Below, in pieces: positions 1 through 38,895 of a DNA stretch of 38,895 nt (positions within the stretch are counted from its first letter, which is position 1; every line of letters starts with the position of its first letter). The DNA is from a virus. The notes below the pieces were generated by a model. The model did no database searches, had not been told where the DNA came from, and was given only the letters and a program-made list of their open reading frames with translations. Both the position numbers and the translations under genes were made by a program. The stretch is from positions 1 through 38,895 of the IMG/VR virus record IMGVR_UViG_3300045999_007928. The stretch is one strand, 5' to 3'.

Positions 1-1
1 G

Positions 2-127
2 ACGCTCGGTACGCCAGTTCGTATGCCTCATGGCATCGGGTGCGTCGATCACCGCTCGGTCATCGAGACGCCTGTCGGCGTGTTCTTCAAGAGCGAGCGA
101 TCGATCGAGCTGCTTGCGCGCGACATG
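2..127. repeat. Terminal overlap, left copy (circular contig)
   Basis: Bases 2-127 are identical to 38770-38895; base 1 (g) differs from 38769 (c). Both copies lie in the same reading frame of one tail gene, which becomes a single uninterrupted open frame when the copies are merged. This is what a circular or circularly permuted assembly looks like. A physical direct terminal repeat is less likely, because it would cut a structural gene far from the terminase. Confidence 0.9.
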
Positions 128-913
128 AGCATCACGCCTGTTGGCCTGAAGCTGGACGACACGTTGTCGTATTACACCGAGATCACGTCGGCTATCCACA
201 ACCCGAAGGACACCGAGGTGTGGTTCGCGCTCCGCGACCCAAACAACACAACGAGCATCCTGTTCGCAGTGTTCAACTACACGACGGACGTGTGGTCGAA
301 GCACTTCGTTGACGCAGATGCGTTCAATCCTGCCACGTTGCCCATGACCATCATGGACAACAACGTCTACTTCGCAACGGCCTGGGCTGACCCGCTTGGC
401 CTTCAGCCTGTGCAAACGGTGGTCTACAAGCAGACCGATAGCAAGTTCTTCGACGTTACGCCTGAAGGCCGCAAGTACGTTCTTATGAGCGGCCAGACGG
501 CACCACTCGCGCTCAACAACGTTCAGGGTTACCAACGCCTGAAGCGCATCCGTCTCATGGGTAGCCCGATCCCAACGCTGAGCACGGGAGCCCCGCAGTC
601 TCGCGACCCGCATGGGATGCAGATTGGCGTGCTGACCGACTACGCCCTCGCTGGCGTAAACAACGGGCAGCAGCTTGCGACGTGGACGGAGGCTGAGGCG
701 AGCCAGGTGTGGGCTGCGCAGAACAAGGAAATCTACGAGGTCCACCTCAAGGAGCAGAAGGGCCAGAAGGTCTCGCTGGGCTTTCAGGAGACGGCGCCGG
801 CCGACATCAATGCGCTGACGCATGGATACGGGACGGCATTCTCAAACATGGCGTTTGTTGTCGGCTTGAAGGCCGGCCTCGATAAGCGTATCACTTCAGG
901 ATCCAAGCATTAG
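2..913 (+). CDS. Tail nozzle-like protein, C-terminal part (continues from 34762-38895)
   Basis: This is the 3' end of the gene that starts at 34762 and runs off the right edge. New sequence after the overlap is 128-913, giving a complete product of about 1639 aa. The pattern GCVDHRSVIETPVGVFF followed by ELLARDMS is the repeated blade-type signature near the C-terminus of podophage nozzle proteins (T7 gp12 and P22 gp10 type), where the chain checks a position then describes a state on each beta-propeller blade. The stop TAG is followed after a few bases by AGGAG and the next structural gene. The ATG at 23 is internal and not a start. Function is inferred from family pattern and position. Confidence 0.8.
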   Translation, partial: TLGTPVRMPHGIGCVDHRSVIETPVGVFFKSERSIELLARDMSITPVGLKLDDTLSYYTEITSAIHNPKDTEVWFALRDPNNTTSILFAVFNYTTDVWSKHFVDADAFNPATLPMTIMDNNVYFATAWADPLGLQPVQTVVYKQTDSKFFDVTPEGRKYVLMSGQTAPLALNNVQGYQRLKRIRLMGSPIPTLSTGAPQSRDPHGMQIGVLTDYALAGVNNGQQLATWTEAEASQVWAAQNKEIYEVHLKEQKGQKVSLGFQETAPADINALTHGYGTAFSNMAFVVGLKAGLDKRITSGSKH

Positions 914-921
914 GAGTAGTC

Positions 922-1770
922 ATGGCTATCGACCCTATCTCCATCGCGACCGCTGCGGGAATCTCCGCACTTTCGCCGGTTGTCGCCAAGGGCATCGGCT
1001 CCCTGTTTGGTCTCGACGAGCCCAGCGAAGAGGAGCGCCGCGCGTCTCAGCTGCGGCAACAGGCTCTCGACCGACTCACTGCGCAGGCCGAGGGGCGTAC
1101 CGCATCCCCGGCCCAGCTCGCAGCCCTTGCGCAGCAGCAGCGCACGCAGCAGGCACTCCAGTCGCTTGCACAGCGCGGCAGCGTGCAGCAGCGCGCTGGC
1201 AACGTCCGGTCGGCCATGCAGGCCGCCCCCGAGGTCATGGCGCAGCAGGGCGCTGTGGCGGCGCAGACGCGGGCTGCCGAGATGGAGTCCGCACGCAACG
1301 CCCTGGCTCAGATGCAGATGGCCACTGCGTCGCAAGAAGCGGCGGCTGGCCGAGCCAATCGCGAGTACATGCAGCGCCTCATCGGCGCAGGCGTTTCCGG
1401 CGGCGCGAGCGCGGCTGCTATGGGTATGATGCAAGGCGGCGACACCGACACCGGCAAGGTGACGGAGCAGCAGGCGAGGGAATACAACATGGCCCGCGAG
1501 GCGGAGCGGCCGTGGTATGCGCGATCGTCCGGGGCCTCCTCGTCGACTGCATCGGCCGCCGCTCCCGCTGCGGCCGCTCCTGCCGCCACCACTCCTGCGC
1601 CGCAGACTGCCTCTCCGGTTCAAGCCGTTGCGCCAGTCGCAGCCCCATCGGCGTCGGCCGTGCAGGCTCCGAGCGTGCAGCTTGGGGTTCGCCAGAGGCC
1701 AGCTCGCAGGGGCGTCAGTTTGAAGCATGACATGGACGACTACGGCCTTGCGCTGGGTCGGGGGTACTGA
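922..1770 (+). CDS. Putative small internal virion (ejection) protein
   Basis: A 282-aa Ala/Gln-rich protein with a ribosome site AGGAG at 913-917, just after the nozzle stop. The N-terminus (DPISIATAAGISALSPVV) is a hydrophobic or amphipathic segment ending in a Gly-rich stretch. It is followed by a long helical, coiled-coil-like region of QLRQQ and ARNALAQ type (residues about 35-150), a second small-residue hydrophobic stretch (GAGVSGGASAAAMGMM), and an Ala/Pro low-complexity tail. This layout and its place between the nozzle and two larger proteins resemble T7 gp14 or P22 gp7/gp20-type ejection proteins, which are packed in the head and enter the cell envelope with the DNA. No catalytic motif is visible. 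The role is inferred from architecture and position. Confidence 0.55.
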   Translation: MAIDPISIATAAGISALSPVVAKGIGSLFGLDEPSEEERRASQLRQQALDRLTAQAEGRTASPAQLAALAQQQRTQQALQSLAQRGSVQQRAGNVRSAMQAAPEVMAQQGAVAAQTRAAEMESARNALAQMQMATASQEAAAGRANREYMQRLIGAGVSGGASAAAMGMMQGGDTDTGKVTEQQAREYNMAREAERPWYARSSGASSSTASAAAPAAAAPAATTPAPQTASPVQAVAPVAAPSASAVQAPSVQLGVRQRPARRGVSLKHDMDDYGLALGRGY

Positions 1771-1771
1771 G

Positions 1772-3568
1772 ATGGGTCCTACTAACGCAGTTAGTCCTCC
1801 TCCCGCTGTTGACGAAGAGCGCCGGCGTCGCGAGGCAGCGGCCGCTGAGGCGAGGGCTGAATACCAACGCAGTAAGGCTCAGCGCGAAGCGGCTGCGCAG
1901 CAGGCTAACCCGACTGCCGCGCCTGCGCGACCTGCCGCGATGCCGGCTATGGACAAGGAGGAGCGTGGAGTCTCATCGTACTTCAGACCGGAAGTCCGAG
2001 AGGCGATCGGCCAGGTCGGAAGTGCGCTGTCGAACGTCCGAAACATCCTTCCTGGAGCAGCAGTGTCGCCAGCGCCTGTGGTGATTCAGGGCGGCACTGG
2101 TGCTGGCACTGGCACTGGCACTGGCGAAGCCGCGTTGGCAAAGAAGGAGCCGGCTGAACTCAACGAGCTTGAGAAGATGGCGCGCGAGGGCCTACTTCAG
2201 CCTCCGCCCGGCGCTGGGGCTGGCTTTGGCGGCGTCGGCAGTCTCGGCGGATATACTCCGACAAAGCTGACGCTTGAGGAGGAGCTGAGAGGCGCGTACG
2301 ACGATGCGACGACGAGTCTGAAGAACGTTCAGACTGAGCTTGGCAAGTTTCAGGAGGATCCCCGCCGGAAGGCGCTCTACGAGACGCGGTCCAAGCAGAT
2401 CGACCAAGCCGTCGTCGACGAGGAGGCGCGCGCGAAGCGCCTTGGCTCCCTCGGCAAGAAGCAAGAGGACCTATCGCGCGACATGGCCCAGCGCGTGGAC
2501 GAGTTTAAGGTCGACCCGAATCGGCTGTTTGGTCAGGGCCCTCAGCGCGCCGCTGCGAACTTTGCTCTCGGGCTTGCCAACCTGTTCAGCAACGTAGGCG
2601 AAGCGATGCAGGGTAAGGCCGGCACCAACGCGGTGCTCGGGCTTGTTCGTGACCGCATTGCACAAGACATCGCGCTTCAGGAGGGCGACTACCGGCGCAT
2701 GCTTCAGGGGTATGAGGTTAAGCGCAACGGCCTCATGGACGCCATCCAGATGGTTGGCAATGAACGCCAGGGCGCTGAAGCCCTGGCTCGCCAGCAGTCG
2801 TTTCAGTTTGCGGACCAGCTGGAAACCATCGGTCGTGGCCTAAAGGACGCCGAGGCCCGCAACGTGTTCATGCAGGCAGCTGCCACGATTCGCAGCACGA
2901 AGGGGCGGGACCTTCAGGCCGTGCAGGCGGCAAACGTCGGTGCCGAAAACCAGGCCAAGCAGTTCAACGCTCAGCTTGAAGCGCAGCGCCGTCTCGCTGA
3001 GGCTCAGACGCAGGCTGCAAGCATGTCGATGTACTCGCTCAGCAAGGAAGACCAGGAGCGATACCGAAAGCAGCTTGATAAGGCCGAGGAAAAGCAGCTT
3101 GTGCAGAGATCGGCTGGGCTTCGCGAGATGCGGTCGATGCTCAGTGACCCCAAAGTTGCTGCTGAGGCGCAGGGTGTCATTGCATCGTTCGTTCGCAGCG
3201 TTGCGCAAGATACAGACCCAGGTGTTATTCAGCAGAAGATGGCGCAGATGGCCATCTCGTCCATGTCGCCGGAAGGCCAGAACTTCGTTAGAGCCTATCA
3301 GCGATACATCGCAGGGCGTCTGACCGCACTCGGCGGAAAAGCCATCACTGCAAATGAGAAGGCCTTGTTTAACCTGGCTAACTACACAAGCCCAGCGCAG
3401 TTCGGGCAACTCTTGCAGGAAGAGGGGGAGTCGCTGCGTAACGATGCGCTGAACATCTACAAGACGGCCGGCCTCGCCGGGAACGCGCAGCGCATCCTGG
3501 CTCGCGACCTGAGCGGGTTGTATCAAGGCCTTGTGCGCGAACCAACGTCTCTTCCAGAGGTCAAGTAA
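1772..3568 (+). CDS. Putative internal virion protein, helical
   Basis: I start this 598-aa protein at the ATG at 1772, seven bases after GGGGG (1760-1764). An in-frame ATG at 1727 lies inside the upstream gene without a comparable ribosome site. The N-terminal 60 residues are charged and helical (DEERRRREAAAAEARAEY), then come a Gly/Thr hexanucleotide-repeat linker and long coiled-coil-like stretches to about residue 480. A segment AANFALGLANLFSNVGEAM could associate with membranes. It lies between the small and the very large internal-protein candidates, and its stop directly abuts the next ATG. A structural or ejected internal protein is the best reading, but no family signature is recognised. 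Confidence 0.5.
   Translation: MGPTNAVSPPPAVDEERRRREAAAAEARAEYQRSKAQREAAAQQANPTAAPARPAAMPAMDKEERGVSSYFRPEVREAIGQVGSALSNVRNILPGAAVSPAPVVIQGGTGAGTGTGTGEAALAKKEPAELNELEKMAREGLLQPPPGAGAGFGGVGSLGGYTPTKLTLEEELRGAYDDATTSLKNVQTELGKFQEDPRRKALYETRSKQIDQAVVDEEARAKRLGSLGKKQEDLSRDMAQRVDEFKVDPNRLFGQGPQRAAANFALGLANLFSNVGEAMQGKAGTNAVLGLVRDRIAQDIALQEGDYRRMLQGYEVKRNGLMDAIQMVGNERQGAEALARQQSFQFADQLETIGRGLKDAEARNVFMQAAATIRSTKGRDLQAVQAANVGAENQAKQFNAQLEAQRRLAEAQTQAASMSMYSLSKEDQERYRKQLDKAEEKQLVQRSAGLREMRSMLSDPKVAAEAQGVIASFVRSVAQDTDPGVIQQKMAQMAISSMSPEGQNFVRAYQRYIAGRLTALGGKAITANEKALFNLANYTSPAQFGQLLQEEGESLRNDALNIYKTAGLAGNAQRILARDLSGLYQGLVREPTSLPEVK
2093..2122 (+). repeat. Hexanucleotide repeat linker (GGCACT-like, about 5 units)
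   Basis: Units GGCACT, GGTGCT, GGCACT, GGCACT, GGCACT follow in frame and encode alternating Gly-Thr/Gly-Ala pairs between the N-terminal and the coiled-coil parts of the 598-aa protein. Such runs can change length by slippage in steps of two residues without breaking the frame. Confidence 0.8.
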
Positions 3569-6500
3569 ATGCCGAAGCTCTACAACAGGCGCGAGAAGAA
3601 GCTGGTCGATGTCGCTCCTGGCGATGTGAGCACGGCGCTGGACTCGGGCCAGTTTTCCTTTCAGGAAGGCCAGAAGGTCCCGGTTAACTTCAAGGGTCGG
3701 TTCATGTTCACGACCCCGGAGGCTGCCGGAAAATACCGTGATCGACTGACGTTCGCCAATGAAGAGGATGTTGTACGCCAGCGCGCCGAAGAGCGCATGA
3801 GCGGCGTTGGCGGGACGCTCGCAGGGCTTGGGTATGGCGCTGCCAAGATGGCCACGTTTGGCCTCGCCCCGCTCGCACTTGGCGCAGTGAGCGAGACGGC
3901 TCGCGACTACATGCGCGACATCGAGCTTGGCGCGCCCACGGCCACGGCGGTCGGGGAGCTTGCGGGCCTAGCGTTTGACCCACTCGCTGCATTCGGAAAG
4001 AAAGCGGCAACGCGCGCCGCCGGCGAGGTAGTGACACCTGCACTGCCGACGGCCGAGCGGTTCCTTGCGCTGCCGACATCCGCGCCAGCTCAGGAGGTTG
4101 CAGCGACGGCCGCAGAGACGCGACTTCTTGGGCGTCCGGCAATCCCGATGCCGGCGGCTCAGGCAGCTGAAGCGGCGGGGGTCGCAGCGCCAGCTGCCGA
4201 AGCCGCTGTTCCCGCCACGGAAGCTGCTGCGCCTGCCGCTCGCGCGGCATACCGCAAGCCGTCACTGCGGTCGTATGGGCAAGCCCCGCTTGAGGGAGAG
4301 GTGGCTGCCGCGGAGCAGGCTGTCGGCGAGGCGATGGTCGAGCCCGTTGTGCCGCCTCGCCCGCTTCGCCTTGGCGGTCGCGTTGCATCCGCAGAGCCGG
4401 CGGCTGGCGCTGGTTTCGCGGCGCGCGACGCGGCTCTCCGGCCGCGCGCCCTCCCGCCTGGCGGGCGTGAGGCGGCCGTCACGCCGACCGAGTTTGAGCG
4501 AGAGGCGGTCGACCTTTCTGCCTTCCGACCGGACGAGCGTCGCGGCCTCCCGTCTGCCGGGCGTGAACTGCGCACGGAGATGCAGGAGGCGGGCAAACTT
4601 GAACCGTTCGAGACTGCGGTCGCGAACGAGGGCGATCTGCCGTATCGCGCGAACAAGCAGATGATCTCTGATGAGATCGACTACGCGTTGTTTGAGAAGA
4701 ACGATCTTCCAAGAGATGAGCAGCGCGTGCGCACGTTCATCGACGATGTTCGCAAGCGCACCTTCGACATCGAGACGGCCATCAAGAACAAGGCATGGAT
4801 GGGCGAAACGCCTCCGGCCGTGATTGAGATGGACAGGTCCGTCGCATCGAGAACTGGCGCAAAAATCACCGGCACTAGCGACTTGAAGGTCGCTATGTCG
4901 CTGCGCGAGCCCGGTCAGCTCAGGCGAGCCATCGAGGCCATTGAGGACACCGATGTCGCGGCCGTGCTTGAGCCTGGGCTACTCAACGACCTTCGGTTTT
5001 TGACCAAGCCGCAGGAGTTTCAAGTTCGATGGAACCCGTCGAGGCCGTACGGTACGCCAGCCCCGCGCGCGTCCAAGAACGCGGACGGCTGGATCGGAGC
5101 AATCAGGGACAAGGCTGGAAACACGATTGATGTTGCAAAGGGCAAGCGCGACGACGTGGAGCGCCAGCTCTCTGACGCGTTGCGAAAATACAACACGGAC
5201 GTTACCAAAGACGTGATGTCTCGGCTGCGGGAGTACGGCCGCACGGTCGAGCAGCTCGGGGCTGAGCGCGCTGCGAACATCGAAGCGGCACGAGCGCAAC
5301 TCTCGTTCGCCGACCTTTCGTTGCCTGCAGTGGAGCGAGTCGTCGCAGAGCCGACGGCGATGACTGGTCGTCTGGAGTTCGGTCGCGGCGCCGGTGAGGT
5401 CGCGGCGCAGCGGGCAGCCGCGCGCCAGGAGCTTCAGCTTGGCCAGCTTGCGGCAGAGAGAGAGGCGCAGCGCGAGGCGATCCGTCGTGGCGGCTTGCCG
5501 CCGGAGCGCGTTGGCCCGGAGCCCGTTGGCGGTCTTGTGCTTGCGGGGCAGCCTGAGCGCATCGGCGTGGAAGAGGTCATGGCTGCGGAAGATGCCGCTC
5601 GTGCTCAGGCAGCAGCCGTGGGCGCAGCGCGCCAGGCGCCCCCAGGCGGGGCGATCGTACCGTACCCGACGCTGCCGTCGGGCGCTGCCGATGTCGGCCT
5701 TCGCGACGCCATGGTGGCGCAGCGCGAGGCCATTAACGCACGAGCCCTCCCGCCGCGCGGCATCGGAGTGTCGGATGTCCAGGCCGCGCAGCGCGCCGCC
5801 GCAGAAGAGGTTATGCGTGGCCGTGACATGGCGGCCACCGCAGAGCTGCGAGGCGCCGTGGAGGCGGACTACGCTGCCGGGCAGTACGGCGTCCCACCAG
5901 AGCGAGGTATCGTTCTTGGGGAGCAAGGCCCGCTGGCCACAATGCCTGCGGCGGGCGCACCTCCGCCGGCCGGTGGAGCGCCGGGCGTATTGTCGCTCGG
6001 CCGAGGCGCTGAGGCGGCTGCGTCGCCGGAAGCCGCAGCGGCTGCCATCGACGCTGCTCGCGGCACTGGTCGCGGGATTACGCTTGGGCCGCAGGCGGCC
6101 ATGGCCGCACAGGGCGCAATCTATGGCGGGGCGACTGAAGCTCAGCGCCAGCAGCTTGGGCTGTCCAGGGGAGGCGCTGGGGATATTATCGCCTCGGCGT
6201 TTATCGGTGGAGCAATCCCGCTGGGCATCTCTGCCTTGGCCAAGGGAGCGGGAGCCGCTGGCAAGCTGATCGCTGGAGCAGCAGGCAGCGACGGGCTCCC
6301 GCTTGGAGAGAAGATCGCCAAGGCGGCCGGTCGCATGGAAGAGACCGCCATGCTGCGCATGTTCGGCATGAGCAAGGCGAACGTCCGCGAACTAAACGCG
6401 CTCTTCGGGCGTGCGGAAGACGACGTTCGTGGCACGCGGAAGTTCATCGACTACATCAAGACGAGCTTCGCCGACATCGAGCGTCTTAAGAAGGAGTTCC

Positions 6501-7936
6501 CCGACAACGCGACGCTTCAAGGGATCCGCACGGATTCGTTCTTGAAGTTTGGCAATCTGAAGCCGGAGCAGCGCGTCGCGTTTGCCGAAGCTCTGAAGGA
6601 CAGCGCCGGCCGAGCGATCGAGCAGGTGTACAAGCCATTCTACCAGACTACGATCCCGACATCCGAGATTGAAGCAGCCATTGGCCGTATGCGGGATACG
6701 CTCATTGGCAAGGGCGCGCTCGGCGACATCCCCGTCGAGTCAATCCGCGCGGAACTCAACGCGCTGACCAACTACATCGCAAACGGCGGAACGCACACGG
6801 TTGGCTCGTTGCGTAGCTTTGAGAACGACATCAGCCGCATCTTCCGAGAGAAGGCTGGAGTCGGCAAGCCGTTTACCGATGCGCAGCGCGTATTCCGAGA
6901 CGAGATCAAGAACCTCTACGTCAAGGCGGTCGACGACCTGGCGCCTGGGGCCAGGGAAGCACTGCCTCTGATGAACGAGGCCTATGCGATGTCAGAACGC
7001 CTTCACAAAGGCGCTCTCGACAAAGAGGCCGGTCTTGCGACGCAGTCGTCTGTGGGGCCTGACCAGTTCAACGCCGCTGCCCTCGGCGCAGTCGGTCTTG
7101 GTCAGCCGCTCAGCGCAGCGAGGTTCCTCGTGGCCACCGTTGCGCTCCGCGGGTTCTACAACCAGCGAGCTGATGGGTTCATCGCTGACATGGCACAACG
7201 GCTTGGGTCTGGCGCACTCAAGATGCAGGGGACTCCTCGCGCTGCGGCCCAGGTCGCGGCTCAGAGCATGTTCGACGCGAAGCGGCCAGCCATGTTTGGG
7301 CTCTCTGCACAGCAGTTCACCTCGGCAACGCCGGACGAGTATCGCGAGCTGGCTCAGTCGGTCCGCGAGATGTCTCGCAACCGAAGCATGATTGCTGATC
7401 AGATCATGGGCGCGACCAGCAATATGCCGCCAGACGAGCAAGCTGCGGTCATGGATAAGTTTGACCGCATCTTCCAGGCCCTCGGCGACAACATGCCGCA
7501 GAACATCGAGGAGCCAGGTCGCATCAGTGAGCAGGCTCGCCGCTATACGGTGTTCGCTCGCTCACTCATTGACCGAGCATACGCAACGCAGGTCATGGCG
7601 AACGGAGGCCCGGACGCGGCGGTCGCCGCTGACGCGCTTCGCCAGCAGGGCGAGGACGGTCAGAAGTACATCGACGACCTCGAAGAGCAACTGCGTAACG
7701 GCATCAACAAGAGCAGCAAGTTGCAGGCTGACGAGCGGATGATGATGGCCTACCGGCACATCAAGTCGCAGTCGTCCAAGTCGGGCATCCGCCTGATGCG
7801 CGGAGGCCTCGGAGGGACGATCCACGGCGGGCTCAAGCTGCCAAGCGCAGGTGTGCGGCCATCGAAGGCCATGAGCGCGGCGCAGGTCGGCAAGGCCGTG
7901 GAAGCGTTTACAGGCCTGTCTGGCACCAAGTTTTAG
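3569..7936 (+). CDS. Large internal virion / ejection protein candidate
   Basis: The second longest product (1455 aa) starts at an ATG abutting the previous stop, with AGAGG about eight bases upstream. Residues 1-60 form a compact start (KLYNRREKKLVDV, then FTTPEAAGKYRDRL). Residues about 78-145 hold amphipathic or hydrophobic helices. Residues about 165-850 are Ala/Glu/Pro-rich, with repeated RGLPPER/GIG-type turns and helices. A strongly hydrophobic Ala/Gly stretch sits near 870-905 (IIASAFIGGAIPLGISALA), and a more ordered domain begins near residue 925 (MEETAMLRMFGMSKANVREL). I see no lysozyme or transglycosylase motif. Size, membrane-active segment and position match the largest ejection protein of podoviruses (T7 gp16 class by position only). 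Assignment is inference. Confidence 0.5.
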   Translation: MPKLYNRREKKLVDVAPGDVSTALDSGQFSFQEGQKVPVNFKGRFMFTTPEAAGKYRDRLTFANEEDVVRQRAEERMSGVGGTLAGLGYGAAKMATFGLAPLALGAVSETARDYMRDIELGAPTATAVGELAGLAFDPLAAFGKKAATRAAGEVVTPALPTAERFLALPTSAPAQEVAATAAETRLLGRPAIPMPAAQAAEAAGVAAPAAEAAVPATEAAAPAARAAYRKPSLRSYGQAPLEGEVAAAEQAVGEAMVEPVVPPRPLRLGGRVASAEPAAGAGFAARDAALRPRALPPGGREAAVTPTEFEREAVDLSAFRPDERRGLPSAGRELRTEMQEAGKLEPFETAVANEGDLPYRANKQMISDEIDYALFEKNDLPRDEQRVRTFIDDVRKRTFDIETAIKNKAWMGETPPAVIEMDRSVASRTGAKITGTSDLKVAMSLREPGQLRRAIEAIEDTDVAAVLEPGLLNDLRFLTKPQEFQVRWNPSRPYGTPAPRASKNADGWIGAIRDKAGNTIDVAKGKRDDVERQLSDALRKYNTDVTKDVMSRLREYGRTVEQLGAERAANIEAARAQLSFADLSLPAVERVVAEPTAMTGRLEFGRGAGEVAAQRAAARQELQLGQLAAEREAQREAIRRGGLPPERVGPEPVGGLVLAGQPERIGVEEVMAAEDAARAQAAAVGAARQAPPGGAIVPYPTLPSGAADVGLRDAMVAQREAINARALPPRGIGVSDVQAAQRAAAEEVMRGRDMAATAELRGAVEADYAAGQYGVPPERGIVLGEQGPLATMPAAGAPPPAGGAPGVLSLGRGAEAAASPEAAAAAIDAARGTGRGITLGPQAAMAAQGAIYGGATEAQRQQLGLSRGGAGDIIASAFIGGAIPLGISALAKGAGAAGKLIAGAAGSDGLPLGEKIAKAAGRMEETAMLRMFGMSKANVRELNALFGRAEDDVRGTRKFIDYIKTSFADIERLKKEFPDNATLQGIRTDSFLKFGNLKPEQRVAFAEALKDSAGRAIEQVYKPFYQTTIPTSEIEAAIGRMRDTLIGKGALGDIPVESIRAELNALTNYIANGGTHTVGSLRSFENDISRIFREKAGVGKPFTDAQRVFRDEIKNLYVKAVDDLAPGAREALPLMNEAYAMSERLHKGALDKEAGLATQSSVGPDQFNAAALGAVGLGQPLSAARFLVATVALRGFYNQRADGFIADMAQRLGSGALKMQGTPRAAAQVAAQSMFDAKRPAMFGLSAQQFTSATPDEYRELAQSVREMSRNRSMIADQIMGATSNMPPDEQAAVMDKFDRIFQALGDNMPQNIEEPGRISEQARRYTVFARSLIDRAYATQVMANGGPDAAVAADALRQQGEDGQKYIDDLEEQLRNGINKSSKLQADERMMMAYRHIKSQSSKSGIRLMRGGLGGTIHGGLKLPSAGVRPSKAMSAAQVGKAVEAFTGLSGTKF

Positions 7937-7969
7937 CTTAGACTGAACACTGATAGGTAGGAGGACGAC

Positions 7970-8383
7970 ATGAGTAGATTCGGAAGCGCGCTCGCCAATG
8001 GCGTGCGTCAGTACGCGGTCAGCATCGACAACGCGGCGTGGTATCAGCTGGAGTCGCAGACGGGCGGCCTCGTGGCATCTACGGGCCTCGCGGCATCGAC
8101 CCCGGTCGTGCGTTGGCGTGGCCAGGTGGGCACGGGCACCGATACCGGCACCGTGCGCAACCCGTGGGACTACACGCAGGGCATCCTGATCCAGAACACG
8201 AGCGGGGCCGCGACGCTCTACCTGACGACGACGGACGACCAGACCGGTCTCCTCCCCACTCGCGCGGTAGCGAACGCCATCGCCATCGCGCCTGGCGCGA
8301 GCATCAAGCTCGACAACACCGATGCGACCAAGGTCTACCTTCGCGCAAGCGGGGCGCTCGTGGCCACCGTGCTTTGCACCTGA
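7970..8383 (+). CDS. Small beta-rich virion-associated protein
   Basis: A 137-aa protein with a strong ribosome site AGGAGG at 7959-7964. The sequence is Thr/Ala/Gly-rich with alternating hydrophobic strands (ILIQNTSGAATLYLTT, then SIKLDNTDATKVYLRASG), like small beta-sandwich proteins encoded next to tail fibres. No cysteine cluster or catalytic motif is visible. It begins the set between the internal proteins and the tail fibre, so a tail-tip or head decoration role is plausible but not shown. Confidence 0.6.
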   Translation: MSRFGSALANGVRQYAVSIDNAAWYQLESQTGGLVASTGLAASTPVVRWRGQVGTGTDTGTVRNPWDYTQGILIQNTSGAATLYLTTTDDQTGLLPTRAVANAIAIAPGASIKLDNTDATKVYLRASGALVATVLCT

Positions 8384-8389
8384 GGCCAT

Positions 8390-8911
8390 GTGTCGGCCCC
8401 GGAGCTGTCTCAATCACTGACCGGCCTTAGCCGACGATGGGGTTCGTTCTGGGACACGAACGCAACCCAAACCATCCCGTCTGCCGGCGCAACGGTGCTC
8501 GTCACGCTGAACAACTCTGACCCGCTAAACAGCGGAGTGAGCGTTGTCAGCGGAAGCCGGGTGACCTTTGCGTCGTCCGGCATCTACAGCATCACGTTCA
8601 GCATCCAGTTCGCCAACTCTTCATCTGCGGTCCACATCGCAGATGTGTGGCTGCGCAAGAACGGCATCACGAGCGCGTTTGACGTTGCCGACTCGAACAG
8701 TCGCTTCTCGATCATCTCAAAGCACGGGTCCAACAACGGTCACATCATTGGCTGCGTCAACTTCGTGATGTCGATGAACGCAAGCGATTACGTCGTCCTG
8801 GCATGGTCCGCTGATAACACGGCTGTCTTCATTGAGACGACGCCTGCGGCCACTGGAACTCCTACCACTCCAAGAGCGCCTGGGGTTATCCTCACGGCAG
8901 TGCAAGTTTAA
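8390..8911 (+). CDS. Jelly-roll-like (C1q/TNF-type) tail or decoration protein
   Basis: A 173-aa protein starting at GTG 8390, with GAGG at 8382-8385. An ATG two bases earlier is in another frame. The series of strands GSRVTFASSGIYSITFSIQF, then VHIADVWLRKNGI, then SDYVVLAWSADNTAVFIE follows the C1q-like jelly-roll pattern often seen in phage adhesion proteins. A Pro/Thr turn (TPAATGTPTTPRAPG) precedes the last strand ILTAVQV. A trimeric receptor-contact or fibre-accessory role is inferred from this pattern and from its place directly before the tail fibre. Confidence 0.6.
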   Translation: MSAPELSQSLTGLSRRWGSFWDTNATQTIPSAGATVLVTLNNSDPLNSGVSVVSGSRVTFASSGIYSITFSIQFANSSSAVHIADVWLRKNGITSAFDVADSNSRFSIISKHGSNNGHIIGCVNFVMSMNASDYVVLAWSADNTAVFIETTPAATGTPTTPRAPGVILTAVQV

Positions 8912-8920
8912 GAGGTCATC

Positions 8921-10756
8921 ATGTCTGCACCAAATCTTCAGTATCCTCCCGCCGCTGGCGGCGGAACCCCCGTCGGCGGCTCCGGCACGGTCAACACGCT
9001 ACCTATCTGGGTGGCCGGAAGCACGCTCGGCGATTCGGCGATCACGCAACAGTCCGGGTGCATCGCCACGCTCACACTTACGAACGCCGGAAGCGCCGGA
9101 GCCAACGCGACTTATCGCGATCAAGCCCTTACGAATCTCACGGGTTCCGGTACGGGCGCCACGATCGATTTGGTCATTGCTACGAACATCATCACCGTGT
9201 CTGCTTTGCGTAGCGCAGGGTCAGGCTATGCGGTCGGCGACACGCTTACCTTGACGTCGGGCGGCATCGTTGGCGCGGTCTTTACCGTTGCGTCGGTTGT
9301 CGCCGCCGACAACGCTTCCGGCAACATTTCCGGCCAACGCATTTGCGCAGGTTCGGCAATCGCGCCGCAAGGGATTTCGAGCAGCCTCGGAATCACCTCA
9401 TCGAAGATCATTTGGCAAGCTGAAAATGGTGTTGCAACGGCCACCGTTGGCAGTCGAACCGCAGCATTTTTGTTCAGTCAAGATTCCGATTACGTCTGGC
9501 CCGCGTCGATCACGACGGGGCCCTCAATGTTTTCCGGAATTATGGGCGTTGATTTCAGTCAACGAACATCGAACTCCTTTGCTTACGGCGCACTTTTCTC
9601 AACGGTTGGAAAGCAGCAAAACGCCTCTGCATCGTCATTTGTTTACGGTGCAGCAGGAAGCGCGCAAATTGCCGGATCTGGATGGAACGGCGGAACAACG
9701 AACATTATTGGTCTTTATTCGACGGCCGCGGTTGGAGCATCGGTTGCAAATACAAACACGATCACGACTCTTTACGGATACGACACGGCTATTTCGTGCT
9801 TCAGTACGGCCGTTCAAAACATCAATAACGCTGGTTATGTCGTCCCCCGACAGATGAGCTTTCAAGGGGCCGCGCACGTCATTACTCAGTGGTACGGCTA
9901 CTATACCGTTTTTCCGAATCTTTCGAACGGAGCGGTAATTTCGAACCGTGCGCATTTTGCAAACAACGACGTTACGGGACGCAACCACTTTCGTGCTAAG
10001 GTATTTGTTGGTTCGGCGATTTTTGCCGCTCAGTCTACGGCCGCAAGCGTGGAGGTTTTGGCGACCAACACGATCCTGTCTGGCACGATCACCAACGCTG
10101 GAGCGGGATATACCAATGGGGCCTACACTGTCACGCTGACGGGCGGATCTCCGTCTGTCGCAGGCTCAATCTCTGTCGTCGTGTCAGGCGGCGTCGTTAC
10201 CTCCGTGAACGTCGCGCAGGGGGGCGAAGGATATGCCGTTGGCAACGTCCTCTCTGCGACCATTACTGGCGGAGCGGGGTTCCAGTGGACCGTCACGGCG
10301 GTGCAGGGCAACGGAGACGTTCGCCTGAACAGTGCGAGCGCAGTCTTCGATGCGTCAAACAGCAGCACCAACGGGACGAAGTACTTCAACCGTGCGGGTG
10401 CCGGCATCTCGTCGACCACGCAGAGCTATTATGAGGAAGGCTCGTATACGCCGACTGCAACGGGTGGATGGACCGGCACGCTTGCTGGCACCTGGACCCG
10501 TATCGGTCGCAAGGTGTTCATCACCATCAACACGACGGGAAGCCCCAACGGATCGACCGGAGCATCGACGCTGACTCTTCCAGCTGGTCTTGCGCCCGCT
10601 CGCGGAGGAGCCGGCATTCGTGTTAAGACGGCATCTGGAACCGCTCTGGGAAACGGCGTCGTCTCCGTAGACAACGTCTCGGGCCTGATTCAGATTAGCA
10701 CCGTTGTCACGTCGGATAACGACGCCAAGACCATCCAGTGTGAGTACGAGGTTTGA
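8921..10756 (+). CDS. Tail fibre / receptor-binding protein
   Basis: A 611-aa fibre with AGAGG before its ATG. Residues 1-45 are a Pro/Gly-rich attachment region. Two related beta modules, at about 45-128 and 385-465, share endings of the form GYAVGDTL/GYAVGNVL followed by a Gly-rich strand and FTVASV/WTVTAV. Between them lies an Asn/Ser/Tyr/Phe-rich domain (about 150-370) encoded by clearly lower G+C DNA than the flanks. The C-terminus (about 505-611) has the common fibre tail pattern EEGSYTPTATGGWTGTLAGT then WTRIGRKVF. No intramolecular chaperone motif or reverse-transcriptase neighbour is visible. Adsorption to the host surface is inferred from architecture and position before the lysis genes. 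Confidence 0.75.
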   Translation: MSAPNLQYPPAAGGGTPVGGSGTVNTLPIWVAGSTLGDSAITQQSGCIATLTLTNAGSAGANATYRDQALTNLTGSGTGATIDLVIATNIITVSALRSAGSGYAVGDTLTLTSGGIVGAVFTVASVVAADNASGNISGQRICAGSAIAPQGISSSLGITSSKIIWQAENGVATATVGSRTAAFLFSQDSDYVWPASITTGPSMFSGIMGVDFSQRTSNSFAYGALFSTVGKQQNASASSFVYGAAGSAQIAGSGWNGGTTNIIGLYSTAAVGASVANTNTITTLYGYDTAISCFSTAVQNINNAGYVVPRQMSFQGAAHVITQWYGYYTVFPNLSNGAVISNRAHFANNDVTGRNHFRAKVFVGSAIFAAQSTAASVEVLATNTILSGTITNAGAGYTNGAYTVTLTGGSPSVAGSISVVVSGGVVTSVNVAQGGEGYAVGNVLSATITGGAGFQWTVTAVQGNGDVRLNSASAVFDASNSSTNGTKYFNRAGAGISSTTQSYYEEGSYTPTATGGWTGTLAGTWTRIGRKVFITINTTGSPNGSTGASTLTLPAGLAPARGGAGIRVKTASGTALGNGVVSVDNVSGLIQISTVVTSDNDAKTIQCEYEV

Positions 10757-10758
10757 GC

Positions 10759-11067
10759 ATGCACGCGAACATTGAAGACCTGAAGATCGTCCCCGGATTG
10801 CATATCGCCGTCGCTCTTGAGGCAATTGCCATCGTGGCTCCCAACAAAGGGGCGCGCATCGAGTGGCGTCTGCTCAACAGCGGCTCGCACGTTGTTGCGC
10901 AGGGCATGGAGGAGATGTCTGGCGACGACTACTCCAAGTGGGGCGAGAACGACGAGTACATCTACACCTGGCTTGCGCCGCGCCTTGGCGTCAAGGTGAA
11001 GGAAGTCGTTGACCCTGCGCCGGTTCAGCATCAGCCGCCCCACGAAGCGCCAGCCATCGAGGAGTAG
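10759..11067 (+). CDS. Small protein of unknown function after the tail fibre
   Basis: I choose ATG 10759, seven bases after GAGG (10748-10751); a TTG two codons earlier would sit right against the ribosome site. The 102-aa product has a beta-strand-rich first half (LHIAVALEAIAIVAP), a Trp/Tyr-rich acidic middle (YSKWGENDEYIYTWLAP), and a Pro/His/Glu tail (VQHQPPHEAPAIEE). It could be a fibre-associated or assembly protein, as genes directly after tail fibres often are. I recognise no family. Confidence 0.55.
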   Translation: MHANIEDLKIVPGLHIAVALEAIAIVAPNKGARIEWRLLNSGSHVVAQGMEEMSGDDYSKWGENDEYIYTWLAPRLGVKVKEVVDPAPVQHQPPHEAPAIEE

Positions 11068-11069
11068 AG

Positions 11070-11291
11070 ATGACCCCGCAACTCGTCTCCGTCGTGATGT
11101 TTCTCACTGGCCAGCTTGGTGTAGCCATCTGGTGGGCCAGCCGAGTATCGAGCCAACTCGACAACCTGTCGACCGATGTTCGCGAGACGCGCGCAGAAGT
11201 CGGCAAGCTGAGAGACGAGGTTCAGCACCACGACACCGCCATCGCGGTCATTCGCGCGGTGAACAAGGCGACCAACGGGGTTCACACATGA
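11070..11291 (+). CDS. Membrane-anchored coiled-coil protein, i-spanin or holin candidate
   Basis: A 73-aa protein with one N-terminal transmembrane segment (VVMFLTGQLGVAIWWASRV, about residues 8-26), followed by a heptad-like helix (SQLDNLSTDVRETRAEVGKL, then RDEVQHHD). One N-terminal anchor followed by a periplasmic coiled coil is the layout of inner-membrane spanin subunits, though these are usually longer. A small holin or holin antagonist is the other possibility. It overlaps the next membrane gene by four bases (ATGA) and lies in the lysis cassette with a lipoprotein and a cell-wall hydrolase. Confidence 0.6.
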   Translation: MTPQLVSVVMFLTGQLGVAIWWASRVSSQLDNLSTDVRETRAEVGKLRDEVQHHDTAIAVIRAVNKATNGVHT

Positions 11292-11506
11292 ACAACAAGG
11301 TGGAGCTGTGGGCGGTGTTCATCTGGCCGGCAATCACCGGCCTCTTGAACATCATCCTACGCACCCGTACGCCGGAGGAGTGGGTCGAGCGTTGCGAGCG
11401 CCACCCACGCCTCGCGGCGTTCACTCGGCTCCTCCGTGCGACCGGGCTCGATCCGGTGAAGATGGTCTCGTCCATCGCGGAGTTCACCGCTGGAGGCAAG
11501 TCGTGA
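11288..11506 (+). CDS. Small single-span membrane protein, holin candidate
   Basis: A 72-aa product starting at ATG 11288 in an ATGA overlap with the gene before. One membrane segment (LWAVFIWPAITGLLNIIL, about residues 7-24) is followed by a basic, amphipathic cytoplasmic-type tail (TPEEWVERCERHPRLAAF, then LLRATGLDPVK). Size and position match small podophage holins, which time lysis by making lesions in the inner membrane. The longer open frame upstream in this phase is not supported by a start signal. Which of the two small membrane proteins is the holin cannot be told from sequence. Confidence 0.55.
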   Translation: MNNKVELWAVFIWPAITGLLNIILRTRTPEEWVERCERHPRLAAFTRLLRATGLDPVKMVSSIAEFTAGGKS

Positions 11507-11751
11507 TGCGTCATGCGAAATGGTTGGCGGTTTTGGTGCTTGCTGGCTCGATTAGTGGCTGCTGTGATCCGCGTTGGCCTGCGACGCATTCTCTGCCTCC
11601 GCCGCACCGCGCGATCCGTTACATCGCGCAAGCGGTCAAGATCGCGGACGAGCGGTGCGCCAAGGAGGCGAACACTCAAGTAGAACTTGAAGGTTGCCAG
11701 GCGATCTACGAGACCTTGAAGCCGGTCATCCTGAAGCTGGAGACGCCATGA
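11506..11751 (+). CDS. Outer-membrane lipoprotein, o-spanin (Rz1-like) candidate
   Basis: An 81-aa product starting at ATG 11506, sharing one base with the previous stop (TGATG). Residues 1-19 are a lipoprotein signal (basic MRHAK, hydrophobic WLAVLVLAGSI) with lipobox I-S-G-C, so cleavage would expose a lipidated Cys at 19. The early mature part is Pro-rich (PRWPATHSLPPPHR), as in Rz1 proteins; two more Cys follow (DERCAKEA and EGCQAI). It would pair with the membrane-anchored coiled-coil protein to fuse inner and outer membranes at lysis. This is the main evidence for a Gram-negative host. Spanin assignment is inferred from signal, composition and neighbours. Confidence 0.65.
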   Translation: MRHAKWLAVLVLAGSISGCCDPRWPATHSLPPPHRAIRYIAQAVKIADERCAKEANTQVELEGCQAIYETLKPVILKLETP

Positions 11752-11930
11752 CCGAGAAGGAAGCTATCGACCTCGTGCTCTACATCCTTGACTGGGTGAA
11801 GTACCGGCACGAAGACATCTTCGAGCGACTGCTCGACGACATTCCATCTGCGGCGGTCATCCTGTCTGGCCGCAGTGCAGCACAGAAGAAACTGGAAGAG
11901 ATGGAGAAGGCAAATGCCAATGACGCGTAA
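11748..11930 (+). CDS. Small acidic helical protein, unknown
   Basis: A 60-aa protein starting in an ATGA overlap at 11748. It has a helical hydrophobic-acidic first half (EAIDLVLYILDWVKYRHEDI) and a charged C-terminal helix (SAAQKKLEEMEKANA). It has no clear membrane span and no cysteine. It sits between the lipoprotein and a small basic protein in the lysis region. I recognise no family. Confidence 0.5.
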   Translation: MTEKEAIDLVLYILDWVKYRHEDIFERLLDDIPSAAVILSGRSAAQKKLEEMEKANANDA

Positions 11931-12069
11931 CGTCTCCGAGAACATGCGTGAGCTGTACAAGGACAACGAAAAGTCGGGGAAGGCCAAGGGCGCTGGCGGG
12001 AAGAAGCGAAGCCGGGCGCAGATGATTGCCATCGCCATGAAGGAAGCTGGCAAGTCGAAGGGGGCTTGA
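11920..12069 (+). CDS. Small basic Lys/Gly-rich phage protein (DUF6496-like)
   Basis: A 49-aa protein starting at ATG 11920, nine bases after GGAGAAGG (11904-11910). An in-frame ATG at 11914 is too close to that site. The pattern ENMRELYKDNEKSGKAKGAG then KKRSRAQMIAIAMKEAGKS is a short motif common in phage and bacterial small proteins of unknown function: a Lys/Gly-rich loop and an Arg-Ala-Gln-x-x-Ile-Ala-Ile-Ala helix. It overlaps the previous gene by 11 bases and shares TGATG with the hydrolase after it. Nucleic-acid binding is possible from charge alone. Confidence 0.55.
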   Translation: MTRNVSENMRELYKDNEKSGKAKGAGGKKRSRAQMIAIAMKEAGKSKGA

Positions 12070-12671
12070 TGGGCGTAGAACGTGCCGCTAGACGGACGCC
12101 TGTGACTCCAGAGCAGGTGTTTCTATCGTTTGCTACGGCCTGGCAAATGCTGGCTGGGCAACCGCCAAAGCGGGACGTTCTTCACATCATCCATGCGCAG
12201 AGCGCGCTGGAGACGGGGCATTGGAAGAGCCTGTGGAACTACAACCTCGGGGGCTCCAAGAAGCACGGGACGTGCGACTGGACGCACTTCACGACGACCG
12301 AGAGGTTCCCGCACGCTGCGGCGGACAAGTATCTCGCCTCCTCGAAGCCTGGGGCCGAGGTGGCGCTCGTGAAGGTGGATGCGACGCACAAGACGCTTCG
12401 CTTCCATGGGAAGCAGCAGATGAACTGCTTCGCCTCATGGGAAGACTTGGACACGGCCGCACGCGATCACATCGCGCTGCTCTTTCGTCGCTTCCCCGAA
12501 GCAATCGAGAAGGCGAAGGCGGGTGACGTTGACGGCTACGTCCGCGAGTTGAAGCGCAAGGGCTACTTCACGGCCTCGGAGGACGAGTACAAGAAGGCCG
12601 TCGGGAGCATCGCCAAGCGGTACACGCGCGAGCTTGCGGCGGTGCAGATGCCAGCCGTGGTGGTCCTATAA
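12069..12671 (+). CDS. Endolysin, glucosaminidase/muramidase-like peptidoglycan hydrolase
   Basis: A 200-aa product starting at ATG 12069 (TGATG overlap, GAAGGGGG just upstream); a TTG one codon earlier is less likely. The signature AQSALETGHWKSLWNYNLGG (residues about 43-62) carries the catalytic-type Glu48 and the Asn-Tyr-Asn-Leu-Gly-Gly turn of GH73/lysozyme-like wall hydrolases. A second half ends in GYFTASEDEYKKAVGSI, matching the C-terminal part of this group, where a Tyr lines the active site. There is no signal peptide, so export would depend on the holin. It closes the plus-strand late operon. Exact bond specificity cannot be read from sequence. Confidence 0.75.
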   Translation: MGVERAARRTPVTPEQVFLSFATAWQMLAGQPPKRDVLHIIHAQSALETGHWKSLWNYNLGGSKKHGTCDWTHFTTTERFPHAAADKYLASSKPGAEVALVKVDATHKTLRFHGKQQMNCFASWEDLDTAARDHIALLFRRFPEAIEKAKAGDVDGYVRELKRKGYFTASEDEYKKAVGSIAKRYTRELAAVQMPAVVVL

Positions 12672-12720
12672 GCATAAGCCCGCGGCTGCGAGTGCCAGAC
12701 GCGGACTTATGTGCCAGCCG

Positions 12721-12746
12721 GACCATCCGACAAGGCAGGGATGGTC
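12721..12746. other. Hairpin between convergent operons
   Basis: GACCATCC (12721-12728) pairs with GGATGGTC (12739-12746) around a 10-base loop, between the ends of the plus-strand endolysin and the minus-strand operon. There is no T-run on either side, so it could slow transcription or protect 3' ends but is not a standard intrinsic terminator. Confidence 0.4.
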
Positions 12747-12750
12747 TACG

Positions 12751-13269
12751 TCATTCCGACTGCGCGAGCAAGTCAGAGACGATGGCTTCCGCGACCTCTT
12801 CGGCGCTTGCCTGGCCAGTGAGCAGGCGCGTACGCATTGAGTCCATGCGTTGCTGCGCTTCGAGCACACGCAGCTTGATGTTGGCTTGCGTGCCCGTGGC
12901 CTGCGACAGCTTGTACGCCGCGTCAGCCGCACCGCGCAGGTCGCCCTGCTGCATGCTCTCGCTGATGACGCGAGCAAGCGTAGATGCGACAAGCTGATGG
13001 GCTGACTGAGGGCGCATAATGCTGCGCCGCATGTTGCGCGTGGCCTCACGCTCGCACTGCTCCGACTGCGACTTGGTCAGCTTGTAGGCCTTGGCAACGT
13101 CCTCCAGGTCCCGGTCTGAGTCCCAGTCGGATTCAAGCATGCGCTTGGTAATCTGCTCGGTCGCGAAGAACTCGGCCTCGTCACGAGCCAGCGCAAACGG
13201 CGGCGGCTGCCACCGAGAATCTGGATCGATGGTCGCCATGGCGAGAGGTGGCTTTGCTTTGCGCGGCAC
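12751..13269 (-). CDS. Helical protein, possible small terminase subunit
   Basis: A 172-aa protein starting at GTG 13269, coupled to the gene before by TAGTG, with AGAGGGG just upstream. An ATG 10 codons later has no ribosome site. A helix-turn-helix-like stretch (DLEDVAKAYKLTKSQSEQC, about residues 55-75) is followed by helices around GDLRGAADAAYKLSQATGTQ, a pattern seen in some phage small terminase subunits, where this region forms the oligomer core. No other small terminase is evident and the large subunit is about 13 kb away on the other strand. The call is tentative; a DNA-binding or regulatory protein is equally possible. Confidence 0.35.
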   Translation of the reverse strand: MPRKAKPPLAMATIDPDSRWQPPPFALARDEAEFFATEQITKRMLESDWDSDRDLEDVAKAYKLTKSQSEQCEREATRNMRRSIMRPQSAHQLVASTLARVISESMQQGDLRGAADAAYKLSQATGTQANIKLRVLEAQQRMDSMRTRLLTGQASAEEVAEAIVSDLLAQSE

Positions 13270-13604
13270 TAGCCCCTCTTCTTCGCGGAGCGGTATCGGT
13301 CAAGGAGGCTGCGCCCCTTGGCCGCAAGCCGCGCCATGGCGGTCGTGGTGCGCGGAACGGGCTCGCCCCATGCGGAAGCACTGAGAGCGCGGCGAGTAGG
13401 CTTACCATTGGGCTTCACGGCCCCCCCAGCGGGGTTCGAGAACATGCGCGTAAGGAACGAGCCTTTCCTGCGCATCTTCTCTGGCGTATCCGCTGCACCC
13501 TTGACGCCGGGCTTGAGGTTGGCTCCCTCGGTGCGACGGTAGAACGCCCGGCCCGCGGCGGTCAGGCCGCCCTTCGGATCGCGATGTCGGGATGCGAGTC
13601 CCAT
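13269..13604 (-). CDS. DUF6321-like phage protein
   Basis: I start this 111-aa protein at ATG 13604, which has TGGAG six bases upstream, rather than the GTG at 13640 that lacks a site. The conserved run GGLTAAGRAFYRRTEGANLK, then TPEKMRRKGSFLTRMF, then NGKPTRRALSASAWGEPVP matches a short family present in many phage genomes, which I recall as DUF6321. It is highly basic (C-terminus RYRSAKKRG), suggesting nucleic-acid contact, but the function is not known to me. It is translationally coupled to the gene downstream. Confidence 0.65.
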   Translation of the reverse strand: MGLASRHRDPKGGLTAAGRAFYRRTEGANLKPGVKGAADTPEKMRRKGSFLTRMFSNPAGGAVKPNGKPTRRALSASAWGEPVPRTTTAMARLAAKGRSLLDRYRSAKKRG

Positions 13605-13621
13605 GTTTGCTCCAGAAATAG

Positions 13622-13693
13622 GTGCGCCGGCCGGGGCCACGGATGGGGGAGGGTGTTGGCTGGAAGGCGAGAGACACCACCCGGCCGACGCAC
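13622..13693 (-). other. Structured intergenic element (13-bp stem with inner stem)
   Basis: In minus-strand RNA, bases 13693-13681 pair with 13634-13622 over 13 positions, with one G-U wobble. Inside, GGTGT (13674-13678 complement) can pair with ACACC (13652-13656 complement). The element fills the only gap of any size in the recombination operon, between the stop at 13701 and the ribosome site for 13604. It may be an RNA processing or translation-control hairpin; there is no U-run. Confidence 0.4.
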
Positions 13694-13700
13694 GAGCATT

Positions 13701-13991
13701 CTACTGCATCTTCGGCGCGCGTCCACGACGTTGTGGCGTCGCGAGCCGTTCGACCACCTTGGCGTGCTCCGGCTCCATCACATGCAGCTCAACAGAAGGC
13801 GGCTTGTGCGTGATGTCGACCATGCCGGAGCGCACCAGGGAGCCGCTGACAATCTGCACCAGCGCATCCCCTTGGAAGATGCGCAGCCAGCCGTCGGCGA
13901 TGTCGAAGTGATAGCCTGGCCGGCTTGGCAGCATCTCTGTGTACTGCCCATCCCACGGCGCCTTGATGGGCACCATCAAGTGAACGGTCAC
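13701..13991 (-). CDS. Unknown beta-rich protein
   Basis: I place the start at GTG 13991, in a GTGA overlap with the previous gene like most others in this operon, giving 96 aa. An upstream ATG at 14087 has a ribosome site (GGAGAAA) and would give 128 aa, but would overlap the zinc-module gene by 100 bases. The protein has strands (GYHFDIADGWLRIFQG, then ALVQIVSGSLVR, then SVELHVMEPEHAKVVERL) and a basic end (RRGRAPKMQ). I recognise no family. Confidence 0.5.
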   Translation of the reverse strand: MTVHLMVPIKAPWDGQYTEMLPSRPGYHFDIADGWLRIFQGDALVQIVSGSLVRSGMVDITHKPPSVELHVMEPEHAKVVERLATPQRRGRAPKMQ

Positions 13992-14338
13992 AAGTCGCAC
14001 TGGCGGCACCTGCGTGGCTTCCCGTACCGCAGGCCCGACTCGCTCATCACCTGCTCGTTCTTGCACTTGCTGCATCGTACTTTCCATTTTCTCCAGCCTT
14101 CGGCACGTTCCAGTACCGTGTAGATGCCGAGCACTGCGCCTTCGCGGCAGATGCTCGACTTGCCATGATGAGACCCGCATCCGCAGGAGCGCACTCCGTT
14201 GAGAAGCAGGTGCGACCTCGTGATGTTGCAGGCTTTCCCGCAGTCGCAGACTTGCCGAAACGGGGCAAGGCTCGTGATGGTAAGCCGGCCAACCTTCTGG
14301 CCAACGTGCCAGTTGCCGTCAAGGAAGCTGCCTTTCAC
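13988..14338 (-). CDS. Tandem zinc-module protein (two CxC/CxxC modules)
   Basis: A 116-aa protein starting at GTG 14338 (GTGA overlap). It holds two related modules. The first is VGRLTI then CDCGK (C31, C33), then HLLLNGVRSCGC (C52, C54). The second is LGIYTVLERA then VRCSKCK (C89, C92), then SGLRYGKPRRCRQC (C111, C114). The form 'G-x-LT, Cys pair, x-x-L-x-x-G, Cys pair' is common in small phage proteins with zinc ribbons, often near HNH or DNA-modifying enzymes. A single-module relative is encoded at 24673. Zinc binding is inferred from spacing; the target (DNA, RNA or protein) is unknown. Confidence 0.6.
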   Translation of the reverse strand: MKGSFLDGNWHVGQKVGRLTITSLAPFRQVCDCGKACNITRSHLLLNGVRSCGCGSHHGKSSICREGAVLGIYTVLERAEGWRKWKVRCSKCKNEQVMSESGLRYGKPRRCRQCDL

Positions 14339-14664
14339 TTGCCGACTCCAGCGGTCTGCATGAGATGCAACAAGTCTTCCCAGAACATGATGGCCATAGG
14401 GCGCTCACGGTCGTAACGGAGCACCGCAACGGGCACGTCGTTCGAGTTTCGTGCGTCGTCAGCCTGTTGCAGCGCGGCCTTTGGCGAGAGGTTCTTGCCA
14501 GTTTTTACCTCGACCCACCAGCCGGGAAGGCCGACGACATCGGGCGCGTCAGCCCCGTCGCGGGCCTGCCAGCCTCGGTGTGCGTCAACGCCGAATCGCT
14601 CGGCGATCTCTTTGGCCGTGGCCCTCTCCCCACGCTTCCCTTTTTCTCGTTCACTCCGTCCCAT
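14335..14664 (-). CDS. Holliday junction resolvase-like PD-(D/E)XK nuclease
   Basis: A 109-aa protein starting at ATG 14664, eight bases after GGGAG. The N-terminus EREKGKRGERATAKEIAERF is typical of archaeal-Hjc/phage resolvases, with Glu13 of the RGE motif. It is followed by DAPDVVGLPGWWVEVKTGK, giving Asp42, Glu52 and Lys54 (PD-xn-ExK), and then KAALQQADDAR, which carries the last conserved Gln. The size matches the compact phage resolvase group. It could trim branched DNA before packaging or resolve recombination intermediates made by the upstream exonuclease and annealase. VRR-NUC-type nuclease is the closest alternative. Confidence 0.7.
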   Translation of the reverse strand: MGRSEREKGKRGERATAKEIAERFGVDAHRGWQARDGADAPDVVGLPGWWVEVKTGKNLSPKAALQQADDARNSNDVPVAVLRYDRERPMAIMFWEDLLHLMQTAGVGK

Positions 14665-15103
14665 CGTCGTAGCTCCCAGCAAGTGCCCAGTGGTCTCTCA
14701 TGTTCGTCTCAGGGGGAAGCTCGTGGTCGTCAAGACGGCCGCGGGCTTCCAGGTCGGGGATGGCTTCGGCCAGCTTGACCGCCTCGTCCCACGTTTGCGC
14801 AGACGCCAGCTTTGGAGCGCCAACCTTGCGCGTGTAGGCCAGCCGTTTGCTGTGTATGGCCCACTCGTGCTCAAGGTCGGCCAGCCACCCCGGCCAGTCT
14901 CGCTCATCTGCCACGAGGGCAACAACGAGCGGAGGCACGCGGCCGTAGCGGTCTCGGCAGTACGCCTCAAGCTCCTGCGCCGTGCAGCGTGGGCGCTCGT
15001 AGGCTCTACCCTGCCAGCCGCACCAAATGACGCGCGCTTCGCTGAGCGAAACGCCAAGCAGGGCGGCACCCTGCCTGGCGGTGACCCAGGTGTACCGACT
15101 CAA
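14651..15103 (-). CDS. Excisionase/MerR-like helix-turn-helix protein, unknown
   Basis: I start this 150-aa protein at TTG 15103, seven bases after GAGGAGA (15111-15117), in a TTGA overlap with the gene before. The ATG at 15133 would overlap 34 bases and lacks a site. The N-terminus YTWVTARQGAALLGVSLSEA with a following Trp/Arg-rich turn (VIWCGWQGRAYERPRC) resembles a winged helix of excisionase type. The rest is helical and acidic. It overlaps the resolvase gene by 14 bases. DNA binding is inferred only from the N-terminal pattern. Confidence 0.5.
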   Translation of the reverse strand: MSRYTWVTARQGAALLGVSLSEARVIWCGWQGRAYERPRCTAQELEAYCRDRYGRVPPLVVALVADERDWPGWLADLEHEWAIHSKRLAYTRKVGAPKLASAQTWDEAVKLAEAIPDLEARGRLDDHELPPETNMRDHWALAGSYDDGTE

Positions 15104-15642
15104 AACGGAATCTCCTCGTTCGCGTCGTTCCAACCATCGTCGAGCGCAGCGCCGGGCGTATGAGCAGGGTCGCGGAGAATCTCAGCCCACCCCTTAGCAA
15201 GCGCAGCCGTGCGGAGGTTGTAGGTCACATACTTGCGCTTCTCAACGTCCGGGTCTTCGAGCGTCTTCTGGCCCTTCCACTCCTCGAAGTCAGCAACCAT
15301 GGTGAGGTATTCCGGCTCCGTGAGGCTCATGGGCATGCCGCTGTACGGCTTGCCCTTCCAGCGCGGGGGGTCGCGTCGCACAATCGGGTCGCCGGCCCAG
15401 TCGCCCTTCCCGCCGCCGCCAATCTTACGGCACTCGGTAGCGTTGGCTGCGCGAGCGCGCGGGATGCCGCGACCGTCGAAGTGGCTAAGCCACTGCATGG
15501 CCCACTTCGGGAGATCGGCAACCTGCGGCTGCGAGCCAGCGGAAGCCTTCGCCGACTTCTGCAACTGGTCGACGCGGTCCTGCAACTTCTTCAGTGCGGC
15601 TTCAAGGATAGAGATGCGGGTGTCGATTACTTCGTGGTCCAT
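15100..15642 (-). CDS. Protein with SSB-like acidic C-terminal tip
   Basis: A 180-aa protein from ATG 15642, overlapping the exonuclease by 16 bases. An N-terminal coiled coil (ISILEAALKKLQDRVDQLQ) is followed by a Gly/Trp-rich region (GGGGKGDWAGDP then PPRWKGKPYSG), then an acidic central helix. It ends in WNDANEEIPF. That last stretch is the acidic, Ile-Pro-Phe tip by which bacterial SSB recruits repair and replication proteins. The body does not show an obvious OB-fold, so it may be a divergent phage ssDNA-binding protein or one that borrows the tip to dock host SSB partners. It sits with the exonuclease, RecT and resolvase. Confidence 0.5.
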   Translation of the reverse strand: MDHEVIDTRISILEAALKKLQDRVDQLQKSAKASAGSQPQVADLPKWAMQWLSHFDGRGIPRARAANATECRKIGGGGKGDWAGDPIVRRDPPRWKGKPYSGMPMSLTEPEYLTMVADFEEWKGQKTLEDPDVEKRKYVTYNLRTAALAKGWAEILRDPAHTPGAALDDGWNDANEEIPF

Positions 15643-16703
15643 GTCTCAAACTCCGTTACGCGCAGCGCGCCCGCTGCAACCAGGTCTTGTTCTACTGCGG
15701 CCGCCTTTGCCCTGTCCTTGCCAGCGGCCTTCTTGATTGCGTTCCACGTTGTCGTGGGTTCGACGACGTGCGCCATGCCGTGCTTCTGGAGCACGTCAAG
15801 GCACTCGGGAGTCGCGTCGACCGTGCGCCGCGTCTGCTTCGACGGCGCGTAGCGTTGCCCCTCAGCCGTTGTAATCGGGCCGTGTTCGCGGACGTACGCC
15901 TTCAGGTTGGCCTCGATGAGCGCCGTTGCCTCCGTCGCGTAAGCGACGAACGCGTGGGCCTGCGCGGCCTCCTCGGCAGTCGTCACGGCGGTGGTGAGCT
16001 TGCGCAGGTCAAGCGCCACCGGAGCGGCCTTCGCGAGCGCCTGGTGCGTTCCGTCGTTCTTGGGGCACTGCATGCTGCCAGGACACCACTGGCACCATGC
16101 ACCGGGCGTCGGGAGAGCCTGCTCCTCACTGCGCCGGCTCATGGCCTGCAACATGGCTACGGAGTGTTCGTGCAGTGCGTCCGGGTTCAGCTCGCGCCGG
16201 ACCTCCACACCATCGGCGAGGAACGCGAGGATGACCGTGACGTGCGTGACACCGGGGTTGTTGAACCTTGCCAACCAGGCGTAGGTAGCAAGCTGCTCGT
16301 CGTAGCCGTCATGCATGCGGCCGGTCTTCCAGTCGATGACGATGGCGCGCGTACCGTCGGGGCTCACGAGGAGCACGTCGGCGTGACCAACGACCTCGTC
16401 TTCCCCGCTGATGCTGGTCCACTCCAGCGTCTGCTCAATGCTACGCGTCCAGCCCGGGTGCGCCTGCTCGATGTCAGCGAGGTACTCGATGCCAGCGCGG
16501 CACAGGTCCCACTCGCGGTCGGTGCGCGGGAGGTCGCCGTTGATCGGCACGCCGCACTTGGCGGCGATGCCGTTGTGGACGCGGGTTCCGGCCTGGGCCT
16601 CGGGGCCAGCCGGCGACTCGGGCCACTCCTGGGAGCTGAACCAGGTGCAGTTAATCCAGCGTTTTGTGCTGCTGGCACGAAGGATGGGGAGGTGGCGAAT
16701 CAT
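15627..16703 (-). CDS. PD-(D/E)XK exonuclease with iron-sulphur-type cysteines
   Basis: A 358-aa protein starting at ATG 16703, sharing one base with the previous stop (TAATG). It carries His43 (GTRVHNGI), Asp109 (EVVGHADVLLV), Asp124-x-Lys126 (AIVIDWKTG) and the Gln-x-x-x-Tyr helix (DEQLATYAW), the order found in RecB/Cas4-type nucleases. Cys19 plus the cluster C203-x2-C206-x5-C212 (WCQWCPGSMQC) match the four ligands of the 4Fe-4S cluster in AddB and Cas4. With the RecT-like annealase two genes upstream, it should resect double-stranded DNA ends to feed strand annealing. The C-terminal about 130 residues are helical and unassigned. Confidence 0.75.
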   Translation of the reverse strand: MIRHLPILRASSTKRWINCTWFSSQEWPESPAGPEAQAGTRVHNGIAAKCGVPINGDLPRTDREWDLCRAGIEYLADIEQAHPGWTRSIEQTLEWTSISGEDEVVGHADVLLVSPDGTRAIVIDWKTGRMHDGYDEQLATYAWLARFNNPGVTHVTVILAFLADGVEVRRELNPDALHEHSVAMLQAMSRRSEEQALPTPGAWCQWCPGSMQCPKNDGTHQALAKAAPVALDLRKLTTAVTTAEEAAQAHAFVAYATEATALIEANLKAYVREHGPITTAEGQRYAPSKQTRRTVDATPECLDVLQKHGMAHVVEPTTTWNAIKKAAGKDRAKAAAVEQDLVAAGALRVTEFETWTTK

Positions 16704-16954
16704 TAGTTCTTCTCCTTGTTACTGCTCGCTTCGAGAAGCGCGAGCGCGAGCATTCTCGTGGCCGCCATGCTCAGAGCGGCCACAAACAGCGGCTGATCCG
16801 GCCCGCAGGCAAGAACGAGCTGGGGCTCGTCATCGCCGTCGTCCTGAATGAGGTCAAAGAGAAGAAGCCCACACGCTTGCGCGTTTGGGTTCACATCGAT
16901 TTCCGCCAACGAGAACAGCGGAAGCTCAGCAATAGTGCTGCGGTCGACCTTCAC
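16703..16954 (-). CDS. Small acidic protein between annealase and exonuclease
   Basis: An 83-aa protein starting at GTG 16954 (GTGA overlap with the RecT-like gene) and sharing its stop with the exonuclease start. It is acidic in the middle (FDLIQDDGDDEPQLVLAC) and helical at the end (FVAALSMAATRMLALALLEA). It lacks a clear motif. Its position suggests a small accessory or modulator of the exonuclease-annealase pair, but nothing in the sequence shows this. Confidence 0.5.
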   Translation of the reverse strand: MKVDRSTIAELPLFSLAEIDVNPNAQACGLLLFDLIQDDGDDEPQLVLACGPDQPLFVAALSMAATRMLALALLEASSNKEKN

Positions 16955-17739
16955 TTCTCACCACCTTCCACCACGGCGGCCAGCGCAGCGGCTGCGTGGC
17001 TGGAGGCTTCGAGGAGTTCGCGTCTGGCGCGGTACGCGCCGCCAAGCCGGAGGTGCGTTTCCTTGGAAAGGGTGCATCCAGCCAGCTGCTTACCAATGGC
17101 CTGGAGCGCCTGCTCAGTTTTGCAAGCCTCGATGCTTTGAAGGACGCCCTCAACCGCCTCCGGGCTGAGGCTGTCCTTTACGGGCTCAGCTTCGAGCACG
17201 ACCGTCGCCGCCGCCTGCGGCTTCATCGGCGCCATCACGGGAGACGGCTCGAAGTCTTGGATTTCTTCTGGCGTATACACGCCAAGCACGCAGGCGGGGA
17301 AACACGTCCGCACGCCTTCACTGACGACCCGCGCCCAAAGCATGCGACGCGGGTACTTGCTCCACATCTGCTTGCCACCGAGGCCGGCCTGCTTTGCCGT
17401 CGCCATATCCCACTTGATGCGCACTTTGCTGCCCTTCGGATGGGCGAACGTCGCGTCGCACGTTGTGTCGGTGTACTCGTGCCACTCGACGGTGCCGCCG
17501 GCCTGCTGAAACCGAGCCAGCATGACCTCCGCCTTCATGGCGGGGCGCCCCTCGATGACATGGTAATCCCTGGCCGCAGCCATGGGGTGCAGGCCTTCTG
17601 ACTGCGCCAGCATCATCAGCGCGAGAGCCTGCTCGGGCGTTTTGGCTCCGAAGAGGCCGCTCTTCGCGATGCTTGTTGCCAGGCGCTCAACGTTCTCAAA
17701 CGTCAGTGCGACGGTGTTTACAGTTGCCAGGTTACTCAT
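16951..17739 (-). CDS. recT: RecT-family single-strand annealing protein
   Basis: A 262-aa protein starting at ATG 17739, six bases after GGAAGG. The core EQALALMMLAQSEGLHPMAA, then DYHVIEGRPAMKAEVMLARF, then WSKYPRRMLWARVVSEGVR is the recognisable RecT/Bet-type pattern (residues about 35-160): an AQ-x-G-L-x-P helix, a strand pair carrying G-RP-x-M, and the Met-Leu-x-AR helix. The C-terminal 90 residues are Ala/Glu-rich and helical. The protein anneals complementary single strands after exonuclease resection and may support host-dependent replication or genome circularisation. The start is earlier in an unbroken frame but without a ribosome site. Confidence 0.75.
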   Translation of the reverse strand: MSNLATVNTVALTFENVERLATSIAKSGLFGAKTPEQALALMMLAQSEGLHPMAAARDYHVIEGRPAMKAEVMLARFQQAGGTVEWHEYTDTTCDATFAHPKGSKVRIKWDMATAKQAGLGGKQMWSKYPRRMLWARVVSEGVRTCFPACVLGVYTPEEIQDFEPSPVMAPMKPQAAATVVLEAEPVKDSLSPEAVEGVLQSIEACKTEQALQAIGKQLAGCTLSKETHLRLGGAYRARRELLEASSHAAAALAAVVEGGEK

Positions 17740-18188
17740 TGCTTGCCTTCCAGTGCGGTGTTGAGAGCTTGCTGCTGGGCCTCGTCGGGGAGGCCGATGT
17801 GATGGCGGAGATACATGATGCGAGACCAGTACCGCGCCGCGTGGCGGATGTTGCGACGCTGCGCGATGACAGCGCCGCTCGCGATCAGCTCCGCGAGCGG
17901 GCACTTCCGCCGCTGGTTCGCCTTCGCGATGTTCTGCGCGAAGCGGGCGTAGCCCTTCGAGCGCAGGTGTTGACGGATTTCCTCCTTCGTCATGCCGGCC
18001 TCGGCCACGTCAAGCCGGTCTAGGATGAGGCGCTTGCCTTGCTCCCACTCGGCCTTGTCCATGGCGCGCAGTGGAACCGGGGCGGGGCGGATGCGCAGCC
18101 CGGCTTCCTCGCGCTTCACGAGGAGTTCAAGCAGCGCCACGATGCGCGCGCCGTAATGCTCGATGAGCATCTCAAGCTCGCGGCTCAT
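17736..18188 (-). CDS. Unknown helical protein with possible winged helix
   Basis: I use ATG 18188 (ATGA overlap), giving 150 aa; upstream frame has no start signal. The N-terminus is helical (ELEMLIEHYGARIVALLELL). A central stretch (GMTKEEIRQHLRSKGYARFA, residues about 88-107) looks like a helix-turn-helix, followed by a basic helix (QRRNIRHAARYWSRIMYL) that could read DNA. It directly precedes RecT. I recognise no family; DNA binding is a guess from this pattern. Confidence 0.5.
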   Translation of the reverse strand: MSRELEMLIEHYGARIVALLELLVKREEAGLRIRPAPVPLRAMDKAEWEQGKRLILDRLDVAEAGMTKEEIRQHLRSKGYARFAQNIAKANQRRKCPLAELIASGAVIAQRRNIRHAARYWSRIMYLRHHIGLPDEAQQQALNTALEGKQ

Positions 18189-18814
18189 TTGACGAGCCTC
18201 GCGCGGTGCCAGTTCTTCAGAAAGCCGCGGTCGACAAGGCCGCGGATCTTCCGCTGAAATTCGACGCACACCGCGGGCGCCTCGACACCCTCGTCGCACA
18301 CCACCATCATGGTCGCCTCCGCACCAGGCAGGATGAAGTACAGCGTGACCGGCTCCGTTGGAAGGTCACCGCCGAGCGCCTGCGTGATGAGTGCGAGCGG
18401 GGGCATGTTGTAAAAGCACCTGAACGGGCCGTGCGAGACGGCACCAAGCGCCGCGTCCATGCGCCGCAACTGCGCGTCCGTCATCGACGCCCAGTGCTCG
18501 ACGCGAAGAATGATGCATGGTTGGTTCAGCTCGTTGAGCAGGGCGCGCAGCGACCCACCGTTGCCGCGCTTGTCCTTAAATTTGATGGAAAGGGCGTCCC
18601 GTCCGAGAACCCAGTCCATCCCGCGCGGCGTGTGCCGCAGCTTGACGGCCGTGTCGTCGACACTCGGCTTGCGCGTCGACGCCCCAGTGCGAGCGTAGAA
18701 CGCGGCAAGCCGCCAGTTCCACGGCACGCCTTTTGGTGCTGCCGCGGCCCACTGCTGCTGGAACGCGCGGCCGAGCCTGAGCGCGATGGTGCCAACGTCA
18801 TCAGGGCTGATCAT
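18185..18814 (-). CDS. Unknown protein, second gene of recombination operon
   Basis: A 209-aa protein from ATG 18814 with GGAGG four bases upstream. It is mixed alpha/beta with conserved-looking blocks (MDWVLGRDALSIKFKDKRGN, then QPCIILRVEHWASMTDAQL, then PVTLYFILPGAEATMMVVC). The last part is basic (RKIRGLVDRGFLKNWHRARL). No nuclease or ATP-binding motif is clear. The operon position suggests DNA metabolism or host takeover, but the family is not recognised. Confidence 0.5.
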   Translation of the reverse strand: MISPDDVGTIALRLGRAFQQQWAAAAPKGVPWNWRLAAFYARTGASTRKPSVDDTAVKLRHTPRGMDWVLGRDALSIKFKDKRGNGGSLRALLNELNQPCIILRVEHWASMTDAQLRRMDAALGAVSHGPFRCFYNMPPLALITQALGGDLPTEPVTLYFILPGAEATMMVVCDEGVEAPAVCVEFQRKIRGLVDRGFLKNWHRARLVK

Positions 18815-19037
18815 TGCGCCTCCGCTGCGAGAGCTTGAGTTCGAGCGCCGCCAGAATCTGCGTGGCGTTGCCGAGCGCGCTGGAGATCAGCGCGAAGTCG
18901 TAACCCGCCATGTAGTGCTCGCCCCCGCACTCTTCGGTGTACTCGCGAGCCGTCTCGCCAACATGCCCCCGAAGTTCCGTCAACTCACCCACCATAGCCG
19001 CTAGGCGCGCGGCCATGGCTTGTGTCTTCTGTCCCAT
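18801..19037 (-). CDS. Small coiled-coil protein, first gene of recombination operon
   Basis: A 78-aa protein from ATG 19037 with AGAGG five bases upstream; it overlaps the next gene by 14 bases. It is largely one helix (MAARLAAMVGELTELRGHV) with a Cys/His/Tyr middle (EECGGEHYMAGYDF) and a basic C-terminus (LKLSQRRRNDQP). It is the promoter-proximal gene behind the divergent palindromic promoter, about 30 bases from the predicted minus-strand transcript start. Function unknown. Confidence 0.55.
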   Translation of the reverse strand: MGQKTQAMAARLAAMVGELTELRGHVGETAREYTEECGGEHYMAGYDFALISSALGNATQILAALELKLSQRRRNDQP

Positions 19038-19069
19038 CTTTGCCTCTCAATCGCTGCGCTGTGCAGCAG

Positions 19070-19097
19070 TTGACAGGCTAGTGTGTGAGGCTAGAAT
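19070..19097 (+). promoter_or_regulatory. Sigma-70-type promoter for the winged-helix gene
   Basis: TTGACA (19070-19075), a 16-base spacer and TAGAAT (19092-19097) give a strong host-type promoter, predicting a start near 19104 and a 5' leader of about 50 bases before ATG 19153. Direct repeats GGCTAG at 19076 and 19089 lie in the spacer. Confidence 0.75.
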
Positions 19098-19102
19098 GTC
19101 AA
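19070..19102. promoter_or_regulatory. Palindromic face-to-face promoter/operator
   Basis: The 33 bases have dyad form TTGACA-N2-CTAG-N9-CTAG-N2-TGTCAA, perfect in both arms. Each outer hexamer is a consensus -35 box facing inward: on the minus strand TTGACA (19102-19097) is followed after 16 bases by TAGCCT (19080-19075). A dimeric regulator binding here would cover both promoters, which transcribe away from each other into 19153 and 19037. Confidence 0.65.
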
Positions 19103-19152
19103 GCGTCGCCGAAGTAGATTGAACCTCCGGCGCGTAATGGAAGGGAGACACC

Positions 19153-19461
19153 ATGGGAAAGAGGCCACTGAGCACGGATGACCCGTGCAGCCAGGACGCT
19201 GCGCAGCGCGTGAAGCCGCATATCGAGCCCATCAAGGCTCAGGTGCTCAAGTTCATCGCGGCCAACCCCGGCCGCACTTGCGAGGACGCGACGCACGCGT
19301 TGGCCCTAAAACACCAGACCGCGAGCGCGAGGTTCAACGACCTCGTTGCAGAAGGCAAGCTGGAGTTCGAGGTGCGTCGCGGCGAGGACGGGCGCATGCT
19401 GCGCCACTATCGCGTGCCGGACGACCCGCGACAGCTCAAGCTATTCGGAGGCGGGCAATGA
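19153..19461 (+). CDS. Winged-helix transcription regulator candidate
   Basis: A 102-aa protein with AAGGGAG before ATG 19153. The middle (IKAQVLKFIAANPGRTCEDA, then THALALKHQTASARFNDLVA) has helix, turn and recognition helix of a winged helix (residues about 30-70). The wing is EGKLEFEVRRGEDGRMLRHY, and the C-terminus is PDDPRQLKLFGGGQ. The layout matches MarR/PadR-like small regulators and phage early repressors. It is divergent from the recombination operon across a palindromic promoter, so it is the natural candidate to bind there and control itself and that operon. No enzymatic or ligand domain is present. Confidence 0.6.
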   Translation: MGKRPLSTDDPCSQDAAQRVKPHIEPIKAQVLKFIAANPGRTCEDATHALALKHQTASARFNDLVAEGKLEFEVRRGEDGRMLRHYRVPDDPRQLKLFGGGQ

Positions 19462-19790
19462 GGAAGGCCCGCGAAGTTCGCGGCGTCCCAGTAGAGTTCA
19501 TCTGCTGGACGACCCAATACAACAACGACCGCATCGTCTACGCCTCGGCGCCCATGATCCGTAATGGGCGACGCCTCTCGTTTGAGGAGGCGCACCCGGA
19601 GCACTGGTGGTCGGAGCCTCTCACCGACCGCATATGCGACGAGTGGGTTAGTCGGCCAAACGACATGTGCAGGAACTGCAATCAGGTGCAGTTTGACTGG
19701 CAGAAAGAGTATTACGCCGAGAAACGCCGCAAGCGATTGGCCGAGCGTAATGAAGAGGGCTTGGGCCACGGGCCCAAGAAAAAATTCTAG
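19458..19790 (+). CDS. Unknown protein co-transcribed with the regulator
   Basis: A 110-aa protein from ATG 19458 (ATGA overlap, GGAGGCGGG upstream). It has aromatic strands (VEFICWTTQYNNDRIVYAS), a Trp-rich middle (EHWWSEPLTDRICDEW), and a Cys pair (MCRNCNQVQFDW). Its C-terminus is basic (EKRRKRLAERNEEG then KKKF). It could be a small DNA- or protein-binding accessory. The last codons form a perfect stem (19760-19778) followed by A rather than T. Family not recognised. Confidence 0.5.
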   Translation: MRKAREVRGVPVEFICWTTQYNNDRIVYASAPMIRNGRRLSFEEAHPEHWWSEPLTDRICDEWVSRPNDMCRNCNQVQFDWQKEYYAEKRRKRLAERNEEGLGHGPKKKF

Positions 19791-19871
19791 GATCGAAAAT
19801 CCTGGCCGGAATTTCGGCGCCTAATGGAGTGCTTCCCCGTGGGCGCGCACCTGCACGCGCCGTATGCGTAC

Positions 19872-19901
19872 GCGCCTGCGCGCGCATGTGCGCGCAGGCG
19901 C
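19872..19901. other. Perfect 12-bp GC hairpin
   Basis: GCGCCTGCGCGC (19872-19883) pairs fully with GCGCGCAGGCGC (19890-19901) around GCATGT. It is strong enough to form in RNA or in single-stranded DNA, but no T-run follows on either strand. Confidence 0.7.
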
Positions 19902-19945
19902 AGCGCGCGCAGCGCGCGCAGCGCGCGTCGTGCGCGTCGTGCGCG
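19901..19945. repeat. 9-base tandem repeats
   Basis: CAGCGCGCG occurs three times in a row (19901-19927), followed by TCGTGCGCG twice (19928-19945). The 9-base period could be remnants of coding or simple slippage. It borders the G+C-rich island. Confidence 0.8.
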
Positions 19946-20157
19946 GCGCGCGCGGCCGCGGCGCGCGCGGCAAGGGAGGGGGCGCGAGGGCGTCGGCCGG
20001 TCGCGTCGGCCGCAGGCCGCGAGGATCGCGACGGCCGCAGGCCTCGACGCCGGGCCGCAGCGGGGGCGCCACGGGCCGCGCGGCGCGAGGACGGGCCGAC
20101 GGTGCCGCCGACGCGCGAACGCCCCGCCACGGGGCCGCAGCGGGGCGAGAACGAAGA

Positions 20158-20185
20158 AGCCCCCCGGCCTTGCGGCCGAGGGGCT
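20158..20185 (-). terminator. Intrinsic-type terminator of the G+C-rich block
   Basis: An 11-12-bp stem (20158-20169 with 20174-20185, one A/C mismatch, loop TTGC) ends on the minus strand in CTTCTTCGTTCTC, a pyrimidine-rich tail like those of terminators in high-G+C genomes. It lies 38 bases after the last stop of the block (20223). Confidence 0.65.
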
Positions 20186-20222
20186 CGGGGTCAGTGGATC
20201 CAGCGGTGCCAGATCCACGCTG

Positions 20223-20846
20223 TCAGCGCGAGGAGGAGCACGGCGGCGCCTCCTCGGCCGCGGCGGCCGCCTCACGGAGCCGCTCGGCTTCGCGGTCGGC
20301 GAGGGCCGCGCGGGCGCGGAGCACCTCGGGGCCGCGGGCCCAGGCGGCCGCGGTCCCGCGGAGGTCATCGGGGAGGCCGCAGAGGTCGACCGGGTCGGCG
20401 GCCCCGACGACGTAGGACCAGCGTTCCCGGTGCGTGATGCGACGGGAGAGCCGCAGCGCGCGCACGAGCGGGCCGAGGTCGCGTGACGGGAGGTCACGGA
20501 CGATCGCGGCCCAGGCCGCCCAGGCCGGCGAGGCGAGCGCGCCAAGCTCGACCTCGGCGGCGCCAAGCGACGGCGGCCCGAAGGGGTCGCGCCCCACGTC
20601 CCACCGCCACGCGTCCGCGTCCGCGCGCACGGCGTCTGCCTTGTCGGCGGCCCAGCCGGCAGCGAGTTCGGGCGAAAGGTACTCGGGGCGCCGGCCGAGG
20701 GCGAAGCGCCACGCCGTCAGTCCCCACGAGGTGCTAGCGTACGCGTGTTCGCAGTCACTCCACCGCACGCGGACCTCGGCCGCGTCGGCGCCGGGCGCGG
20801 GGACGTAGACCCGCGCCGTCATGGTCAGCACCGGGAGGGCCTTCAC
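20223..20846 (-). CDS. Unknown protein, G+C-rich block
   Basis: A 207-aa protein starting at GTG 20846 (GTGA overlap, AGGGGG seven bases upstream). It is Ala/Trp/Arg-rich: strands at the start (VLTMTARVYVPAPGADAAEV), an aromatic middle (STSWGLTAWRFALGRRPEYL, then ADADAWRWDVGRDPF), and helices in the C-terminal half. The end is a Glu/Ala-rich helix and CSSSR. The very strong G+C-driven residue bias hides family traits; I recognise none. It is the last gene before the terminator. Confidence 0.5.
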   Translation of the reverse strand: MKALPVLTMTARVYVPAPGADAAEVRVRWSDCEHAYASTSWGLTAWRFALGRRPEYLSPELAAGWAADKADAVRADADAWRWDVGRDPFGPPSLGAAEVELGALASPAWAAWAAIVRDLPSRDLGPLVRALRLSRRITHRERWSYVVGAADPVDLCGLPDDLRGTAAAWARGPEVLRARAALADREAERLREAAAAAEEAPPCSSSR

Positions 20847-21010
20847 GCCGCACCCCCTCGCGCGTTCACGCGCGCAAGCGCGCTCCACGCGGCCCAGGCC
20901 GCGAGGAAGCGATCGAACGTGCGATCGTCGGCCTCTGCGGCCACGCGGGCCGCATTGGCGCGACACCATGCGGCCATCGCGGCCGCGGTCTGCGTTGCGG
21001 GCGCGCTCAT
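20843..21010 (-). CDS. Small Ala-rich helical protein
   Basis: A 55-aa protein from ATG 21010 (ATGA overlap) to a stop in GTGA overlap with the next. It is one or two Ala/Arg helices (MAAWCRANAARVAAEADDRT, then FLAAWAAWSALARVNARG). The double coupling and lack of shadow-type start support a real gene. Function unknown. Confidence 0.5.
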   Translation of the reverse strand: MSAPATQTAAAMAAWCRANAARVAAEADDRTFDRFLAAWAAWSALARVNARGGAA

Positions 21011-21345
21011 TTCGCCACCTCGCGCACGATCGCGAAGTCGTGGAAGACACGGTGAAGCTGGATGCTCCACCCGTCCTCGCGTGACTCTTCCCACGACAGC
21101 GAGAGGGAGACGCGGCATCGGGCGCGGACGCGCGCCGGGCGCGCCCAACCTTCCCATGCCGCGATCGCCTCCGCGGCGGCGGCGGCCGGGTCGCCGTCGA
21201 GGCGCCACGATGCGCGCTCGATTCGGTCTCCGAGGCCTCGCGGGGTGAGCTTGTGCGCGGTGAGCGTGAGCACGGGCGCGGAACCCTCGCGGGCCGGGTC
21301 CGTGAGGTCGATGCAGTGACCCTTGACGTGCAGGACGGTTGACAT
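21007..21345 (-). CDS. Unknown protein with beta-rich ends, G+C-rich block
   Basis: A 112-aa protein from ATG 21345, with GGAG nine bases before it. Strands (MSTVLHVKGHCIDLTD, then APVLTLTAHKL), an acidic helix (AAAEAIAAWEGWARP), and an aromatic C-terminus (SIQLHRVFHDFAIVREVAK). It has its own leader with a 17-base palindrome 22-38 bases upstream, so it may start its own transcript or processing unit. No family is recognised. Confidence 0.5.
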   Translation of the reverse strand: MSTVLHVKGHCIDLTDPAREGSAPVLTLTAHKLTPRGLGDRIERASWRLDGDPAAAAAEAIAAWEGWARPARVRARCRVSLSLSWEESREDGWSIQLHRVFHDFAIVREVAK

Positions 21346-21366
21346 GGTTCGATCTCCAGTTGTGAG

Positions 21367-21383
21367 CCCGGCACGGTGCCGGG
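21367..21383 (-). promoter_or_regulatory. Palindrome in leader of 21345 gene
   Basis: CCCGGCAC-G-GTGCCGGG, perfect in both arms, 22-38 bases upstream of the start codon. Two more such GC palindromes lie at comparable distances before 22580 and 23917. Confidence 0.5.
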
Positions 21384-21455
21384 GTCGAGGCTGCAGGCCT
21401 CGCCACGGCCGCCGACGCTGAGCACGTCGACGGCCGGCCGCGAGGGCGTCAGCGG

Positions 21456-22580
21456 TCAGGGGAGCGCGGACGGGTCGACGGCCGCGCGCTTCGCCACGTC
21501 ACGCGACACGCCGACGGCAACCAGGATCTCCTCCTGCGCGCGCGTGTTGAACTTGGCCACGTCTCCGTCGAGGACGCGTTCCCATCGGCGATCGCCTTCT
21601 GGGAGAGAGCCGCGCACGGTCGCTTCGTGCTCGTTGTACTCGGAGAACGCATTGAAGAGACCCCATGCCGTGCCCCGCACGCCGGGCGTTCGCGTGCCAC
21701 GGCCGCCGGCGGCGAGCCCGTCGATCGTCGAGGCGAGCTTGCGCGCGCGTTGCGGGTCGCCGTGGATCTCGAAGATGCGTTCCACGAGGGCGGCAACGTC
21801 CTTCGTGTTGATCGGGCGGCCGGCGAGGAATTTCCAGGCTTTGACCATCGCCTGGAATTGCGTCGCGATTTGATTCAGTTGCGCGCCGACGGCGTGCATC
21901 TTGGCGCGCACCTGTTCGTCACTGCCGCGCTTGCGCACGGTGTAGCCGGTGGTTCCGAGGTCCTTCGCCGCCATGGCCAGAGTGTTCTTGCAGACGATTC
22001 TCACCGGCGTGAAGCCGGCCCGCGTGGCGCTCTTGCCATCCCACGAGTGCACGCCCGTCAGCATGGGCACGACAAGATCCCCGGGCACGATTTCGGCCGC
22101 GTCAAGGGCGACCGTCGCCTGAAGGAAGGCCCGCGCGTTGATCAAGCCGGCCCGCGTCGGCTTCACGGCGCCGGCCGCGACGGCCGGACCGAGGAGCGCG
22201 CCGAACGCGTCGACGGCCGACACGGGCGCGTAGGACGCGGAGACGACGCCAAGGTGAGCCCCGGTGTCGAGACGGCGCACTACGCGCATTCCGTCGACCT
22301 CGCGGCCGCGGTCGTCGACGATGCGGCCGGCGTCGACGGGCCACGCGAGCTGGGCCGCGCGCAAGGTCGCCGCGATGCCCTCGAAGCTCGCGCCGTTGTC
22401 GGCCTCGACGAAGTGACCAGTGGACCCGAAGCGCGCGCCCTGCGTCGTGTACGTGGGGCCCTCGGCCTGTGCGGCCGTGGGCGCGTCGAGACGGAACGCG
22501 GGCGCGAGGGCCTCACGGAGCGAGGCGACGGCCGGGGCCGGCAAGAGGAAGCGATCGGCGGTGATGATGGGTGCGGTCAT
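21456..22580 (-). CDS. DUF932 family protein
   Basis: A 374-aa protein from ATG 22580 with AGGA before it; upstream frame has no start signal. The family pattern is visible: an N-terminal part with TTQGARFGSTGHFVEADN, then RRLDTGAHLGVVSASYAPVS (the 'Y-x-V/G-V-V-S' block), central GDLVVPMLTGVHSWDGKSAT and FTPVRIVCKNTLAMA (the 'TPVR-V-C-NTL' signature). The C-terminal half is helical (KMHAVGAQLNQIATQFQAMV then FEIHGDPQRARK). DUF932 proteins occur in phages and plasmids, often near recombination or anti-restriction genes, with no established activity known to me. It is the anchor gene of the G+C-rich block. Confidence 0.75.
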   Translation of the reverse strand: MTAPIITADRFLLPAPAVASLREALAPAFRLDAPTAAQAEGPTYTTQGARFGSTGHFVEADNGASFEGIAATLRAAQLAWPVDAGRIVDDRGREVDGMRVVRRLDTGAHLGVVSASYAPVSAVDAFGALLGPAVAAGAVKPTRAGLINARAFLQATVALDAAEIVPGDLVVPMLTGVHSWDGKSATRAGFTPVRIVCKNTLAMAAKDLGTTGYTVRKRGSDEQVRAKMHAVGAQLNQIATQFQAMVKAWKFLAGRPINTKDVAALVERIFEIHGDPQRARKLASTIDGLAAGGRGTRTPGVRGTAWGLFNAFSEYNEHEATVRGSLPEGDRRWERVLDGDVAKFNTRAQEEILVAVGVSRDVAKRAAVDPSALP

Positions 22581-22598
22581 GATGGATCCTGTTGTAGT

Positions 22599-22613
22599 CC
22601 GGCCGTCGGCCGG
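22599..22613 (-). promoter_or_regulatory. Palindrome in leader of the DUF932 gene
   Basis: CCGGCCG-T-CGGCCGG, perfect, 19-33 bases before the DUF932 start codon and just after the end of the upstream gene (22624). It could be a leader hairpin, processing site or operator. Confidence 0.5.
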
Positions 22614-22623
22614 GGGTTGAGTG

Positions 22624-22836
22624 TCAGCGAGCGAAGAGGAGGACAAGAGCGGCCGCGACGGCCGCGCACGAAGCGAAGGGAGCGAGCACCTCGCGCACGG
22701 CATCGGCCGCCGTGGCGAGGCGAGCGCGGCGGACGACGGCCGGCGGGACGTGGGACGGTTGCCGCGGCCCCGGCCGGTAGGTGCCGGCGGCCACGCGAGC
22801 GGCCACCGACGCGAAGATCAGGCGCTCGGGGGTCAC
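22624..22836 (-). CDS. Small protein with C-terminal membrane segment
   Basis: A 70-aa protein starting at GTG 22836 (GTGA overlap). An amphipathic N-terminus (ERLIFASVAARVAAG) and a basic Pro-rich loop are followed by a hydrophobic end (VLAPFASCAAVAAALVLLFA, about residues 50-69) that fits a tail anchor. Function unknown; a superinfection or envelope role is conceivable. Confidence 0.5.
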   Translation of the reverse strand: MTPERLIFASVAARVAAGTYRPGPRQPSHVPPAVVRRARLATAADAVREVLAPFASCAAVAAALVLLFAR

Positions 22837-23072
22837 GGCGACACCTCGACGGGTTCGACGTGAGCGATCGCACGCCACGGTGCGCGCCCGTCGCGGTCGG
22901 CCTCGCGGGCCTCGCGCGACGGGTAGACCGTCCACCCCTCGCCGGCCGGCGCGGCCCAGGCCTCTGCGCCGGCCGGAAGGTGCAGGCGGACCCAGGCGAG
23001 CGCGCCTGAGAGGCTCACGACCTCGACAGCGCGGCCGCCGGCCGCCATGGTGACGACGAGCCGCCCGCTCAT
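22833..23072 (-). CDS. Unknown small beta-rich protein
   Basis: A 79-aa protein from ATG 23072 (ATGA overlap). It has strands (SGRLVVTMAAGGRAVEVV, then ALAWVRLHLPAGAEAWAAP), a YP-S-REAREADRDG helix, and an acidic end (IAHVEPVEVSP). It is coupled to both neighbours. No family is recognised. Confidence 0.5.
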   Translation of the reverse strand: MSGRLVVTMAAGGRAVEVVSLSGALAWVRLHLPAGAEAWAAPAGEGWTVYPSREAREADRDGRAPWRAIAHVEPVEVSP

Positions 23073-23917
23073 CGGCTCACCTCGCAGGCCGCGCGCCACG
23101 CGGCCACGGCCGCGCGGGCGTCGGTGATGCAGTCCTCGACGCGTTGCGCGTCCTCTTGGAGTTCCTCGATCTCTTCGAGGAGCGAACGCAGGGACGAGGG
23201 ATCGCCCTCGTCGCGGCCGCTGAGGTCGACACCGTCCCAGCGTGGATCGGCGTCCTCGCCGACGCTGAGCGTAGCGGCCGCGTCGCCGCAGGTGACGTAG
23301 AGTTCGCGGCCGAAGTCGTAGACTGACGCGCGGACGCGGCCGCGGGGGCAGGCCGCAACGATGGCGTCAGCCGCGGCATGTGCGGCCTCGGCGAGGAGGG
23401 CCTCGCGGCACGTCTGCACCGCCTCGCTGGCAAGCTCACGGGCGACGGTGTCGACGTGTCCGGCCGCGGCGGCCGTGACGGCCGTGAGGTAGTCAACCAT
23501 CGCGCGGAGCGCGGTCTGCCGCATCGCGGGGATGTTGGCCGCGGCCGCGGCGCGCGCCTCGCCGAGGGCCCAAGCCCGGAAGGCCTCGACGGTGACGCCG
23601 GCGGCGTGCGCGCGGTCGACGATGGCGGGGAGCGCGGCGATGCCGCCCAGCTCGTCCTCCTCGGAGCGGGAGAGGGTGCCCTTGCATTCGACCTCGTAGT
23701 CAAGCGGCGGCGCGGCCTCGGGAGCGGGGACAGGAGCCGGAGCCGGCTGGGCCTTCTCGGCGCGGACCTGCTGCAGGGCCCACCAGCAGAAGTCCGCGGC
23801 GTCAATGCGCTCTGCGTAGGCTCGCTCGATGAGGGCCGGGACGCGTGCGTCCGTGATCTCGACGATAGCGGCGCCCAGCGACTTGCGGCAGTTGTCGGTG
23901 TAGTACTCGGTTGCCAT
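23069..23917 (-). CDS. Unknown protein, first gene of the G+C-rich block
   Basis: A 282-aa protein from ATG 23917. The N-terminus (TEYYTDNCRKSLGAAIVEIT, then FCWWALQQVRAEK) is more ordered and could be a small domain of about 55 residues. An Ala/Pro linker (APAPVPAPEAAPP) follows, then long Ala-rich helices (about 95-200), a short strand region (VRASVYDFGRELYVTCGDAA) and an acidic helical end (LRSLLEEIEELQEDAQRV). The upstream frame extends further but without a ribosome site; the site used is weak (AAAG). No family is recognised. Confidence 0.5.
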   Translation of the reverse strand: MATEYYTDNCRKSLGAAIVEITDARVPALIERAYAERIDAADFCWWALQQVRAEKAQPAPAPVPAPEAAPPLDYEVECKGTLSRSEEDELGGIAALPAIVDRAHAAGVTVEAFRAWALGEARAAAAANIPAMRQTALRAMVDYLTAVTAAAAGHVDTVARELASEAVQTCREALLAEAAHAAADAIVAACPRGRVRASVYDFGRELYVTCGDAAATLSVGEDADPRWDGVDLSGRDEGDPSSLRSLLEEIEELQEDAQRVEDCITDARAAVAAWRAACEVSR

Positions 23918-23943
23918 GGCTTGGGGTCTTTCGGGGTTTTGGT

Positions 23944-23962
23944 CCCGGCCGACAGGGCCGGG
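23944..23962 (-). promoter_or_regulatory. Palindrome in leader of 23917 gene
   Basis: CCCGGCC-GACAG-GGCCGGG, perfect stem of 7 bp, 27-45 bases upstream of the start codon. It is the third member of the set of GC leader palindromes in this block. Confidence 0.5.
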
Positions 23963-23966
23963 GAGC

Positions 23967-24000
23967 GTTGACGGTGTCACACTCGGGGTAGCGAGTCAAC
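23967..24000. promoter_or_regulatory. Inverted repeat with -35-like arms
   Basis: GTTGAC (23967-23972) and GTCAAC (23995-24000) are inverted, with an inner pair ACTCG/CGAGT. As at 19070-19102, both arms contain TTGAC facing inward, 32-33 bases apart, but no good -10 box is present. A shared regulator site is possible. Confidence 0.35.
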
Positions 24001-24510
24001 TAACATCGCACCAAAGCGACGTGGTCAGGAAATTACCAGCTAGACAAGGTGGGCGAGGTCGGGAACAAGGGAGAAGCGCGGAGCGATTCGACCGTCGGAG
24101 CGAGGACGAGCAAGCGAAGCGCGACGAATCCGAGCGATCGTCAGTGCGACTCGCGGCCCGGCTTGGGGGCCGGCCGCAGTCGCTCGCAGGCCTCGGCGAA
24201 GACGGGGCCGCGTGAGGGCGAGGGGGGGAGGGTAGCGAGGTGGTCGCGTTAATGAACGCGGCAAGCTCGCTAGGACGCTACCTGAAGCGTCCTGAGGCGC
24301 TCGAAGACCTCCGTGCTTGCCCTGAGCACGGGAACCCCGCCACGAGGCGCCCAGAGGCCCTAGCGAGGCGATGCGATGCCCAGGCCTTCGAGGCCCTTGC
24401 GGCCGTCGACGCTGCCAGGCCCTCGACGCTGCCGGTGCGGACGAGGTGCCGGCTCTGCATACGGGCGCGCGACGCGAGCGCGCAGCGTGCGAGCGCAGGC
24501 GCACACGCGC

Positions 24511-24550
24511 ACGGGCAGGCGCACACGAGCGCACGCACGGGCAGGCGCAC
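24511..24550. repeat. 14-base direct repeat, period 26
   Basis: ACGGGCAGGCGCAC occurs at 24511-24524 and 24537-24550, in a stretch of cgcac-rich low-complexity DNA on the right border of the G+C-rich island. Confidence 0.7.
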
Positions 24551-24574
24551 GCGCGGGCATGGGCGCATGTGACG

Positions 24575-24620
24575 CGCGCGATACCCCGGGGCTATGGCAA
24601 CCCCTCTCGCGCGATATCCC
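24575..24620. repeat. 13-base direct repeat upstream of the plus operon
   Basis: CGCGCGATACCCC (24575-24587) and CGCGCGATATCCC (24608-24620), one mismatch, start 33 bases apart, about three helical turns. They lie 53-98 bases before ATG 24673 and could bind a regulator on one face of the DNA. Confidence 0.5.
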
Positions 24621-24672
24621 TTGCAACAGCTTTCTACTCGGGCCAGTATGCGAGGTGGAAGGAGAGTGAGAG

Positions 24673-24894
24673 ATGGGCGAGCTGGAAAGCGGCGTCGTCG
24701 TGGGATGGCTGACGCTGAAGGAGAGTTACGCGACGGCGCGTCGTGCGGGATGCACGGGCGAGCGTTGGGTATGCGAGTGCCAGTGCGGGGCTACGCACGA
24801 CGTGAGTCGTGAGTCGCTGAGGAGCGGGCGGGTAAGGGCGTGCGTGCGCTGCGCCAAGGCCTACCGTGCGAGCGAGGACGGTAGGCTGGGATGA
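24673..24894 (+). CDS. Single zinc-module protein
   Basis: A 73-aa protein with GGAGAG before ATG 24673. The order VGWLTL, then WVCECQCG (C34, C36 and C38), then SRESLRSGRVRACVRC (C57, C60) follows the same pattern as each half of the 116-aa protein at 13988-14338: G-x-LT, a Cys-x-Cys-Gly, a Leu-x-x-Gly, and a Cys pair. It likely binds one zinc. It is the first gene of the plus-strand operon. Zinc binding is inferred from spacing; role unknown. Confidence 0.6.
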   Translation: MGELESGVVVGWLTLKESYATARRAGCTGERWVCECQCGATHDVSRESLRSGRVRACVRCAKAYRASEDGRLG

Positions 24895-25622
24895 GAACGG
24901 TCGAAGAACTGGAGGCCCTGCTGGAGACCGTCACGCGCGAGCGCGACGTGGAGACCAACTCCGCGCTCATGTTCGAGTGCGACTGGAAGGACGCGTGCCG
25001 CGAGCGCGACGAAGCGCGTGCCGAGGTGGAGGTAATACGCAAAGCCCTTATGAATGCGCTTCCCGTGTTTCGCGAGCGCAACGAAGCGATCGACGAGGTG
25101 GAGCGCCTTCAGGTTGCGTGTCACGCATGGGCAGAGGACATGCGCGAGGCTGGCCGACTGTGCGAGCAGGCCGGGAACGAGATGCCCATCGACGCGGTGC
25201 GACGCTTCGTGAGCAGCAAGACCGCCATCGTGGACATGCTGGAAGACCGCTTCAGCGAATCGCGCTCCGAGGTTGACCGCCTCACCGACGAACGAGACGA
25301 GCTTCTCGTTCGCGTGGAAGACCAAGGCGCGGAGCTTCGCGCGACGCGGGAGGTGCACAACGAAGCGCGCACCGACGTGCCCGCGCTCATCGCCCGCGTG
25401 CGGGAGTTGGAGGCGGAGTGCGAGCGTATGAAGACGTTCGCTGCGCAGAACTTCTCCGCGATGATCCGCCAAGAGGCCGAGCAAATGCGCGAGTACGGCC
25501 TCAGCTACGAGGGCGTGCGGAAGGTGCTGCACGAGTACAACGACGGGGAGATCTCGTTCGGCAAGCTGATGGACCTCATCCGCGCAGCTGCGCGAGCGAT
25601 GGCGGAGGACATGCAGAAATGA
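24891..25622 (+). CDS. Coiled-coil protein
   Basis: A 243-aa protein from ATG 24891 (ATGA overlap). It is nearly all charged helix with heptad-like spacing (EELEALLETVTRERDVETNS, then EARAEVEVIRKALMNALPVF, then DRFSESRSEVDRLTDERDEL). The C-terminus (GEISFGKLMDLIRAAARAMA) is a short amphipathic helix. A structural or scaffolding role in host takeover or virion assembly is conceivable, but nothing specific is visible. Confidence 0.55.
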   Translation: MRTVEELEALLETVTRERDVETNSALMFECDWKDACRERDEARAEVEVIRKALMNALPVFRERNEAIDEVERLQVACHAWAEDMREAGRLCEQAGNEMPIDAVRRFVSSKTAIVDMLEDRFSESRSEVDRLTDERDELLVRVEDQGAELRATREVHNEARTDVPALIARVRELEAECERMKTFAAQNFSAMIRQEAEQMREYGLSYEGVRKVLHEYNDGEISFGKLMDLIRAAARAMAEDMQK

Positions 25623-25636
25623 GCGGAGGATTCACC

Positions 25637-25858
25637 ATGACACCGACCATCGTCGACAACTGCGCGCGCAACCACAACGGCGGGTCAGCCTCCGTGCGCA
25701 TCACGTTCGAGGCTGGGCACATGGACGACTACGACCGCCCGTGCTTCGACGTGCTCGTGCTCGTGGACGACGAGCGCATGGCGACGCTGACGCTGCATTA
25801 CGAGGCCGCTACGGAGCTTTGCAAGGCGCTGAAGGGCGCGATGAGAGGCGATCGATGA
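25637..25858 (+). CDS. Unknown small beta-rich protein
   Basis: I prefer ATG 25637 with GGAGG seven bases upstream, giving 73 aa; ATG 25619 in an ATGA overlap would add six residues. It has strands (ASVRITFEAGHMDDY, then PCFDVLVLVDDERMATLTL) and a C-terminal helix (EAATELCKALKGAM). It is coupled to the next gene. No family is recognised. Confidence 0.5.
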   Translation: MTPTIVDNCARNHNGGSASVRITFEAGHMDDYDRPCFDVLVLVDDERMATLTLHYEAATELCKALKGAMRGDR

Positions 25859-26088
25859 CGTATCACATCGGAATCGGAGCATCGCTTGCGGCTGCATTTG
25901 GCAGAACCGCGCAGGAACCGCACATTACCTGCGATGGGTGCGGCCTCGTGCGGTCGGTATTTCGCGCGCGAGGTGTTGGCGCTCCGGCGGCGTGGTTCCT
26001 CGATGGGAAAGCGCCACCAGGCTGGCGGCTGATCAATTGCAAAGACGGTCGATCAGACTACTGCCCGCGATGCAAGGAGGGCAAATGA
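25855..26088 (+). CDS. Small zinc-ribbon-like protein
   Basis: A 77-aa protein from ATG 25855 (ATGA overlap). Cys pairs CDGC (residues about 31-34) and CPRC (about 71-74) frame an aromatic region (APAAWFLDGKAPPGWRLINC), giving a zinc-ribbon layout with a fifth Cys between. It may contact nucleic acid. It is unlike the other zinc-module family in spacing. Family not identified. Confidence 0.55.
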   Translation: MTYHIGIGASLAAAFGRTAQEPHITCDGCGLVRSVFRARGVGAPAAWFLDGKAPPGWRLINCKDGRSDYCPRCKEGK

Positions 26089-26474
26089 CCCTCGAAGACC
26101 TCGGCCGCCGCGCGGTGGCCTGCAAGCATTGGCGGTGGATGCGCGGGATGATCACAGCCTGCGCGCTGCGCGTTGTCGACGGTGGCGCGGACTACGCCAT
26201 CGGACATCGCAGCGGACCGACGCGCGACGGTGGCGGGTGGTACGATGGCGACGCTTCAGGACTATTCCCCGACCTTTCCGACCCAGCGACGCTTGGCTGC
26301 CTGCTCGCGCTGGTGGAAGAGGCGTGGAAGTGCCCTGTCGACATGTCATTTGCCGGAGCGCATCGACTCGACGCGGACGCTGAGGAACGTGTGTATCCAC
26401 AGGACTACACCGTGTCCTTTGCAGCAAAGACGCGCGTCGAGGCCCTTGTCCTCGCACTGGAGGGCGCGCCATGA
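26085..26474 (+). CDS. Unknown protein in early plus-strand set
   Basis: A 129-aa protein from ATG 26085 (ATGA overlap). A Trp/Arg-rich helix (ACKHWRWMRGMITACALRV), an Asp/Gly-rich loop (GPTRDGGGWYDGDASGLFPD), a helix with Leu/Cys (GCLLALVEEAWKCPVDMS), and a C-terminal strand-helix (YTVSFAAKTRVEALVLAL). The pattern is close to small phage proteins that predict 'recombination or nucleotide-related' roles in other genomes, but I cannot name one with confidence. Confidence 0.5.
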   Translation: MTLEDLGRRAVACKHWRWMRGMITACALRVVDGGADYAIGHRSGPTRDGGGWYDGDASGLFPDLSDPATLGCLLALVEEAWKCPVDMSFAGAHRLDADAEERVYPQDYTVSFAAKTRVEALVLALEGAP

Positions 26475-26659
26475 CGGTCAAAGTCTTCGCCGTCTACCCA
26501 GACGGTCGACGTGAGGAGATCGGCCCCGACGAGGAGGGCTTCTACCGCGCCCCGAACGACGCGCTCTACGTCGAGCACGTCGAGACGGGCTGGTATGATT
26601 TCCACGCCAAGCAGGTGGGTATCAACTGCGTCATCAGCAGGCCGAGCGATGAGGTTTGA
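26471..26659 (+). CDS. Small protein, unknown
   Basis: A 62-aa protein from ATG 26471 (ATGA overlap). It is a short beta-hairpin-rich chain (VKVFAVYPDGRREEIGP, then YRAPNDALYVEHVETGW, then FHAKQVGINCVISRP). The stop overlaps the next small gene by 11 bases. Function unknown. Confidence 0.5.
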   Translation: MTVKVFAVYPDGRREEIGPDEEGFYRAPNDALYVEHVETGWYDFHAKQVGINCVISRPSDEV

Positions 26660-26834
26660 CACGCCAGCCGAGGCGCTTGCACGGGCGACCATCGGCGACC
26701 GTGCCTTCGGCGTCATCGCCAAGAACGCAGGGGTCGACGCGGCCGTCCGCGCGGCTTACCACAGAGTGCTGGCGGAGCAGTATCAGGAGCGCGTGAGATG
26801 GCGTATGAGCAAGACAAGCACCGAACGCAGCTAG
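26649..26834 (+). CDS. Small protein overlapping the terminase start
   Basis: A 61-aa protein from ATG 26649. It is helical (PAEALARATIGDRAFGVIAK, then AAVRAAYHRVLAEQYQERVR). It overlaps the terminase large subunit gene by 37 bases in another phase. It is too short for a small terminase, but the location directly before the large subunit is where that gene often sits. Function unknown. Confidence 0.4.
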   Translation: MRFDTPAEALARATIGDRAFGVIAKNAGVDAAVRAAYHRVLAEQYQERVRWRMSKTSTERS

Positions 26835-28432
26835 AGCAGTCCCAGCGGGAGCGCATCGCTAGCGTCAAGAAGGCGCTGGAGAAGAAGCTCGAAGAGAAGC
26901 GCGTCAAGTTCGACACCTTCGAGGACATGATGACGCATCCCATGGGCTTTGCGCTAACCACGGCCAGCCCCGTGCAGCGCGCCATCATGCGCGCCGCTGA
27001 CGGGCGATCTCTCGACGACCTCTGGAGCCATCCAGCCGTCGTGCGCTGCTTTGGCGGCGGCGAGCCGGAGTTTGACGGCAAGCCCAAAGAGATTGCCATC
27101 CTTGCAGGCATTCGCTGCGGCAAGTCGCTCATCACCGCCGGGCTCGGCGTCTGGTGGACGCAGACATGCTCCCTCGACCATCTGGGCCCAGGCGAGATTG
27201 CTCGCGTCTCCATCGTCTCCATCTCCAAAGATCTCGCGGAGGTCGTCTTCGGCCACGTCGTTGGCCGCGTCATGTCCAGCCCCGTGCTCAAGGGCCTCGT
27301 CATGGAGCCTCCCAAGGTTGACGAGATTGTGCTACGGCATCCAACTGGCCGTCCCGTGCAGGTCACGGTAACGGCCGGTACTCGCGCTGGTTCGTCACTC
27401 GTTGCGCGATGGTCCGCTGGGGCCATCTTCGATGAGTTCCCGCGCATGCTTGGGGAAGGCGAGGCAGTCGTCAACTGGGACGAACTGCGTCGCGCTGTCC
27501 TCATGCGCATGTGCCCTGGCTCGCAAGTCGCCAGCATCGGCAGCCCGTATGCGCCATACGGCCCCGCTTACAACGTGGTTAAGCAGCACTTTGGCAAGCC
27601 TACGCGCAACATGGTGGTTATCAAGGCCCCAGGCTGGGACATGAACCCGCAGCTATGGACGCCAAAGGCCGTGAGAGAGGCCGAAGAGCAAGACCCGCAA
27701 GCCTTCCGCACAGACGTGGCTGCGGAGTTTGCCCAGCCAGAGGAGGCGTTCATCTCCCCGGAAGCCATCGAGGCCTCCATGCGCCAGGCCCCGCTTATCG
27801 AGCTTCCAAAGCCCGGTATGCAGTACAGCGCCGCCATCGACCCCGCGACGCGCGGCAACGCATGGACGCTCATCATTGCCTGCCAGGAGGGCGAGAAACG
27901 CCGCGTTGTGCTCGCCAAGCAGTGGATTGGCACGCCAACCATGCCACTGCGCCCCGCGGTCATCATCGAGGAGGTCGCCAACCTGTGCCGCGCCTACCGC
28001 GTCAGCGTTATCGACAGCGACCAGTACTACGGCGATGCTCTTCGTGACCTCGCAGCGCAACACAAGGTCGTTCTCGTGGTTCACTCGTGGACCGAGAAGG
28101 AGAAGATGGCCAAGTTCCTGGCGCTCAAGACCATGTTTGAGCAGGGCATGGTGGAGCTGCCGCCAGACCAAATCGTGCGCGCAGACCTAACGCGCGTGCG
28201 GAAGATCATCCGTGGCTCCGGCACCGCCATCACATTCCCGCGCACCAGCGACGGGAGGCACTGCGACTATGCCCCATGCACCGCGATGGCCCTTGCGCGC
28301 TACTGGCAGACTGACCAGGACGCGGAAGAAGCAACGGCAAACCTGCGTCGCATGAGCGAGCAGGAGGCAGACATCTTCAAGCGCATCATCGACCGCTCCA
28401 AGAAGGACGATGGATGGGGTTTCTCCTGGTAG
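26798..28432 (+). CDS. terL: Terminase large subunit
   Basis: A 544-aa protein from ATG 26798 with AGGAG eight bases upstream. Walker A is GIRCGKS (104-110). Walker B with the catalytic acid is AIFDEF (about 209-214). The C-terminal nuclease carries Asp348 (AAIDPATRG) and Asp406 (VSVIDSDQYY), followed by Asp/His-rich CDYAPC near the end, the RNase H-like metal site. The N-terminal 45 residues are a charged helix. The enzyme pumps DNA into the prohead through the portal and cuts concatemers. Portal, scaffold and capsid follow. Packaging mode (headful or cohesive ends) cannot be read with certainty; circular assembly fits headful. Confidence 0.9.
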   Translation: MAYEQDKHRTQLEQSQRERIASVKKALEKKLEEKRVKFDTFEDMMTHPMGFALTTASPVQRAIMRAADGRSLDDLWSHPAVVRCFGGGEPEFDGKPKEIAILAGIRCGKSLITAGLGVWWTQTCSLDHLGPGEIARVSIVSISKDLAEVVFGHVVGRVMSSPVLKGLVMEPPKVDEIVLRHPTGRPVQVTVTAGTRAGSSLVARWSAGAIFDEFPRMLGEGEAVVNWDELRRAVLMRMCPGSQVASIGSPYAPYGPAYNVVKQHFGKPTRNMVVIKAPGWDMNPQLWTPKAVREAEEQDPQAFRTDVAAEFAQPEEAFISPEAIEASMRQAPLIELPKPGMQYSAAIDPATRGNAWTLIIACQEGEKRRVVLAKQWIGTPTMPLRPAVIIEEVANLCRAYRVSVIDSDQYYGDALRDLAAQHKVVLVVHSWTEKEKMAKFLALKTMFEQGMVELPPDQIVRADLTRVRKIIRGSGTAITFPRTSDGRHCDYAPCTAMALARYWQTDQDAEEATANLRRMSEQEADIFKRIIDRSKKDDGWGFSW

Positions 28433-28577
28433 GGTAAAAGTTTTTTCGTTAGCCGACGCACGATAGACGGGCCCAGGAAATTTGATTGTGCGCGCAGTCC
28501 GCAGCTGTGCATCGGTTGCAAGCCGGTACGCAAAAAGTTGTTGACTGAAGGCCGCAATAGGGAAATCACTATGCTCG
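28433..28577. other. Gap between terminase and portal
   Basis: These 145 bases hold AAAAGTTTTTT shortly after the terminase stop and two TTGA/TTGC hexamers, but I see no convincing promoter pair or terminator. A GGGA site is well spaced to a different ATG (28571) than that of the portal. Confidence 0.5.
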
Positions 28578-30485
28578 ATGTACGACGGCACAGAGCAGGT
28601 GCAGGACAAGTGGTACGCGAAGCAGAACCGTGAGCCTCATGCCGCGGTCGCTCAGCGCGTAAAAGTCATTCTGGACAACCAGCTTGACCGCCGCACCGGC
28701 GTCCGCCGATCGCAGCAGCTCTACGGCGTCGACCTGCGCGCGTATGGCATCACGCCTGATGCGACCATCGACCGTCGCTATACGATCAACCACCTCAAGA
28801 ACAGCGTCGACACGCTGGCTGCCAAGATTAGCCGCGTGAAGACGTTGCCGTACGCCATCACGGCGGGCGGCAACTACATGCAGCAGCAGCGCGCAAAGAA
28901 GCTGTCTCGCTTCATTGAGGGCGCGTTTGAGGACATGAAGTTCTGGACGAAGCAGCTCAAGGTCGACCTTGCGACGCTCGTCGATGGAACCGGCTGCATC
29001 AAGGTCACGTCGGAGTACGACCAGTTGAAGCTGGAAGTCGTTCCGATGCTCGACCTCTTCGTTGACGATGCCGAAGGTCGCTACGGCAGCCCGCGCAACA
29101 TCATCCAGCGTCATCTCGTGGACCGTGGCCAGGTCATGGCCATGTACGGCGACTCGAACTCCGACGGCGACCTGTACGGGTCGCTTACGGAGCGTCGCGC
29201 GGCTATTGCCACCGCGCCAATCCCGACCGACACGGAGATGTCTGACTTCGTCATCAACTCCGGCGCGGACCTCATCTACGTCTACGAGGCCTGGCACTTG
29301 CCGTCGTCGCCCCACGCGAAAGACGGCAAGTACGTCGTATGCCTCGACAACGGTACGATGATCACTACGGAGTGGCGTCGCAGCCGCTTTCCGTTCGCAT
29401 TCCAGACGCGCAACGTGTCGCTCGTTGGCTTCTGGGGCTCGTCGGCGGTCTGGGAGTTTGGTCCCGCGCAGGAGGAGCACAACACGCTCTCGCGCAAGTT
29501 GCAGCAAGCCCACAACATCATGGGCGGCTCGCACATCATCATGCAGGCCGGCACGCTCGGCAAGACCGTCTCGCTCGACAACGGCATCGGCACCATCATC
29601 GAGTACATGCCTGGCGGCAGCCCTCCGCAGACGTTCAACCCGGACCCGGTAAACCCGCAGACGTACGCGTACCGGAACAGCATCCCGGCTGAAATCAACC
29701 AGGGTCTTGGCCTGTCTGACATGAGCGCGCACTCTGAGCTGCCTGCCGGACTGCGCGCCGCATCTGGCAAGGCTCTCCAGGTCTACGAGGACTTCGAGAG
29801 CGAGCGCCTGCACGTCTTCCACAAGCTGCATGAGCAGTTTGCCGTCGATGTGGCCGAACTTGTCATGGAGGAGTGCGAGTCGCTCCTCGCCTCTGACATC
29901 GATGTGGCGGTCGCCCGGCCGACCAAGTCGGAGTTGCAGTCGGTGGCGTGGTCGGAAGTGCGCATGGACCAGCGCGAGTACCGTCTCCGCGTCTACCCAA
30001 TCAGCAACCTGTCGCGTCAGCCGAGCGCCAAGTTTGAGCAGATCCTGTCGCTGGCGAACATCGGCCTCGTCGACAAGCCCGTTCTACGCCGCCTCCTCGA
30101 CCTACCAGACATCGACGCCGAGGAAGACCTCGCGAATGCGCCGTCTGACGCGGTCGACATGCAGCTTTACGAGATGGTTGAGAGCCGCAAGTACACCTCG
30201 CCGTCGGAGTACATCGACCCGGCTATGGCGATGGAGCGAGCCAAGCTCTTTTACGCCAAGTGCCTCGTCGACAAGGTGCCGGAGCGCAAGCTCTCGCTTG
30301 TCGCGGAGTACATCAACGAGTGCGCGGCAGCAATTGCCGGTATCCAGGCAGGGCAGCAAGCGGCAGCCCAGCCTGGAGGAGCGCCAGCCGGGGAGCAGAC
30401 CGGCGGGATTGCTCAGGATGCCGCCCAAATGGCCGGGGAGGGCGCTGCTCCGCCTAACCCAGCCTCTATGGGAGTGCTCCAATGA
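28578..30485 (+). CDS. Portal protein
   Basis: A 635-aa protein starting at ATG 28578. The opening YDGTEQVQDKWYAKQNREPH and the following helix are typical of podophage portals. The clip/stem part has VDLATLVDGTGCIKV, EVVPMLDLFVDDAEGRYG and a middle block (ITTEWRRSRFPFAFQTRNVS, then EEHNTLSRKLQQAHNIM). The C-terminal barrel helix is Ala/Gln-rich. A ring of twelve forms the vertex through which DNA enters and leaves. The nearest ribosome site (GGGA) is 14 bases away and fits an out-of-frame ATG at 28571 better. The stop overlaps the scaffold start (ATGA). Confidence 0.85.
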   Translation: MYDGTEQVQDKWYAKQNREPHAAVAQRVKVILDNQLDRRTGVRRSQQLYGVDLRAYGITPDATIDRRYTINHLKNSVDTLAAKISRVKTLPYAITAGGNYMQQQRAKKLSRFIEGAFEDMKFWTKQLKVDLATLVDGTGCIKVTSEYDQLKLEVVPMLDLFVDDAEGRYGSPRNIIQRHLVDRGQVMAMYGDSNSDGDLYGSLTERRAAIATAPIPTDTEMSDFVINSGADLIYVYEAWHLPSSPHAKDGKYVVCLDNGTMITTEWRRSRFPFAFQTRNVSLVGFWGSSAVWEFGPAQEEHNTLSRKLQQAHNIMGGSHIIMQAGTLGKTVSLDNGIGTIIEYMPGGSPPQTFNPDPVNPQTYAYRNSIPAEINQGLGLSDMSAHSELPAGLRAASGKALQVYEDFESERLHVFHKLHEQFAVDVAELVMEECESLLASDIDVAVARPTKSELQSVAWSEVRMDQREYRLRVYPISNLSRQPSAKFEQILSLANIGLVDKPVLRRLLDLPDIDAEEDLANAPSDAVDMQLYEMVESRKYTSPSEYIDPAMAMERAKLFYAKCLVDKVPERKLSLVAEYINECAAAIAGIQAGQQAAAQPGGAPAGEQTGGIAQDAAQMAGEGAAPPNPASMGVLQ

Positions 30486-31489
30486 GCGATTTCGACGCCG
30501 ATATTCAGGCTGGCAGCAGCGAAACGTCCAACGAGCCCATGTCCAACGACGCCCTTGTCGCGTTGGCAGGCAATCTGATGCGCGGAGAAGAGCCTTCGCT
30601 CGCGAAAACGGCATCGGATGGCATCGCGCCCGAAGAGATTCCTGACGCAGACGCGCAGGAAACCGCTGAGCGCGTCGAGGCCAAGCCGCAAGAGGCCGAG
30701 CCTGAGTTCGACCCGCGCGAGCGCATCCGTGCACGCATGGAAAAAGCCCGTGCTGCCAAGATGGCCAAGGCGCAGGCGCGTCGAGAAGCCGAAATGGCCG
30801 AAAAGCTGCGTCAGTACGAGTCGATGATGGCCCCGCGCGAGCCGGAAAAGGGCTCGTTCGACATCGACGGCTTCAAGCGCAAGCTCGCACAGAGCCCGCT
30901 GACGGCCTTGCAGGAGCTTGGCATCAACCTCGACGAGTTTACGCAGGCTGCCATTGAGGAGAACACGCCTCAGTCGCGCATGCTGTCGCAGATGAAGGCG
31001 ATGGAGGAGCGCATCAATGCGTTCGAGCGCCAGCGTCAGGAATTTGAGCAGAAGCAGCGGGAGCAGCACGAGGAACGCGTGCGCTACGAGCAAGATCAGG
31101 CGTTTTGCAGCATCATCACGCCAGACGACTACCCGTCGTTGCACGAGTTCTTCAAGGAAGACCCCTACGCGCTGATTCGCGAGGCAGACGCGCTTGCTAA
31201 GCAGCTCATCCAGCGCGGGAGCAACCCCGACGACATCGACGACTCCGACCTCGCTGACTATCTCGAAGAGAAGTACGCGAAGACGCTGATGCGCATCAAG
31301 GGCCGCGCAGAGGCCCAGCGCACCGCGCAGCCGCTTCCGAGCAAGAGCCGGGGCCGCGCGCCAACTCAGTCGTCTGCGTCGGATACGACCATCGGTTCGC
31401 AAAAGAACTTCTGGGACCTCAGTGCAGGCGAGCAGGATGCGCTGTTGAAGGAAATCGCACGCAACGAAATGAGCAAAACCGCAAACTAA
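30482..31489 (+). CDS. Scaffolding protein
   Basis: A 335-aa acidic, helical protein in an ATGA overlap with the portal gene and just before the capsid gene, the usual place of the scaffold. It is Glu/Ala/Lys-rich with a coiled-coil segment (MEERINAFERQRQEFEQKQR, residues about 170-200) and a C-terminal polar helix (FWDLSAGEQDALLKEIARNE) that could dock the capsid. The scaffold builds the prohead and leaves before packaging. No protease is visible. The role rests on composition and position. Confidence 0.75.
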   Translation: MSDFDADIQAGSSETSNEPMSNDALVALAGNLMRGEEPSLAKTASDGIAPEEIPDADAQETAERVEAKPQEAEPEFDPRERIRARMEKARAAKMAKAQARREAEMAEKLRQYESMMAPREPEKGSFDIDGFKRKLAQSPLTALQELGINLDEFTQAAIEENTPQSRMLSQMKAMEERINAFERQRQEFEQKQREQHEERVRYEQDQAFCSIITPDDYPSLHEFFKEDPYALIREADALAKQLIQRGSNPDDIDDSDLADYLEEKYAKTLMRIKGRAEAQRTAQPLPSKSRGRAPTQSSASDTTIGSQKNFWDLSAGEQDALLKEIARNEMSKTAN

Positions 31490-31498
31490 GGGAAAGCC

Positions 31499-32848
31499 AT
31501 GCCTATCTCCAGCAACGTCACTGCCGTCAACCAGGTTCTCAAGCTCCTCTACAAGAAGGGTGTTCCGAACCTCTCGTACAACAAGCAAGCCCTCCTCGAT
31601 AAGATCGCCGTCCAGCAGGACTTCACGGGCGAGAAGAAGGTCATGGCGCTCCAGACCTCGAACCCGCAGGGCTTCGGGTCTGACTTCAACCGCGCCTACG
31701 ACCACAAGGACAGCGCGGAGAGCTACAAGCGATTCGAGATGTTCCGCGTGCAGCACTACGGCTTCGCGCAGGTCGCTGGCGAGGTCATGCGTACGTCGGT
31801 CGACCCCGGCTCGCTCGTCAACGTGTGGCGTAACCGCACCGAGAGCGTTGTTCGTGGCATGCAGAACAGCGCCGGCCGTCTCCTCTACGGTTCGGGCACC
31901 GGCCGCATGGCGACGGTCAGCGCCGCGGCTACCGTTGCGACGACCACGATCACGCTCCAGACGGCGGCTGACGTGGCGAACTTTGAAGTCGGCATGTACA
32001 TCACGATGTACTCCGGCGAGTCCTTCGCGGCGCAGTACGTCGAATTCAACACGGGCGGTGTCTCGACGACGTTTAACGCCACAAACATGGTGCGCAAGGT
32101 CACCGGTGTTACCCGCGACCTTGCCAGCGGTGCAGCGACCCTGACGATTGACACCGCCTCGCGCTGGCCCGCGAACGCGATCATCACGCGCGATGGCGAC
32201 GGTATCGTCGTCGACCCGTCGACTTCGCTCACCAGCTACGACGGCGGCACCGCCGGCGGTGTTCCCTACGGCCCTCGTGCGCCTGCTGGCATCAAGCAGT
32301 GGATCGCGGGTGGCCGCATCGGCTCGCAGCCGTACGGCGACACGCTCTTCGGGCTCGACCGTTCGAGCGACAAGATCCGCCTTGGCGGCTCGGTGCTCGA
32401 TGGCACTGGTCAGAATATGGTCGAGGCGCTTCAGACGCTCGAAGCCAGCATTCTCTTCCAGGGCATGGGCTACCCGACGGCCATCGCGGCGAACACGCTC
32501 GACATCGCGCAGCTCAAGAAGTCGGCGCTCAGCGACGTGATCCGCATCCCCGCGCAAGACCCCAAGCAGAACCTCAACTTCCAGTCGGTTGTGTTTGTTG
32601 GTCAGAACGGCGCGATTCCGTTCGTCGAGGACCCCTTCTGCCCGCGCGGCGAGGCGTACATGCTCAACCTTCCGTCGTGGAGCATCTCCACGGCTCCGGG
32701 CGGCATGTTCCAGCTCGTCGACTGGGACGGCAACGGCTTCCTCCGCCTCATGGATTCTGACAACTACCAGGCGCGCTTTGCGAGCTACTACCAGATCGGG
32801 TGCATCAACCCGGGCTCCAACGGCTACGTCTACAACTGGGGCGCTTGA
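31499..32848 (+). CDS. Major capsid protein
   Basis: A 449-aa protein with AAGGGAAA before ATG 31499. The start SSNVTAVNQVLKLLYKKGVP and the following VMALQTSNPQGFGSDFNRAY, an N-arm with spine helix (RVQHYGFAQVAGEVMRTSVD), a Thr/Ala beta insertion (about 135-230) and the C-terminal axial-type block (YMLNLPSWSISTAPGGMFQL) suit an HK97-fold capsid subunit of podoviruses. Its codon use is smoother and more C-ending than its neighbours, as for a highly expressed gene. It forms the icosahedral shell around the portal. Confidence 0.8.
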   Translation: MPISSNVTAVNQVLKLLYKKGVPNLSYNKQALLDKIAVQQDFTGEKKVMALQTSNPQGFGSDFNRAYDHKDSAESYKRFEMFRVQHYGFAQVAGEVMRTSVDPGSLVNVWRNRTESVVRGMQNSAGRLLYGSGTGRMATVSAAATVATTTITLQTAADVANFEVGMYITMYSGESFAAQYVEFNTGGVSTTFNATNMVRKVTGVTRDLASGAATLTIDTASRWPANAIITRDGDGIVVDPSTSLTSYDGGTAGGVPYGPRAPAGIKQWIAGGRIGSQPYGDTLFGLDRSSDKIRLGGSVLDGTGQNMVEALQTLEASILFQGMGYPTAIAANTLDIAQLKKSALSDVIRIPAQDPKQNLNFQSVVFVGQNGAIPFVEDPFCPRGEAYMLNLPSWSISTAPGGMFQLVDWDGNGFLRLMDSDNYQARFASYYQIGCINPGSNGYVYNWGA

Positions 32849-32874
32849 GCGACCTCGTGAAAGGAAGGTAGACG

Positions 32875-33327
32875 ATGGGAGTTCTTAGTACCCCTCTTCG
32901 GAGCCAACTCCGAACGAACGTTCCTGGCGACATCCGCATCTCTGGACGCGTGAACTTCAATGGCGCCGGCATCGGTGTCCAAGGCAAGGGGTTCACGTTT
33001 GTACAAAGCGGAACCGCTGGAATCTACTACGTCTTCTTTGGCGCAGGGGTGACGGCGACGTTCACCGCGGGCGCTATCGACACCGCGCAAAACAGCAGCT
33101 CGGTAACGAAGCTCATCAGCTGGAACCTGGATCCTGTGATTCAGAATCCGGAGACGGCTGCGAACGTCCGAGTTGTGTACGGATGGCCGGCGCGAGTTGC
33201 TCCTGGCCAGCCGATCATCGGGCTTCAAGTCAAGTTCATCAACAGCGCGGGGGCTCTCGCGGCACCTGTTACTGCGGATGGATTTGTGTTTGAGCTGACT
33301 TGCCAGACCACCGAGGTTGAGGTCTGA
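32875..33327 (+). CDS. Beta-rich head protein, decoration candidate
   Basis: A 150-aa protein with GGAAGG upstream of ATG 32875. Strands follow one another (ISGRVNFNGAGIGVQGKGFT, then GIYYVFFGAGVTATFTAG, then NVRVVYGWPARVAPGQPIIG, then GFVFELTCQTTEVEV) like a jelly roll. Directly after the capsid gene it is likely a decoration or cement protein on the shell. It has no cysteine cluster. The role is inferred from fold pattern and position. Confidence 0.6.
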   Translation: MGVLSTPLRSQLRTNVPGDIRISGRVNFNGAGIGVQGKGFTFVQSGTAGIYYVFFGAGVTATFTAGAIDTAQNSSSVTKLISWNLDPVIQNPETAANVRVVYGWPARVAPGQPIIGLQVKFINSAGALAAPVTADGFVFELTCQTTEVEV

Positions 33328-33560
33328 TGAAGGGCAAGGGCGGGAAGATCGCCATCCTCCTCGGCATGAAGCCGGGGATGGGTGGCGGGGACGAAGAGGA
33401 GGCTCCGCCGTCCTCTCAGCAAGGCGAAGACGAAGAGGGGCCGTCTATGGCGGAAGTCTCTCTCGCCAAGCAGATGATGCGCGCCAAGGACGCGGAGTCG
33501 TATGCCTCCGCCCTCAAAGCGTTCATCTACGAGTGTATGCCCGACGAAAGCGAAGACTGA
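33327..33560 (+). CDS. Small acidic protein after capsid gene
   Basis: A 77-aa protein from ATG 33327, sharing one base with the previous stop (TGATG). A basic Gly-rich start (MKGKGGKIAILLGMKPG), an acidic linker (DEEEAPPSSQQGEDEEGP), and a helix (SYASALKAFIYECMPDES). The helix resembles the small conserved proteins encoded after capsid genes in podophages, with 'A-x-x-ALKAF' at the end. Function unknown. Confidence 0.55.
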   Translation: MKGKGGKIAILLGMKPGMGGGDEEEAPPSSQQGEDEEGPSMAEVSLAKQMMRAKDAESYASALKAFIYECMPDESED

Positions 33561-33577
33561 TAGGTTAGGGGTTCACC

Positions 33578-34330
33578 ATGGCTCGCACGAGAACGCTCGC
33601 TCAACTTCGAGAAGAGGTCCGCCAGCGTGCGGACATGGTGAACTCCGGCTTCGTCACGGATGCCGAAGTCGACCGTTGCATCAACCAGTCGTGGGCTCAG
33701 CTCTACGACCGGTTGCTTGCGACGGGCGAGGACTACTATCTCAAGTACGTCGACCTCGGCATCGTGGCCAGCCCGGCGACTCCGTACGCGGACTTCCTGA
33801 GCTACACTGCGTCCAACGGCCAGCCGGCCAACGATGTTTACCAGGTGCGTGGTGTGGACGCGGTCTACGCGAGCAACCTCGTGGTCAACTGCCCAAGGTT
33901 CAATTGGGAAGAGCGCAACCTGTACAATGCCGTTCCTGAGCTAACGCCGTACGCGCCGATCACGGCGTATCGGGTCATCCAGAACCCGATTACTGGGAAC
34001 GACTGCATTGAGTTCATCCCGTCGACGCCAAACGGCATCAGCTACTACCGCGTGTGGTATTACCCGAATCCAAAGGTACTGACGCTTCCGTCGGACACCC
34101 TTGACGGTCGAAGTGGCTGGGAAGAGTGGGTCGTGGTTGATGCGGCCATCAAGCTGCTCGCCAAAGAAGAGAGCGACACGTCGCAACTTGAGCGCGAAGC
34201 TGCGCGGGTGTGGGCTAGAATCATGGCTGTCGCGGAGAATCGCGACGCGGGCCAGGGGAAACGCGTCACCGACGTTAATCTCAACTCCGGCATGTGGCCG
34301 TACCCTGCGGGATTCCCGCGCAGGTTCTAG
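33578..34330 (+). CDS. Head-tail adaptor protein
   Basis: A 250-aa protein from ATG 33578. The opening TRTLAQLREEVRQRADM, then VTDAEVDRCINQSWAQLYDR, with later YYRVWYYPNPKVLTLPSDTL and EEWVVVDAAIKLLAKEESDT, matches the podophage adaptor group (T7 gp11, P22 gp4 and SU10-type adaptors): a four-helix bundle with a beta-hairpin region and a last long helix. It would sit under the portal ring and hold the nozzle. Next is a neck protein and then the nozzle. Family match is by pattern. Confidence 0.7.
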   Translation: MARTRTLAQLREEVRQRADMVNSGFVTDAEVDRCINQSWAQLYDRLLATGEDYYLKYVDLGIVASPATPYADFLSYTASNGQPANDVYQVRGVDAVYASNLVVNCPRFNWEERNLYNAVPELTPYAPITAYRVIQNPITGNDCIEFIPSTPNGISYYRVWYYPNPKVLTLPSDTLDGRSGWEEWVVVDAAIKLLAKEESDTSQLEREAARVWARIMAVAENRDAGQGKRVTDVNLNSGMWPYPAGFPRRF

Positions 34331-34339
34331 GAGGGGAAG

Positions 34340-34762
34340 ATGCCGAAGCAGGACAAGCCATCGCAGTTTCTTGTCCGCGACGCCAAGGACCCGCTTGCCA
34401 ACGCGGTGCAGGAGTCGCTTGCGCAGGTCACCAAGAGCCTCCGCCAGCAGCCTCCGCCAAAGCAACTCGTCAGCAGCATCTCGAAGCAGATGCCAGACCA
34501 GGGCATCACGTTCAAGCCTGGTCAGATTGTCGACATCCCTCACGGCCTTGGGCGTAACGCGGCTGGTTTCAACATCGCCAAGGTCGTGACCGATACGCCA
34601 CGAGCCGCCAGCGCACCGTATGCAGCGCCAAACCTGCAAGTGGTTGAAGTTCCCGGCCCACTGGGGCAAAAGATCATGCGGCTGCGGCTCATCCCGCCAA
34701 AGGATGACAACGGCAATGACATCCCGATCGACCCGGTGAAGCTCAACCTGGAGATTTTTTGA
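34340..34762 (+). CDS. Neck/tail protein of unknown role
   Basis: A 140-aa protein from ATG 34340 with AGGAGGGG upstream. A helical N-terminus (LANAVQESLAQVTKSLRQQP) is followed by a beta domain with KPGQIVDIPHGLGRNAAGF, a motif common in small phage tail and fibre proteins (V-x-H-G-L-G-R-x-P/A-x-G). It ends LKLNLEIF-like, sharing one base with the nozzle start. It probably contacts the adaptor or nozzle. Confidence 0.55.
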   Translation: MPKQDKPSQFLVRDAKDPLANAVQESLAQVTKSLRQQPPPKQLVSSISKQMPDQGITFKPGQIVDIPHGLGRNAAGFNIAKVVTDTPRAASAPYAAPNLQVVEVPGPLGQKIMRLRLIPPKDDNGNDIPIDPVKLNLEIF

Positions 34763-37700
34763 TGCCGACTCGTGACCAAGTTCTTCAGGTTCCATTTGTC
34801 GGCGGCATCGACGAGTATGCAGACCCGGACCAGCTTCAGCCTCCCGCAATGGCCTCGCTGGAGAACGCTGTTGTGCGAAAGACGGGCCGCGTCGAGAAGC
34901 GCGAAGGCTTCGAGTACATTCAGAAGGATGGTGTGCCGGGAACGCCAGCTCAGACGTTTGCCGGCACTCCGTTGCCATTCGTACAGGAATGCCTTGGCTC
35001 GCACAGTGGCCGCGACGGATCCAAGCTCCTGCTCGCGGCTGGCGACACGCTGTTTGAGTATGTTGGCTCAGACGCCGATCACGGCTACCGGGTCGTAAAC
35101 AAGCTGCCGTCGTGCTATGGGACGCTGCACTCGGTAGACTCGACCGGCGGCGAGGTGACCGAAGTCGAGTCGATGCTCAATGACTCGGGCACACTGCGTT
35201 GTACGGTCTGGGTCTTGGGCTTCCGCAACGGCCAGGAGTTGACCAACGACAAGGCGATCTCGACGCAGCCGAATGGAACGCATGGCGTGTATGCGGCCGT
35301 GCAGCGCGTCTCTGACGGGGCGTTCGTTACGGCTCCTGTGAGAATCAAGGACTCGTTCGGCGCTGACACGACGCGGTGCAGCGACCTGCGCATGACCATG
35401 TCGAGGGGCTCTTCGGGAAACGATCGGCACTGGGTTGTAGCATTCCGCAGAGACTACGCGGTTATCGAGGCGTTCGCGGTCATCTCAACGGACGGCGCAA
35501 TCAAGACGACAGACAGGATTGACCCGGCTTTCACTGGGCGACCGTATTGGCGGGCATTTGACATCGCCGGAGTCTATAACGAGCAACACCTGCTCTTCGC
35601 CAGGTGCGAGAACGATACGTCGCCAGCGTCGCCAGATGTGCTGCTAAAGCTGCTTTCGTTCGATGTTACAACTGGAGCCTTCTCGGTCGTACACACCTAC
35701 GCCGGCGGTGTTCTGAGTGCCTCGAACGCGTACGGGTCAACGACGTACAGCGTTCATGACTGGAACCGGCGCACGCCTCGCGGGGTCGTACTTGAGAGCA
35801 ACCCCATCACGTCGACTGTAGCCATCTCTGTGCGGACTGTTCACGAGATGGATGTCTCGCCGTTCTATCTTGACGGCAAGTTTGTTGTAACGCGAGCGAA
35901 CTGCTCGGGCTCTACGATCTCGATCACGTCAGACGACTTTGCGTGGCTGCATCGGGCCGGCTTCCAGACCGAAGACAACTTCGGCTCGTTCTCCACCGGG
36001 ACGGGGTACCAGCTGAAGTACAGCGCGAGCGCGAGCGCGAGTCCTTACCAGCTTGCTCCGACCAACTACAACGCGCTCCTCAGCTCAAGCCGAGCGATTT
36101 TGACAGCGGAGTTCGCGGACGGGTCCGTTCAGCCGTACCTGCTTTCTCGTCTGTCGCAGGGAACCGCGTTCGCGCTGTATCAAAACCCGATCGTCTACAC
36201 CGGCACGCAGAGCAATTCTGTCGTGACCTCGTACCCGCGCGCCCTGCACCTATACCCGTCAGACAACTCCGTCTCGGTAACGGTGCCCAACAGCATCGTG
36301 ACCACTTCGGTGGATGCCGCGTCGGTTGATCAGCGAAACGTGACGCGGGTGCAGCTCGGCGGGGCCCCCGGCGTAGTGGGCTTCCCAAACAGCGTGCGAT
36401 TCTGCCGCCTGTCAACGGGCGCCGGCCCTCGGTGCCTTGCCGTCGTGGTGTTCGATGGGTTTGGGATTCCGCAAGCCGTAGAGGTTTACGATGGTCGCGG
36501 GGCCGGCAACGCCTACGGCGTGCCCGCGCTTGTCGACATCACGCAGATTGAGACGCGCGCCAACGCCTATATTGGACCGTGGGGAGCCCCAGTAGTGGTG
36601 CCGGCAAACACGATTCAGGTGTACGACGATTTCAACGCGCCGCTCCCGATTCTGATGACCGACATCATGTTCGAGGACATCGGTCTTAACTCTACCACTA
36701 CCGCGCAGGTGGTGGTGGAGACCAGCGTCGGAGTCGAGCAGTGCGTTCACCGATGGGACGTGGTGAACACCGGCCAGTCCATCATCCTGGCGGTGTCGTC
36801 TGTGTCGGCAGCCCCTTTCAGCGGCCCAAACGGAGACGCGCCTCTGGGGTATGTGAGCCCATTCGCCCGTAGCAACTACTTCGAGGTGTACCCGTGGACG
36901 CCGGTGTCGCAGACGCGGTGGGACCTGAACGACTATGCGACCGTTGGATCGTCAACGTCCAGGCCGATCTGGTGCGCGCTTGGCGGTCCATGGAGGATGA
37001 CCAGCGGGCTTGTGAAGCTGTCTACCGGGCGCTACGGATGCGTGCTCTCGCCGGCCGGAGACGACTTCCAGCAAAGTGCGTTCTTCGTCTCGTTCACCAA
37101 CGGCGAGGCTTTCGTCAAGACAGACCTGGACCCGGATCTGGTTCCGATCCCGTATTCGGGCGGGGTGACGTACGAGAACAACAAGGGCGTGTTCGTTGAG
37201 TCGATGAACATGCCGCGCACAGCAGCAGTCCCACTCAACTGCCCTCGATTCAGTTCGGCCGGGACTCTGCTTTCTGTTGGGGCCATCCGCAGGGGGCAGA
37301 GTGAAGGCGGAAGCTCGGTCTTCGCGCTGGACTACTCGTTTGAGCCGCAAGGGTGGCGGCAGATGAAGCAGTGGGGTGATTACACCATCATCAACGGCGG
37401 GATTCCAAGCTCGTTCGACGGTTCGTCGTGCAGCGAGGCCTCGATGCTTCTATGGCCGCAGAGAGACCTAACGAGCATCGCATACGACCCGTCGTCGCAA
37501 CTCTTGTTCAGCACGCAGACGACGACCCCGTACGCACTTGATGTCAAGGTGTCTGCGTACATCTTGGTTGGCTACCAGGGGCCGTACCTGGCGAACATCA
37601 AGCGTCCGTGGTTCGCGTACGAGGCCGGCTTCAAAAACAAGAACGAGTACAACAACGACACCAACCAGGTCGTTGACATGCACTGGTCGCGCATCACGAC

Positions 37701-38895
37701 CGAGTGGGGCGGGGACCCGACCAAGGACTACCAGTCTGTATACGCCGACCCTCGGCTTATGCAGGTGAGTGGCAGCCGGTACAACAGCGGCGCGGGCATC
37801 AACCAGCTTGGTTCCGACCATTACTATGGCAGGTATCAGTCTGGATACAGTGTTACGCAGTCGCTCATTGGTGATCCGACAAAACTCGTCATCTGGGCAC
37901 CTCGAACCGCGCCGGGAGATACGAGCGTACTCAACAACGTGTACAACCCGCTTGTGGCCAACGGCGACTTCTTGGCGCGGTGGTGCTACGAGGCGGTCGA
38001 CGGGACGGGGCGAGTTGCCAGGAGTGCTCCGAGTCAGGCGGTAACGTTCTCAATCTGCTCGTTGGTCCGCTTCACGGAGCGCACGTTCGGAAGCACGGTG
38101 ATCGTGAACCCGGAGGTCACGGTCGACGGCTACCGGTACGGCTTCTTCGTCCCGCGCATGGAGCTAACGAACCGCCTGAAGACTGCGGACAGCGACTCTC
38201 GTCGTGTCGTGGTTCAGCCGTATTTCACGGCAGAGCCGTTTGCCACCGTGTTCTACAAGGTGCCGTTCTCGAACTTCCTGCGCGAGTACAGCAACGACTT
38301 CACTGTTGGCCGCAACGCAACGCGTGGAGTCGTCCCGTACTCGTCGGCCAACGCCGGCGGGCCGAGCGATAACCCATATGGTCTTGTCACGAGCAACTTC
38401 GGTTGCTTCGACGGCCCCCAGGGCGACTACAACGGCCTTTTGTCGCAGCCGGTGCTCTACACCGTCGGCGGCGGCCTCGACAACGTGGCACCCCCTTCTG
38501 CGCTCTGCATGACGGTGCATCAGAACCGACTCGTCCTGGGTGGAGCGGACGACGCGACGGTCGTCTGGTTCAGCAAGGAGCTGTCTCCGACTGATGCGCC
38601 CGGGTTCAACGACGCCCTCACCATTCAGATTGAGGACGGTGGAGCGGTCACGGGGCTCGCGTCGCTCGAATCGCTGCTCATCATCTTCAAGCGCGGCATG
38701 ACGTGGCTCGTGCCTGGCGACATGCCGGACGACACGGGAAGCGCCATCAACCGTGGCTACATCTCGAACACGCTCGGTACGCCAGTTCGTATGCCTCATG
38801 GCATCGGGTGCGTCGATCACCGCTCGGTCATCGAGACGCCTGTCGGCGTGTTCTTCAAGAGCGAGCGATCGATCGAGCTGCTTGCGCGCGACATG
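34762..38895 (+). CDS. Tail nozzle-like protein, N-terminal part (continues at 2-913)
   Basis: From ATG 34762 the frame is open to the right edge and continues in the same phase at the left edge (128-913), giving about 1639 aa, roughly twice T7 gp12 (about 794 aa). The start QVPFVGGIDEYADPDQL, then ASLENAVVRKTGRVEKREGF, is the family's opening, and the last 250 residues have NRLVLGGADDATVVWFSKEL and LLIIFKRGMTWLVPGD, the repeated blade-type pattern. The middle (residues about 200-1150) is long and Ser/Thr/Val-rich, likely beta domains inserted in the propeller. A Ser-Ala repeat is near residue 422. Nozzle proteins close the DNA channel at the tail tip. Confidence 0.8.
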   Translation, partial: MPTRDQVLQVPFVGGIDEYADPDQLQPPAMASLENAVVRKTGRVEKREGFEYIQKDGVPGTPAQTFAGTPLPFVQECLGSHSGRDGSKLLLAAGDTLFEYVGSDADHGYRVVNKLPSCYGTLHSVDSTGGEVTEVESMLNDSGTLRCTVWVLGFRNGQELTNDKAISTQPNGTHGVYAAVQRVSDGAFVTAPVRIKDSFGADTTRCSDLRMTMSRGSSGNDRHWVVAFRRDYAVIEAFAVISTDGAIKTTDRIDPAFTGRPYWRAFDIAGVYNEQHLLFARCENDTSPASPDVLLKLLSFDVTTGAFSVVHTYAGGVLSASNAYGSTTYSVHDWNRRTPRGVVLESNPITSTVAISVRTVHEMDVSPFYLDGKFVVTRANCSGSTISITSDDFAWLHRAGFQTEDNFGSFSTGTGYQLKYSASASASPYQLAPTNYNALLSSSRAILTAEFADGSVQPYLLSRLSQGTAFALYQNPIVYTGTQSNSVVTSYPRALHLYPSDNSVSVTVPNSIVTTSVDAASVDQRNVTRVQLGGAPGVVGFPNSVRFCRLSTGAGPRCLAVVVFDGFGIPQAVEVYDGRGAGNAYGVPALVDITQIETRANAYIGPWGAPVVVPANTIQVYDDFNAPLPILMTDIMFEDIGLNSTTTAQVVVETSVGVEQCVHRWDVVNTGQSIILAVSSVSAAPFSGPNGDAPLGYVSPFARSNYFEVYPWTPVSQTRWDLNDYATVGSSTSRPIWCALGGPWRMTSGLVKLSTGRYGCVLSPAGDDFQQSAFFVSFTNGEAFVKTDLDPDLVPIPYSGGVTYENNKGVFVESMNMPRTAAVPLNCPRFSSAGTLLSVGAIRRGQSEGGSSVFALDYSFEPQGWRQMKQWGDYTIINGGIPSSFDGSSCSEASMLLWPQRDLTSIAYDPSSQLLFSTQTTTPYALDVKVSAYILVGYQGPYLANIKRPWFAYEAGFKNKNEYNNDTNQVVDMHWSRITTEWGGDPTKDYQSVYADPRLMQVSGSRYNSGAGINQLGSDHYYGRYQSGYSVTQSLIGDPTKLVIWAPRTAPGDTSVLNNVYNPLVANGDFLARWCYEAVDGTGRVARSAPSQAVTFSICSLVRFTERTFGSTVIVNPEVTVDGYRYGFFVPRMELTNRLKTADSDSRRVVVQPYFTAEPFATVFYKVPFSNFLREYSNDFTVGRNATRGVVPYSSANAGGPSDNPYGLVTSNFGCFDGPQGDYNGLLSQPVLYTVGGGLDNVAPPSALCMTVHQNRLVLGGADDATVVWFSKELSPTDAPGFNDALTIQIEDGGAVTGLASLESLLIIFKRGMTWLVPGDMPDDTGSAINRGYISNTLGTPVRMPHGIGCVDHRSVIETPVGVFFKSERSIELLARDM
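36022..36039 (+). repeat. AGCGCG hexanucleotide repeat in nozzle gene
   Basis: Three AGCGCG units encode Ser-Ala-Ser-Ala-Ser-Ala between two YQL motifs. It is an in-frame repeat that can vary in steps of two residues. Confidence 0.7.
38770..38895. repeat. Terminal overlap, right copy
   Basis: Identical to bases 2-127. Merging the two copies closes the circle and restores a single open frame for the nozzle-like gene. Confidence 0.9.

Follow-up and report, generated by a model that had tools for sequence, protein, structure and literature searches.

A probable interlocked pair of divergent promoters between a winged-helix gene and a recombination operon in a viral genome, with similar sites in other phages

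The locus and its genes

The window, meaning the whole stretch of DNA that was analysed, is an IMG/VR virus record of 38,895 bases with a G+C content of 64%. Two operons point away from each other across a gap of 115 bp, the leftward one holding genes for a RecT-like annealing protein and an exonuclease and the rightward one opening with a gene for a small winged-helix protein (Table 1); Shine-Dalgarno-like sequences precede both first genes. No annotated phage was found close to the window by DNA, and the searched parts of the window yielded neither a CI-type repressor nor an integrase. Positions 35400-38160, towards the record's right end, hold few convincing coding frames.

The 102-aa product of the rightward gene matches phrog_1324 (“transcriptional activator”), and its score of 24.9 bits against Pfam MarR_2 falls short of the curated cut-off of 27. 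A fold search with a modest AlphaFold model built from four sequences (pLDDT 75) showed a resemblance, at low identity, to winged-helix proteins, MarR/MexR among them. The protein recurs at 65-75% identity in three other viral contigs (L003, L004 and L005), all of which keep the same divergent operons. An alignment search of viral contigs for further relatives gave only these three loci, a search of genome contigs gave one weak match (31%), and no homologues were found among annotated phages.

Table 1. Genes and predicted elements around the divergent gap (window coordinates)
Feature	Position	Strand	Remarks
PD-(D/E)XK / DUF2800 exonuclease	15627..16703	-	Leftward operon
RecT-like single-strand annealing protein	16951..17739	-	Leftward operon
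209-aa protein	18185..18814	-	Second gene of leftward operon; homologues at the same place in L003, L004, L005
78-aa protein	18801..19037	-	First gene of leftward operon; GAGAGG ahead of ATG; 76-aa gene at the same position in L005
Plus-strand promoter (predicted)	19070..19097	+	TTGACA 19070-19075, 16-bp spacer, TAGAAT 19092-19097; start expected ~19104
Direct repeat AGGCTAG-N6-AGGCTAG	19075..19094	.	13-bp period, copies at 19075 and 19088; inside shared core
Minus-strand promoter (predicted)	19076..19102	-	TTGACA 19102-19097, 16-bp spacer, TAGCCT 19081-19076; start expected 19068-19069
102-aa winged-helix (MarR-like) protein	19153..19461	+	First gene of rightward operon; phrog_1324, MarR_2 below cut-off

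Anatomy of the 33-bp element

The sequence at 19070-19102 is TTGACAGGCTAGTGTGTGAGGCTAGAATGTCAA. As an earlier note on this DNA had recognised, each strand carries TTGACA followed after 16 bases by a -10-like box, TAGAAT on the plus strand and TAGCCT on the minus strand. The -10 of each promoter abuts the -35 of the other, the two having a single base pair in common, namely the last of the -10. The same note had described a perfect dyad with inward-facing promoters; the arms, TTGACAGGCTAG and CTAGAATGTCAA, are complementary at only 10 of 12 positions (83%), and the promoters, as predicted, overlap but would fire outward, i.e., they are divergent.

In the whole 38.9-kb window, on both strands, these two sites are the only matches to TTGACN-N15..19-TANNNT, and both lie inside the gap between the divergent genes. 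A first-order Markov simulation with the window's composition predicts 0.16 sites of the form TTGACA-15..19-TANNNT per window, both strands counted, and 0.004 of the paired form TTGACA-N16..24-TGTCAA, which is what is observed here. Measured against a sigma70-type consensus, which may not be that of the host, the rightward promoter matches at 11 of 12 positions and the leftward one at 9 of 12, the leftward -10 being weak, with three mismatches to TATAAT. The outer arms show dyad symmetry because each strand has a consensus -35 set at a fixed spacer, and the CTAG tetramers, which are scarce in the window (17 seen against 33 expected), arise from the C that precedes the TAG of each -10 box. The direct repeat within the shared core, which the earlier note passes over, is a possible candidate for a second-layer operator.

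Both promoters thus have their -35 and -10 boxes on the same DNA, on opposite strands and with spacers within 16-18 bp, and the element sits between divergent transcription units, as is the case in overlapping divergent promoters. We regard it as probable that 19070-19102 is an interlocked divergent pair of sigma70-type promoters for the host's housekeeping RNA polymerase, of the kind formed by Pc and Pr of pLS20.

Conservation in the related loci

At the same syntenic spot in L005 lies TTGACAAGCTACTGTGTGAAGCTAGAATGTCAA, which is identical to the window's element at 30 of 33 positions, while its flanks are identical at 15/32 and 22/48 aligned positions (~46%). None of the three changes alters a -35 box or TAGAAT; they convert TAGCCT to TAGCTT, which is still TANNNT, so that the minus strand reads TTGACA-16-TAGCTT, and destroy the left CTAG. 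Extra small genes (L005 4575-4997) stand between the promoter pair and the winged-helix gene, which is therefore not the first in its operon there.

In L003 and L004 the 33-mer dyad is absent. Instead, TGTCAA-N6-TTGACG marks back-to-back promoters that do not overlap, and TTGACA-16-TATGCT reads the recombination operon; the overlap is therefore not required for these operons. Their winged-helix protein is 73% identical to that of the window, and all four proteins have the same HTH region, HQTASARFNDLVAEG, yet the longest word common to the four intergenic regions is GTTGACA, so that what is conserved is the promoters, and neither the overlap nor the CTAG dyad holds for the family as a whole. 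Among RecT relatives more widely, a near-consensus promoter upstream of recT is found in many.

The L005 substitutions also bear on a variant of the promoter-pair reading, in which a separate direct-repeat operator, TAGCYT-N7-TAGCYT, would let the winged-helix protein or another phage protein select the direction of transcription. In its favour, two of the three substitutions that separate L005 from the window turn G into A at corresponding sites in the two repeat copies, 13 bp apart, and TGTGTGA in the centre is unaltered; but this is a single pair of genomes, the chance of the coincidence is ~2% by rough estimate, and the third change breaks the repeat, so that we hold this variant to be rather unlikely. 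It is quite unlikely, too, that one promoter alone is active and that the opposite TTGACA is coincidental or a source of antisense noise. The poor leftward -10 would be in keeping with such an arrangement, as would the non-coding RNA that bidirectional promoters often make on one side (PMC10268837). Against it, L005 retains the -35 box and the TANNNT box of each promoter, the paired arms are very rarely expected by chance, and the leftward operon would be left without a recognisable promoter here.

Recurrence in other viral genomes

A generalised motif, TTGACANNNTA-N{5,20}-TANNNTGTCAA, was scanned in IMG/VR and found at no fewer than 120 loci; the one-base-overlap register was set by the scan pattern, other registers lying outside the survey, and the test set includes a second, CTAG-restricted scan and the window itself. 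Among the matches listed, spacers of 16, 17 and 18 bp occurred 11, 82 and 5 times, together 98 of 121 sites, with 1-5 sites at each of the other lengths seen, whereas a control palindrome with reversed arms showed no such peak (2, 3 and 11 of 121, again among the matches listed). Two pelagiphage-like groups dominate, with 46 and 27 loci (73 of the 121 sites among the matches listed), and for a flanking gene of each the best match among annotated phages is in Pelagibacter phage HTVC027P or a relative of it. The contexts were dereplicated by their flanking proteins; among the matches listed, 22 of 47 contexts then fell at spacers of 16-18 bp, against 11 of 74 in the control (Fisher p=3e-4), and 25 against 63 at other spacers. 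Genes started on both sides, divergently, in 17 of the 22 contexts and in 10 of the 74 of the control (p=4e-8; among the matches listed). Outside the window, the strict CTAG version of the motif was found in a single viral contig, L002, where the spacers are 18 bp long, and the exact core of the window's site is carried by only 2 phages.

The exact TTGACA arms are not kept at the sites of the cultured pelagiphages HTVC027P and HTVC023P. HTVC027P has a weaker version, TTGATTTATAGATTAAGTTGTATTAAATATCAA, between gp31 and gp30 (L322, ~1302-1334), where both arms are TTGAT rather than TTGAC; this site adjoins the gene for the terminase small subunit, and its IMG/VR kin have TTGACA and TGTCAA as arms. 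One contig, L179, has two interlocked pairs, at 1705 and 4154, in different gene gaps, from which it follows that such phages may employ the module more than once. In a related group (L191, L192, L198 and L201) TTGACA-N-TGTCAA with 20-bp spacers lies between two conserved divergent genes (~92 and ~125 aa); this sequence is perhaps a real operator, being outside the promoter range in this register.

The genes that flank the recurrent sites include several regulators. P22_Cro, above the Pfam cut-off, faces AAA_24 in L190; HTH_3, likewise above the cut-off, faces DUF669 in L186 (of the L086 group) and stands on one side in L085, as does AlpA, also above it, in L152. HTH matches in the window, L002, L109, L128 and L188 remain below the Pfam cut-off. 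One side is occupied by a DEAD/ResIII helicase in L171 and by a DUF3799 nuclease in L073. Homologous YdaS/Cro-like genes are found in L103, L180 and L148 (above the cut-off for the L103 and L148 proteins that were scanned, by homology for L180), with a DUF2800 exonuclease opposite in L103 and L180. These three loci have spacers of 16, 17 and 18 bp, respectively, and keep both promoters, while the arms stand 21, 22 and 23 bp apart. The arms therefore shift by up to 2 bp while neither promoter leaves its working range, behaviour that suits promoters more than an operator of rigid spacing.

This spacing matters for the remaining alternative, that the dyad is primarily the operator of the 102-aa winged-helix protein, which would bind the TTGACA arms, CTAG or both and repress the two operons, the likeness to promoters being secondary. 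A protein with a MarR-like fold is encoded beside the dyad, and proteins of the MarR family commonly recognise dyads within the promoters of their own genes; but with an identical HTH L003 and L004 have no dyad and share nothing longer than GTTGACA, one CTAG half is lost in L005, and the rigid arm spacing of an operator is not seen in the other contexts, so that we find it improbable and have rejected it as the main reading. The CTAG half-sites, to which the earlier note had assigned the binding of a single dimer, do not hold up as the key element on these same grounds, and the C before the TAG of each -10 accounts for them. What that note had proposed about two promoters sharing their DNA is well supported by the interlocked pair, which is placed where it would serve the winged-helix gene on one side and the recombination operon on the other, is kept in L005 and recurs in unrelated phages with the spacing proper to promoters.

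Comparison with known systems

Several of the recurrent cases have a Cro- or CI-type gene on one side, and in this, as in the divergence of early and regulator promoters, they are like the lambdoid PRM/PR and CI/Cro switches. PRM and PR are arranged back-to-back and are not interlocked. The lambdoid arrangement therefore resembles L003 and L004 rather than the interlocked pair of the window.

The nearest characterised case is Pc/Pr of pLS20, the conjugation switch in Bacillus subtilis, where two divergent sigmaA-type promoters overlap (PMC4207663). There, too, in the reading favoured for pLS20, the -10 and -35 of each promoter lie on the -35 and -10 of its partner (PMC4207663), a strong promoter is paired with a weak one, and a regulator gene lies on one side with a large operon on the other. 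The differences are that pLS20 is a plasmid, that its regulator RcoLS20 has mapped operators and acts with DNA looping, and that Pr is far from consensus, whereas the window's site has two perfect -35 boxes and is not known to involve an operator or a loop.

A further likeness is to the bidirectional promoters of Warman, Grainger and colleagues (Nat Microbiol 2021), which, as described in PMC10268837 and PMC12825309, consist of symmetric DNA that polymerase can bind in either orientation, with potential for competition. In those descriptions they share a near-symmetric -10 and have starts 7-25 bp apart, usually 18; the window differs in having two complete interlocked -35/-10 promoters with separate -10 boxes and predicted starts ~36 bp apart, and so falls outside that class. 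In five E. coli bidirectional promoters that were tested, basal transcription was too low for competition, and RNA polymerases competed only on strong activation of one direction (PMC12825309). Those five differ in geometry from the window's pair, where the near-consensus -35 boxes could make competition likelier. Nothing direct on the same geometry in phages was found in the literature searched, which had most subscription journals outside its reach; as far as the searchable literature shows, two things are new here, namely that the arrangement recurs in phages and that it takes a symmetric, near-consensus form.

A possible either/or switch

From the anatomy, conservation, spacing and gene context described above, we infer the activity of the promoters, their exclusion, the direction of the bias and a regulator, as follows. 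The host's sigma70-type polymerase would use both promoters, rightward transcription leading into the winged-helix operon and leftward transcription into the RecT/exonuclease operon. Because both promoters lie on the same 33 bp, their occupancy would be mutually exclusive, two polymerases hardly being able to bind together. The rightward promoter would probably outcompete the leftward one unless a regulator or changing availability of polymerase tips the balance, and the leftward promoter, being weaker, would come into play chiefly while its rightward partner is blocked or titrated. The outcome may be a compact either/or control of early genes that a regulator can tip. More tentatively, TTGACANNNTA-N11..13-TANNNTGTCAA might have evolved in phages repeatedly and independently, as an either/or switch of early genes that is decided by two polymerases competing for one site and only tipped by a small HTH protein; this wider proposal we consider possible, though doubtful.

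Overlapping divergent promoters have so far been known one at a time. The peak at spacings of 16-18 in many phages that are not related to one another, in which a regulator gene repeatedly stands opposite a gene for recombination or replication, points to a minimal switch that lends itself to reuse and is recognisable from the sequence by itself, and raises the question of whether polymerase exclusion between two near-consensus promoters can decide early phage expression without a strong repressor.
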